Shown one piece after another: positions 1-64,000 of a stretch of DNA of 64,000 nucleotides. The DNA is from an uncultured Alphaproteobacteria bacterium (GTDB taxonomy: Bacteria; Pseudomonadota; Alphaproteobacteria; Rhodobacterales; Rhodobacteraceae), in assembly GCA_913051655.1 (NCBI GenBank), contig CAJXHI010000008.1:1-64000 (forward strand), given 5' to 3'. Under the pieces are notes generated by a model that had not been told where the DNA came from, made no database searches, and saw only the letters and a program-made list of their open reading frames with translations. Numbering within the stretch: the first letter of the stretch is position 1; each line of letters starts with the position of its first letter. The position numbers were made by a program, and so were the translations under genes.

Positions 1-1
1 A

Positions 2-793
2 AACGGCGCGAACATAGTTATTGCAGCCAAAACTGTAAGTCCCCATCCAAAACTTCCTGGGACTATATACACTGCCGCAAAGGAAATTGAGAAATTGGGG
101 GCTAAATGTCTGCCAATTCATTGCGATATTCGGTTTGAAGAGCAGGTCTCGAATGCGGTAGATAGTTCGGTTAAAGAGTTTGGCGGCATCGATATATGTA
201 TCAATAACGCCAGTGCGATCTCGCCAATTTCAACTGCAGCTTTGGACATGAAAAAATATGATCTGATGCAAGATATCAACACCAGAGGCACATTTTTAAT
301 GACAAAAACCTGCCTACCTCACTTAAAGAAGAGCGAACACGCTCATATATTAACGTTATCACCTCCTTTGGATCTTAATGCGAAATGGTTTGCTCCCCAT
401 GTGGCATATACAATCTCAAAAATGGGTATGAGTATGCTTACCCTTGGGCACTCGAAAGAATTCGAAAAATTTTCAATTGGAGTAAATTCCTTGTGGCCGC
501 TTACCGCCATAGATACCGCAGCAGTCAGAAATATACTGGGAGGAGAAAATACAGCAAAAAAAAGTCGTAGTCCGGAAATAATGGCTAATGCGGCCTACGA
601 AATATTATCAAAAGACCCTAGCGAATGTACGGGAAACTTTTTTATTGACGAGGTTTTACTTAGAGATTTAGGCCACGATGACTTCAGTCATTATTCCGCT
701 TCAACCGGGGAACTTCTGCGAGACTTTTTCATTCCTGATGAAGTTGCAGATGATATACCCACTGCAACAACAAGTATTTACCAGTCAAACTAG
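2..793 (+). CDS. SDR-family oxidoreductase (HSDL2-like), 5' truncated by window edge
   Basis: Frame is open from position 2 (GANIVIAAKTVSPHPKLPGTIYTAAKEIEKLGAKCL...); NNAS and YxxxK-like (YTISKMG) SDR motifs. Confidence 0.85.
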   Translation, partial: NGANIVIAAKTVSPHPKLPGTIYTAAKEIEKLGAKCLPIHCDIRFEEQVSNAVDSSVKEFGGIDICINNASAISPISTAALDMKKYDLMQDINTRGTFLMTKTCLPHLKKSEHAHILTLSPPLDLNAKWFAPHVAYTISKMGMSMLTLGHSKEFEKFSIGVNSLWPLTAIDTAAVRNILGGENTAKKSRSPEIMANAAYEILSKDPSECTGNFFIDEVLLRDLGHDDFSHYSASTGELLRDFFIPDEVADDIPTATTSIYQSN

Positions 794-1035
794 GATATAT
801 GACCGGTGTGACGAATTGGCCAAAAAAATCGCCTTATTCGGATTAGGCGTCAAACCGCCCAACCAGCGTGCCTGCTGGCAGTGTGCATGACGCTTCAATG
901 AATGTGCAAGCCTTCTCAACACGCGTCATTTCGCCTCACAATCCCCGATAATTCTAGAACATGAAATTGCAGATAGTAAACCTTGACCCATAAAAACCGA
1001 GGGGCCTAAATTGTGAAATCTATTACACCAAGCAC

Positions 1036-1215
1036 ATGCGTCGGCGCATAATCAAAACTTGTACCTGGCAACTCTTAGGTGTTGTTTGGTTTATGGCTTA
1101 CGCATTCATTATAGGCGGAGACTTGTGGTATACATTTGGATTGGCTCTAGCAAGTATACCTGCAGGAACCATAATGTTTTACTGCCATGAGTGGGTCTGG
1201 GACAAAATTAAATGA
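1036..1215 (+). CDS. DUF2061-like small membrane protein (59 aa)
   Basis: Read by eye, not in ORF track: MRRRIIKTCTWQLLGVVWFMAYAFIIGGDLWYTFGLALASIPAGTIMFYCHEWVWDKIK*; resembles DUF2061 with terminal YxHExxWxKI. Confidence 0.65.
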   Translation: MRRRIIKTCTWQLLGVVWFMAYAFIIGGDLWYTFGLALASIPAGTIMFYCHEWVWDKIK

Positions 1216-1346
1216 TATTTAAAAAAGGCTGGTTGGACGAAAAGCGCAGACTCAGAAAAATAGAGGCTCAAACCCTAACTCGATGTGTTATTTGGTGGTT
1301 TTGTTTACTAACGTTGTCTTGGAAATGGAATAGCGATCCCTGCTGA
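1212..1346 (+). CDS. Small ORF (44 aa) overlapping the DUF2061-like stop (ATGA)
   Basis: MIFKKGWLDEKRRLRKIEAQTLTRCVIWWFCLLTLSWKWNSDPC*; ATGA overlap suggests coupling. Confidence 0.3.
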   Translation: MIFKKGWLDEKRRLRKIEAQTLTRCVIWWFCLLTLSWKWNSDPC

Positions 1347-1411
1347 ATCTACAAGACTTAAGATGAATCCAAGCGGTGTAATGGCCTGGTAGAGAGCAAA
1401 CTTGTTCAAGC

Positions 1412-1816
1412 ATGCCGCGGTTCCTGAGAACAGGAATTAATTCACAGGCAAAGCAATCAATTTTTCGACATACATTTATCGTAGCGTTTTCCGCGCGTCT
1501 TAGATGCTTATTTTTAGGTAATTATCCTGCAGAAAGCCGTAAAGGCATACTTGGTGGCTCTGACCGCATAGCTGCGGTAAAAGGTATAGTTGAAGCTGCT
1601 GGCGGTACCGTGAATATGGTCAGTTTTGCGCGTGGCCCCTTTGATTTTGTTGTAGAAATGAACTTACCAACCCATGAAATAATGATGGGTGCGATGGTAA
1701 CTGTCAGGGCATCTGGCTCAATAACCGGTGCAATTTATATCGAGCTAATCGATGGTGATCCCTTTTGGGAGGCTACCAGATCAATTGCGGGTGCCTTTAA
1801 GCTAGCAAACGCCTAA
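1412..1816 (+). CDS. GYD-domain-like protein; N-terminus probably altered
   Basis: GILGGSDRIAAVKGIVEAAGGTVNMVSFARGPFDFVVEMNLP...GSITGAIYIELID resembles GYD-domain proteins; the first ~45 aa do not. Confidence 0.55.
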   Translation: MPRFLRTGINSQAKQSIFRHTFIVAFSARLRCLFLGNYPAESRKGILGGSDRIAAVKGIVEAAGGTVNMVSFARGPFDFVVEMNLPTHEIMMGAMVTVRASGSITGAIYIELIDGDPFWEATRSIAGAFKLANA

Positions 1817-2768
1817 TTCATTCGTTTTGCCATAAGCCTAGCCATGCAAATATCTTTCAACGCCGCTCTCACATCGGTTTTTCTCACATTTGAGTTAGTC
1901 AGCATCCACAATCTCCACCAAAGTGTTACGTCCTAATGTGATCAGACGTGCCTTTAAAAAGCTGGTAGCTGTTCAAAATCCGAAGGTTATGCCGATGTTT
2001 AAGCCATATGTTATATAAGAACGGAAAATGATTTCTAAGTTGTTCATCTCAAAGCCTCCGATATGACCTTCCCCAAATAAATTGATGATACTCAGACGTT
2101 AATCTGGACGCGCAATAGGGGCGGCTGTCATTTAAATCGTACTGATCTTGATAGTAACCCATGGCAGCAACCAGATCTAACTCCTCTGGTTTATTTGCAG
2201 TAGCAGCTTCCTCGCTCACTATACCAGTAAGAAAATTTTGCCGTTTGCTTTACTCAAAACTATGTTTCGAACTTTGGCATCGGCCATGATATTATAAAAG
2301 TAATTACGATGCTTTGGATTGGATTATAGTTCTCATACAGTACAGTCGATTTGCCTATAAGATTTGATGCCACGCATTTACCCCACAAAACATCGTTTCT
2401 ATCTTATTCTAATTCTTACGAAAGGCGTAATTTGGTTTAAGGTTTGATCAATGATGCTTACTGGGCGAGTGATAGTCCGTCATATGGCGGTACTTTTAAG
2501 AAGCCTGACCTCAGATTGGGATTTGACAAGCATCGAGATGATGGTTTTATTTTCCAGGGGTGACGTAGGCTGTGTACCTACGAGGTCTAAGTGGGCTATT
2601 ATTTAATTTTCTTTTAGCGATCCTAAGAAAACAAAAAAGAACGTGTAAAATATCCTGAGAATGGCTGAATTAGTCTCTTTGAAATTTAAAAAGTGTTAGG
2701 AACGATTGATCTTTCATTGCGTGAAACGCGTATAGATTACCAAAGACTACAGTTCGTTAGGCGATTGA

Positions 2769-3692
2769 ATGAAAAATTCAAACGGGAGTATGACGGCGAA
2801 TTTGGCTTGTTTTCTTGCCATGTTCATGTGGGCATTCGCATTTCCTGCAAGCGAAGTCCTATTGCAAACTTGGGGCGTTGTGGCGCTTCTTCTGACCAGA
2901 ACATTACTAGCTGTTGGTGCCCTCACAATCATTTGGCTTTGGATTGATGGTTTTGAAAATATAAAATCTGCACCATGGTTTCATGGATTAAAGATTGGCG
3001 GCATAGGGTTCGGAGTTGGAGCAATCTTGCTATTAGTCGGACAAAAAATGTCTGACCCAGTGACGCCCGCCATTGCAGCTGCCATGATGCCTATCGCTGG
3101 TGCGGCCGTTGAGGTGGTTTTGGAAAAGAGAGTGCTGAAACTGCATCTTATAATCGCAATAATGCTTGCGTTTATTGGAGGTATTCTTGCGGGTGGAGTA
3201 AATTTTAGCAATGCCACTTTTGGAGTTGGAGCATTGTTTTGTTTGATTGCAATAGTGTTATTTGCTTGGGTAACACACGCCACAACGAATGACTTAAAGT
3301 CACTGTCGCCAATTGGGCAAACAACCATCACTTTGGTAGGTAGCTTAATTGTGGTCACAGCTGCTTATGTTGCGTGTCTGGCTGTTGGAATAAACGGGAC
3401 GCATATTGGTTTAACTGGCACTACTGACCTAACGCTGTTGATCATTATGGCTGTGGGTTCAATAGCTCTTGCGCAGCTATTATGGATTTGGGGCGCTGGT
3501 GGTTTGGGTATTCTATTTGCATCGTTACATATGAATATCGCGCCATTTTACGTCATGGCTATCGTGGTCGTCTTCATGGGGGGGCAATGGAACTGGAGCC
3601 AAGCATTTGGAGCGACACTCGTTGGTATTGCAGTTTTGATTGCTCAATCAAGGCAGTTCGCTGAATTTTCAAATGCTTCTAATAAAATCTAG
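2769..3692 (+). CDS. DMT/EamA-family transporter
   Basis: 307 aa, ten hydrophobic segments in two EamA-like halves. Confidence 0.85.
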   Translation: MKNSNGSMTANLACFLAMFMWAFAFPASEVLLQTWGVVALLLTRTLLAVGALTIIWLWIDGFENIKSAPWFHGLKIGGIGFGVGAILLLVGQKMSDPVTPAIAAAMMPIAGAAVEVVLEKRVLKLHLIIAIMLAFIGGILAGGVNFSNATFGVGALFCLIAIVLFAWVTHATTNDLKSLSPIGQTTITLVGSLIVVTAAYVACLAVGINGTHIGLTGTTDLTLLIIMAVGSIALAQLLWIWGAGGLGILFASLHMNIAPFYVMAIVVVFMGGQWNWSQAFGATLVGIAVLIAQSRQFAEFSNASNKI

Positions 3693-3901
3693 TGTGATTG
3701 GTTGCCGTGAGCGATCATAAAAAAATCATTGGTTCCGTCTACCAAGCGATAGCTATTACTGTCAAAATTAGATAACCTGAAATTTACCTACCAACACAAC
3801 CATTGACCGCCTAGCCTCATTCTGATTTTGAGGTAATCGATTGCAACTCATGTGCGTTTCCTTGTATTTCTATATCCCCTCACAAAAAGGAGTTACGCTT
3901 A

Positions 3902-4246
3902 ATGTGGTTACTCACATCAAAATCATTTTTGTCTATTGGTGCAGTTAAAGAAAATCCAAAAGGCGATCGCTTATTAGTGCGATCAAGAATAGCATGAGAC
4001 ATCGAAGAGGTGTTTCCTGTTGCGAATGTTATGGAAACATCCAATGCGGACTATCGCTTGCGCGCTTGGGTTTCGCGTGAGAAAGTCAACACGGCTATAT
4101 CGGAATATGTCCAAAATCTGAATTATATAAATTTGAAGAACAGTGTTGAAAATAAGGCTCGCATAAGGCCGCTGATGCGTGTGTGGAGCACCATGTATGA
4201 GCATCAAGAAGCGCAACTGAATACGCAAAGCAGAGATTTTATATAA
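3902..4246 (+). pseudogene. Conserved hypothetical protein interrupted by one in-frame TGA
   Basis: MWLLTSKSFLSIGAVKENPKGDRLLVRSRIA*DIEEVFPVANVMETSNADYRLRAWVSREKVNTAISEYVQNLNYINLKNSVENKARIRPLMRVWSTMYEHQ; frame continues on both sides of the stop. Confidence 0.65.
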
Positions 4247-4814
4247 AGGAAGAGGACACAAATTTGATGCGCATAAATCGATATGACATCTACAAACACT
4301 GCTTAAAACTGGCGAAAGAAATTTTGCGACGAGGTAACTTTGAAAGCTCAGAAAATTTATATCCATGTTGATGATCAAAATATTGGGAAACAGAATTGTT
4401 GCTTCCCTACAGGCCAGAGAGAGAGCACCGAGGCGCCGTAGCTAACATAGGCTTGAAATACGATGGAGTTATAGTTGGAGCACCACAGGAGTTGGCAGCT
4501 TTTAAACAGAACTTCTGCGTCTTAGAGATCGGTCAGGATTGGTGACGGTAAAGGCAAGAGCTAATTCAAAATGGATCATTTTATCCGCTGAGTAATTTTC
4601 AGGCTCAGGTCAATTATATTGCGTCTCGTGCAGCGATAACCCTTTTGAGAGCGTATAAGACCAACAAAACAAAATTTAAAGTTTGGCGTCAGATGTTTGA
4701 TGTTGCTGTCGATCTCGTCAAGTCTGATCGAAATCAAATATTAAATTTTGGGTCAACGGATTAGATTGTTATGTACAGCCAGACTATCCGCCGTTTGCGT
4801 CTCCCCATTTTTAC

Positions 4815-6086
4815 TTAGTCCAAGCAAAAAAGTGTTATTTTCTCATCCTTACCTTTTAACTGGACTTTTTCCTCGACCCTTGCACGGACATCTTCTAGCA
4901 ATCTCACTTTAACCTCGTTAGAAAAGACCAAAGTTGCCTTTAATGTTTTTCCAGTGTCACAAATTCTGCTTGCAACATTTACCGCATCGCCAATTACTGT
5001 ATACTCTTTACGCTCTTCGGTACCAATATTTCCTACAATACACTCGCCATAATGAATTCCAATTCTGTGCGTAATCACAGGCAAACCTGCATTTGCACGC
5101 TCCTTTGCCCATTGGTTCATGGCGATCTGCATTTGTCTTGCACACTCAAACGCGTTTTGTGCATCGTTACCCTGAGACACTGGTGTTCCAAACGTGGCCA
5201 TTACTGCATCCCCAATAAATTTATCAACCGTTCCCATATTCTCAAATATTGGTTTAACCATTTTCTCCTGGTACTCTGACAATAGTTTTATTATTTCATC
5301 AGGGGGCATCGTATCTGACAGTTTGGTGAAACCGTCTATGTCTGTAAATAAAATTGCAACTGCTTGGCTTCTGTCATTTGCTTTATCGACCAATATGTCT
5401 TGCTCTTTAATTTTATCACGTATGGTTGGTGAAAAGTATCTGCTTAAATTTTTGGTAGACTTTTCAAATCTAACAGCATCGTCCAGTAGGCGATCAGTCA
5501 AAAAAACGATTGCCCAGCACATAATTACAATAGTTACGTAAATATTTACCCAAATCCCAAAAAAAGGCAGGTTTATAGCATTACCATCTGCTACAATTTC
5601 TGCCCACGAGATTGACAGGAATACCATTTCTTTTGTTAGAATTTCGTAAACATTTAAAACAAGAGCTCCTGAGTAGACTATAATAGCAAAATACATAATG
5701 GATTTACGAAAAAACAAAGTATGAGCTACCACAAAAAAGAGTGGAGCAAGAAATTGATAGTCGAGGGACCGCCCTGATCCAATTTCAGAAAGATTTTGAA
5801 GCCTTATATTGTAAGAATTCATTGTTTCGAGCGAAACATAGTAAATTAGGGCTGTACCAAGGCCTAATATAACCAGAGCATTGTAATTTTTCTCATTTAA
5901 GTTTTGATAAATGTATCCAAAAGAAATCATAGTCAGTAAATTAAGTAACAAATTACACTGATTTAAAAACTCAATGCCGTACGATGGTACAAAAATTGAT
6001 TTTATTAATGTTATTGTTGATATCGCTAGAAATACGATAGCCGCCACACGAAACCCTGCAATACGTCGAACTAATAAGTGATCCAT
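4815..6086 (-). CDS. Class III adenylate/guanylate cyclase with N-terminal multi-TM domain
   Basis: AILFTDIDGFTKLSD, GDAVMATFGTP, HRIGIHYGECIVGNIG, YTVIGDAVNVASRI motifs; hydrophobic N-terminus. Confidence 0.9.
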   Translation of the reverse strand: MDHLLVRRIAGFRVAAIVFLAISTITLIKSIFVPSYGIEFLNQCNLLLNLLTMISFGYIYQNLNEKNYNALVILGLGTALIYYVSLETMNSYNIRLQNLSEIGSGRSLDYQFLAPLFFVVAHTLFFRKSIMYFAIIVYSGALVLNVYEILTKEMVFLSISWAEIVADGNAINLPFFGIWVNIYVTIVIMCWAIVFLTDRLLDDAVRFEKSTKNLSRYFSPTIRDKIKEQDILVDKANDRSQAVAILFTDIDGFTKLSDTMPPDEIIKLLSEYQEKMVKPIFENMGTVDKFIGDAVMATFGTPVSQGNDAQNAFECARQMQIAMNQWAKERANAGLPVITHRIGIHYGECIVGNIGTEERKEYTVIGDAVNVASRICDTGKTLKATLVFSNEVKVRLLEDVRARVEEKVQLKGKDEKITLFCLD

Positions 6087-6409
6087 TAAAAGGCCGTCCT
6101 ATGCCGCCAGCGTTGCATAAATTAAAGCTGTATACTGACTTTATTACAATGCTTTACTTACCGAATTCCTTGATAAAAATTAAAATATTCAGATTTTTAA
6201 GTTTTGGCGATAATGGTTTTATTCAGATGAGAGCCATGACGGGGTTAAGACACGAAAGTGCTAGGCGTGAGCCTCCCAATCTGAATTGGTCTAGCGCAAT
6301 TTTTAGAGAATGGATAACAAGCAGCTAAAGCCGGAAGTTACGATGGCTAAAGACACTTAATAGTGAAAATCGACAAAAATGTTAGTTCCATAAAATTTTT
6401 TCAATATAG

Positions 6410-7498
6410 TCATACAAGCAAACCACGTGCTTCAACGGGTATTACTTCGACAATTTGATTATCTCTCACGGCTACCAATTTATCAAACATGTTCACAGCA
6501 ACGCACACATGGTTTGGAATGATACGTACGATGTCACCAACTGTCGGTTTATTTGCACATTCCGAAAGATCAAGAAATCCATGTTCTTCCGCAAATTTAT
6601 GTATCTGGGCGTCAGGATATTCAAGGATCAAACCAAAGCCTTGGAGACCTCCTGTGTCAGAGGTTAAAGTCTTTGAGCCAGCATCTAAAATGCCTCGTTC
6701 CGTGCCGCTGCGGCTAACCACGCTTGAATAAACACTGAAGGCGCAATTTTCTTGTGTTGCAAATCCATCTTCAATCATCATTCGGTCGTTAAAAATACAG
6801 GTTCCAGCCCTATGTTCAGTGGCACCTAAAAGTTTACCAATATTAGAAAAGTTAGGTGTTCCCCCTGTCGAAACAATACCTGGCTGATACCCTAGGTAAG
6901 ATAGACCTTTTACCATCTCATCGAGAAAGATCTGTGTTTGGGGCCAGCTATCCTGCGATGGATAAAATAGTATTCCCGCAAAGTTAAGAATTGGATCCTC
7001 TTTGATAACTCGAGCCAGCGCAAGCGCTTCGCGGGGGGTCTCAACGCCTGCGCGTTTTTGGCCAGTATCACATTCAATCATTACATCCAACGGACGATCA
7101 GCTTCTCTTGCAGCATTCGAATAAGCGGTGAGCGAAAACAAGTTATCGCTACACACCTTTAAGGGCACACGCTTTTGCAGCACTGCCAGTCGTCCAGATC
7201 TAGCTGCACCAATCAAATTGGTAGCTATAACAATGTCATTAATGCCATTATTCGCCATCACCTCAGCTTCTCCGAGTTTTTGACAAGTAATACCCTGAGC
7301 GCCCGCTGCGATCTGCATTTTTGCTAGTAAAGGCGACTTATGAGTTTTTATGTGTGGCCGATTTTTTACCCCAGCATTGTCACACAAGGTCTGAGCACGT
7401 TTTATATTGCGCTCAACCACGTCAAGATCAATCACGGCGCAGGGTGTACCAAAATTTTCAATAATTGCGGATTTTAGTGTCGAGCTGTCCCTGTTCAT
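6410..7498 (-). CDS. DSD1/D-threonine aldolase-family PLP enzyme (alanine racemase N-terminal fold)
   Basis: TPCAVIDLDVVERNI...RPHIKTHKSP; C-terminal PNHVCVAVNMFD metal-site-like motif. Confidence 0.88.
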   Translation of the reverse strand: MNRDSSTLKSAIIENFGTPCAVIDLDVVERNIKRAQTLCDNAGVKNRPHIKTHKSPLLAKMQIAAGAQGITCQKLGEAEVMANNGINDIVIATNLIGAARSGRLAVLQKRVPLKVCSDNLFSLTAYSNAAREADRPLDVMIECDTGQKRAGVETPREALALARVIKEDPILNFAGILFYPSQDSWPQTQIFLDEMVKGLSYLGYQPGIVSTGGTPNFSNIGKLLGATEHRAGTCIFNDRMMIEDGFATQENCAFSVYSSVVSRSGTERGILDAGSKTLTSDTGGLQGFGLILEYPDAQIHKFAEEHGFLDLSECANKPTVGDIVRIIPNHVCVAVNMFDKLVAVRDNQIVEVIPVEARGLLV

Positions 7499-8915
7499 TA
7501 AATTTACCTATTCAAACTTCCGGTGAGCATAAAGGTAAATACTTAACTTTTACGAGCCACGTTTAGTGTTCCTTTTAAATCTGGCACTAGGAGCATGGTT
7601 ATTGGCTAAAGAGTTGCCGACACGGACGTTCCGATGCCTAGCTGGAGACTCAGAGCAAAGTATAAAACCCAAACTACAAATATGTTATCAATCCGCTTCT
7701 AAAACGCAAGTTCCTTGTTTTGGTACACCAAATGGTACCATAAATTTCTGGGGCGTTTGGCCCATGGCCATAACGCAGTCTCACATCTTATCAATTAGTC
7801 CTTCTTCGGTCAGTGATTTCATCAAACCTTTCATTTTTGCTAAGGATATGCCAACTCTTTTTGAAAGTTCGCCTTGGGGCTCTTTGAAATACTTTATATT
7901 GCTGCTTTTTTTTGCCTTGAAGACTAATGTTCAGTGATTAATTGATCGCGCACTTTGTCAGGATGTTTGCTAACGATCAAATTTTACCGACTTTTATTGC
8001 CATGGTGACATCCTTCACTGCCCGCTGAGGGTGGATGTAATATACAAGCTATTGTTACGTTGTATACTTTGCCTTTTGCCACTTACGTGCCTGATGCTGT
8101 GTCATCCCTGTTGGAAAAGGTAGTTGGTACTCTTGCCGTCAAGCGAACACCTGGACTGTGTGCTAAGCATTTTAAGGATCAATTTAGGTTGGCTTAAGTG
8201 TGAGTCAGCACTTGTAACCTTAAGTAATTTGTTAATATCTGGAATTTATCTTATGCCGCCATCAACACGTGGTATCATCAGCGTTACTATTTGCTTTCTT
8301 TTCATTATCTCTGATTAAGTTATTAAATGAAATTAAACTGGCGTTAGCTCTAAATGAGACGTCTATCGGGTCATCCGCCATCCGAATTATAACTTTTCAT
8401 TAGGCCAGCCTCGTAAAATTTTTAATTTAACCGTCAACCCTCATTCTTACTTCGATTTTCGGAGTTCCTCACAAGTCTTCGTCTGCATTTTGACAGAGTT
8501 TTTCGACCGCCTGCCGAGCTTACAATGCGCCTACGCGATCCGCTCTCGCCCTTTCGTGATCCGAGTCTAGTACTCCTGTCGTAGTGCAAACTGCAACGTT
8601 CTTGCGCCTGAGTGGTGGTTTTTGACATGCAGTTCATCGATGCATTTAATCTTACCAGATCATGATAATTTTTTTAAAGCCCAGTTATAAAATTCTTAAT
8701 ATAGAAGTGTTACACCTCAATTGATGAGCTCTTGCTACTAAGGAAAATCGCTAAGGGTTAAAGTGTAAGGTTGGATAGTATTTGAAGATCTTTTGGGCTC
8801 GGAGGTCCACTATTGCTTAAAGTGATATGATATTATGGAAGTTCTGACTAATGTAAGAAAAAAATTAGAATCTAAGATTTTCAATATGCGATATTTTGCC
8901 TAAAACCTTTTAAAT

Positions 8916-11708
8916 TCAGTAATGTGCCGAAAGGCCGGAAAATGGTTTTTGGACCGGTGGCGCAAATTTGGTCAAATTGATACCCTCCACAGCAGTTCTG
9001 TACTCACTGAGAGACGGTGTTCTTCCTAGAATAGCAGAAAGAACGACAACCGGCGTGGACGCGAGCAGCGACTCTCCCTTCTTATCTGGAGCGTCAGCTA
9101 CAACTCGCCCTTGAAATAGTCTAGTAGAAGTTGCTAAAACCGTGTCGCCCTTTGCTGCTTTTTCCTGATTGCCCATGCATAGATTACAGCCTGGCCGCTC
9201 TAGGTAGAGAATATTTTTATACTCAGTGCGGGCAGTCACTTTCGGTGATGAATCGTTGAATTCAAAGCCCGCGTATTTTTGTAGTACTTCCCAATCGCCT
9301 TCTACCTTTAATTCATCAATGATGTTGTAAGTTGGGGCAGCGACAATAAGAGGTGCGTGAAACTCAACTTTGCCGATTTTATTTTCAAGATTACGCAACA
9401 TCTGTGCAACAATTTTTACATCACCTTTGTGCACCATGCAGGAGCCCACGAAGCCTAGATCAACTTTCTTTTCACCTTTGTAAAAAGAGATCGGACGGAT
9501 GGTATCGTGGGTGTAGCGCTTAGAGACATCGGCGTTATACACATCAGGATCCGCGATCATCGGTTCATCGATTGCATCCAGATCGACGACAACTTCTGCA
9601 AAATATTTCGCGTTTTTATCAGGCGAGAGCGCTGGTTTTTCACCCGAACTGATTTCTATAATACGGTTGTCCGCAATGTCGATCAGGCGCTGCAGCATTG
9701 CCACATCATTATCCATGCCCTTCTCAATCATAATCTGAATGCGGGTTTTTGAAATTTCCAAGGATTGGATCAGTGTTTCATCTTCAGAAATGCAGATTGA
9801 TGCTTTTGCTTTCATCTCTGCCGTCCAATCGGTAAATGTGAAAGCCTGGTCGGCAAGAAGCGTTCCGATATGTACTTCAATGATCCGCCCTTGGAACACA
9901 TTGTCACCAAATTGCTGAAGCATTTGCGCCTGGCTAGCATGCACCACATCACGGAAATCCATGTGATCGGCCATTCTACCCTTAAAACTCACTTTGACGG
10001 ACTCAGGGATCGGCATGGTCGCCTCCCCAGTCGCTAGTGCAAGCGCTACTGTGCCGGAGTCCGCACCGAAGGCCACGCCTTTGGACATACGCGTGTGGCT
10101 ATCACCCCCGATGATGATGGCCCAGTCATCCACTGTAATGTCATTTAGAACTTTATGAATTACATCAGTCATCGAATGATAAATGCCTTTGGGGTCACGG
10201 GCAGTGATCAGGCCGAACTCGCGCATAAACTGCATCAGGCGTGGTGTGTTGGCCTGCGCTTTAATATCCCAAACCGAAGCTGTGTGGCAGCCCGATTGAT
10301 AGGCTCCGTCTACCGAAGGAGATATTACGGTTGCCGCCATCGCTTCCAATTCTTGGGATGTCATCAATCCTGTAGTGTCTTGCGAGCCAACGATATTGAC
10401 TTTGACCCGCACGTCAGATCCGGCATGCAAAACCTTCCCTGGCGTGCTACCACGAACGTTGGCGTTGAAAATTTTTTCTACTGCCGTAAGGCCTTGCCCT
10501 TCGAAGGAGATTTCCTTAGGAGGCGCGAAGGCCGACTTGAGTGCTATCCCTAATGCTTCTGAAGCAAACGCTTGCAATTTTTTGCCAAATACAATGGCAT
10601 AAGATCCACCGGCTTTCATAAACTCCATCTTTTGTGGCGTGAAGGAAGATGCCATATCTACCAATTCTTCATCCCCGCCTGCGGAATACAGCTTTTTCTT
10701 TTTCGTGTTAATCGTCAATACTGTTCCTGTTTCAACAGAATAGCGCTGCTCTAGAATGGGATTCCCATCATTGTTCAAAATTGGTTTGCCGTCATCACTT
10801 AGCTTTTTAACCCAGTTCTTTAGATCCACTCCAATCCCACCGGTAACGCCAACTGTAGTCAAAAAAATAGGTGATATTCCGTTAGTACCCGCCACCACAG
10901 GCGCGTAGTTAACAAAAGGCACGTAGGGGCTCGCTCGCTCACCGGTCCAAAGTGCGACATTGTTAACTCCTGACATTCGAGATGATCCAACGCCCATAGT
11001 GCCTTTTTCAGCAATTAACATTACCCGCTTGCCAGGGTGATTAAGTTTCAATAACTCAATCTCTCTTTGTGCTGCCTCTGAAATAAAGCATTTCCCATGT
11101 AACTCTCTGTCTGCGCGAGAATGCGCCTGATTGCCTGGGGAAAGTAAGTCTGTGGAAATATCGCCTTCAGCAGCAATGTAGGTCACCACTTTAATTTCTT
11201 CATCTATGTCCGGTAGTTTGGTAAAAAACTCTGCCTTGGCGTAGCTTTGAAGTAAGTCTTCGGCGATAGGGTTGCCAGCCTTATAAGCTAAGTCGATGCG
11301 ATCCATGTCAGCATCATAAAGAAACACTTGGGTCTTTAGCACCTCCGCTGCGTTTTTTGCAACACTTGCATTGTCGCCCAATGCCATATCTAAAAGGGCT
11401 CTTACTGAGGGCCCACCTTTCATATGTGACAACAATTCAAACGCATAGTTAGAGGTAATTTCAGGTACATACACCTCCCCCAGTATAATTTCTTTGAGAA
11501 ATGCAGTTTTCACAGCAGCCGAAGCAGTGGTGCCTGGTAAAGTGTTGTAGATTAGGAAGTTCAAGGAAGCCGCCCGGTTTTTATGATCCGCAATTTTAAT
11601 TTGCGCAATTAACTCTGCTGTCAACGGGCCATCATCAATTGGTTTTGGACTTAATCCGAGTTCTTTGCGTTTTTCAATTTCTTCCAGGTAAGCTGAATAC
11701 AGGCTCAT
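8916..11708 (-). CDS. acnB: Aconitate hydratase B (bifunctional aconitase / 2-methylisocitrate dehydratase)
   Basis: 930 aa, AcnB N-terminal HEAT-like domain, GGDSHTRMSKGVAFGADSG, ERPGCNLCMGNQ cluster motif. Confidence 0.96.
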   Translation of the reverse strand: MSLYSAYLEEIEKRKELGLSPKPIDDGPLTAELIAQIKIADHKNRAASLNFLIYNTLPGTTASAAVKTAFLKEIILGEVYVPEITSNYAFELLSHMKGGPSVRALLDMALGDNASVAKNAAEVLKTQVFLYDADMDRIDLAYKAGNPIAEDLLQSYAKAEFFTKLPDIDEEIKVVTYIAAEGDISTDLLSPGNQAHSRADRELHGKCFISEAAQREIELLKLNHPGKRVMLIAEKGTMGVGSSRMSGVNNVALWTGERASPYVPFVNYAPVVAGTNGISPIFLTTVGVTGGIGVDLKNWVKKLSDDGKPILNNDGNPILEQRYSVETGTVLTINTKKKKLYSAGGDEELVDMASSFTPQKMEFMKAGGSYAIVFGKKLQAFASEALGIALKSAFAPPKEISFEGQGLTAVEKIFNANVRGSTPGKVLHAGSDVRVKVNIVGSQDTTGLMTSQELEAMAATVISPSVDGAYQSGCHTASVWDIKAQANTPRLMQFMREFGLITARDPKGIYHSMTDVIHKVLNDITVDDWAIIIGGDSHTRMSKGVAFGADSGTVALALATGEATMPIPESVKVSFKGRMADHMDFRDVVHASQAQMLQQFGDNVFQGRIIEVHIGTLLADQAFTFTDWTAEMKAKASICISEDETLIQSLEISKTRIQIMIEKGMDNDVAMLQRLIDIADNRIIEISSGEKPALSPDKNAKYFAEVVVDLDAIDEPMIADPDVYNADVSKRYTHDTIRPISFYKGEKKVDLGFVGSCMVHKGDVKIVAQMLRNLENKIGKVEFHAPLIVAAPTYNIIDELKVEGDWEVLQKYAGFEFNDSSPKVTARTEYKNILYLERPGCNLCMGNQEKAAKGDTVLATSTRLFQGRVVADAPDKKGESLLASTPVVVLSAILGRTPSLSEYRTAVEGINLTKFAPPVQKPFSGLSAHY

Positions 11709-12054
11709 CGTGGTCCCAATAATATCACTTGTTTAAGGTGCCTTATGGGCACAATAATGCCCAAATAGCTCATATGCGATAGTATAAACGCCAATACTGA
11801 AACACAAGCCCTAGACTTTAGGTTGTAATATCTGCAAGAATAAAACCTCCCATCGGGCTGAGAAGATCACCTACGCCCGCGCCGCAAACCTGTGGTATCG
11901 AAAACCTTTACAGTAAGAGATGTCCAGTATTCCCAAATCGATCCTCCGGAATTTTCTACAATAGTTCTCCACGCAACATTCGAGAAAAAGAATTATTGGA
12001 AGAGCTCCATCGTGAAACAAATCTGAAAACCGCAATAGAATTATCAAGGGATCA

Positions 12055-13050
12055 TCAACGGTTCACTACAGGGGGAAGTGCGTTAAGTAAATCGCGCCAA
12101 TGGTCCTTTGGGTAAAAAGGATCGGCAGCAAAGATCGCAAGCGCCTTTCCATCTCTGCTATATAACTCCAGTTGCCAATGTTGACCAAACGCAGTGACCC
12201 AAAGCTGGTAAATCTTTTTAGTGTCAATTGAAAAGCTGCGGCTGCCGCCTTGCATGAACATGAGGCCATTTGAGGTATGGTCCATAACTAAGGGTCCACG
12301 ATCCAATTGGAGTATACCTTTTGCGACAACACCACGGATAAAGCTTATTTTTCGATCACAAAGAAACGTCAAAAAGCTACAAAGTGGGTAGCTAGCGACC
12401 TGCCACGCGCGACCTTTGCCTACATGCGGCAAACATTGCAACCGTGTACGTCCTTCGTCGAGAACCATATCATTTAAATGACTTCCCGGATCGCTATCGT
12501 CCCAACTTTCTATGGCCCTTCGCACGGTGGAAAGATGTAATATATCCGATATTGTAGGTTCTTGTGTGATCTCAGTGTGTGGAATTGTTTCAATCATCGA
12601 TAAGATTGCGTGATCACGCAATGTATCCACTTGAACTCTATGCTGAATTAACTCTGCGTCATCCGTCGAAAAAGCAGAACTGAATAGGCCATTCCCAGAC
12701 AAAATACGTGACAAATTTGGGCCAGATTCGGCATTCACGCGTATATCTAAGCGATGTTCTGAATGCGTAACATTAAAGGTGCAAGCTGTCGATTGATAAC
12801 GGCCATAACCGCCAATCCCAGCAATGATTACAGCATCGTTACGAGTTGAAATTAAAGCATTTTCCCACTGCACGCCAGCCAGTGCCAGTGCTGCAATATT
12901 ATTACCCAAAGGAACAACTGTCCCTTGACTTTTTATTTCTTTCAACGTGTCAGGCAACTGTTTTTGGGAAAGAAAACAATTTGCGGTGTCTGACGCGCAA
13001 AGGGACATTTGAATATCCTTAGTAAACATCCCGAACGTAACGTTTTTCAC
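12055..13050 (-). CDS. HemS/ChuX-like heme-utilisation-fold protein
   Basis: C-terminal ...IYQLWVTAFGQHWQLELYSRDGKALAIFAADPFYPKDHWRDLLNALP resembles HemS/HmuS C-terminal repeat; start overlaps upstream gene by 32 bp. Confidence 0.5.
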   Translation of the reverse strand: MKNVTFGMFTKDIQMSLCASDTANCFLSQKQLPDTLKEIKSQGTVVPLGNNIAALALAGVQWENALISTRNDAVIIAGIGGYGRYQSTACTFNVTHSEHRLDIRVNAESGPNLSRILSGNGLFSSAFSTDDAELIQHRVQVDTLRDHAILSMIETIPHTEITQEPTISDILHLSTVRRAIESWDDSDPGSHLNDMVLDEGRTRLQCLPHVGKGRAWQVASYPLCSFLTFLCDRKISFIRGVVAKGILQLDRGPLVMDHTSNGLMFMQGGSRSFSIDTKKIYQLWVTAFGQHWQLELYSRDGKALAIFAADPFYPKDHWRDLLNALPPVVNR

Positions 13051-14773
13051 GTTTAAGGCGGTTAACGTAGCTTATTGTCGCCTCGGGGGTCATACTTCCC
13101 TGGGTTTCGATGATCCCATGTAATGCGTTGTCAACATCTTTGGCCATTTGCGCGGCATCTCCACAAACATAAAAGTAACCACCTTCTTGTAGAAGATTAA
13201 AAAGATCTTTTCCATTTTCTACCATACGATTTTGAACATAAATTTTTTCAGATTGATCGCGGGAAAATGCAAGGTCCAGCCGGTTTAATACACCGCTGTC
13301 GCTCAGAGCCCTGATTTCATCTTCATAAATAAAATCACTTGCCCTGTATCGGTCTCCGAAAAAAAGCCAGTTTGTTCCAGTCGCACTCCGTTCCCTTCGT
13401 TCTTCCAGAAAGGCGCGGAAGGGCGCAATGCCCGTGCCTGGGCCTACCATAATCATCGGCACAGCGTCGTCTTCTGGTACGCGGAAACTTTTGTTTGGAG
13501 ACATAAAGATACCTGCGCTCCGCCCTTTTGATACGTAATCAGACAGAAAAGTGGAGCACACGCCGCCATGAGAACGGTTCTGATACATCCAGCGTACCGC
13601 AGCCACAGTCAAGTGAACTTCACCTTTATGCGCCTTGGGGCTGGAAGAGATGGAGTATGCGCGGTGTTGCAATGGTTTTAGCCAGCTGAGAACTTCAGAA
13701 ACACTAAGCTTCAAAGACGGATTTAGATTCATCAAATCCAATGCATCTTTGCCCCAAAGGAAATGTGCAAGTGCGTCTTTGTCTCCGCTCTTCACTACAA
13801 AGCTCAGTTCATCATGTTTCATGAGCGGCTCTAGTGCACGTATCATATCACGGGAGGGTGTCATGATTTCGTACTTACTTTGTAGCAAATCGCCCAAAGA
13901 TCTGTCTTCGTGATCTATAGCGTCGTCTGCCTTTGCACCCAAACGGTCGAGCCAGCCATTGACCAGATCCGGAGAATTAAAGGGCATCACGCCAAGAGCG
14001 TCACCAGCCTCATATTTCATTCCACTATCGCCTAAGTCAAAGGCGATGTGACGGATTTCCTTACCCGAACCTGGACCAGAAAGGATACGGTTTTCGAGCA
14101 TAGTTGAATTGAATGGATTTTTACGTCCCCAAACTGGTTTCGTTTTGTCTGCTACGACAGTCGGTGCTGCGTCAGGAATATCCACGACATCAGGCAATAC
14201 ATCGGCGATCCATTTTTCAGCTAGATCTTCATAATCTATATCGCAATCAACTCGATCGGTTAAACGTTTTGCGCCGAGTTGTTCAAGCCGAGTGTCAATA
14301 AGCCTTCCTGCTTGGCAGAAAAATTCATAGCTGGTATCACCCAAAGCCAGAACACCATAGTTTAAGTTTTCGAGCCTGGGTGCCGTCGAGGCTGACAAAG
14401 CTTCCCAAAAAAGATGAGCATTGTCCGGCATTTCGCCTTCTCCATAAGTGGATACTACTACCAGCAAATTTTGCATGGACACTAATGTGTCCATATCTAT
14501 ATCGTCCAGCTCTGCTAAACGGGGCGCAAAGCCTTTGCTACGTGCCTTTTCGCCTACATCGGTTGCAATAATCTCTGCGGTTCCAGTCTGTGTGCCGTAA
14601 AGGATATCAATGGACTTGGCCGATATAGGTTCAACGTCTATCGCAACGGGGGCTGCGCCTGCGATGGCGATGCGCGAATGGAGGCCTGCGAGAAACCCGC
14701 CCAGCCAGTTTTTCTGTTCATTGGTAAAGGGTGCATCGTTCGGGATATACGGTACTTTGGTTGTGGTCTCCAT
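13019..14773 (-). CDS. Diflavin reductase, CysJ/CPR-type (flavodoxin-FAD-NADPH domains)
   Basis: ILYGTQTGTAEIIATDVGEKA (FMN), HRAYSISSSPKAHKGEVHLTVAAVRW (FAD), MIMVGPGTGIAPFRAFLEERR and FYVCGDAAQMAKDV (NADPH). Confidence 0.93.
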   Translation of the reverse strand: METTTKVPYIPNDAPFTNEQKNWLGGFLAGLHSRIAIAGAAPVAIDVEPISAKSIDILYGTQTGTAEIIATDVGEKARSKGFAPRLAELDDIDMDTLVSMQNLLVVVSTYGEGEMPDNAHLFWEALSASTAPRLENLNYGVLALGDTSYEFFCQAGRLIDTRLEQLGAKRLTDRVDCDIDYEDLAEKWIADVLPDVVDIPDAAPTVVADKTKPVWGRKNPFNSTMLENRILSGPGSGKEIRHIAFDLGDSGMKYEAGDALGVMPFNSPDLVNGWLDRLGAKADDAIDHEDRSLGDLLQSKYEIMTPSRDMIRALEPLMKHDELSFVVKSGDKDALAHFLWGKDALDLMNLNPSLKLSVSEVLSWLKPLQHRAYSISSSPKAHKGEVHLTVAAVRWMYQNRSHGGVCSTFLSDYVSKGRSAGIFMSPNKSFRVPEDDAVPMIMVGPGTGIAPFRAFLEERRERSATGTNWLFFGDRYRASDFIYEDEIRALSDSGVLNRLDLAFSRDQSEKIYVQNRMVENGKDLFNLLQEGGYFYVCGDAAQMAKDVDNALHGIIETQGSMTPEATISYVNRLKREKRYVRDVY

Positions 14774-14778
14774 CTAAG

Positions 14779-17700
14779 TCACTCCGCAGCAGTTCGGGCT
14801 ATCAAATCAGGCAGCGCGTTTTGGCAAAATAGAGCGTCAAAGCTTGGGATTTGTCCTAGAGCAGCGCGGTTCTTGCGATCTTGGTGCAATATCCAACCGT
14901 AGGTGCCGGGGCTGTCCATGCTTAGTACATTGCGCAGAGAAAGAGCACGTTTGAAATCATTCAAGCGCTTGTTTGAAACCAGCACTGCAAGCCCATCTTC
15001 ATCATAGGCATCCAAAGCTTTCCTTGCATGTTTGGCGAGCGCAGACATGAGAGCGAAATCTTCCGCCAGGATGAGCATTCGAGCGGCTTTGTCCTTTTCC
15101 TTACGGTCAGAGATGTCAACACGCTTTGAAGCAAGTTTTTGAGCTTGTTCCAACACGGTATAGCTGTTCAAAAGACGATACATTTCCTCTGTATCGGCCT
15201 CACCATAAGCTGGTGTTAACCCTCCGTGAATCGGTTGTTCCCGTTTCCAAGCTGACTTCAAGATCATGATTTGATGAGCTGCAAGTGCGTTGGACAATTC
15301 GTCTAGTAAGTCCTTTCGCGTTCGAGTCTCTAGGATCACATCTGCGTCCTGGTATTGCAACAGAGCTTTGGGCATGATCCATACCATACGGGTTCGGGTT
15401 TCTTGCCAATTTTCCATAAGGGACTGGCCTAGTTTAGAACCTGTAGCAGCGATGTGCCAATTGAGCATTTGCATGATGGCGTCTTCGTGAATTTCCGCGT
15501 GATGAGAACCATCCATTAAGTTTCCCATACAAACGGAGTCTGCGCTGATCATATCTGGTAAATGCCCTTCCGGATCATATTGATAGGCGAAGCCTCCGGA
15601 CATGCCGTTGCCGTAACCCTTGGCAAATTTGCCTAAGTTTAAGATTGCGCCATTTGTCATGTATTCGCCACAAAAATCACCTACACCCTCTACAACAACT
15701 GTGGCACCGGAGTTTCGCACGGCAAATCGATCGCCTGCTTGACCTTCAATGAATGTTTGGCCACCCGTTGCTCCAAAAAGGGCGAAGTTTCCGATAAGAA
15801 CATTTTCTTCAGGCCGTCCGCCACCGGGAGAACGTATAATGATTTGACCACCTGAAGCCCCTTTGCCAACACCATCATTGCAAGTACCAGTATGATCCAT
15901 GACCATCCCGTCATTGCAAAAGGCTCCAAAGCTTTGGCCCGCAGAACCACTGGTGACAACGCGTACCGTTTGCCGATCCAGATACCGCCTCCCACGACTG
16001 TCCTCCAAAGCCCATATCGGACAGTCATCTAATTCGTAGTTAAGGATACGTTCAAGATCTATACCAAGCTGTCCGCCGATCGTCTTGTCTCGGTTGTTGA
16101 GCGGGCGATTCGGACGAAGTTCAATTGTTTTTTCGTCACCTGTTACAAGCCTTGTTCGCACTTGATCGATAAGCGCGTCGTCGACCTCGAAATTGCGCTC
16201 CAAATAAATCGGGTCTTCGATTTTGATTTCTTGCGCCCGCTGCAGCATTGGCCGCAAATTCAGTTGCCCTACCGAGGAAGGGTGGTCGAGCAAATGCAAA
16301 AGATCTGCCCGACCACGCGCTTCGTCTAAAGATTTTAGACCGAGGTTCGCCAAAATTTCCCTTACCTCATGAGCGATATTCAAAAGGTACTGTGCCAAAG
16401 CGCGCGCATCACCATCAAATGCTTCAGGGTTTGTAGTCAAACCTGCGGGACATTTCACATTACAGTTTTTCGCCATAACGCATTTTAACATCATTAAGGC
16501 GGTTGTTCCGAATTCGAAACTATCGCCGCCGAGAAGGGAGGCTTTGACGACATCAGAGCCTGTTTGCATTGCACCGGAACAACGCAACTTGACTTTTTGC
16601 CGAATACCGTTTGCACAAAGAGCTTGATGGACTTCCGCAATTCCAATTTCTGCTGCGCGGCCTGTGTATTTAAGTGATGTCACGGCAGCTGCTCCTGTAC
16701 CGCCGGTATTACCTGCCACATTAATTAAATCGGCACCTGCCTTAGCCACGCCAACGGCAATTGTTCCAATGCCTTCGGACGAGACAAGCTTTACGATGAC
16801 CCGTACCCTAGCTGCCTTTGCATCATGGATTAACTGGCCTAGATCCTCGATTGAATAAGTATCATGATGAGGTGGAGGGCTGATCAATTCCACACCGGGT
16901 GTGCCGCCCCGCGCGGCAGCGATTTCAACGGTCACTTTTGGTGCTGGCAGCTGCCCTCCTTCGCCCGGTTTGGCCCCTTGACCAATTTTGATCTCTATCT
17001 CTTCTAAATTGGGGTCAGCTAGGTAACCAGCCCAGACCCCAAAACGGCCCGACGCAAACTGCTTGATACGGCTTGAACGAATAGTCCCATATCGGCTTAG
17101 GTGCTCACCTCCTTCACCAGAATTTGACATGCCACCAACCATATTCGTACCATGTGCGACGGCCTCATGCGCTGACGCCACGAGTGCACCATGAGACATG
17201 GCGCCTGATGCCAGTCGTTTGGTAATTTCAGAGGCGGGTTGTACATCTTGAAGTTTGATGCGCTCGGGTGCAGGCCGAATGCGGGAAAGGTAATCCTGTG
17301 CTGGGCCCTTTGTAGCGATCCTCACGGAACCTTTGGTGATGTAGTGGCCCTCAATATCGGCGCCAAACCGTTCTACAAAAGTCTCGGCCAATATATCAAG
17401 ACGACCAATATCCTGCGAGTTTGGCCCTGTCAGACGCAAAAAGAAATTACCCTCACCTACCGCATCAACTTGCAGGCCCCGGATCACGAAATCCATATTC
17501 CCAGCTCTGTTAAATAGCATTAATTCACGTTTCATTTCCTCGACCGTATTGAGGAAAGTGATGTCAGCCGGGAAGGCCAACACATCACGCAAAGCAGCAG
17601 GACGGCGATGTCTTTCTTTGGCTATCATACGGCTGAAATCGCGATAGCCTGGCGTTATCACAAAGCTATCGATCTGATCTGCTGTTAGTTTCTCGAATGA

Positions 17701-20238
17701 CGTATTCACGTAACTGTTTTCATGGATTCCGAACGCATCGTCCATCTGCCTTAATGTCATCAGCCGTAACGGATCGTTCTCTCCTTCACCTGTTGCAAAA
17801 GAAATAGGCTCTTCTGTTAGGTCTACAAACCCACGCACAGCTGCTACGCCGTAACTATGGCCAGCACCTTCGGAACGTTCTTTAAAAAGTCCCAAGATTG
17901 GAATGTCTTTATCCGTTTCAACGGTAAGAGCTCGTCTATGCCAATCGGTCACCGATTGAGCAATGGTATCAAATTTCACGCCGCCCACTGGGGTCTTAAT
18001 ATTCGGCAAATATTTCTTGAACACTGGGTCATTTGTGTCGAGGAAATTTGGCTCAAAAAATTCACCCCCCGAATAGCTTTCGACGGTACACAGCCCAACC
18101 TTACCCATCGTCTTCATTAGAGCTTTTTCAGCGGCTTTCCTGAACCTAAAAAAGGCTGGCCCCGCATCTTTTCCAAACAGTTCTTCGGCGCGCATTCGAA
18201 CCGCCAATGGATAAACGGCTGCAGCTCCGAAACCTAACGCGCAAGCGATGTGGTGAGATGAAGCGATTTGGCCACTTTCCACCACTAGTGATACCTTGAA
18301 CCTTAGCCCCTCTTCGATAAGCTTCTGGTTTATGGCGGAAACCACTAATGTCATCGGTATAGCAGCCCGCATTTTCGAAATGTGGCGGTCCGTGACTATG
18401 ACAATCCCACCCTTGTGTCGCGCAAAATCTGCGATATCACTAGCCACTTTATCAATAGCATCGACAAGTGATCGCGCGTTGGCTTGCTCGTTGTCCAAAA
18501 TAGGTTCATACAAAATGTCAAAATGTGCCCAAGGGGTATCTAGTTGTGCTTTGATTTTCAGCATCTCTACCATGCTTATAATGGGAGATTTCACAACAAT
18601 TTGTCTGGATTGACTTCGCCCTAGATGGGGCTTTTCGCCGAGCGCCACGCGCAACGTCATCCCATCCGCCTCTCTAATTGAGTCAAGTGGAGGGTTTGTC
18701 ACTTGAGCAAATCGCTGACTGAAATATTTGGCGACCCCGCCTTCATTGTCTGACAGTGCATTGATTGCATTGCCATATCCCATTGCTGAAATCTTTTCTA
18801 TTCCCGTTTGCAGCATTGGGTCCATAAGGAATTTAAAACTTTCTTGATTGTGAGTGTAGGCCACATAGCGAGCTGCGTTGCTCAAATCGCCTTTGTAGCG
18901 TATAGCAGCCTTAGCTGGATTTTCTTGCGCCTCTGTCAGATCACAAATTTTGATCTGAGCCTCTTCTAACAGCGCGGAGTAATTTTTTTTCGTCGCTAAA
19001 GTTTGCAACGCTTCATCTGTTGAATAAGTCTTTTTTTTCAAATGATCATAGTAAATCATTCCGCCCGCTTCAACTCTTCCACGACGTAGTATTGTTTCCG
19101 GTGGAAAGTCAATTTGGCCTGCCTCAGACATAACAGCGAGATATTCTTCGGTTTCGACTGACCGCAAAGGTCGCAATCCTAGCCGGTCGAGCCGCGCGCC
19201 AATTATATTTCCATCTCCGAAGATCAGTGCGGCTGGACCATCGTTTTTTTCTTCGGAAAGCGAAAAATACTCTAGCATCGCCCGCGCTTCCGGTGTCAGC
19301 CTCATATCATTTTCCCACGCTGGTGGCATCATCGCGACAACAGCTGTTACAAGATCAAGGCCTTCACCATAAACGCGCGAATTTAGTGTCTGATCGAGGC
19401 GACAACTGTCCGATTGCCCCTTCGGCCGGATTATGGAGGTATTGCGAGACAAGGCAATAGCTGTCTCGGACAATCTATTTTTCTTGTCAGTATTTAACTC
19501 TCCATTGTGCGCCATTAAGCGAAATGGTTGCGCCATTGACGGGTGCGGGTCTGTGTTTGTAGAAAACCGTGTATGGAAATAAATTGTGTGGACCTCATGT
19601 TCTGGGTCTGAAAGATCTTTAAAATAGGGTATGATTTCCCAAGAATTCAGTCGTCCTTTGAGTACCTGCATCCGTGACGACAATGAAAGGGGGTAAAGAC
19701 CCTCCAATTTTGGATTTGTATAGGCCTCCGCCTCAATCTCTAAGAGTGCACTGTGAATTCGGCGGTCAAAGCTTAGCCGCTCCATACCTTCTGGTGCAAC
19801 GAAAATCCACTGCACAATCGGTAACTGATATTTGGTTGAACGTACCCCAATAACATCGTTGTTGACAGGCACGTGGCGAATGGATCGTGTCTTAAACCCC
19901 GCGTTGTCTACTGCGGTTTCGATAAGCTGAGCAGCCAGGTTATGATGTACTGCATCAGAAGGTAGAAAAAAGTTTCCAACGCCAAACAGCCCAGGGGTTA
20001 GGTTAGAACCTGTAAGTTTTTTAAAGAATCTTAACGAAAGATCAATTGATATTCCTGCACCATCGCCTACACCTTCCGATGACATACCGCCCCTGTGCGG
20101 TACGGCGCAAAGCGCTTCGTTCCCTCGAGTAATAATATCATGGGTTTGTATGCTGTCCTTTCGTGTCAAGAAGCCGACACCGCATGCGCTGTGTTCGCAT
20201 TCTGGATCATAAAGCAAGGACGTAGAGGGTTTTTTCAC
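14779..20238 (-). CDS. GltB-like glutamate synthase large subunit, long variant (1819 aa)
   Basis: N-terminal ACGVGF amidotransferase, FMN/Fe-S synthase core (GGMSNSGEGGE, CVMAKNCNVKCPAG), GXGXG beta-helix, ~200-aa C-terminal extension. Confidence 0.92.
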   Translation of the reverse strand: MKKPSTSLLYDPECEHSACGVGFLTRKDSIQTHDIITRGNEALCAVPHRGGMSSEGVGDGAGISIDLSLRFFKKLTGSNLTPGLFGVGNFFLPSDAVHHNLAAQLIETAVDNAGFKTRSIRHVPVNNDVIGVRSTKYQLPIVQWIFVAPEGMERLSFDRRIHSALLEIEAEAYTNPKLEGLYPLSLSSRMQVLKGRLNSWEIIPYFKDLSDPEHEVHTIYFHTRFSTNTDPHPSMAQPFRLMAHNGELNTDKKNRLSETAIALSRNTSIIRPKGQSDSCRLDQTLNSRVYGEGLDLVTAVVAMMPPAWENDMRLTPEARAMLEYFSLSEEKNDGPAALIFGDGNIIGARLDRLGLRPLRSVETEEYLAVMSEAGQIDFPPETILRRGRVEAGGMIYYDHLKKKTYSTDEALQTLATKKNYSALLEEAQIKICDLTEAQENPAKAAIRYKGDLSNAARYVAYTHNQESFKFLMDPMLQTGIEKISAMGYGNAINALSDNEGGVAKYFSQRFAQVTNPPLDSIREADGMTLRVALGEKPHLGRSQSRQIVVKSPIISMVEMLKIKAQLDTPWAHFDILYEPILDNEQANARSLVDAIDKVASDIADFARHKGGIVIVTDRHISKMRAAIPMTLVVSAINQKLIEEGLRFKVSLVVESGQIASSHHIACALGFGAAAVYPLAVRMRAEELFGKDAGPAFFRFRKAAEKALMKTMGKVGLCTVESYSGGEFFEPNFLDTNDPVFKKYLPNIKTPVGGVKFDTIAQSVTDWHRRALTVETDKDIPILGLFKERSEGAGHSYGVAAVRGFVDLTEEPISFATGEGENDPLRLMTLRQMDDAFGIHENSYVNTSFEKLTADQIDSFVITPGYRDFSRMIAKERHRRPAALRDVLAFPADITFLNTVEEMKRELMLFNRAGNMDFVIRGLQVDAVGEGNFFLRLTGPNSQDIGRLDILAETFVERFGADIEGHYITKGSVRIATKGPAQDYLSRIRPAPERIKLQDVQPASEITKRLASGAMSHGALVASAHEAVAHGTNMVGGMSNSGEGGEHLSRYGTIRSSRIKQFASGRFGVWAGYLADPNLEEIEIKIGQGAKPGEGGQLPAPKVTVEIAAARGGTPGVELISPPPHHDTYSIEDLGQLIHDAKAARVRVIVKLVSSEGIGTIAVGVAKAGADLINVAGNTGGTGAAAVTSLKYTGRAAEIGIAEVHQALCANGIRQKVKLRCSGAMQTGSDVVKASLLGGDSFEFGTTALMMLKCVMAKNCNVKCPAGLTTNPEAFDGDARALAQYLLNIAHEVREILANLGLKSLDEARGRADLLHLLDHPSSVGQLNLRPMLQRAQEIKIEDPIYLERNFEVDDALIDQVRTRLVTGDEKTIELRPNRPLNNRDKTIGGQLGIDLERILNYELDDCPIWALEDSRGRRYLDRQTVRVVTSGSAGQSFGAFCNDGMVMDHTGTCNDGVGKGASGGQIIIRSPGGGRPEENVLIGNFALFGATGGQTFIEGQAGDRFAVRNSGATVVVEGVGDFCGEYMTNGAILNLGKFAKGYGNGMSGGFAYQYDPEGHLPDMISADSVCMGNLMDGSHHAEIHEDAIMQMLNWHIAATGSKLGQSLMENWQETRTRMVWIMPKALLQYQDADVILETRTRKDLLDELSNALAAHQIMILKSAWKREQPIHGGLTPAYGEADTEEMYRLLNSYTVLEQAQKLASKRVDISDRKEKDKAARMLILAEDFALMSALAKHARKALDAYDEDGLAVLVSNKRLNDFKRALSLRNVLSMDSPGTYGWILHQDRKNRAALGQIPSFDALFCQNALPDLIARTAAE

Positions 20239-21245
20239 AAAACATTCTCCAACCTAGTGCATTGTTCAATTAGTCTGAACTGGCTTTGCATAAATATGGG
20301 GATTACTGGCGCTGGCTCACTTCTGAGTCGCATGCTGGTTCCGCTGTCTTATGCGTATCCATCGTGATTTGCAACACCACGAGATCTTTTATACCGCCTA
20401 ACGCATTTGAAAACCGTTTCAAACATTAGGCCATCGTCAAATTTTTGACTAATGCCACGATTTAACCTTTTAGGCGCGGCAGATATCAGTGGGTCAGTGT
20501 AACTTGAGAAAACACATCCGTGCAGAATGATTTCGAAGCTTTGATACATAATCTTTGCACTAACGCATAACAGCAGTGGATCATGGTTTAAGAAGAGAGA
20601 CAGTTGCACACTTTATAAACATTGAAACTATTTACGCCTCAAAAAGCAGATTTGGGCGTATACGCTCGTAACCAGCACTCAGAAAAACATCTGATATCAG
20701 ATTAAATGTGTGGGTGAGTTTTCACTGTCAGAATTGAATGCTAATCAAGGATTTAAGTTTAGCACAACGTGATGGAAAATGGTGTAATATTGCTTAAATT
20801 AGGAGATTATTTGCGCCCATTAAAGCTCTGGTCAATCTAGGATTTGATGAATTTTGACAAAATTTTCAGAACATATTTTCATGTATCTATCAGCAAGACG
20901 TAGAGAAAGGAAAAACTCGAATACCGATGCAAGACTTCGCACTCCTCTCAATTAAAATTATTTGTTCTGAAATTGACGACGAAATGCGCCGGCTTATTGC
21001 ACTATTATCAGACAATGGGGTGAGGTTTTCTGTGGCCTGTGGGTTGATGCGCGAAGATATCTTTCTAAGCGAAGAAAATCCGCATTTATTGGTGAGACCG
21101 CGCTAGTGCAGGCATCTGAAGACATCTACCAGCGAGCTTATGCTTTCGTTTGTGACTAGTTTGGGATGCAAATAAAGCACTCAAATGTTCAAGTATAAAG
21201 TTCTTGTTCCCAAAATATTGTAATTAAGAAGGTGTAAATGCAAAA

Positions 21246-21467
21246 TTGGCCAGCGTTGTGCTGAACAAATTGTCAAAGGGCAGGGTGCCAAAAGATTGTG
21301 TTGTTTATTCATTTCGACATAGTTGTCGCGATAAATTACGCGCTATTGAAAGCACATCAAAAATAGTTGTTGAACAAGGCGAGTGGAGCGTAACAGGGAT
21401 TAGTACTTCTTACAGACCCGTTTTAAACCATGGTATTAAAGCAACAATATATAAGCCAACTGTTTAA
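21246..21467 (+). pseudogene. Tyrosine recombinase (phage integrase) C-terminal remnant
   Basis: NAKLASVVLNKLSKGRVPKDCVVYSFRHSCRDKLRAIESTSKIVVEQGEWSVTGISTSY retains the HxxR-box-like SFRHSCRDKLR; the rest of the protein is absent. Confidence 0.7.
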
Positions 21468-21479
21468 TGTGACTCAAGT

Positions 21480-23174
21480 TTAACTTATTAATTGGAAGTT
21501 TGTTATGTCTACCATGCCACGGTCGGTAATTTTTAAAGAAGGAATCACGGGCAGGGCGAGAAACGCGAGTTGCAAAAACGGCTCATTGAGAGATACGCCA
21601 AGTGCTACAGCAGCTGTTCGCATATTTTGTAGGTCTGTGCGCACCTGCTCAAACGGCATAAGGCTCATAAGGCCAGCTACAGGCAATGCAAGCTCCGCTA
21701 CGACTATACCGTCCTCGGCAATTACAAGACCGCCTTCAATTTCGGAAAGTCGGTTGGTAGCGATAGCGATATCGTCATAATTCATGCCCACGCAAGCGAT
21801 GTTATGATGGTCATGACAAACGGTCGAGGCGATTGCACCAGTCTGCAATCCAAAGCCGCGAACAAAACCTGTGGCAATATTGCCGTTCTTGCCATGCCTC
21901 TCCACTACAACTATGCGCGCCAGATCGCGGGCTGGATCAGGATGTTTGTCACCATCGCGTATTGGAATCGTCTCGCGTAGGTGCTCTGTTATAATCTGGC
22001 CTTCTATTATGCCAATCACATCGGTTTCTTCGCGGTTGACAGTAGTGCGGAAATCCTGCGCACAAACTTTAGGGGCATTCACCGAGTTACGTGCTACAGG
22101 TGCCAAGATGGACCTTGCGGCAAATGCAGAATCACTGACCTGTACTCCGCCTGCCAGTACCATTCCGACCTCACATGCTTGCACATCCGACAGTACGACT
22201 ATGTCAGCTCTCTTGCCTGGCGCGATTTGACCGCGGTCATTTAGGCCAAAGGCTTCAGCTCCCGAAAGTGAAGCTGCGCGATAGGCTGCGAGTGGTGGAG
22301 TACCCAGCCGGATTAGCTCTGCCACCATAAAATTTAAGTGACCCTCCTCGGCAATATCCAACGGATTTCTGTCATCGGTGCACAGGCACATGTATGGTGC
22401 TGTAGTTTGTGTTAGAAGCGGTTGAAGAGCTTGTAGATCCTTGCTGACAGAACCTTCGCGGATCAAGACACGCAATCCCTTTTGTAGTTTTTCCAGCGCT
22501 TCTTCTGCAGTTGTCGCTTCGTGCTCGGTGCGGATGCCAGCACTTATATATGCATTTAGATCGCGCCCGGACAGTAGTGGACAATGTCCGTCAATATGAC
22601 CAAGCTCAAACAGTGTTAACTTGGCCATGGCTTCTGCATCGCGGTGGATCACTGCGGGGTAGTTCATGAACTCGGCAAGTCCGATGCCAGAAGGGTGGCC
22701 CATCAACGGTAAGAGGTCTGCGGCGTCAATTCGCGCGCCTGCAGTTTCCATATCGGTCGATGGAACACAAGAGGATAACTGGACGCGGATATCCATCAGT
22801 GTGTGCAGGCTGGCATCTTGGAAGTAGCGTATACCGTCGGGGCCAATGACATTTGCAATTTCATGCGGATCGCAAATTGCGGTGGTAACACCGAGCGGCG
22901 TAACGCAGCGGTCAAATTCAAATGGGGTGACCAGAGAAGATTCGATATGTAGATGGGTATCGATAAAGCCGGGAACCAACGTTTGGCCATTTACATCGAT
23001 TTTGACCTTGCCATCATAGTCTGCTCCAGTACCAACAATGGTATCTCCACAGATTGCGACATCCCCTTTAATCATAGTATCGGTTACAAGATCCCAGACT
23101 ATACCACCGCTCAAAACCAAGTCAGCTGGCTCATCTCCGCGTCCCTGCGCAATTCGCATTTCCAGATCACTCAT
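21480..23174 (-). CDS. ade: Adenine deaminase
   Basis: 564 aa; [27 protein letters not shown]-terminal [10 protein letters not shown]. Confidence 0.95.
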
Positions 23175-23790
23175 TTCATTACTCCGCTATTGACATATCA
23201 AGACGCCGCACAACCCTTTGTTCGACAATCACTACGTTCTGCTGGAATAGTCTGGATAGCAGGACTGATACAGCAGACACCACCCAGATCATGCCATAGT
23301 CAAGAAATCCGCATGGCTAATTCAAAAGTTTACCAAGCCCTTTCCTGTTTGGCAGTGATTTAATTCTTCTTACGCCCAACTGTGCGACTGGAACGGCGAG
23401 TCTCGTAACTGCAAAACATCATGGTCAGCAGTAACTAGCCAGTACCTTCTATGTAATTTTTAGAAAAAATTATAAATAAATTCAATTGCTCCCAGATTTG
23501 AAATATCCAAATCTTCTATTTGATTTATTATTATAGACGGTACGTAAACCTACATTCATCGGATTTAAAGAGAAGCGCCGTCAGACGTTTTAGAGCAATT
23601 ATAAAAGCCACATTTTAATTCTATCAAAAATCCTCCCAACTTCAAAACCGTTTTCAATATTTGCTTTATTTAGATTAACCACGTAGAGCTCATATTGGGT
23701 TGCAGAACCCTCGCTCTTTAAATGGTCTTTAATCGGCAAGTTATTGAAGGTTTTTTAATGTTGAGGTTAAGACAAACCAATAAGTGATAA

Positions 23791-24170
23791 TCATCGATTA
23801 AGGATAATCCTTTTTAAAAATGAAAGAAAAAAAATCGCGTCAAAGACGCGGGTCCCCAATGGTATACCCAAATTCATCACGACCCGCTTGCAATATCTAC
23901 AACTTTTCTTGACGAAGTTTTGAAAGCGCAAAATCGATAATCTACTAGCTGCGGCCTCGCTAGTCTTAACATCGATAATTATGCCTCCGTAAGCTCCTTG
24001 ATCTCTCCAACCTTCAGCCAAGTTTGAATTTGCCATGCTGGTTACAAAGCATGGTTTATCCTTTTCGGTTGACATACTATTCACGTGGCAATGATTAATA
24101 GCAGCGATACCATCAACAAAATAAGAACGCCAATTCGGCTCAAAAATATAGATTAAGCCAAGTGTTACAA
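23791..24170 (-). pseudogene. TIGR03032/DUF4915-family protein fragment
   Basis: Minus frame reads FEPNWRSYFVDGIAAINHCHVNSMSTEKDKPCFVTSMANSNLAEGWRDQGAYGGIIIDVKTSEAA; family-like HxN...VTA...GWR...GGxxID pattern, no start and abrupt loss of similarity. Confidence 0.5.
23825..23850 (-). terminator. Rho-independent terminator
   Basis: Minus strand CGCGTC-TTT-GACGCG followed by ATTTTTTTTCTTTC. Confidence 0.75.
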
Positions 24171-25380
24171 TGCGATTAAATCGTGTTGCAAGGACTATTG
24201 GCTTATAGTCGATGACCCATAAATGATTAAATGAGGGTAGTTATCGGCTAGACGCTTTAACCTATAACACTCGTTCAAAAATTTTTCTTAACACGAGCTT
24301 TAAATGTGAAACGATGTAAAAATAAAAGATAACTTTAAAAAATATGTTGAGATGCTGCATAAGCATAAAGGCGAATTGACAAAGAGCAAATTTTCTTTCG
24401 TGCTATACCTTACACATTGAGCCAAAAGGATATCGCTATACCGAGTGCGTTTTGGTGGATAGAACAAACGATATCGCAGAACCTGTCTGAAAATAGTGAC
24501 GATTTGCGATAACGGTGCCAGTGGATACAAGGGCCCCAAGCTACAGTGCTGGTGATATTTTGTTTTGTAATCCCAAAACAACGCCGCAATTGGCTGACGA
24601 TGTGGTGATCCGCACAAAAAACTAAAGCCCGCATTTGTGAAGTCACTGATATTCAGCCAACTCAAAACCGTATTGACCCCGAATCACGTAGCTAAGTTAT
24701 TATTTCTGCGTTGAAATAAGTATGCCTGCGCTCGCAGAATTATGAAAAGGAGAAGCATACTGCAAAAATCTTGGCTCTTAACGCAACCGGATGACCGAAA
24801 TTGAGTATGCAGATTGGTTTTACATCCGAGATACAGATGACGAAGTTAATCTTGTCATTGACGGAGGCGGTCGCTCGACAAAGCATTTACACGGAAATTT
24901 TTTAAAAAAATGCTGAAATTAGCCGTATGCAGAAGGTTCTGAGGCTAAAAGTAGAGCATAAATATAGCTAGGCACGCAGTAGCACTGTAGCTGATTCACT
25001 CCGTTAACAAAATCCAAAGGCCTCTTAAGCACCACTTGTCATAAGTGGAAAGTGGTGTGTTTGCGACCGCATCGGCAGGTCAAGTTGCAGTATTTACATC
25101 ATTCAGCACGGAATAAGAGCACCCAGTACCGAAATAATAAGCAACGATTATAGAGGTGCAATAGACTCCAGCCCCGAAGTTTCGCTGCTACTATGAACCT
25201 AAACGGACCTGAATATAACACAGCACCATCAGCTTAAGGTGGAAACTATTGTTAAATCTACCAAGTGCAAATATCGCTAAAAAAACTAAAAAATTTGCTT
25301 TTCGACGATCTTCTGATCATCTGCGGGGATGCGACTAACGTTCAGGTGTAGAAGTTTTTGATATTTATCAATAGTTCACA

Positions 25381-25410
25381 TAAAAAACGGCCCCGCATGA
25401 GAGCAGGGCC
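25381..25410 (-). terminator. Rho-independent terminator
   Basis: Minus strand GGCCCTGC-TCTCAT-GCGGGGCC followed by GTTTTTTA. Confidence 0.7.
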
Positions 25411-25446
25411 AGTCCAACAGGGAGGAAAGGTGCTAAAATTTGCACC
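25381..25446 (-). ncRNA. Possible sRNA tail: hairpin / UUUCCUCCC single strand / terminator
   Basis: Minus strand ggtgcaaattttagcacc-tttcctccctgttggact-ggccctgctctcatgcggggcc-gtttttta, with no ORF of clear coding character upstream. Confidence 0.3.
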
Positions 25447-27048
25447 TTGCGCGATAATACGGACAAATTACGGATATTTTAAACATTTAAATTTTTATGA
25501 GCGGACTTTGGCTCATAAAGCTTCCAGCTGAAGTACGAAATTTGGCATGAACTTGGCGTGATAATGAGATAATATTTTTGCATTGGATTGCATTGGGTCA
25601 TAAAACTCCCAAACAGGGTGCTCAATGAGTGAAAAAGCACAAGTCGTAAAACTGAAACAAAGCAAACCAATGCAAAGAGTAATTTTTTAAAAAAACATTC
25701 TCCAAAAAGTGAAAATTTTTACTGCCTGTAGTAACCTTAAGTTAAAGAAGATACCTTAAATTTAAGACGCCGAAAAAAAGCGGTGCGCCAAAATCAGATT
25801 CACAAAAAGAAATTAGTGATTTTCTTGGTGTGTAAAAACTAGATTACCTTGCAGGATTTGACAAAGCCTTTGGTAAGTCTGAAATGATGCAAGCCTTAGA
25901 AAAACAACTAAATACGATAAACGAAAGCCGTTAGTATATTCAAAGTGGTGTAGTTATCAAAAACTCAAAGCCCTCAAACATCTTGCTTAACTCTTGAAAG
26001 TATCACACTTTGAAATAATTCAGGTGTTGGTAACGAAGGTCCAGATTACTCTTAAAACGGTGAATTTAATTACAAATTTTCAAAGTTTATGCTGACGCAG
26101 AGCAGGGGCGACACAAGTGAATGTAAAGGCAAAGTATCGGCGAGCGATGTCCGCTAATGAAAATAACTTTAGCACCTGTAAGCTTCTTTTAAGCAAAACG
26201 CTATATAATTGTTATAACTTTTTTCAAGGATTTCATTTCCAATCGAACTCTTAGCCTATGGGTTAAACATGTTGAGAAAACCCGTGGAAGCTGATGAAGT
26301 TGTTAAAGCCGGAAAGCATCTTGCGTGCCTCTCTAGCGTTCATATGAGCAGAAAATGGCCAAAACTCATCGCTAAGCCTGCCTAGATTGAACCAGACTGC
26401 GCTTGGGAAAACGCTTGCTGCAAGAGATTTGAACGTAGGTTCAGCGATGAACTGTTCAACGGGAAGATTTTCTATAGTCTTAGCGTAGCGCAAATCATCT
26501 TCGGTTTTTGGTGGAAACTTTAGAACACAAAAAGAATATATAGTGCGTTAGGCTAACGCTTATCCGCTCGTGCATCTATATTTACCATGGATCATATTCC
26601 AATCATACACTTACGATCAACTTGACCTAATTGCATCGAGCAGTACAGGGACCTCTGATTGGAAAGAGCAAAGAAATATGAATTGTAATGCCAGGGCTGT
26701 TCGATCAAAAAAATGGATATACATTAACTTTTTACTAGACTTTAACACTCAAAAAAACACACTTAGCTGTTGTTTTGTGCGTAATTTGTAATCTTTAAGT
26801 GCTCAGAGCACTCAAGCTTAAGGTGAAAAATGAGTGTTTACAAAAGCAATCATGCAAGAATCGTGCCTTGATTCTCATAAATAAAAAAATTAAAATAAGT
26901 TATTGCTTTCAGTAAGTTAAAAACTTTCTAAAAGTGGAATGTTTATTCATCGACCTTGTGGATAAATCTGTGTTTAAAAAGATTGCTTAGCCTTATGAAA
27001 TAGCCGTATTCTATTGTCTCTGCTTATTTCAGAAGTTTTTTAGAGTAT

Positions 27049-27084
27049 TACGACTAATTTAAACTTTGTCTTAAATTAGTCGTA
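27049..27084. repeat. 14-bp perfect inverted repeat with 8-nt spacer
   Basis: TACGACTAATTTAA-ACTTTGTC-TTAAATTAGTCGTA. Confidence 0.85.
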
Positions 27085-27180
27085 TGCTATGTCCACCTCC
27101 GTTGGCACAGTCCAACTAGCATTTGAAATACAATTTTATAAGAAACACGCAACTGTACCGGCGTAATAAAGGAATGGCAC

Positions 27181-27615
27181 TTGTCTGTAAATGAGCCCAA
27201 CAATGGAGTTCTGAGTGCGGAACGCTCTGAAAATTGGTGTGCATTTAAATTCGTGGAGTCAGCAACTGCAAGATCGGTCAGTAAGATATTCCGTAAACGT
27301 GATACCCTTCACAAACTCGTGGCTGAGCAAATCTATATGGCCAATAATCCGTCCTATGTTCCGACAAAATCTAAATGGGTCACTGGTATTGACGGAAATG
27401 TCCGCCAAGTTATGGTGCCCAAAAAACAAAAAAAATGGTGGGTGTTATTGCCAGATGGAAAGCTGCAAATAGCTGTTTATTGGAAGTCTAAACAAATAGA
27501 GTTTGAAGAAGGAAAAAATGCGATTGAAGTAGACAGCGCAAACGAATTAGTTCCAACGCTAGAAAGTATCAAGCAAAGTATTGACTTAGGCGACTTTGAT
27601 GTTTTTATCGCCTAG
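27181..27615 (+). CDS. Accessory protein resembling DUF6641 family
   Basis: LHKLVAEQIYMA...VPKKQKKWWVLLPDGKLQIAVYWKSKQIEFEEGKNAIEVDSANELVPTLESIKQSIDLGDFD; TTG start preceded by aaagga. Confidence 0.5.
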   Translation: MSVNEPNNGVLSAERSENWCAFKFVESATARSVSKIFRKRDTLHKLVAEQIYMANNPSYVPTKSKWVTGIDGNVRQVMVPKKQKKWWVLLPDGKLQIAVYWKSKQIEFEEGKNAIEVDSANELVPTLESIKQSIDLGDFDVFIA

Positions 27616-28126
27616 TTGATTTGTGAAAGATATGAAAATAAACACTCAGTTATAAAAAATCCAAACTTAACTTGGACTAAACTTACCTTTATCATGAACA
27701 CCCCTTTGCGGCATCGTGTCAATGACAGAAGCATTTATTGCAGATCTTTGGTTAGCTACTCTATTGCATACCCGCGTTAAATTTAACGTACATAGCCGCT
27801 GTAGCTGCAAAATAGCCCGATGTAACAGTCCCACGTCGAGCACTTTTGGTCAGTCGTATTAATAAAGGGAAATGTATAACGCATACCCATGCTCTACAAA
27901 GGGGTGTCAGCATATACTGTGATTATAAAAACTGTGTATTGTTATCTGGAACAGCATCCAGTTGTCTTGCTCGAGCAGTATGTATCACCATTACGGCAGT
28001 AACAGATTGAGTGATATTTGATTCTTCAATACCCATGTGCAAAAGTATTGCGACAGAAACTTGCTTGTTGTTATTCTATACGTGAAAGCTCTAGGTTAGT
28101 GTTGTTTAGGAGCGCTGAGTGGTGAA

Positions 28127-28726
28127 ATGATGGTCGCGCACTCTATATTTTCCCTGCGTGAGGAATTGCGTTTTTATGTGCGTCGGTATGCACCCGATAT
28201 AGACAGTTTTTGTGGGAAAGCGCTGATGGAAGATCATCAGACGGCATTTATTGCCCCACAGAGATTGAAAGGGACTGAAGCATTTTTAGCAACAGAGCTT
28301 TTAACTTCGGAGCTTTCAAGGCCAGTTGTGGAGGCGGTTCGTAGCGCGGTAAATGATGTGTGTTGGCGTCAAAGTTACGGTTTGGACGACGCTAATTTTG
28401 ACCAAGATTACCTTGATAATTATGGCTGGTTTAATTTAATTGCGCCCTCTGGGCCTTTTATCAGTGACAGCCTGAGGCTTTCGATAGGCTTTTGGGGACA
28501 GGGGCTTCACTATCCACACCATTGGCATGAACCGGAAGAAATTTACCTCACTTTAGGAGGCACAGCGATCTATATTTCTGAAGGCCGCGCGTCGGTCGAA
28601 GGTGGTCCCGGCACAACGATTTGTCATTATTCTAATCAATCACATGCTTTGGACTTTTCTAAAGCGCCACTTCTGGTGGCGGCGTTTTGGCGAGGAGGGG
28701 AATTAGAAGCGAAGCCTCGCCTCTGA
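28127..28726 (+). CDS. Cupin-fold DMSP lyase-like protein (DddQ/DddL-type)
   Basis: YPHHWHEPEEIYLTLGGTAIYISEGRASVEGGPGTTICHYSNQSHAL fits the HxxxE...Y...H metal/active-site layout; ~200 aa. Confidence 0.68.
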   Translation: MMVAHSIFSLREELRFYVRRYAPDIDSFCGKALMEDHQTAFIAPQRLKGTEAFLATELLTSELSRPVVEAVRSAVNDVCWRQSYGLDDANFDQDYLDNYGWFNLIAPSGPFISDSLRLSIGFWGQGLHYPHHWHEPEEIYLTLGGTAIYISEGRASVEGGPGTTICHYSNQSHALDFSKAPLLVAAFWRGGELEAKPRL

Positions 28727-29256
28727 TACTATACTTGTATGAAGTTCTCACTCACGGCTACGGTCTCAATTTTATATGGCTCTCAGACCGCTTAAGGAGC
28801 AAATTCGATATAATTAAGTTAGGGTTTGGTGGGTCAAGCTGATGCTTCTGATGGTCAGGGACATTGGTTTAATCGTATTTCTGCAAAGTTCTGATGATGT
28901 TTTGGTAGGCCAGGAGATTCAATGTAAGTGCCTCTGATACCTTCTAAACGTGGTGAAATGAGCTCTATTTAAAATAACATAAATGTACCAGCTTAGCTGC
29001 AATATTAAAATATTGGCAGACAAAATATAGCCCGATGGAAGCGGGCGCTGGGCCGAAGTTTATATCAAATCACACGAAAGGCAATTAGGTTAACTCTGCG
29101 TTGTGGTGTTGCCAGTGTAGCATGTGATTTCGCGCTAATTTCATTACTTGATGATTACAGGATGCACTCTGACGTTTAATCATGTAAGATAATAGGCCTA
29201 AGGATGTAGCTTAGCGCTATCGCCGCAATGCTGTGCCACATAAGAAGGTTTGATCA

Positions 29257-29472
29257 TTGACACAAAACCAAGAATTTACTGAAGCTCATATTTCCGAAAT
29301 CGTTCAAATGGCATTGTCAGATCATGTCACATTTTCTGATATTGAGTTTGAATATGGTTTGAAAGAGCATGAAGTTGTGACCTTGATGCGTAAAACTTTG
29401 CGTAAAGGATCATATCGCAGTTGGCGCAAAAGAGTGGCTGCTTTTGGAAGTCGAAGAGAACATTACAAATGA
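29257..29472 (+). CDS. TIGR03643/DUF2805-family small protein
   Basis: MTQNQEFTEAHISEIVQMALSDHVTFSDIEFEYGLKEHEVVTLMRKTLRKGSYRSWRKRV. Confidence 0.8.
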   Translation: MTQNQEFTEAHISEIVQMALSDHVTFSDIEFEYGLKEHEVVTLMRKTLRKGSYRSWRKRVAAFGSRREHYK

Positions 29473-29570
29473 CCTTTTTTGGGCCTAGATAAGTCTAGCA
29501 GGGCTTTAAACAGAATTTCTGAGCAAGCCACACGATGAATTCACACTTATTTAAGATTAGTTGTTTTTAG

Positions 29571-29975
29571 CTATCCTGGCGTTTCGAATTGACCCAAACA
29601 TATCAGGTACAGATAAACAGTACACAGTAATCCAACCCACCATAGACAGCTTCTGACCCAAGGAATACCGAGAAGGTAGCTGAAAAAATACAATACCCTT
29701 GTTATTACAAAAACAACCAAAACACTTACGGTTTCGGGAGTGCTTACCGATATTAGTACCAACGAAAACACAGGTGGTATTATGAGCAGGAGAGATGTAA
29801 CCGTGTTGTTGAGCGCTCTGATTGCTCTTTCAGCCATGCCGGAATATTCGATTCCATCTCTGGATCCGGCGAGCTTTTTAACTCCGTGTTGCTGTACAGA
29901 CAGAATGGACTGTAATACCAGCATGAAAGTAACCAGCAGGCAATATATTAAGAGAATTTTTAATTCCGTGTGCAT
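29571..29975 (-). CDS. MAPEG-family membrane protein
   Basis: MHTELKILLIYCLLVTFMLVLQSIL...GMAERAIRALNNTVTSLLLIIPP...RVLYFFSYLLGIPWVR; start reassigned to ATG at 29975. Confidence 0.8.
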   Translation of the reverse strand: MHTELKILLIYCLLVTFMLVLQSILSVQQHGVKKLAGSRDGIEYSGMAERAIRALNNTVTSLLLIIPPVFSLVLISVSTPETVSVLVVFVITRVLYFFSYLLGIPWVRSCLWWVGLLCTVYLYLICLGQFETPG

Positions 29976-30793
29976 TGTGATTACCTCTGTTTCGCTAAGG
30001 TGTATGGATCGACTTTCAGAATAAGCGCCTTGGGTTTTCAAATTTTATGATGATTTAAAACTAAACCAATTTGTTGCACGATCAATGAAATACGAAGCTT
30101 AGTGGCGTGTGCGGTGTCCAATAAATACTATTTACATGGTCATAACACGTCGCACATATGCAGCACACGCTGATCAGGATTAAATTTTAGATGATTTAGA
30201 TGACCTCGTGCAAGATAAACGCGAGGGCTGGAGAGCTAACGCGAGCAAACCGAGGCTTCGCCATTGAAGATATAAAAAGCGACTTACAAATGACTCGCTG
30301 GGGTTGAACTATTTGGATAGAGTATGAAAAATATTTTCAGAGGGAGAAGGTCTTGACGCGCTTATAGAAAATTCAAGCGTGGATGAAATTAAATTGGTAA
30401 CCGCACGTGTTATGGTTAATCAGAATTGGCAAGCAGCGAGTATCCACAATAGAGCTAGATTGCCACACCAGAAATAAGCTGAGGTGAGGAAAAAAACCAC
30501 TTAACGCTTGGGAAACTATCAAGTAGATCCGGCTCTCGCTGAATGTTTTTAATACCATTCGTACGGCCAACACGATATAGGTATTTGTGCAGATCAATTT
30601 AAGAAATAGACGCAAGTTGCGGCGACAGGTCTCACCTCCTGTATTCCATACATGTGTCAAGATTTTGTATGCTTGCATAGGTGAATCTTCCGTTACAAGT
30701 TTTGAATTTTCTTATGGTCAATTTTTGCAAAGCTGATGAAAAAGTTGAGTTCTACACTAAGCTACATTTTACGATAGATGAAAAGTGTCTGCT

Positions 30794-32083
30794 TCAGGCT
30801 GTGCGGTATTGGTTCAAAAGGTTTGAGGCATGATCGGTGGTAATTTCGCCCGCGCGGATCATGTCTTGGATAATTGCGTTGACTTCTTCACCAGTTGCGC
30901 CCGCTTGCAGCGCAATATTGCGAGCATGTAGCGACATGTGACCGCGTTGTATACCTTCGCTCGCCAAAGCACGCAGTGCTGCGAGGTTTTGCGCTAGTCC
31001 GACAGCTGCAATGATCTCTGCAAGTTCTGCAGATGTTTCAACACCCAGAAGCGCCAGTGATGCTTGGGCAGTAGGGTGGGTTTTTGTGGCCCCTCCCACC
31101 AATCCGACCGCCATGGGCAGCTCTATCTTTCCTGTCAGGGTATCATCTGGACCGCTACACCAACGCGAAAGCCCAGTGTAATGCCCTCCTTGCGCTGCAT
31201 ATGCATGGGCGCCGGCCTCTACCGCGCGCCAATCGTTCCCGGTTACCACGACAATAGGATCAATCGCATTCATGATGCCCTTGTTGTGTGTGGCTGCGCG
31301 ATAAGGGTCTACTTCAGCCAAGGCGGAGGCTTCGACGATGCCTTGCACGACATCTTTGCCGTCAAACTCAAGCGTTGAAAATTGTCGTGCGTTCAAAGTT
31401 ACTGTCGCGCTGACAAGCCTTTTGTCAGCTAAATTAGACATAATCCTTAGACGTGTTTTTCCACCTGTGAGTTTATCAACCATTGGGGCAATATGTTCGG
31501 CCATTGTATTGACGGTATTTGCTCCCATAGCATCTCTGACATCTACAAGAAGATGCACAATTAACATCGCGCCCGCAGCAGTTTCTTCAAAGCAATAAAC
31601 TTCTATGTCTTCACATCCACCACCGAGAGCGAAAAGCGTACGGTCTTTCTCGTTTGCTACGTTTTGAAGTTCGGCTTTATGTTTGAGAATGGTTGCCTTA
31701 GCGCTTTCAAGATCAGAGATGCCCATCACTTGGATCTGGCCACGCATCACCGGCCGGTCTGCTTTGGCGTGAAACCCACCTATTTCTCTGGTGAGTTTCG
31801 CCATGTGAGAAGCCGCGGCGACTACAGACGGTTCTTCAACTGCCATTGGAACCAGATACTCTTTACCGTTTATGATGAAATTTGTGGCGATCCCCAGAGG
31901 CAATTGAAAACGGCCGATAACGTTTTCGATCATACCGTCGGCCTGATCCAAGCTTAATGCTGTCTCACCGCTGAAAGCCTGAAAAAAGTCTACGAACTCG
32001 GGTTCTAACGCGCAGATTACTTTTAAACGATCCGAAGGCGTCAGATTGCGAAAATATGGGATAATAGAAGATCTTTTGGTCAT
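30794..32083 (-). CDS. mvaA: Hydroxymethylglutaryl-CoA reductase, degradative (class II)
   Basis: 429 aa; VDVRDAMGANTVNTM, GNDWRAVEAGAHAYAA, LALLGVETSAELAEIIAAVGLAQNLAALRAL. Confidence 0.95.
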   Translation of the reverse strand: MTKRSSIIPYFRNLTPSDRLKVICALEPEFVDFFQAFSGETALSLDQADGMIENVIGRFQLPLGIATNFIINGKEYLVPMAVEEPSVVAAASHMAKLTREIGGFHAKADRPVMRGQIQVMGISDLESAKATILKHKAELQNVANEKDRTLFALGGGCEDIEVYCFEETAAGAMLIVHLLVDVRDAMGANTVNTMAEHIAPMVDKLTGGKTRLRIMSNLADKRLVSATVTLNARQFSTLEFDGKDVVQGIVEASALAEVDPYRAATHNKGIMNAIDPIVVVTGNDWRAVEAGAHAYAAQGGHYTGLSRWCSGPDDTLTGKIELPMAVGLVGGATKTHPTAQASLALLGVETSAELAEIIAAVGLAQNLAALRALASEGIQRGHMSLHARNIALQAGATGEEVNAIIQDMIRAGEITTDHASNLLNQYRTA

Positions 32084-32182
32084 CAGGCTGTCTCTACACC
32101 AGTCTAGTACTTCGACTACGCCGTTTCGCTTTCTATCTAATTTACAAAGATTTCAATGCCGATTGCACAGTTATTAAATGTT

Positions 32183-32356
32183 TCAGTCAAAAAACCTGTT
32201 GAGCTCGGCTGCAAACTGTGCCTTCAGCAGCATGGCTTTTACCATTTTTTCGGTGTTGGAAAGTTTTGACCAATCTAACCCATTGGCGGTACAGATTTCG
32301 CACTCGCACGTTTTGGAAGTTCGCATCAAACCTTTAAAGCCTTCTTGCGGTATCAT
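32183..32356 (-). CDS. Small protein with CxCxxC motif (57 aa)
   Basis: Read by eye: MIPQEGFKGLMRTSKTCECEICTANGLDWSKLSNTEKMVKAMLLKAQFAAELNRFFD*. Confidence 0.4.
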   Translation of the reverse strand: MIPQEGFKGLMRTSKTCECEICTANGLDWSKLSNTEKMVKAMLLKAQFAAELNRFFD

Positions 32357-33030
32357 TGTATTTCCCCAACTTTTTCGGCTTGTTTAGCGTCGTAAGAGCT
32401 CTTCTTTTCCTCATCGTCAACTTCGACCATTGTGCGCTAACTTACCCATTTTATCGACGAAGTTTGGTCAAGTAACCAATTCATCTTTCCTGTATCGTAT
32501 AATACGTTGGTTAGCAGTGATTGGATCATTTGCCGATCAAAGGGTGTTTATTTTATATAGGACAGATGTAGACGGATAATATTAGGCAAAGGCCCAGCCT
32601 GTGTAGGCTTTTGCTCATCCTGAAATTGTGGGTATATTTTGATTATATTCGAAAATATAATCACCCAATGAGAATCCATATTTATTTTTTTGGTGCCACG
32701 TTGACATAGCAGAAAGAAGTTTAGGTATTTGAGAACACCCGCAATTGGCATAAAGCCACGCTTAATACGGACGCGGTGATGTTACGAGACAGTGGACCGA
32801 TAAAAATTGTGATGGTCAAGTAGGAGCCGGGCTTGTGATTCTTCGAAACTTGGAGCGAGAAGAAATTTTTGATCACCTGATCGTTGTGACGCTTTGATTT
32901 GAGTGAACACGTATTGGAAGGGACAGGTTTCGCCGCGTGCAAGATTATGTCAATTATTATCTTAAATTTTACAATCTGCCTCGCATCAATGACAGTCACT
33001 TCTGCACTATATCTTATCTAAAAGGATATT

Positions 33031-33489
33031 ATGAAAATTGTTCTTGTATATCCAGAAATCCCACAGAATACGGGATCAATCGGACGAACCTGTGTGGCGT
33101 TGGATCTAGAACTGATCCTTATAAAGCCATATGGATTTTCATTAGATGAAAGAAAAGTGTCGCGCTCAGGTACACGGTACTGGGGAGATGTCGCTCTTTC
33201 AGAATATGACACTTGGGAGGCGTTTTTGGAGGCGCGTTGCCCGACACATGATCAGCTCTATTTTTTTGAAGAGGATGGGCAGGAAAGCTTTTACAATCCA
33301 ATTTATCGTGAGGATGCCTATCTGATCTTTGGGCGCGAGAGCAGCGGTTTGCCGCACCAGATTTTGCGCGGTATGGAAGACAGAATATTTCACATTCCCA
33401 TGCGCAATAATGCTGTAAAATCGCTCAATCTGTCCAATGCGGCGACCGCAGCGATCTATCAGGCGTTACGAGCCCAATTTCAAAGTTAG
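33031..33489 (+). CDS. trmL: tRNA (cytidine(34)-2'-O)-methyltransferase
   Basis: VLVYPEIPQNTGSIGRTCVAL, LIFGRESSGLPHQIL, IPMRNNAVKSLNLSNAATAAIYQALR (SPOUT knot). Confidence 0.95.
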   Translation: MKIVLVYPEIPQNTGSIGRTCVALDLELILIKPYGFSLDERKVSRSGTRYWGDVALSEYDTWEAFLEARCPTHDQLYFFEEDGQESFYNPIYREDAYLIFGRESSGLPHQILRGMEDRIFHIPMRNNAVKSLNLSNAATAAIYQALRAQFQS

Positions 33490-33893
33490 GGTTTTGGCGG
33501 GATGAGATAATCTTTGTCAGATACCTTTTCAAGCCAATCGGCCACCTGCCCATTCTGCGCCTCTTGGATTGCGATATGGGTCATGAAATGCATTGGGCTT
33601 GCGCCGTGCCAATGTTCTTCGCCTGGTGCGATCCAAATTGTGTCGCCCGTGTTCATCTCTTTTGGTGTCTCACTGCGCAGCCCGATCAATCCTGTGCCGC
33701 TTACAATATAAAGAGTTTGACCAAGGGGATGTGTATGCCACGCCGTGCGTGCGCCGGGCTCAAAGCTTACCTTAAGCGCCCTTACGCACGCAGGCGCTGG
33801 TGCCTCAACGATGGGATCTTGCCAGACGCGCCCCGTGAACCAATCTGAATCGGCCAATTTTGTGGGGCGCTCAAAATATTTGTGAATGTGCAT
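33486..33893 (-). CDS. Cupin-domain protein
   Basis: GARTAWHTHPLGQTLYIVSGTGLI...TIWIAPGEEHWHGASP. Confidence 0.85.
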   Translation of the reverse strand: MHIHKYFERPTKLADSDWFTGRVWQDPIVEAPAPACVRALKVSFEPGARTAWHTHPLGQTLYIVSGTGLIGLRSETPKEMNTGDTIWIAPGEEHWHGASPMHFMTHIAIQEAQNGQVADWLEKVSDKDYLIPPKP

Positions 33894-33909
33894 GAATGCA
33901 TCCTGCCTA

Positions 33910-34371
33910 TTAAAAAAATCGAGTCATTAGGGATGATTTACTTTCCAACCCTTGATGTTTAGCCTCTTTGCCAACTGGGATCTGCATTTCATAAACTCTC
34001 GGGTTAGGTGCGGAAATGCAAGGCTGGGCTTTTACAGCGGCATGCTGAAATTCGTCTTCTCTTTTGGGGACTGCCATTAAAAAAATATTCACCGCCTCGC
34101 GTAGGTCGCAGGTGGCCATGTTCCAGACAAACCACCCTGTTTCTTTTGTAATCACAACAGTATATGCGCTCTCCCCAGAAAAAAGTTGATTCGCGGGAAA
34201 TATCATCGCAGGTGGATCAAAAGCCAAATTTGTCCACTGACTAAAGGGGACACGATCGGTGGTGCCGTTTTTTGAAATCGTTGAAACCCGCCCAATTGGT
34301 CGGGGGACAGCGCAGGATTTGAATAGCGAACCCGGGAGTGGGCAGGATTCGCTTTGCGGGACATAGTGCAT
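33910..34371 (-). pseudogene. Flavin reductase-family (DIM6/NTAB) protein, C-terminally truncated
   Basis: MHYVPQSE...AVPRPIGRVSTISKNGTTDRVPFSQW...GWFVWNMATCDLREAVN; similarity ends near NPRVYEMQI and the ORF then stops early. Confidence 0.6.
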
Positions 34372-34467
34372 GTGCGCGTTCTTCTTTTTGTTACGATCAC
34401 TAGTGTAAGGGTGATCATTGCAGGTCGGATGCTATCCGTCCAATGGCAATATCGCCGCTCGGTGAAC

Positions 34468-35358
34468 TCACAACTCGGGCCAGTAAAGGCGCATGGGATT
34501 GGTAACCAAGAGTTTTTCCTGCTGCTGAACGGTGCGGGCAATGCGTGGAATATAATCCACCAGCTCACCGTCATCGGGCATATGGGACTTCATATTGGGA
34601 TGTGGCCAATCCGTTCCCCATAAAACACGCTCCTCAAATCGATCAACGATGGCCTGATAAAAGGGCAAAACATCATCATAAGGTGGTCCCGCAATGGTCA
34701 ACCGTTCTGGGCAGGTGACTTTGCTCCAGATCGAGGAATTGTTTTCCATAAGAGATATAAATCTCTTAAAATCATTGTGATATATTCCATTTTTGATGTC
34801 TGGGCGCCCGATGTGATCGATGACGATGATCCCCGGCAACTCCTGTAAAAAGGGTTCTAAATCTTCCAGATCTTTGGCTTCGAAATAGACAACGGTGGAC
34901 CATCCAAAGTCTTGTATCTTCTCAGCAATCTCGAGAAATACCGATTGTGGTGTTGCGTCTACCAGTCGTTTGACAAAGTTAAACCGCACGCCGCGCACAC
35001 CGGCATCATGCATGTCGCTTAGCTCTTCTTTTGTGATATCCTTTCCAACGCTTGCAATACCGCGCGCCATACCGCCTGAGGCACGGCATGCATCGACCAT
35101 CGCCTGGTTGTCTTTGCCATGGCATGTGGCTTGAACGACGACATTTCGTGTAAATCCTAAATGATCGCGCAGTTCGAAAAGTTTCTCTTTGCTTGCATTA
35201 CAGGGGGTGTATTTGCGCTCAGTTGCAAACGGAAATTCGGGTGTGGGGCCGAAGACATGACAATGCGCATCCACAGCTCCTTTAGGCAATTGAAAATCGG
35301 GTGCTTTGGGATCAGCGTGAAAGACAAGCCAATCTGGGTCCATGTGTTGCGGGGTCAT
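34468..35358 (-). CDS. ligI: 2-pyrone-4,6-dicarboxylate hydrolase (amidohydrolase_2)
   Basis: LPKGAVDAHCHVFGPTPEFPFATERKYTPCNASKEKLFELRDHLGFTRNVVVQATCHG; WGTDWPHPNMK. Confidence 0.93.
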   Translation of the reverse strand: MTPQHMDPDWLVFHADPKAPDFQLPKGAVDAHCHVFGPTPEFPFATERKYTPCNASKEKLFELRDHLGFTRNVVVQATCHGKDNQAMVDACRASGGMARGIASVGKDITKEELSDMHDAGVRGVRFNFVKRLVDATPQSVFLEIAEKIQDFGWSTVVYFEAKDLEDLEPFLQELPGIIVIDHIGRPDIKNGIYHNDFKRFISLMENNSSIWSKVTCPERLTIAGPPYDDVLPFYQAIVDRFEERVLWGTDWPHPNMKSHMPDDGELVDYIPRIARTVQQQEKLLVTNPMRLYWPEL

Positions 35359-36410
35359 GCGAAAATCTCTCCGTCCATCAATTTGCGCGCCGTTCTTAAA
35401 ATGGCGGCGGTGTTTATGTTGTCCTGATTGTCAAGTCCTGCGACCACGGTCATTTCTCCGCTGGGGTGTTCGATGGACAGATATCTTTCTGTGCCGCTGC
35501 CCCGCTGAGCGAGATCAAATGCGGTACTCTCTGGGATCAAGCAGGCAGTTGCAACGCTCACTGCGCCCAGCACTCCGATCGATTTATGGCAGCGATGGGG
35601 AATGAAGGTTCGGGTTGAAATTGCGCCGCTGTTTTCCGCGCGTGATACCATAGTCATTTTGGGCACAGTTTTTTTTGTCACATCCCCAAGGTTCATGATT
35701 GGGCCACAGGCAAGACGCAGCGCCTCGAGCTTTTGACGCAGTTCTGTGTTGGCCTCAAGTTCTAAGGATGTTTCATGACCGTTGATCCCGATATCCTCTG
35801 CACGCAGCACAACGCAGGGCATTCCGTTGTCAATCATTGTAACATCAATACCATTGATGGTGTCTTTGGCCTGACCACTGGGCAAAAGCGACCCGCAGCT
35901 GGAACCTGCCGTGTCCTGAAAGGTGAGCGCAATAGGAGCCGCCGTCCCTGGGACGCCATCAATGCTTGCGCCGCCTTCTTCGTTGATCTCTCCATTTGGA
36001 GTTTCAATGCGCGCCACCGCCATTTGCCCCGTATTTTCCATGAAAATACGGACCTCGGTCGTTGGGCTTTGTGTTTCTACAAGGCCACGCGCGATGGCAA
36101 AGGGACCAACACCTGCAAGAAGATTGCCGCAGTTTTGTGCGTCAGACACTACCGGTGCATCAACAGAGACCTGCAAAAAAAGATAATCGACATCGACCGC
36201 AGGTAGATCGGACTTTCGCACAACGGCGATTTTTGAGGTCAAGGGATCGCCGCCCCCCATACCATCTATTTGGCGCGGGTCGGGAGAGCCCATGGCGCGG
36301 ACCAAAAATGCATCACGCAGAGCTTGATTTTCTGGAAGATCTTCGGCCAGAAAATACCCCCCTTTGGATGTGCCCCCGCGCATCCACATGCAGCGCACAC
36401 CCTTAGACAT
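35355..36410 (-). CDS. ligU: 4-oxalomesaconate tautomerase (PrpF family)
   Basis: [40 protein letters not shown]; next to ligI/ligK. Confidence 0.9.
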
Positions 36411-37095
36411 ATTTCAAGCCCTGTTTGGCAAGTCGAGGGCGCATGTTATAAAGGTCTAGTCCAAGTTCACCGGCTTCAAACCGCGCGCGTTTGTCGTCTT
36501 CGTTGGCAACGCGGGCTTCAGCTTGGGCGAGTACATCTTTAGCTTCTTCGCGACGCACAACACAAACCCCATCATCATCTGCCAGAACTATATCGCCCGG
36601 GTGGATCAATGCATTCGCGCAGATGATCGGCACATTTACAGATCCAAGTGTTTCTTTAATGGTGCCTTGGGCACAGATGGCTTTGGACCAGACAGGAAAT
36701 CTCATCTCTTTAAGGTCTGCGACATCGCGCACCCCTGCATCAATGATTAATCCCCGACAGCCTCGAGCCAATGAAGAGGTCGCAAGCAAATCTCCAAAAT
36801 ACCCCGCATTTGACGAGTTAATTGTGCCTAACACCAAAATATCCCCTGCCTGCAATTGTTCGATGGCTACATGGATCATCCAGTTGTCACATGGGGGTGC
36901 AAGGATGGTCACAGCGGATCCCGCAATGCGTGCACCCGGATAGATGGGGCGCATGTAATCGGCTAAAAGCCCTTTGCGTCCTTGTGCTTCATGAACTGTG
37001 GAAACGCCGCAAGTGGCTAGTTCGTCAATGATCTTTTGATCTTCGCGCGCAATGTTTTGAACGACTAGTCCTGTTGTGCCTGGCTGAATGTTCAT
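36403..37095 (-). CDS. ligK: 4-carboxy-4-hydroxy-2-oxoadipate aldolase (RraA-like fold)
   Basis: [56 protein letters not shown]. Confidence 0.92.
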
Positions 37096-37850
37096 TCCAA
37101 TTCGTCCACGGTTCTTGGAAAGATCGTTTCAAATCCTTCCGCATATTTCGCTGCGCGGCCACCAGCCTGCCCACCCGAATTTCGTCGGAAGTGGTTGGCA
37201 CGATTTTCGGCGACGTTTTTATAGAAATGCCATAGGTGTTCTTGTCCCTGCATACATTGGATGGCGGCCCATTTTTTATCCCAAACACCTGAAATGTCCA
37301 AAAACACGGTTGGTTTCCAATTCATTTGTTCTGTTTGGTGGGGCTCAAAGAGGTAAAGTTGTGGTGCACTTAAAACTTTCTGACCAGGTTTATGACCCCA
37401 GGCCTGTGCGATCATCCTGCATTCCAAGGCAAAGGTCGTTGTATTCATATGATCCGTGTTATATGGATCCCATTTTGAATGGGACATCAAGAATTTTGGC
37501 TGAACTTCGCGGATCACATCGACCATACGATCCTGCGTTTCGCGCCCCAGATCCAGTGGGTAATCCCCTACATCAAAAAACCTGATGTCATTCACACCCA
37601 AGGCTGCCGCGGCATTTTCGGCTTCTACGCGCCGTGAAGCTTTGACTTTATGGAGCGTCATACCCTCTTCTTTCCAGAGCTTTGCGCTTTCACCGCGTTC
37701 GCCATAAGAAAGGCAAACGACCGTTACTTCATAGCCCTTTGATTGATGAAGCGCGATTGCTCCACCTGCACGCCATACAAAATCAGCTGAATGCGCGCTG
37801 ATCACGAGGGCAGTTTTTTTGTCTGACATAGCTATTTCCACCATTTGCAA
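37092..37850 (-). CDS. galB: 4-oxalomesaconate hydratase, PIG-L/LmbE-type (GalB-like)
   Basis: [40 protein letters not shown]; gene context. Confidence 0.88.
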
Positions 37851-37937
37851 AATTTTTACAACTTATATGCTAAATTGTTCCCAAGTCCTATTTCGAAATT
37901 TGCAGCGTTAAAAATGAACGGCTAAAGGCGGTGCAAT

Positions 37938-39070
37938 ATGAACAAACTTCACAACATAAACAGATGCGTTTTTCCAATGGCATTGCGCTTGGGGTCAATT
38001 TCCGACGCTGCGTATCGCTACAATTTATCTCAACCCGCAGCCACCCAAGCGCTTGCCCGTCTTAAGGAAGAAGTGGGCTCCACCTTGGTCAATTGATATC
38101 GGCCGTATTTTGGCGAGACGGAATGTGGTGGATTGTTTCGGCGCCGCGTGATTACGGCGCTCGCTCAGCCGAGAACGGGTGCGAGATATTTGCGCTCCGC
38201 ATCAGCAAAAGCCACGCGGCCCATCGGCAAATTGGAAAAATTGCTGACTGAAGCTCAATTGCGCACTTTGATTACCGCTGCAAACACCGGCAGTTTTATG
38301 CCTGCCGCGCGCCAATTGGGATTGTCACAACCTACGATCCACCGCTCAGCGACCGGATTAGAGGAGCTTGCGAAAACTACCCTCTTTTACGCCTGATCTT
38401 TGGGTGTGGCGCTAACACCTGTTGCCAGCGCTTTTGCCGAACAAGTAAAGCGCGCTAACGCCAAATTTTGCCAAGGCATAGAAGAGATTATGCATATTTT
38501 TGGAAGTGGCGAGGAGAGTTTTATTTTTGGCAGCCTACCTGTGGCACGCACGATGATCTTGCGCAAAGCTGCCAAGGCGATGATCAAAGAAGATAGACCG
38601 ATCTAAATCAGCGTCATGGATAGGCGCTACATGCAGCTTCTGCGCTCGCTCAGGGAAGAGATTTAGACTGTATGATCGGCGCCCTTTGTTTTCAGCCCAA
38701 GCGATGAAATTGCACAAGAAGTATTGTTTCAGGATAGGTTGGTGATTGTGGCCCATCCGTCCCACCCGCTGGCAGTGCGACGCAACATTCCTCTAGACCA
38801 CACGCTTTCCTATCCTTGGATTGCACCACCTAAAGAAACCCTTGCCGTACAGTAACTAATTGAAACACTTGGTATCGAACGTCTCGAAAAGACATCTGTG
38901 CGTGTCGTGTCATCCTCTGTTGCTTTTCTTCAAGGGATTTTGAACAAGGGGCCTTATATCTCTGTCGTCTCTAGACATTGGACTTACCTGTAGAAGGGGT
39001 TGCCGGCCCACATCCAGTCAGGCCAAGTTCGTTGAGTTTTTGCAGCAGCTCAGCAAAGATGTAGGTAAGA
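37938..39070 (+). pseudogene. LysR-family regulator with two N-terminal HTH repeats, multiply disrupted
   Basis: ...GSISDAAYRYNLSQPAATQALARLKEEVGSTLVN*... and ...TGSFMPAARQLGLSQPTIHRSATGLEELAKTTLFYA*SLGVALTPVASAFAEQ...; several in-frame stops plus a frameshift near 38660. Confidence 0.85.
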
Positions 39071-39194
39071 CGTAATTCGATATCTTACGCTTAGATAGAT
39101 TTTCTCAATACTCAAAGGAACATTTCAATTGGCCTATTACCGATCAAACTGGTAATGAGATAAAGCGCTTCTTGGGTGCCTGCTGGAGGAACAG

Positions 39195-41403
<2,209 letters not shown>

Positions 41404-41457
41404 GCGGATGTGATATGTGCGCTCCGGCTTTTTGAAGCCGGCAGTCGTATATGTCTT

Positions 41458-42447
41458 TTAACAATACCGTTCAGGTCCGACCCATTGTTTGGCGGAATAT
41501 CGGTCCCCATGTGCCCAACCGACCGGAAGCACATCATCAATCCGTGCCGCGATTTCAGCTGTGATCGTAAAATCGGCACCTTGCGCCAGTTCCTGTAAAT
41601 GGGCGATGTGGCGCGTTCCTGGGATCGCGGCGATATGATCCCCCTGTTGAAGCACCCAAGCAATCGCAAGACCCGCTGCCGAAATCGATAAATCTGCAGC
41701 CAAGCTACGAAATTTCACGTTAAATTTGAGGTTTTCGCTGAGGTTGGGTTCCATAAAGCGGGGGTTGTTCACGAGAAAATCCATTCTTTCAGCTGTTACG
41801 CGATTATGCGGGCGATCCGTCAAAAGAGACCTGCCCACTGGGGAAAAGGCTACAAATGTGGCGCCAATGTCTTTGCAGGCTTGGATGACTCCCAGTTCTG
41901 GTCCGCGGGTGGAGAGAGAATATTCCGACTGCACAGCCGCAACAGGATGGACCGCATGGGCGCGCCGCAAAGAAGAGGGCGCGATTTCGGAAAACCCGAC
42001 CGCCTTTACCTTGCCTGCTTTGACAAAACCTGCGAGCGCTTCGCTTACCTCTTCAATCTCAACCCGCGTGTCGCGCCGATGCACGTAATAAAGATCTATT
42101 GCCTCTATGTTGAGCCGGCGCAGACTTTCGTGCAGAGATTGCGTCATATGCTCTTTGGAATTGTTAAAGCGATATTCTGGATCGCGCGTGATGCCCACTT
42201 TGGTCGCTATTGTAAACGGGCAGGGGCTGCCGCGTGCCTTTAGCCACCCCCCAATCACATTTTCAGACCGCCCCATACCATAGACATTTGCCGTATCAAT
42301 ATGCGTGATGCCCATCTCCAAACACGCATCCAGAACTTTTGCAGAGTTTTGATCATAGGCAGGCCCATAGAAATCCGTAAATGACATGGCACCATAGCCA
42401 AGCGCATTCACCTTTGGGCCGTGTTGACCAAGCTGGCGTAGGTTCAT
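41458..42447 (-). CDS. Aldo/keto reductase
   Basis: MNLRQLGQHGPKVNALGYGAMSFTDFYGP; DTANVYGMGRSENVIGGWLK; start reassigned from 42528. Confidence 0.9.
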   Translation of the reverse strand: MNLRQLGQHGPKVNALGYGAMSFTDFYGPAYDQNSAKVLDACLEMGITHIDTANVYGMGRSENVIGGWLKARGSPCPFTIATKVGITRDPEYRFNNSKEHMTQSLHESLRRLNIEAIDLYYVHRRDTRVEIEEVSEALAGFVKAGKVKAVGFSEIAPSSLRRAHAVHPVAAVQSEYSLSTRGPELGVIQACKDIGATFVAFSPVGRSLLTDRPHNRVTAERMDFLVNNPRFMEPNLSENLKFNVKFRSLAADLSISAAGLAIAWVLQQGDHIAAIPGTRHIAHLQELAQGADFTITAEIAARIDDVLPVGWAHGDRYSAKQWVGPERYC

Positions 42448-42599
42448 TGTTAATCTCTCCTTGCTGGGGGCTGAGCTGTCAAAAAATTTGTCTTGATCTG
42501 TTCTTATAACATGTGTTGGCTTGTGCAAGAGGGGCTGAGCAAAGGTTCATTGCACCAAGGCACCTGTCATTGAAACAAAATTGGGAATGATTGTCGTTA

Positions 42600-45500
42600 A
42601 TGAAAGTCTTTTCTGCCAAAAACCGACCGGTGCATTTAGGGCCTTATCCCGTGGAAAGGTTAAAACGTACTTCAAAGGTTGATCTGTCATCCGTTCCAGA
42701 CATGGCGCCCTTGACCTTTCGAAGAACCGAGATGCCTGAAAATATCGTCAATGCGATGGGCGAATATCAGGCGATGCTGGATGCGATCCGTGATGGTTTG
42801 ATCAATAACATAGAAGCGGTTATTCCCCAAGATCCTCGAATTCGCGCAGATCACCTAAAGGCCTTTGGATATTTCAACGATGCAGCGATGATCGGCATTT
42901 GTGCCCTGCCAGACGTGGCCCTTTTGGACCAACCAATTCTAAACCCCGATATTGATCGATTGGCCGACGCGCTGCGTACGCGGCAGACCAAAACGCTTGC
43001 CTCTGGGATTGATGTGATCATGGCTGATTTGAAGGATTCAATGGAAGCGCCCCCGAGCACGATAGAGGACCACACCCACGCCGTTGTGTTTTTGTATGAC
43101 AATCCAAGAGCGTTTCAGCAGAATGAAGCGGGATGCGATTGGCTTTGTGATGCGCATGCGCATCGAGCCTCACTTCGCGCAAGTGAGACAACCTCTGTAT
43201 TGGCTAATTACATTCGCCTTTTAGGATTTGATGCCAAATCTCATTCTGCTTCTGCGAGTGATGTGAATCTCAATTCCTTGGCTGTCGCGGCAGGTCTTGT
43301 GTGGGTGAAGGATGGTGCATTAGTTGCGCCCTTTGTCAGGCACAATTTTGGCCTTGGCGCGATTACCTGTAGGATGGACCTTGCCGTTGATCTTCCATTG
43401 GCGCCACCCTCTCAACAGACATGGCTAAGCGCCCAATGGGCTTCATGGTGGCTTGGGACAGGAGGCAACAAAACTGTTTGGAATAACGATCCATATAAAC
43501 GCCGGCGCTTTGTAGATGGGCCACATCCTTTTGAAACTTTAAAGCGTGCGGAAAAACCCACCACATTTATTGACGAGGAGCACGTGGCGCGGGTGCCCAA
43601 ACGCACCGACATGTTTGCCCGTGCCCAATTCGGGGATATGGGAAAAACGCTTCAAGAAGGCGCCAAGGGAGGTTATTATGCTCGTAAATCTGCGCCCTCG
43701 TTCGCGCAGCGGCGTGCCTTGGGCGCTTTTGTTCTTTTGCAGGATGGGCTGCCGAATCCTGACGGTACGCGTCCGACGGATTCAAAGCGAAATGCGGATA
43801 ACCTTAAGGCTACGTCCTACTTTTTGGGTGTTGATGCTGTGGGGTTATCACGTTGTCCAGATTGGGCGTGGTATTCGCATGATGCAACAGGAGAAAAAAT
43901 TGATCCCCCCCATCCAAACGCCATTTCTATGATCGTTGATCAGGGATTTGAGACGATGGAAGGCGCCTCTGGCGATGATTGGATTTCCGTGGCGCAATCT
44001 ATGCGGGCATATCTAAGATTTTCGTTATTGGGTGGCGTAATAGCGAAGCAAATTCGCAACCTTGGATATAAGGCAAAAGCACACAGTGTGATGGATGGGG
44101 ATGTCTTGCAGCCGCCATTGTTGCTTCTTTCGGGTCTTGGAGAGGTCAGTCGGATCGGCGAAGTGATCCTGAATCCTTATCTGGGTCCTCGACTGAAATC
44201 GGGTATTGTGACGACGGATATACCGATGACTCACGACAAACCAATTGATTTTGGTCTGCAGAATTTCTGCGAAACCTGCAACAAATGTGCGCGTGAGTGT
44301 CCTTCAGGTGCGATTACAGCCGGACCCAAACTGATGTTCAATGGCTATGAGATTTGGAAGTCTGATAGTCAGAAATGCGCTACCTACAGGATTACAACAG
44401 AGGGCGGGGCAATGTGTGGGCGCTGTATGAAAACATGCCCTTGGAATTTGGAAGGTCTGTTTGCCGAAGCACCGTTTCGTTGGGCCGCATCAAACCTTCC
44501 AAAGCTTGCAAAGCCCTTGGCAAAACTTGATGATATGGTCGGTCGGGGTGAGTTGAACGATGTCAAAAAATGGTGGTGGGATATCGAACTTTACGAAGAC
44601 GGCGGCTATAAGCCTGCAAGAAAACCCATCAATCGACGCGCGTTGAGCAAAAATCTTGACCTCAAATACGAAGATCAGACGCTCGCTGTTTATCCCGCTC
44701 ATCTCGCGCCACATCCGTGGCCCTATCCATTTATCATGGATCGCGAAAAAGGGATTGAAGCTTATGAGAAGATGATTAGCGCCGAGGAGTATCAAAAACA
44801 GCTTTCAAGTGGCAGTTTAAGCCCTGTGCATCGGTATTCTGCATCAGGAACATCACCAGTTTTGCGGGTAGAAGTCAGCCATGTTGAAAAAATGACTGAT
44901 GCAATTACCAAATATGAATTTAAATCGCTTGACGGAAAGGAATTACCTGCGTGGAGCGCAGGCGCGCATCTTGACGTTTTAGTGGCCCCTGAATTTCTGC
45001 GGCAATATTCCATGTCAGGCGATCCTGCCAATAGCGAGCGATATCAAATTGGCGTTCTAAGAGAAGACGGTGGTCGGGGGGGCTCAAAAACGATGCACCG
45101 GATTTTCAGACCTGGACGCAAGGTGTTTATCTCAAAACCCATCAACCATTTTGAGCTAGCGGAGTGCGCATCAAAAACCTTTCTTATGGGGGGTGGGATT
45201 GGGGTCACACCCATGATCGCTTTTGCTCATCAGCTTTTTGCGAAGGAAAAAGAATTTGAGCTTCATTACTCTGCACGTCAGGAAAATAGCGCAGGATACC
45301 TACTTGATTTGGCCGCAGTTCCGTGGGCTGACCGAGTGAAATATCACTTTAGTTCGCAAGGGCAATATGCTGATTTTACAAGGATTTTAAAGGGCTATCG
45401 TAAAGATTGGCACGTCTATGCTTGCGGCCCGCATCGTTATATGGAAGGCGTCATTGAGGCAGCTTTGGCAGAGGGTTTCCCAGAAGATGCAACACACGTC

Positions 45501-45806
45501 GAATATTTTTCCACCCCCGAAATACCTGAATACGAAAACCACGCCTTTACGCTGAAATTAGAAAAATCAGATAAAGAGATAGCAGTCCCTGCGGATAAGG
45601 ACGCTGCGACTGTTTTGGTAGAACATGGATATGCAGTGGATTTAAAATGCTCGGATGGTATTTGCGGTGTTTGTCAGTGTGGCCTTTTATATGGAGAGGT
45701 GGAGCATCGCGATTTTGTCCTGTCAAAAAAGCAGCGGCAATCAACCATAATCCTCTGCCAAAGTCGTGCCGCAAAGGCGGGGGGCATTTTGCATATTGAT
45801 TTGTGA
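42600..45806 (+). CDS. rdhA: Self-sufficient reductive dehalogenase (RdhA-FMN/NAD(P)H reductase-2Fe-2S fusion, BhbA/NpRdhA type)
   Basis: CETCNKCARECPSGAI and KCATYRITTEGGAMCGRCMKTCPWN 4Fe-4S motifs; LRQYSMSGDPANSERYQIGVLRE...GGGIGVTPMIAF reductase; CSDGICGVCQCG...C plant-type 2Fe-2S. Confidence 0.92.
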   Translation: MKVFSAKNRPVHLGPYPVERLKRTSKVDLSSVPDMAPLTFRRTEMPENIVNAMGEYQAMLDAIRDGLINNIEAVIPQDPRIRADHLKAFGYFNDAAMIGICALPDVALLDQPILNPDIDRLADALRTRQTKTLASGIDVIMADLKDSMEAPPSTIEDHTHAVVFLYDNPRAFQQNEAGCDWLCDAHAHRASLRASETTSVLANYIRLLGFDAKSHSASASDVNLNSLAVAAGLVWVKDGALVAPFVRHNFGLGAITCRMDLAVDLPLAPPSQQTWLSAQWASWWLGTGGNKTVWNNDPYKRRRFVDGPHPFETLKRAEKPTTFIDEEHVARVPKRTDMFARAQFGDMGKTLQEGAKGGYYARKSAPSFAQRRALGAFVLLQDGLPNPDGTRPTDSKRNADNLKATSYFLGVDAVGLSRCPDWAWYSHDATGEKIDPPHPNAISMIVDQGFETMEGASGDDWISVAQSMRAYLRFSLLGGVIAKQIRNLGYKAKAHSVMDGDVLQPPLLLLSGLGEVSRIGEVILNPYLGPRLKSGIVTTDIPMTHDKPIDFGLQNFCETCNKCARECPSGAITAGPKLMFNGYEIWKSDSQKCATYRITTEGGAMCGRCMKTCPWNLEGLFAEAPFRWAASNLPKLAKPLAKLDDMVGRGELNDVKKWWWDIELYEDGGYKPARKPINRRALSKNLDLKYEDQTLAVYPAHLAPHPWPYPFIMDREKGIEAYEKMISAEEYQKQLSSGSLSPVHRYSASGTSPVLRVEVSHVEKMTDAITKYEFKSLDGKELPAWSAGAHLDVLVAPEFLRQYSMSGDPANSERYQIGVLREDGGRGGSKTMHRIFRPGRKVFISKPINHFELAECASKTFLMGGGIGVTPMIAFAHQLFAKEKEFELHYSARQENSAGYLLDLAAVPWADRVKYHFSSQGQYADFTRILKGYRKDWHVYACGPHRYMEGVIEAALAEGFPEDATHVEYFSTPEIPEYENHAFTLKLEKSDKEIAVPADKDAATVLVEHGYAVDLKCSDGICGVCQCGLLYGEVEHRDFVLSKKQRQSTIILCQSRAAKAGGILHIDL

Positions 45807-45923
45807 CTTTTACAAAGGGATGTGTACTAGAATAGTAGTAAAGATCACTAGCGTCTAACTTCACGAGCGCTTTGAAACCATGGCAGCGTAGGATTGCAAG
45901 CAATCTACGTGAAAGTTCTCATA

Positions 45924-47069
45924 CTACAAAATCAAGTCTTCGAGGGATTTCGAATGAGCCGTGATCGCTTCCCATCCGGTTTCGGTGATAATGAAACTAT
46001 CCCCGACCTGTGCGCGAAAATTCTCTGACGTCACCGATCCGTCGACGGCAAAGACCATGCCGGGTTGGAGAATGGTCTTCTCTCCGGTCACAAGTTGGGG
46101 ATGTTCAAGAAAGCTGAACCCAGTCGCGCGCCCACAGCGAAACGGGTAATCATACCCGGCGACTTGAATTACATCTGCGTAAGCGGCGTGAACGCTTTCG
46201 GCCGTAACACCCGGTTTTAGAGCGTCTAAGGCTGCGCTCTGGCTTGCGACTGCTGTTTCATAAATCGTAATCTGTTTTGGATCGCAAACTTCGCCAATCC
46301 AAAACGTCCGATCAAAACCAAGTTTAAAGCGGTGAAAATTTGTCATACCGCAGAAACATAAAAACACAGGCTCACCATGGCGCATGATCCGCGTACTGGC
46401 GCGGTGATGTGTTTTGATAATATCTTTACCAGAGGCGATAATTTGAAGAAAATGTGCATTTGGTGACATGTAATGATCATCATAGTGGGTTGTTAAAAGC
46501 TCTGCAGCTTTTCGCGTTCCTGCCTCCGTCGTAGCAAGGGCGACTTCGAATTCTGCTATACCGGCTTTAATCGCGTTGCGCCCCGCCATCATCATTGCAC
46601 TTGCCACTTGACCTGCATGACGAGCTATTTGCAATTCTTCATCAGATTTGATCATCCGCATCTGGTTGAGAATAGGCGTCGCAGTGCAGAGGTCTTTTTC
46701 TTCCACCGCCGTGCTGAGATAAGCCCGCACGATGGGCGGCATATGATCAGGTTCATAGGCAATCTTGCGACCGGATTTTAATACGGCAGGAAGTTCTTCG
46801 CGCCATTCTGCACCCATCCCGTCGTTCCATGGTGCAATGCGCTCTACTCGCGCCAAAGCTTTTGCAGAATTATAATCAATCGATGGGGTTATCAGAAGCG
46901 TACTTCCTTCAACGCTGACGACTAAAATGGTGGGCCGGCCAAATTCCATATGCAAAAAGTCATAATATCCACAGAGGTAATAAATGTTGTCATCGTCGGT
47001 GATCAGGGCAACGTCAATATTTGCCTTCGCAAGATTTTGGCGAAATGTTTTTAGCCGTTCTTCGAACAT
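45924..47069 (-). CDS. M24-family (Xaa-Pro/creatinase-like) metallopeptidase
   Basis: N-terminal creatinase domain DDDNIYYLCGYYDF; M24 core with FRCGRATGFSFLEHPQL. Confidence 0.88.
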   Translation of the reverse strand: MFEERLKTFRQNLAKANIDVALITDDDNIYYLCGYYDFLHMEFGRPTILVVSVEGSTLLITPSIDYNSAKALARVERIAPWNDGMGAEWREELPAVLKSGRKIAYEPDHMPPIVRAYLSTAVEEKDLCTATPILNQMRMIKSDEELQIARHAGQVASAMMMAGRNAIKAGIAEFEVALATTEAGTRKAAELLTTHYDDHYMSPNAHFLQIIASGKDIIKTHHRASTRIMRHGEPVFLCFCGMTNFHRFKLGFDRTFWIGEVCDPKQITIYETAVASQSAALDALKPGVTAESVHAAYADVIQVAGYDYPFRCGRATGFSFLEHPQLVTGEKTILQPGMVFAVDGSVTSENFRAQVGDSFIITETGWEAITAHSKSLEDLIL

Positions 47070-47194
47070 TTGTATCTCCGTAACCCTCTGACGCTCTAAC
47101 CCGCTTGTAGCTGAGGGTAAAAGGCATTTTTTTGCCGTACAATATGAATTTCACGTTTTATGCAGACAAAGTGGCAAAGGATGCGGTAACTTGA

Positions 47195-48226
47195 TCAGCT
47201 TTGATGTGTAATGCCTTGCTTAGACAGCCATGTCTGCGCAAGCAGAGCCGTATTTTTGGCAAAATGAGGTGCTAGCGCCTGAGGCTCTGTGGCGTCCATA
47301 TGGCTTCCTATCCACGCCAAAAGTGCCATGCGACGCAGCATTACTAAGGTATCAATTTCTTCGATATCCTGAGCAGAGAGGATGCGATGTTTTTGATATC
47401 CTTGAAGCCAAGCTGCTTTGCAAGCAGGGATATGCGGATCATCTTCAATAAAACTAATCGCTGCGGCAAAGTCATACATGAACCACCCATATCCGCAGTC
47501 ATCAAAGTCAATAACACGGATTGTATTATTGTCGATTAGTAAATTGGCAAGGCGCATATCTGCGTGAATAAGGTCATATCTCTCTTTGGATTTTCCATAG
47601 ATTTCTAATCTTTTCCGTATTCGCCTTTCGACCCGTTCCAACACAAGTTTTATGTCTTGTGTCACGCCTGGTGCGTCGCGCCAATCGCCCCAAGTGGCAT
47701 CCGGGCCAAACACATTTTCAACGTCCCAGACCAACCTGCAGAAGGGTGCGGGCTTTTCCCAGGTTGCAGCATGCAAATGGCATTTTGCTGCGATCTCACC
47801 AAGTGCTGCAAAACCTTTTCTCAGGTCACCGTCTTCCTTTGGGGCGCAGCCTTCAAGAAAATGGAAAAGCACCATGAATTGCGTTTTTTCGCCTCCAGTG
47901 TTTATGCCGTCCTGTATCGCATGACCGTCTTTTCCGAGGTAGTATGGGGGCGTAATGATCACCTTTCCATTAGCTAAGGCATCAATCCATGCTAACTCGC
48001 ATTCGATTGCCCTTCGACTGTGGTAGTTTTCGCGGTGCACCCGCAAAATTGCTTTGAAGCCACCTGCGGCTTCGATAAGAAAGGTTGTATTCTCCGACAA
48101 ATTAATGAGTTTCGCCTGCGCGCCTTGTGGCAAATCCCACAAGCACAAAGAGCTTTCGACCAGCCTTTCTACAGATAAAGGAGACTTAGTAAAAGACTGC
48201 TTGGTTGTGTTCATAGGCGAAGTCAC
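47195..48226 (-). CDS. APH-family phosphotransferase
   Basis: YDLIHADMRLANLLIDNNTIRVIDFDDCGYGWFMYDFA kinase-like catalytic motif. Confidence 0.88.
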   Translation of the reverse strand: MTSPMNTTKQSFTKSPLSVERLVESSLCLWDLPQGAQAKLINLSENTTFLIEAAGGFKAILRVHRENYHSRRAIECELAWIDALANGKVIITPPYYLGKDGHAIQDGINTGGEKTQFMVLFHFLEGCAPKEDGDLRKGFAALGEIAAKCHLHAATWEKPAPFCRLVWDVENVFGPDATWGDWRDAPGVTQDIKLVLERVERRIRKRLEIYGKSKERYDLIHADMRLANLLIDNNTIRVIDFDDCGYGWFMYDFAAAISFIEDDPHIPACKAAWLQGYQKHRILSAQDIEEIDTLVMLRRMALLAWIGSHMDATEPQALAPHFAKNTALLAQTWLSKQGITHQS

Positions 48227-48304
48227 TCAGTTTACTCTTTCTCATATCTTGTTATTTAAACATTTAGGCATTCTGCTAATGCACAGTTCGTGATAGCTAA
48301 GAGC

Positions 48305-49234
48305 CTATATTTTAGAGGATTTGAAGTTCCATGCTGGATCGGACCCTTGTCGCGTGGTGGTATCACTGGCGAATGCGGTGGCGAAGCGCACAGCAGTTTC
48401 AAGATCGTTCTGCGATAGAGCTAAAACTGCTGAAGTGGAAAGTGCGTGTAGTCGCTTGATACTGACCAAAAGACCTGCATTAAAGGCGTCACCTGCACCA
48501 ATCGTGTCTGCCACAGTGGTTCGAGGGGCGGGGCAGAAAAAACGCAATCCGTTTTTATCGTAAACCTCCACACCTTTTGCACCAAGCGTCAGGCACAATA
48601 ATTCGGGCCCTTGGTTTAGAATCTCCAAAGCCTTTTTGTCACGTGGTTGATTTGTGGGAGAGATCCACTGCAAATCTTCGTCAGAGATTTTCAAAATATC
48701 ACAATTTGCAAACACCTTGGCCATGCGTGCGCGGTATCGAGGTTCATCATTTATGAATGAGCGACGGATGTTAGCGTCGACCATGACCAGACGCGACGCT
48801 TTATTTTTGTCCAGAAACGCAACATAAGCATCAGCACAGGGCTCGACTGCAAGGCTTATTCCTCCAAAAAAAAGCGCATCAATTTCATTTGAAAGTTCCT
48901 GGGGCATATCATCAGGAAGCACCATACGACCCGCGGTGTTCTCATCATAAAACGCATAGCTGGCGTGCCCACTCGCAAGAGTTACAAAGGCCAACGTAGT
49001 TGGCCGATCAGAGCGAATAAGGTACGATACGTCTACTGCGCTGTCCTGTAAAGTTTTTACAAGAAAGTCACCAAATAGATCCGTAGACACCCCAGAAACA
49101 AGACCCACGTCTACGCTTTGCCGACCGATGCCTATAGCTGTGTTTAACACTGCGCCCCCGGCGAGCGGTTTGAAGGCCATAACATGATCTGACGGGATCA
49201 TATCGATCAAGGATTCTCCGCAGCAGAGTATCAT
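48305..49234 (-). CDS. PfkB-family carbohydrate kinase (fructokinase-like)
   Basis: CGESLIDMIPS...GGAVLNTAIGIGR; VADTIGAGDAFNAGLL. Confidence 0.9.
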   Translation of the reverse strand: MILCCGESLIDMIPSDHVMAFKPLAGGAVLNTAIGIGRQSVDVGLVSGVSTDLFGDFLVKTLQDSAVDVSYLIRSDRPTTLAFVTLASGHASYAFYDENTAGRMVLPDDMPQELSNEIDALFFGGISLAVEPCADAYVAFLDKNKASRLVMVDANIRRSFINDEPRYRARMAKVFANCDILKISDEDLQWISPTNQPRDKKALEILNQGPELLCLTLGAKGVEVYDKNGLRFFCPAPRTTVADTIGAGDAFNAGLLVSIKRLHALSTSAVLALSQNDLETAVRFATAFASDTTTRQGSDPAWNFKSSKI

Positions 49235-49593
49235 TTAGATTCCGATTTAATGTTTAAAGTTTTGGTCTGTTCCGACGCTTTTCACATGCCCAAACGGGAA
49301 TTGCACGCAAAAGATCCAAAATATGACCAAAATGCTTCTTAAGATCCAATCATTTTTTAAAGGGATCATCGCGAATGCAATCTGGATACTATTGGATCTG
49401 ACTTGTTTCTGTGGGGGCAGCATTTTGCATCAGTTTAATTTATCGCTTAACGCACAAAATCATATAAAAATAGTGATGGTAGTCGCGATGCTGTATGTGG
49501 TTGGTTTCGGTCCACTGCATTATTCGAAGTCTTTTCCGAAAAAATGATGTGGAGCGACGATATATCACGTCCGACGTCAAATTACACGTAGCT

Positions 49594-50340
49594 TCATTGC
49601 ATAATGTAAGCCAATAGGGTGACGATTTCGATGATTACAGCACTTGCGCCTAAAAAATCGCCCGTTTGGCCACCGATTTTCTTTTGCGCCAGAAGCGCGC
49701 ACAATAATCCTGCAAATGCAGCAATAATTGAGATCAACAACCCTGCCACTCCAAGAAAGATCAAGCCGATGGACGCACTCATCCCAAATGAAAAATAGAC
49801 AAAGCTGCCGGTCGGTTTTCCGACGCTATGCGATAGACCACAGCTGCGCGCATTTGGGAGGTGTGCCATCATCACAGGCAGAACAGACCGCGCAAGCATA
49901 CCTGCAAGAAGTAGGGCTAGAAGACTGTTCTCGCCCTGTAGGATGGTCGCAATGAGCTGCCAGCGTAGTCCAGTGGAAACGATAAGGGCAAGGCTCCCGT
50001 AAACACCGAGACGACTATCCCGCATAATCTCCAACCGTTTTTCTCGCTCCCAACTGCCCCAAAATCCATCAGCACAATCGGCTAAACCGTCTTCATGCAT
50101 TGCGCCCGTGATAACAATTCCGACGACAAGCCCAAACCCCGCTGCGATGTAAGGCGCAAGCCCAGAGGTCATACAAAGGGTTGCAGTACTCCATACGCAA
50201 AGGGCCCATACCACACCTGCGCCACCATAGGCCCAGACCGCTTTATGTGCTCTTTCATAAGCTTCTGTTGGGACATAGATAGGCAATCTTGTCAAAAGGC
50301 TCAGAGCCACGCGGATGTCATCAAGATAGATTTTGAACAT
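49594..50340 (-). CDS. cobS: Adenosylcobinamide-GDP ribazoletransferase
   Basis: LTRLPI...GAMHEDGLADCADGFWG...RLEIMRDSRLGVYGSLAL...ARSVLPVMM. Confidence 0.94.
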   Translation of the reverse strand: MFKIYLDDIRVALSLLTRLPIYVPTEAYERAHKAVWAYGGAGVVWALCVWSTATLCMTSGLAPYIAAGFGLVVGIVITGAMHEDGLADCADGFWGSWEREKRLEIMRDSRLGVYGSLALIVSTGLRWQLIATILQGENSLLALLLAGMLARSVLPVMMAHLPNARSCGLSHSVGKPTGSFVYFSFGMSASIGLIFLGVAGLLISIIAAFAGLLCALLAQKKIGGQTGDFLGASAVIIEIVTLLAYIMQ

Positions 50341-50446
50341 ATGATTTCCTGCTCGTCGCTTTAAGGTTCCTGACGACCTTTAATGCACTTGTTCTTTTGG
50401 AGAATTCAACCCATACCTGCTCTAGCGAGTTACCTGAGCGGAGCCT

Positions 50447-51466
50447 TTGATGTCCCTTCCTTTTACAACATTGTTAGAGTTTTCTGAGATTTTGAAGACA
50501 CCTTCCAAAATGAATTCATCAGCCTATGAATTGGCGTCTGCGCGAAATGAACAATTAACAAAGCCGGTCGGAGCTCTTGGTCGCTTGGAAGATTTAGCTT
50601 TGTGGTATGCGGGATGGCGTGGACAGGAGCGCCCTAGTCTGGAGCGCCCCCAAGTTTTGATTTTCGCTGGCAATCACGGGGTGACCGCCCAAGGTATTTC
50701 TGTGTTTCCGCCCGAGGTGACAGCGCAGATGGTTTTGAACTTTGAAACAGGTGGGGCAGCAATAAATCAGCTTTCAGGTTGTTTTGGCGCAAAATTGGAT
50801 GTGCATGCCTTGGATCTGGACAGGCCAACGCAAGACTTAACAGAAGCGTCTGCCATGAGCGAAGATGAATGTGTGCAAGCGCTTGGCGTCGGGTGGACTT
50901 CAGTCGATGAAAACGCTGATCTTCTTGTAACGGGGGAAATGGGTATTGGAAATACGACTGCTGCGGCCGCGATCGCCTTGGCACTTTTCGGCGGAACTGG
51001 CGCAGATTGGGCTGGACGCGGGACCGGACTTGGCAGTGAAGGCGTTGCCCTCAAGGCGCAAGTTGTGGAAGCGGGGCTGGCAAGGCATTCTGATGCTAAA
51101 GGCGATGGGCTTGTTTCTTTGATGTCCCTTGGTGGAAGAGAAATTGCTGCTATGGCAGGTGCGATTGCGCGGGCACGCGTAATTCGCATTCCGGTAATTT
51201 TGGACGGATTCATTTGCTGTGCGGCCGCGGCAACCTTGTATGCTGTTGCAAATGACGCGCTTGATCACTGTGTTGCAGGACACCTGAGTGCTGAAGGCGC
51301 GCACCGTCGTCTTTTGGAACGCCTAGGCAAAGAGCCTTTGCTCTCCCTTGGCCTGCGGTTAGGAGAAGGTTCAGGTGGTACGCTTGCAATTAGTGTTCTA
51401 AAGGCTGCGATTGCCTGTCATACCGGCATGGTAACCTTTGCGGAGGCAGGTGTTTCAGCTGGTTAA
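50447..51466 (+). CDS. cobT: Nicotinate-nucleotide--dimethylbenzimidazole phosphoribosyltransferase
   Basis: [63 protein letters not shown]. Confidence 0.95.
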
Positions 51467-53355
51467 GTGGTATCTGATTTTTTCCTTTTTTCCGTTAATT
51501 GTGTCAAAAGAGCGGACTCTAATTCCTGTTCAAGCGCACGGGAAAGGCTGACATAAGCAGGGTTGTCTTCTAAGCTAGCAGAATGCTTCCAAACTTTGGT
51601 TAAAGCACGCATGGCTCTGCGGTCATGCTGATAAAAAGTGTTTTCTGCTTCTGCTGCTTCAAACTCTGTTAATCCAGCGTTTTCAAGTACATACCGCCCG
51701 GCTCTCAAGCTACTGTCGAACGTTTCACGCACAATATCATCTGCACCTGCATTGTGGAGTTCAAAGACGTGGTTACGATCAAAGGCCCGCGCCACGATAT
51801 GTAGGTCTTTGTATTCACGTCGGATCCGTTCCACCAAATGGGTCGATTTATCTGGATCATCAAGCGCCACGACAAGTACGCGCGCGTTGTCTATCCCTGC
51901 AGCAGAAAGAAGCTCAGGTCGCGTTGGATCTCCAAAAAACCCTTTAAATCCAAAACGGCGCATCAACTGGATGGTTTTCAGATTATCGTCAAGAACGATT
52001 GTTTTAATACCGGAGTTGCGTACAAGACGATTTACGATCTGTCCAAAACGTCCAACGCCTGCAATTATCACAGGTCCTTGGTCATCAATTTCATCGGCAC
52101 TTTCCATTCCAGGTATAACATCACTCATACAACTTGCCAGCGCTTCGTAAGCAAGAAAAAGTAGAGGAGTGATAAGCATAGACAGAGCCACGATCAATAA
52201 AAGACGCTCTGCTAGTAATTCGGGGATAACACTGCTAAACACAGCATAGTTTATTAGAACAAATCCAAATTCCCCTGCCTGAGCCAATGAAAGTGTGAAA
52301 AGCCAGCGGCTGTGCCCTTTTATGCGAAACAATAAAGATAAGACATAGAGCACACTTGCTTTGATAAAGATCAGTCCAATGGTTTGGCAAATTATGAGAA
52401 AAGGGTTTCCGAAAAGGAGAGAAAAATTAATGCCTGCGCCAACTGTGATAAAAAAAAGACCCAATAACAGTCCTTTAAAGGGCTCTATGTCGCTATGCAG
52501 TTCATGCCGGAATTCACTGTTCGCAAGTACAACGCCGGCAAGAAAGCTTCCTAATGCAGGCGACAGGCCGATCATTTTCATTAAAACGGCCGTGCCAACC
52601 ACGATGAGCAGTGCAAGTGCCGTGTACATTTCACGCAGACGGGCGTGGTGAATAAAGCGAAAAATGGGACGTGTAAGGAATATTCCTATAAGGATAATTG
52701 TAACGAAAATAACAATGACCGTCACTGCCGAGGCCCAAGCCGGTAGCCCTTGTAAGAGACCATTGCTGGCTGCGCTGTGGCCTTGTGCATCAACAAAGCT
52801 CTGGCCCCTGCTGATCGATCCATCCAGATTGGCTGTAACTTGCTGGATTGCCAGTAGGGGCATCAGGGCGAGCATCGGTATTACAGCCACATCTTGCGTA
52901 AGCAAAACCGCAAATGATGACCTTCCGCCATTTGTGCGCATCAAGCCTTTTTCCGTCATAGTTTGCAGAACGATGGCTGTTGAGGAAAGCGCGAATATCA
53001 TTCCAACCGCCAAACCAATTTGCCAAGCGTAGCCTGCCTTTACTAGAAGCCAAGAAATGGCACCAATGCTGATTGCCAATTGTAATCCGCCAAGACCTAG
53101 AATTTTGCGACGCATATCCCAGAGTGTCTTTGGTGTAAGTTCAAGGCCAATAACAAAGAGCATCATCACCACACCGAATTCCGCAAAATGTTGGATTTCC
53201 AGCGTTTTTGCGCCAACTAGACCAAGGACGGGTCCAATGGCAATTCCGGCGGCGAGGTATCCAAGAACAGAGCCCAAACCAAGGCGGGATGCGAGCGGAA
53301 CGGCGATCACAGCAGCGATCAAATAAATAATAATGTCAGCAAAAAGGTCAGTCAT
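51463..53355 (-). CDS. CPA2-family K+/H+ antiporter (KefB/KefC-like) with TrkA-N domain
   Basis: [47 protein letters not shown]. Confidence 0.92.
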
Positions 53356-53365
53356 AAAATTGCAA

Positions 53366-53824
53366 TTAACGTGTCGGAAGAGGCGAGTCTGGTTTTGCCT
53401 GCTCCATAACGATCTGGCTTTGGACGCGCGAAACGGCCGGTTGAAAAATAAGTGTGGCTTCTATACAGAAATTCAAGGTTTTTAAGTCTTCGCAATAGAC
53501 CCGCAAAAGATAATCGGCTTCGCCTGTTAGTCTCCACGCCGCGGCGAATCTAGGGTGCATACTTACAGTACGAGTGAATTCAGTCCCTAGTGCTGGACTA
53601 TGGAACGAGAACTGTACCTTTAAGAAGGCTTGAAACTCCAACCCCAATTTTTCCGCGCTGACCTCAGCATGGTATGATTTGATGTACCCTTCTCGTTTCA
53701 GTCTTTGCCGTCTTAGTCCTGCCTGACTTTGGGATGAGTTTAATTTTTGTGACAATTCCTGAGAGGTCAGTTGCGCATCTTTTTGTAATTTTGATAAGAT
53801 CTGGTAGCTTGTATCATCAATCAT
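53366..53824 (-). CDS. Lrp/AsnC-family transcriptional regulator
   Basis: ILSKLQKDAQLTSQELSQKLNSSQSQAGLRRQRLKREGYIKSY + RAM-like C-terminus. Confidence 0.92.
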   Translation of the reverse strand: MIDDTSYQILSKLQKDAQLTSQELSQKLNSSQSQAGLRRQRLKREGYIKSYHAEVSAEKLGLEFQAFLKVQFSFHSPALGTEFTRTVSMHPRFAAAWRLTGEADYLLRVYCEDLKTLNFCIEATLIFQPAVSRVQSQIVMEQAKPDSPLPTR

Positions 53825-54835
53825 GCGTAATTTTCGGAATTTCTGTTAAGTTTACACAGATTTCACGCAAAAAATAGTTAAAACTGCTTAATATTTCGTT
53901 AAATGGGCTGGAAATACTTATTTTATGTAAAATATAATTCAAGGAGATAAAATAATGGTTCCATTTCCAAACAATGCGTTTTAGGCGCGAATATCATTCG
54001 AAAATTCTGCAGGGACGGATGGGTGCGAGTTTGTTGAGTTCGCCCACCCTGAGTAGGAAGTGATTTAGGATAAATTTTCGAAGAGGGGCTTTTATTGACT
54101 GAGATTGACCAGTTAAAAGTATGGAGGTGTGGCAGCAGCCGGCTATTGTCAAGATCGTTAATGTGAAAGGCGACAACTTATCAGCGGTATTCGTCAAAGG
54201 CCAGGGACCATTTGCGTCGTCGATGTCTTGGCATATTTGTAATTTCGAATATGTGTCTAAATATGCTCTTTAAAGGGGATGCAGCAAATACTGTCGAGGC
54301 AAAATATCCTCACGCTTCTGAAATTTGCGATATCAGTGGATCATTGACATATTTCATTGATCAAACTTAGGCAAACACCGCTTAAGAACAAGAGTAAACC
54401 GCGCTATTATCGCTGATACCTTAAGGCGTTGGATCTTATTAACCTGATCATCTTACTTACAACGTTTTCCGTTGGAGTATTACCAACTGATTTTCGGTTT
54501 ACGTCGATTAGTTAAATTTTAGCAAAATCAGATTTTTGATATCGAGGGACAATTAACGGCTCTCTTCAGCCGTGCGCCAAGATCGCCCAACGCTGAAATT
54601 CGCACTCCCATCAACGGAGATCGGTGTGAAGCGAGGGAAATTCTTACCTATCTCAAAAAATATGAGATGAGGTTAATCAATATATCGCGGTGGGTTAACA
54701 GCAGCTTTAAAACAAAATGGGTAGGAAGTCTTAAATTAGTATTTTATTTCTACGCAACTTGATACGTATTTCAAGGCTTTTTATAAGTTAATAGAGGAAC
54801 AACAAATCGCGAATTGTGAATCGCTGCCGGCTCAA

Positions 54836-57325
54836 TTAGCCAAGTAGGTCGAGGGTAATATTTTTCCCACTCTTAACATAACGTAATTCGCGCTTTCCGA
54901 TGGCGGCAACTTTGCCGCCATCTAGACGATCGCCGACCTTGACCATCAACCGTTTGCCATTCTTTAGCCGCACAAGAGCGCTGCGTTTCCCTCTGAAATA
55001 GTAAACGCCAAGTAGATTGACTTCACGCAGATTAAGGGCGCGTTTGATCGTGGCCTTTTTCCCTGAAATGGTTGTATTAGTGGTTTTTGTCGAACTTAAA
55101 CTAGCAGAGGCTTCTTCGCCTTCTTCTTCGGGAAGAATTGCTGACGCTGACGCGACTTCAACTGTTTTTTCAGTGGGCTTCTTGATCTTTGGTCGTGCCT
55201 TCGGCCGAAGGGATTCGACAACGGCCCCTTGGTATGTTTCCGGCTCTATGGGGTTTATAGTTTCTGGGCGTGGCTTTGGACGAAGTACGTATCTGTTTTC
55301 TTCTGTGGCCTTAGGTATGCTGGAAGTGCTGAAATCAATAAACGGCAGTGTTGTTTCTTCTTGGGTCGCGAACCCATCTGGTCTTATGGGGTTTAATGAC
55401 GCCGTTTGTGTAGGTATCTGGTCAATTGCTAAATCGGGCGGCGTAAGTGCGACAAGATCTTTTGAGTTGGCACGCGTTTGGATTCCACTTCGGTTTAATA
55501 TATTTATTTGTGCGATTGGCTTAGATGGTAAGGATTTGCTTAAATGGTCAACACCAATTTGCGGTTTATGTAAAATGCGCGTACTTGGATTAAGAAGGTC
55601 GTCAAATGATCGCGCAGTAATGCGGATTTTATCTGTATCCTGTGGAGTTAAACCGATTGGCAGTATGGCGCTGCCGGAAATTTGATCGGGTGGATCCAAA
55701 GAGGAGATCTCATGCTGTGACATAGAAGAGCCAGACACGTATGCAGAAAGACTTACTTCTTTTGTTGTTCTAATAACTGGAATATCCAATCCGAAGATCA
55801 CCGGTTTTTTGTCTGGTGGGTCCTGGTCAACCAATAGAGCCTTTTCAAAAACTTCGTAGTGCGAGAGCTTCTTGCTTAGAGGTCGCCGTACTAGAGGTGC
55901 CCATTTCCCGACAACAGGGTTGCGCGCACGAAATGGAACTTGCATAAAAGGAATACGAGGACTGAAAGACCAGACTCCGCTTATGGCATAAATGCCATTT
56001 AGTCGTTCTTTGATAAACTTAAAACTCAAAGGTGCGGCAGGTTTGGATATGTGTGGGGGGCCCTGAAGGGGCTTCAAAGATTGAAAAGCCGTTATTTGAA
56101 ATTCAGGCGGCGCGGCAGACTCCGGCTCCTCCTCCCGTATGTCTTTCCTTGATACCGTTCGCGGTCCGGTACTCCAATTTGGTCTGATGAGGTTTGAATG
56201 GCTTTTGTCATATCGCTCATCCATAAGGCTCAAATGGCTTAATTGTTGCTTTTTCGGCTCATTAATCGTAAGAATAACATGTTGTGCATCAGGGGAGGGG
56301 CTGGAGATTTGTGCGAAATCACTTAACCCGATGCCTTTGCTCAGTAGCTGAGTTTCGGTTTGGACCTGCGGCGCTTTATCCAATACCAGCGGATCCTCTG
56401 TTGTGGCCCATTTCTCTGGATTTGCCTTATACAAGCTCAGTCCACCGATAAGTGCCAAAATGACGAAGGCAAGGACGGCTGTGGATAAATGCCCAGCACG
56501 TATCAATCTGTTATAACTTAGTTCCTTACCACGGAGACGCAGGAGGACCTGCAATATACGTTTCAGAATATTTTCAAAAAATACTGCTGAGCCTTGAAAT
56601 GACCTTTTAGTCATATCAGCAAGGGCTATAATCAGAGTGTTGAAGAGGCGTGCGGTTTTATTAGTTTTTTCAGAGCTATTTCTTAAAGCCCCATCTCGCC
56701 GGCTTTCAAAGATCTCTGATGTACTACTTTCATCTTCAAAGTCCTCAACGCTTACTTCAACGCTTTCGCCCGCCACGTGAAATGACGGAAGAGCGGAATA
56801 AACAATCTTTATTGGATTTGCGTCACACTCCATAAGCGGTGCCGCGCCATTCGCTAGCCCAAAAAATACTTCTCCGATAAACTCGCCGTCTGGGGCTATT
56901 CCAACGTTGCCAAGAGGCAGAAATCCTTGAAGGGTCGCAAAGTCTTCGGCTTCATGCAATGTTTGGCGGGCAACTGCGGCTACGTAGATTGTATCCACAT
57001 TCGAAACCCAGTCAAAACCGATCTGGTCCAATCGATAGGGCGTTTCGGCCTCAAGGCTGAGCTGAATCATTCTTTCGATGTCATCTGGGCTGGCATCTTT
57101 AGGACGTGACAGCGAATAGTATTTTATCTGGTCATTTGGAATGACCAGTTTTACCCCGCTAGAATTTTGGGATCGCTCCTTTACCAAGGTGCGTAAAGCC
57201 TCCATGCGACCAACAAAATCCGCATCGGCTATGTAAACCTGATCCAGCAAAACCCAGTTTGACCCGGCACGCTGCAGAAGGCATAGTCCTTCTGAAGAAA
57301 GAGAAAGAGCAAAATCGGGTTTCAT
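54836..57325 (-). CDS. Large membrane protein: PilM/GspL-like N-terminus, Pro-rich linker, GspC/PilP-like C-terminus
   Basis: MKPDFALSLSSEGLCLLQR actin-like start; one TM (LSTAVLAFVILALIGGLSLY); C-terminal LREVNLLGVYYFRGKRSALVRLKNGKRLMVKVGDRLDGGKVAAIGKRELRYVKSGKNITLDL. Confidence 0.65.
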   Translation of the reverse strand: MKPDFALSLSSEGLCLLQRAGSNWVLLDQVYIADADFVGRMEALRTLVKERSQNSSGVKLVIPNDQIKYYSLSRPKDASPDDIERMIQLSLEAETPYRLDQIGFDWVSNVDTIYVAAVARQTLHEAEDFATLQGFLPLGNVGIAPDGEFIGEVFFGLANGAAPLMECDANPIKIVYSALPSFHVAGESVEVSVEDFEDESSTSEIFESRRDGALRNSSEKTNKTARLFNTLIIALADMTKRSFQGSAVFFENILKRILQVLLRLRGKELSYNRLIRAGHLSTAVLAFVILALIGGLSLYKANPEKWATTEDPLVLDKAPQVQTETQLLSKGIGLSDFAQISSPSPDAQHVILTINEPKKQQLSHLSLMDERYDKSHSNLIRPNWSTGPRTVSRKDIREEEPESAAPPEFQITAFQSLKPLQGPPHISKPAAPLSFKFIKERLNGIYAISGVWSFSPRIPFMQVPFRARNPVVGKWAPLVRRPLSKKLSHYEVFEKALLVDQDPPDKKPVIFGLDIPVIRTTKEVSLSAYVSGSSMSQHEISSLDPPDQISGSAILPIGLTPQDTDKIRITARSFDDLLNPSTRILHKPQIGVDHLSKSLPSKPIAQINILNRSGIQTRANSKDLVALTPPDLAIDQIPTQTASLNPIRPDGFATQEETTLPFIDFSTSSIPKATEENRYVLRPKPRPETINPIEPETYQGAVVESLRPKARPKIKKPTEKTVEVASASAILPEEEGEEASASLSSTKTTNTTISGKKATIKRALNLREVNLLGVYYFRGKRSALVRLKNGKRLMVKVGDRLDGGKVAAIGKRELRYVKSGKNITLDLLG

Positions 57326-58207
57326 ATGCGCACATATCCTGATAGATACTTGTTCGTTTTTCTAATCTTTTATCGTTCTACTTTACAATATTTAGTCTTA
57401 CTGAAATAGCAAAACATCGCCGATTTAGTGAAGTGAAATCGAATGAGGCGTTTCTATGCAATGTAGAGAAATGAGTGAGAGGCTGGAAGTGAAGATGTTT
57501 TACTCTCTTATTTTCAGGATTATGGGAACAATCGCATAAGACTGGTTCGGGTACCCTAAGGATCTACCGACGATTACTGTTGAGGGACAGGGCACGGTGA
57601 CATTGACTCTAAATATCATGCGATTGGACTCGAGACTTAAAGAAGAAGGCAAAACTGCGTTTAGCACAAGGGCATCTACCGTGCTCAAATATTCGGAACT
57701 TTTTTACAATCTAAGTCTGTTGATCTAGATGAAAAAGCTTTTGTGTCGATGAATGTCTCAATTTTTGTGACAATTTAGATGAACATTTTCAGGTCCGAGA
57801 GATCCGAGGTTTTTTAGCTAGTTCGAGCTTACTGGTCGGTTCAAGAGCTTTAGACCATGTGGCAGAATTACTATATCTGGCTCGGAATTCCAGGGTTATT
57901 GAGAGTGGTGGTTCATATTTTGATAAAAAACCGCGCACTGACCTGGAAATGCAGACCCGTCAAAAGTATGCAAAATGCCCTAGGGAAAGCAGACCTTTTT
58001 AAAAAAAGGGCTGGCATCTGAATGCGCGCTGTGGTGATGATACGCGAGCTTGTTGCTTCGCAGGGCTTGCCAATTTTAGCCTCTGCGGCAAATATGAATA
58101 GAGCAATTTCAAATACGATCTATTCTGGTGAAACAACTTTTACCAAGAGAGCCAGTATTAAATATGAAATTAAGTCGGCTAAGGAGGTCGATCCAAGTCT
58201 GACCGGA

Positions 58208-59509
58208 TTAGTTTTTCACCGATGCGGCTTTGTTCAGCGCTTGATCCAGATCGGCAATAATATCATCTGCATCTTCGATACCAATAGAGATGCGTACAAC
58301 TTCAGGTGACGCACCTGCAGCTTTTTGTTGATCTGAATCCAACTGGCGGTGTGTGGTCGATGCGGAGTGGATCACCAACGACCTTGCATCCCCTAAATTT
58401 GCCACATGACTAAAAATTTCAAGGCTTTCGACGAATTTCACGCAGGCCTCGTAGCCACCTTTGAGAGCTATGGTGAAAAGACCTCCAGCGCCATTCGGAC
58501 AAATGCGTTTTGAACGCTCATAATAGGGCGAAGTTGGAAGTCCGGCATAGGTTACGCGATCAACAGTATCATGTTTTTCAAGCCACGCGCTTACAAGTTG
58601 AGCATTTTCAACATGGCGCTGCATCCGAAGGGAAAGCGTTTCGATTCCCATCAGTGTATAATGCGCGGCTTGCGGGTTCATGGTCATGCCTAAATCGCGG
58701 AGACCCACTGCGATGCCATGGAAAGTAAAAGCCAATTCCCCAAATGTCTGATGAAAGGTTAGGCCGTGATATGCAGGCTCCGGTGCAGAAAGAGAAGGGA
58801 ATTTATCAGATACAGACCAATCGAATTTTCCGCTGTCCACAACGCAGCCTCCTGTCACCGTGCCATTCCCCGTCAGATATTTTGTAGTTGAATGCACAAC
58901 TAAAGTGGCGCCATGTTCAATCGGACGACAAAGGTATGGCGTTGCGGATGTATTATCCACAATTAAAGGAACGCCCGCAGCATCACTAATTTCCGAAATT
59001 GCACCAAGATCGGTAATATATCCGCCGGGATTAGCGATTGCTTCGCAAAATACTGCGCGTGTGTTGTAATCAATGGCTGACTTCACGGCTGCCTCATCAT
59101 CGAAATCAACAAATTTTGCAGACCAGCCAAAGCGTTTAATTGTCTGGCTAAACTGGGTAACCGTGCCACCGTAAAGACGGGTGGAGGCAATGATATTCTT
59201 ACCCGGTGACAAAAGTGGGAAAAGTGCCATGATTTGCGCGGCATGGCCCGAAGAACAACAAACGGCGCCCGCACCGCCCTCTAGTGTTGCGATTCGTTCT
59301 TGCAACACGGCCACTGTTGGATTGGTCAGGCGGGAGTAGATATATCCCACTTCCTGTAAATTAAAGAGAGCCGCCGCGTGGTCTGCATCACGAAACACAA
59401 AGGCCGTTGACTGGTAGATCGGGGTTTGGCGAGCCCCCGTAGCAGGATCGGGGCGAGCGCCCGCGTGGATCTGTAAGGTATCAAAGCCGTAGCGTGGGCC
59501 ATCTGACAT
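58208..59509 (-). CDS. metY: O-acetylhomoserine sulfhydrylase-type PLP enzyme
   Basis: GFDTLQIHAGARPDPATGARQTPIYQSTAFVF; HSTTKYLTGNGTVTGG; start reassigned to ATG at 59509. Confidence 0.93.
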   Translation of the reverse strand: MSDGPRYGFDTLQIHAGARPDPATGARQTPIYQSTAFVFRDADHAAALFNLQEVGYIYSRLTNPTVAVLQERIATLEGGAGAVCCSSGHAAQIMALFPLLSPGKNIIASTRLYGGTVTQFSQTIKRFGWSAKFVDFDDEAAVKSAIDYNTRAVFCEAIANPGGYITDLGAISEISDAAGVPLIVDNTSATPYLCRPIEHGATLVVHSTTKYLTGNGTVTGGCVVDSGKFDWSVSDKFPSLSAPEPAYHGLTFHQTFGELAFTFHGIAVGLRDLGMTMNPQAAHYTLMGIETLSLRMQRHVENAQLVSAWLEKHDTVDRVTYAGLPTSPYYERSKRICPNGAGGLFTIALKGGYEACVKFVESLEIFSHVANLGDARSLVIHSASTTHRQLDSDQQKAAGASPEVVRISIGIEDADDIIADLDQALNKAASVKN

Positions 59510-59794
59510 GAAGCATATCTCCAATTTACTGCTGTGTAACACTTTAGTCTGTCTTGTCGGCGAGGACAACTCTATCTCCTCTCGGCCCAGCCTCAAGGTG
59601 TCAAAAAGATTAAATTTTCAGAATACTAAGGACTTTCAAAAATTCGTTTTTGGATTATCCGACAGGTTGGTTTTTATTCTTAGGCGATGTTCATTCGCGA
59701 TGCTAGCTTGGCATATTGGAGGTTTTATCCCCAATGCACCCATAGCTCTTTAGATTTAATCTGGTTTCGAATGGTCTGTTCCCGAAGCGGTAAA

Positions 59795-60169
59795 TTATTT
59801 TGATCGATAAAATCGGTCGGTTGCGGCGACTTTGACAAATATATATGCTTGCAATCCTGTTTCCTCCGAAATCTTTTCAACTTCATCCGGGGCTGGGGTC
59901 ACCTGACAACATGAAACTATATCATGTCTGAAGCGACCATACAGTAGCGGCAAGTAGTGATGTCGGCTTGAAATATCGCCTTGCAGATATCCGATTGGCA
60001 AATCAGGACGGCCGCTGTTGCAACTATGAGTGACTAAAGGCAACGCGACTTGATCAAGGCTTTGCAGGCGAAAAGCCTTTGGCCTTTTGTCAAGGATTTC
60101 CGGAGTAAATTCTATGGACCTTTCTCTGGGATCCGTTGGACACAGATTATAGAAAAGCGCTTCATACAT
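59795..60169 (-). CDS. Hypothetical protein (124 aa)
   Basis: ORF with plausible coding composition; family not recognised. Confidence 0.35.
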   Translation of the reverse strand: MYEALFYNLCPTDPRERSIEFTPEILDKRPKAFRLQSLDQVALPLVTHSCNSGRPDLPIGYLQGDISSRHHYLPLLYGRFRHDIVSCCQVTPAPDEVEKISEETGLQAYIFVKVAATDRFYRSK

Positions 60170-61146
60170 AAGGAGTATCGTTTGCAGTATTCGTATGGAT
60201 TCAATGTACTTTGAGAATTTTTAAAAATTTAAATCAAACATGTTTTCAGTGCGATTTCTCGGTTTCTGTGTAATAGTTCGTACAGTTCTTAAGCGGAGCA
60301 CATCCCTGCGTCGCGTAAGGATCCGCTTGGTCAAGAAAAACTAAGGAAATGTCAGGGCGGTTATTAGAAATCAAATTGTCACTGTTAAAAACACAAAGGG
60401 TCCATTGGCAAGCCTTTCTTTGAAACGTAAGGTTTTGTTGCCATAGCAGTATGATTGCCTGAAAAGTTTATTCTAATGGCAAATAATTTATTCACCAAGA
60501 TGCTCTAAAATCGCTCTGTATCCTTGAGAAGAAACTTGTGACTTCTGCCAGAAGGAATGCTGGCTAGGTCTTCGCAACAAAGACCTAAAAAAATCTGTGC
60601 TGTTTTGTCGTAAAGAAGACAGTATTAGTACGGTTTTACACTAGAATTAAACGGCTTGAACTCGGAAGCCCAGTCATGCTCTTTCTCGAATCCTGCTGCA
60701 AGAAAAATCACTGAAAACATTGTTTTTAGTGACAAAAAATTGCGGCCGCCGACTAGCGGCTTTTACGCAAAAAAATTGCGGTATGGACTGTCATGCTTTT
60801 CGCCAGCTTATCCAGAATATCATGCACATCTCTGGAACTGACATTTTTCTCGATTGCTGAAAGGGTCTGTGCACATCTTTTCTCTCTGTATCGTCACCGG
60901 ATTAAACAGTTAAATTTGAAAACAAAAATTTAAAGTGAAACCCTACTTATTACTCGTATTCAATGACGCATCCATTAAAAAAGAAAGAGCAAATAAGTAA
61001 GGAAAACACAAGAGGCGGCCATCGGGAATATCAACAAATAGGGTGTGCAATTACAGACTACACAAATCATAGATATTTTCCTATAGTGGCGTAGGTTGTT
61101 ATAAGCAAACATCTACAGGCTATTAATTGAGGTAAAGGAAAAAACC

Positions 61147-61617
61147 ATGCGCTGTCCATTTTGCGGAAATGTTGACACTCAGGTAAAAGATTCGCGTCCC
61201 GCGGAAGACCATGTAGCCATTCGCCGTAGACGGTTTTGTGCGGACTGTGGTGGGCGTTTTACAACCTATGAACGCGTGCAGTTACGCGATCTAGTAGTTG
61301 TCAAATCGAATGGTCGGCGCGAAGATTTCGATCGCGATAAACTTGAGCGCTCCATCCGAATCGCACTCCAAAAACGCCCCATAGAACATGATCGGATGGA
61401 AAAGATGATTTCTGGTATTGTGCGACGTCTGGAAAGTCTTGGGGAAACGGACATTGCTTCGAAAATGATCGGTGAAATTGTGATGGAATCCCTAGCGCGC
61501 ATAGACACGGTTGCCTATGTCAGATTTGCCAGTGTATACAAAAATTTCCAAGCCGCTGATGACTTTGATAAATTTGTCAGCGAACTCAGACCACCTGTTC
61601 CAGGCGAAGAAGAATAG
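61147..61617 (+). CDS. nrdR: Transcriptional repressor NrdR
   Basis: [45 protein letters not shown] + ATP-cone. Confidence 0.97.
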
Positions 61618-61626
61618 CCATTTTCA

Positions 61627-62730
61627 ATGATTGAGGATCTCAGGTTCATGTCCTTGGCTTTGGCGCTTGGTCGGCGCGGCTTTGGACGTACCTGGCCAAA
61701 TCCCAGCGTCGGGTGCGTGATTGTGCGTGATGGACAGATTGTGGGTCGAGGGCGCACGGGAGATGGCGGTCGTCCACATGCCGAGATTGTGGCCCTGAAA
61801 CAAGCCGGGACACATGCTGAAGGGGCTACGGCTTACGTGACCTTAGAGCCGTGTTCACATTTTGGGAAAACGCCGCCGTGCTCTCAGGCACTGATAAAGG
61901 CAGGCATTGATCGTGTTGTTGGCGCGATGGATGATAGGGATCCACGCGTTAATGGCCAAGGCTTTGAGATGCTGCGCAAAGCTGGCGTAAAGGTCGTCAC
62001 GGGTATTGCGCGGGAAGAAGCCGAAGAAGATCATCGGGGTTTTTTCAACCGTCTTCTGAAAAATCGCCCATTCGTCACGTTAAAAATGGCGACTAGTTTC
62101 GATGGGCGTATCGCCACCGCGAGTGGCAAAAGTCAGTGGATCACAGCTCCACCCGCACGACGTGTTGTGCATGCATTTCGCGCCCGACATGATGCAGTCA
62201 TGATCGGCGGGAGAACGGCGCGCAAAGACAACCCTATGCTCAATGTCCGTGACCTTGGCATTGATCACAAAACTGTACGTGTAATTGTATCGCGCAAATT
62301 GGATATGCCTGAAAATAGCGCATTAGCCGAAAGCATCAAAGAGTTGCCGCTCTGGTTGTGCCATGGACCTGATGCGCCTGAAGAGCGCCTTCAGCGTTGG
62401 GTCGCACTAGGAGCAAAACTTATACCGTGCCGGCTAAAGGCACAAATGATCGACCTGGTGCATGCGATGCAAGGTCTTGCTGAACACGGTCTTACGCGGG
62501 TGTTTTGTGAAGGTGGAGGTACGCTTGCTGCCTCTCTCATCGGCGCACATTGCGTTGATGAATTGATCGGGTTTAACGCGGGGCTTTTGATTGGCGCCGA
62601 AGGGCAACCTTCTATCGGCACACTAGGTATTGAAAATCTCTCGGAAGCGCCGAATTTCAAATTAAAGAGTGTCCAGAAAATTGGTCCGGATATAATGCAC
62701 GTCTGGCAAAGCCAGACCCATTTTATTTAG
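61627..62730 (+). CDS. ribD: Bifunctional riboflavin biosynthesis deaminase/reductase
   Basis: TWPNPSVGCVIVRDG; PHAEIVAL; TLEPCSHFGKTPPC; FVTLKMATSFDGRIAT. Confidence 0.96.
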   Translation: MIEDLRFMSLALALGRRGFGRTWPNPSVGCVIVRDGQIVGRGRTGDGGRPHAEIVALKQAGTHAEGATAYVTLEPCSHFGKTPPCSQALIKAGIDRVVGAMDDRDPRVNGQGFEMLRKAGVKVVTGIAREEAEEDHRGFFNRLLKNRPFVTLKMATSFDGRIATASGKSQWITAPPARRVVHAFRARHDAVMIGGRTARKDNPMLNVRDLGIDHKTVRVIVSRKLDMPENSALAESIKELPLWLCHGPDAPEERLQRWVALGAKLIPCRLKAQMIDLVHAMQGLAEHGLTRVFCEGGGTLAASLIGAHCVDELIGFNAGLLIGAEGQPSIGTLGIENLSEAPNFKLKSVQKIGPDIMHVWQSQTHFI

Positions 62731-62876
62731 TCCGATAATACTAAGTATTTAGGACGGTATATAAAGCTTGAGTGGCACGTGGAATAGAATAAAAGCAAAA
62801 AATCATTCACGTTGTTCTACTAAGTTCTTTTAAGTGCAAGTCTTTTACATACGCCGAACACTTTTGATTTCCTTTC

Positions 62877-63992
62877 TCAGTCCGCAATACGTAAAGAGCC
62901 GGTCATAGATGCAATTGCTTTGCTCCATTTGGTGATTGGGGCTTCAGTAACGTAAACTGTATCTTGATCTCGAATTAAGAAGTCTCGTGCAGTAAAGATT
63001 CCATTTGGTTTGGTCAGGTTCAATACGTAGACTAACCGCTGACTTCCTTGCAAATCCTCGTGGCTAATAATTTGGTTTGAAACTTTTTCAGCCTCATCCC
63101 GAAACACGAATATTCCTGTAGGATCAGCAGTTGTAGTTGATAAACCACCAACCAAAGCGAGTGCTTCAATCGCCGAGATAGTCTGAGTTGGGAAAGGAAT
63201 GCGGCCTTGTAATGCGGTGGCTCCCAAAGAAGTAAAAGCACGTGTGTCCATCTCAACCAGGATACGATCTCCGCCTCGCAGCGCAATACCCATTTCAGGA
63301 TAATCATAAATATCTCGCAGCCAGACTTTTTCCCTCCGGACACCACGAAAAACAGTAACTTGCGCTAATTCCGGATCAATGGTGACACCACCCGATTTTG
63401 CGAGCATGGCGGATAAGGTACGCGTAGGGCGTTCGATAACGTATATGCCCTGACCTTGCACAGCACCGATTACAGACACCGTGGATCCGTCTCCAGCTGA
63501 TTTTGATACTTGTACCTGTGGGTCGGGGGTGTGATCCCGCAATCGACGCGTAATGACTTTGCGTATTGTGTCCAGATTATTGCCGGAGACTTTTATGCGT
63601 CCTGCATATGGCACAAAGATGTATCCATCATCATCTACTTGTACAGCGTCCAATTTTGCAGAATTATTTGCTTGCTTAGTTAACAAGCCATTATCGGTGT
63701 TTTCCCAAACTGCCAATCTTATTGCGTCGCCTGGTCGGATTAAGTCGGGTCCTTGTAAAGAGGTGTTTCGAAATTGTTTGGTAAAACCTAAGGCAGGAAC
63801 AGCACTGGTTGCGCGAGTTACACTAGCATTGACCTCCACAATATATGCATCCCCTTCCTCTTGAACGGATCCCGCAAAAATCTCAGATTTGTTAGGTCCT
63901 GTTCCCGGAAGATTACACGCAGACAAAATCTTTACGCACAACACTACTGCCGAAGCTGTCATAAACCTTTTTGAGACTGTCACTTCTTGCAT
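62877..63992 (-). CDS. Polysaccharide biosynthesis/export lipoprotein (Wza-like)
   Basis: Lipobox-like LSAC, PGDAIRLAVWENTDNGL...VDDDGYIFVPYAGRIKVSGNNLDTIR; SLBB-like repeats. Confidence 0.88.
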   Translation of the reverse strand: MQEVTVSKRFMTASAVVLCVKILSACNLPGTGPNKSEIFAGSVQEEGDAYIVEVNASVTRATSAVPALGFTKQFRNTSLQGPDLIRPGDAIRLAVWENTDNGLLTKQANNSAKLDAVQVDDDGYIFVPYAGRIKVSGNNLDTIRKVITRRLRDHTPDPQVQVSKSAGDGSTVSVIGAVQGQGIYVIERPTRTLSAMLAKSGGVTIDPELAQVTVFRGVRREKVWLRDIYDYPEMGIALRGGDRILVEMDTRAFTSLGATALQGRIPFPTQTISAIEALALVGGLSTTTADPTGIFVFRDEAEKVSNQIISHEDLQGSQRLVYVLNLTKPNGIFTARDFLIRDQDTVYVTEAPITKWSKAIASMTGSLRIAD

Positions 63993-64000
63993 TCCTGTTT

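Follow-up and report, generated by a model that had tools for sequence, protein, structure and literature searches.

The cupin gene studied here, in a window comprising the whole 64,000-nt stretch of DNA analyzed, is an intact member of the known DddQ family that comes from a less-studied side branch. In our view, its likely product is a functional cupin lyase of the DddQ type, which is predicted to split algal DMSP into DMS and acrylate. This reading is supported by a predicted fold like that of DddQ, a complete set of catalytic residues, the placement in the DddQ clade, the intact frame, and the concentration of substitutions at third codon positions. Weighing against it, and included in that overall judgment, are catalytic residues that do not discriminate between substrates, an identity of only 31 to 38% to characterized DddQs, the high Km that DddQ has for DMSP (22 mM), and the missing MDR dehydrogenase gene.

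Gene, protein, and family assignment

Translation from the ATG start gives an uninterrupted 199-aa protein (Table 1). As the preliminary description had claimed, it carries the cupin pattern of DMSP lyases, with HHWHEPEEIYLTLGGTAIYISEG followed downstream by the His of cupin motif 2. The profile comparison proposed there also turned out positive: PF16867 (DMSP_lyase) matched residues 54 to 184 over profile positions 37 to 162 of 162 with 62.1 bits, compared to a Pfam gathering cutoff of 27 bits. None of the NCBIfam models matched the 199-aa protein. A weak candidate ribosome-binding site precedes the start codon; signals in the promoter scan were at or below the shuffle level, and Rfam returned no match.

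Among solved structures, DddQ enzymes were the only strong sequence matches of the protein. The five best PDB matches obtained with phmmer were all DddQ (E values of 2.7e-27 to 2.7e-19; best score, 98.7 bits), and the solved DddK and DddY enzymes were matched only marginally (E values of 0.25 to 0.51). The AlphaFold (AF2) model, built with eight relatives, had a mean pLDDT of 96.3 and displays the DddQ fold of N-terminal helices and a C-terminal cupin barrel. Likewise, six DddQ chains ranked first in the Foldseek comparison of this model (TM scores of 0.88 to 0.91), and the next cupin fold followed at a TM score of 0.45.

Table 1. Positions of the cupin gene, its sequence elements, and neighboring features in the window
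Feature	Position	Strand	Basis
DUF4915 gene remnant (profile positions 107-197 of 316)	23791..24240	-	Profile match in flank
DUF6641 small gene, intact-looking	27181-27615		Profile match
Possible ribosome-binding site AGGAG, 14 nt before ATG (weak)	28108..28112	+	Inferred from sequence
DddQ-clade DMSP lyase (cupin), 199 aa, intact	28127..28726	+	Translation, Pfam, phmmer, AF2 model
Cupin motif 1, YPHHWHEPEEIY: Y129, H132, H134, E138, Y140	28511..28546	+	Alignment to 4la2, column table
His173 of cupin motif 2, equivalent to RlDddQ His163 (metal ligand)	28643..28645	+	Alignment, column table
DUF2805 small gene, intact-looking	29257-29472		Profile match
MAPEG small gene, intact-looking	29571-30041		Profile match
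LysE-exporter remnant, aa 135-197 of 200	49341..49529	+	Comparison with G006

Phylogenetic placement was assessed in a maximum-likelihood tree of 62 rows, from which DddL and DddW reference sequences were left out. The closest neighbor of the window protein was its orthologue in G006, the Caspian MAG casp-alpha6, which belongs to the same genus as the window genome (support, 100/94). These two proteins formed a trio with a protein of an uncultured Neomegalonema (L006; support, 100/98), and the trio fell into a seven-row branch together with Limibaculum (L007) and other Alphaproteobacteria (93/81). Identity to the window protein was 55% for the G006 orthologue and 57% for the Neomegalonema protein. 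The sister of this branch is a 15-row clade containing RnDddQII, RlDddQ, and RpDddQ (100/98), and the whole DddQ clade of 22 rows, with all three solved DddQs in it, received a support of 100/93. An alternative to the pairing of the window and G006 proteins, with the Neomegalonema protein as the partner instead, was marginally rejected (p-AU, 0.046), as was a tree in which L011, a more distant row, became the partner of the 15-row clade and the branch of the window protein was excluded (p-AU, 0.037). The branching inside the DddQ clade is not firmly resolved, as one alternative had a p-AU of 0.099. We found no report of a characterized enzyme from the seven-row branch.

Judged by tree, predicted fold, and residues, the window protein is thus a member of the DddQ clade, located on a side branch next to the solved DddQs. 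The DMSP-lyase cupin call made previously therefore stands, and its assignment to a "DddQ/DddL type" of unresolved subfamily is sharpened to the DddQ clade by the tree, the fold, and the PDB matches. This extends DddQ to a side branch common to this genus, Neomegalonema, and Limibaculum, the members of which may be missed by strict DddQ cutoffs in surveys of DMS genes.

Active-site residues and proposed reaction

Tyr120, His123, His125, Glu129, Tyr131, and His163 lie in the active site of RlDddQ and are essential (PMC4437653). In the alignment, all six are unchanged in the window protein, the first five corresponding to Y129, H132, H134, E138, and Y140. However, the same six recur in all but a few of the 62 family proteins, including paralogues of unproven function far from DddQ. 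Because they are kept family-wide, paralogous branches included, they cannot discriminate between substrates; conservation of the motif supports lyase chemistry rather than a particular substrate and, alone, is no proof of DMSP cleavage.

In the proposed reaction, H132, H134, E138, and H173 would coordinate a divalent metal that binds the carboxylate of DMSP (or DMSOP), and Y140, aided by Y129, would abstract the alpha proton. The ensuing beta-elimination would release DMS (or DMSO) and acrylate. The acrylate would then be processed downstream; a crotonyl-CoA carboxylase/reductase is encoded beside dmdA in the host genome.

DMSP-related genes in the host genome

The host genome assembly (2.72 Mb, 84% complete) encodes DddP (880 bits; cutoff, 600) and two DmdA-family proteins (552 and 545 bits; cutoff, 410). 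One of the dmdA genes is adjoined by the crotonyl-CoA carboxylase/reductase gene (542 bits; cutoff, 379), and no protein in the host genome scored above the cutoff of the AcuI family. Judging from this gene content, DMSP is probably both demethylated and cleaved in this organism, and the presence of DddP and DmdA makes a DMSP-related role of the window gene plausible. The MDR028 dehydrogenase is absent near the window gene, and its best match in this 84% complete assembly had an identity of 33%. Two further cupins were observed in the host genome. A second long PF16867 protein (contig C35, L001 288-998) sits on a very long branch outside the DddQ clade, and a short cupin on contig C70 (L003 1402-1818) gave a weak match to PF16867 (31 bits) and a better one to generic Cupin_2.

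Genomic location

The DNA flanking the gene is AT rich (36 to 44% GC) and thinly coding. The gene itself has a GC content of approximately 48% (56, 44, and 42% at the three codon positions), which is close to that of nearby core genes. The earlier placement of the gene in AT-rich accessory DNA consequently applies to the flanks but not to the gene. Similarly, the "eroded region" described there does contain a DUF4915 remnant, but the intact-looking DUF6641, DUF2805, and MAPEG genes are found in it as well.

From 30.8 to 62 kb, the window is largely collinear with contig 27 of G006, and most proteins are 66 to 96% identical. In G006, the cupin gene lies between a sugar kinase gene and an intact LysE exporter gene. 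At the counterpart of this site, the window contains no cupin and most of LysE is missing. The window cupin gene is instead solitary at 28 kb, outside the approximately 30-kb syntenic block. Since the G006 cupin site is deleted in the window, it looks like either the gene was relocated, in the lineage of the window or in that of G006, or a second copy survived selectively. The window gene would accordingly represent a genus-level gene that lost or left its former neighbors. Differences between the window gene and its G006 orthologue amounted to 0.36, 0.27, and 0.59 at the three codon positions. This concentration of substitutions at third positions is the pattern of purifying selection; synonymous sites are saturated, and dN/dS is therefore unusable.

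Several other genes of the window were also noted. A 1,071-aa protein (42591-45806, + strand) matched the reductive dehalogenase model TIGR02486 with 175 bits (cutoff, 160) and carries a fused flavin/2Fe-2S reductase part, as in the self-sufficient, respiration-independent type of dehalogenase. It is adjoined by a probable aromatic 4,5-cleavage pathway (34468-42528) with genes for a LigI-like amidohydrolase, a PrpF-type isomerase, an RraA-type aldolase, a PIG-L hydratase, a LysR regulator, a LigB dioxygenase, and an aldo/keto reductase. Together, these genes suggest the breakdown of halogenated hydroxybenzoates. Beside the aromatic pathway, a second small cupin (33486-33893, - strand) matched the (R)-mandelonitrile lyase model NF049940 with 178 bits (cutoff, 140). 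Genes at six loci are intact in G006 but carry frameshifts or other breaks in the window (37938-39069, 33922-34371, 53955-54678, 57447-58183, 59737-60637, and 61126-61733), the LysR regulator being one example of a broken gene, and this reflects either genome decay or sequence errors in the MAG.

Gene neighborhoods of DddQ-clade relatives

Neighborhoods were counted for DddQ-clade members with enough flanking sequence. In eight of these (L006, L007, L065, L069, L070, L071, L102, and L107), an MDR dehydrogenase gene lies directly beside the cupin gene, a linkage already known for dddQ of R. pomeroyi and R. nubinhibens (PMC3338564), which is characteristic of dddQ but no strict requirement. A GbcA-like Rieske oxygenase is encoded nearby in six of the eight (L007, L065, L069, L071, L102, and L107). 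Most of the Rieske-containing clusters also encode a SoxA/GcvT-type dehydrogenase, RpiR regulators, and MR/MLE enzymes, in combinations that differ from one cluster to another. The MR/MLE proteins relate to cis-3-hydroxyproline dehydratase, although the three tested scored 312 to 397 bits and thus remained under the 500-bit cutoff. Judging from their predicted contents, the clusters may serve N-methyl betaine breakdown. Unusual members of the clade are not the only ones with this context, because the relative nearest to RlDddQ (72% identity) is the one in L065.

DddQ has been reported to have a Km of 22 mM for DMSP (PMC5395565) and to be more efficient with DMSOP (PMC10686828). Taken together with the betaine-demethylation-like clusters, these properties could mean that DMSP is neither the sole nor the original substrate. 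One could speculate that the DddQ clade, including the side branch, arose within a betaine-breakdown pathway, that DMSP cleavage was secondary, and that solitary copies left the pathway and specialized on DMSP or DMSOP; we regard this scenario as rather unlikely. Nevertheless, the neighborhoods of the relatives provide a testable lead on the poor affinity of DddQ for DMSP.

Alternative explanations

A related explanation, which we consider possible but clearly the less probable one, is that the window gene encodes a DMSP-lyase-like cupin with another betaine-type natural substrate, so that DMSP cleavage would be at most a side activity. The chemistry, metal-assisted proton abstraction and elimination, would stay the same. 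This explanation is favored by the MDR- and Rieske-linked relatives, by the Km for DMSP, and by the observation that the MDR gene clustered with dddQ in R. nubinhibens did not bring back resistance to acrylate (PMC3338564). However, dddQ mutants make less DMS, with decreases of 97% in R. pomeroyi and 20% in R. nubinhibens (PMC5395565). Furthermore, the same MDR/Rieske-type cluster in G006 (L120) holds no cupin, and the window gene itself lies outside such clusters in a genome that has DddP and DmdA.

The preliminary description had instead proposed lateral acquisition, and recent arrival of the dddQ gene on a mobile element would agree with its solitary position outside the syntenic block. It would also agree with the identity to the G006 orthologue, which is lower than that of most flanking genes (67 to 96%) and no higher than that to Neomegalonema. 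The integrase remnant reported near the gene could not be found, as PF00589 had no match at an E value of ≤1 anywhere on the contig of the window, and among stop-to-stop fragments of the flank, none of the larger ones matched an integrase in Pfam or PHROGs. Phage records contained no relative of the protein, and plasmid records contained relatives at approximately 30% identity only. The only flanking repeat, of 17 nt, was rejected as chance level, since 20 of 100 shuffles equaled the match count of its core. Neither an integrase nor meaningful flanking repeats thus mark the gene as mobile-element cargo, its GC content resembles that of core genes, and the tree joins it to a same-genus orthologue. 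Lateral acquisition is therefore unsupported at this level; the gene was probably not recently acquired from another species, and we judge transfer on a mobile element improbable. More improbable still is a decaying, nonfunctional relic with a frame that is open by chance. Such decay would fit the window genes that are broken relative to G006 and a DddQ-like homologue in the same-genus genome G003 (L013, G003:C41:12595-12987), which has three internal stops and is apparently a pseudogene. The full length of the window gene, the retention of every catalytic residue, the third-position bias, and the confidently predicted fold all argue against it. A working DddQ-type lyase remains the explanation that we prefer.

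Comparison with characterized cupin lyases

The cupin lyases DddK and DddY share the cupin metal site with the window protein but match it marginally in sequence, and the DddY fold reached a TM score of 0.54. DddQ of Ruegeria pomeroyi (SPO1596; PDB 5cu1) belongs to the same clade and has a similar fold (TM score, 0.89), but it is 31% identical and is linked to the MDR028 gene (PMC3338564), which is absent beside the window gene. DddQ of Ruegeria lacuscaerulensis (RlDddQ; PDB 4la2/5jso) is 36% identical, and each of its essential residues aligns without change; unlike the window gene, its close relative L065 sits in an MDR/Rieske/MR-MLE cluster. DddQ of Roseovarius nubinhibens (RnDddQII; PDB 4b29) differs in its identity of 38% over the core and in its position in the clade, the window protein belonging to the sister branch. 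Nonetheless, it is the best PDB sequence match of the window protein and shares with it the six catalytic residues and a closely similar fold (TM score, 0.91; rmsd, 1.4).
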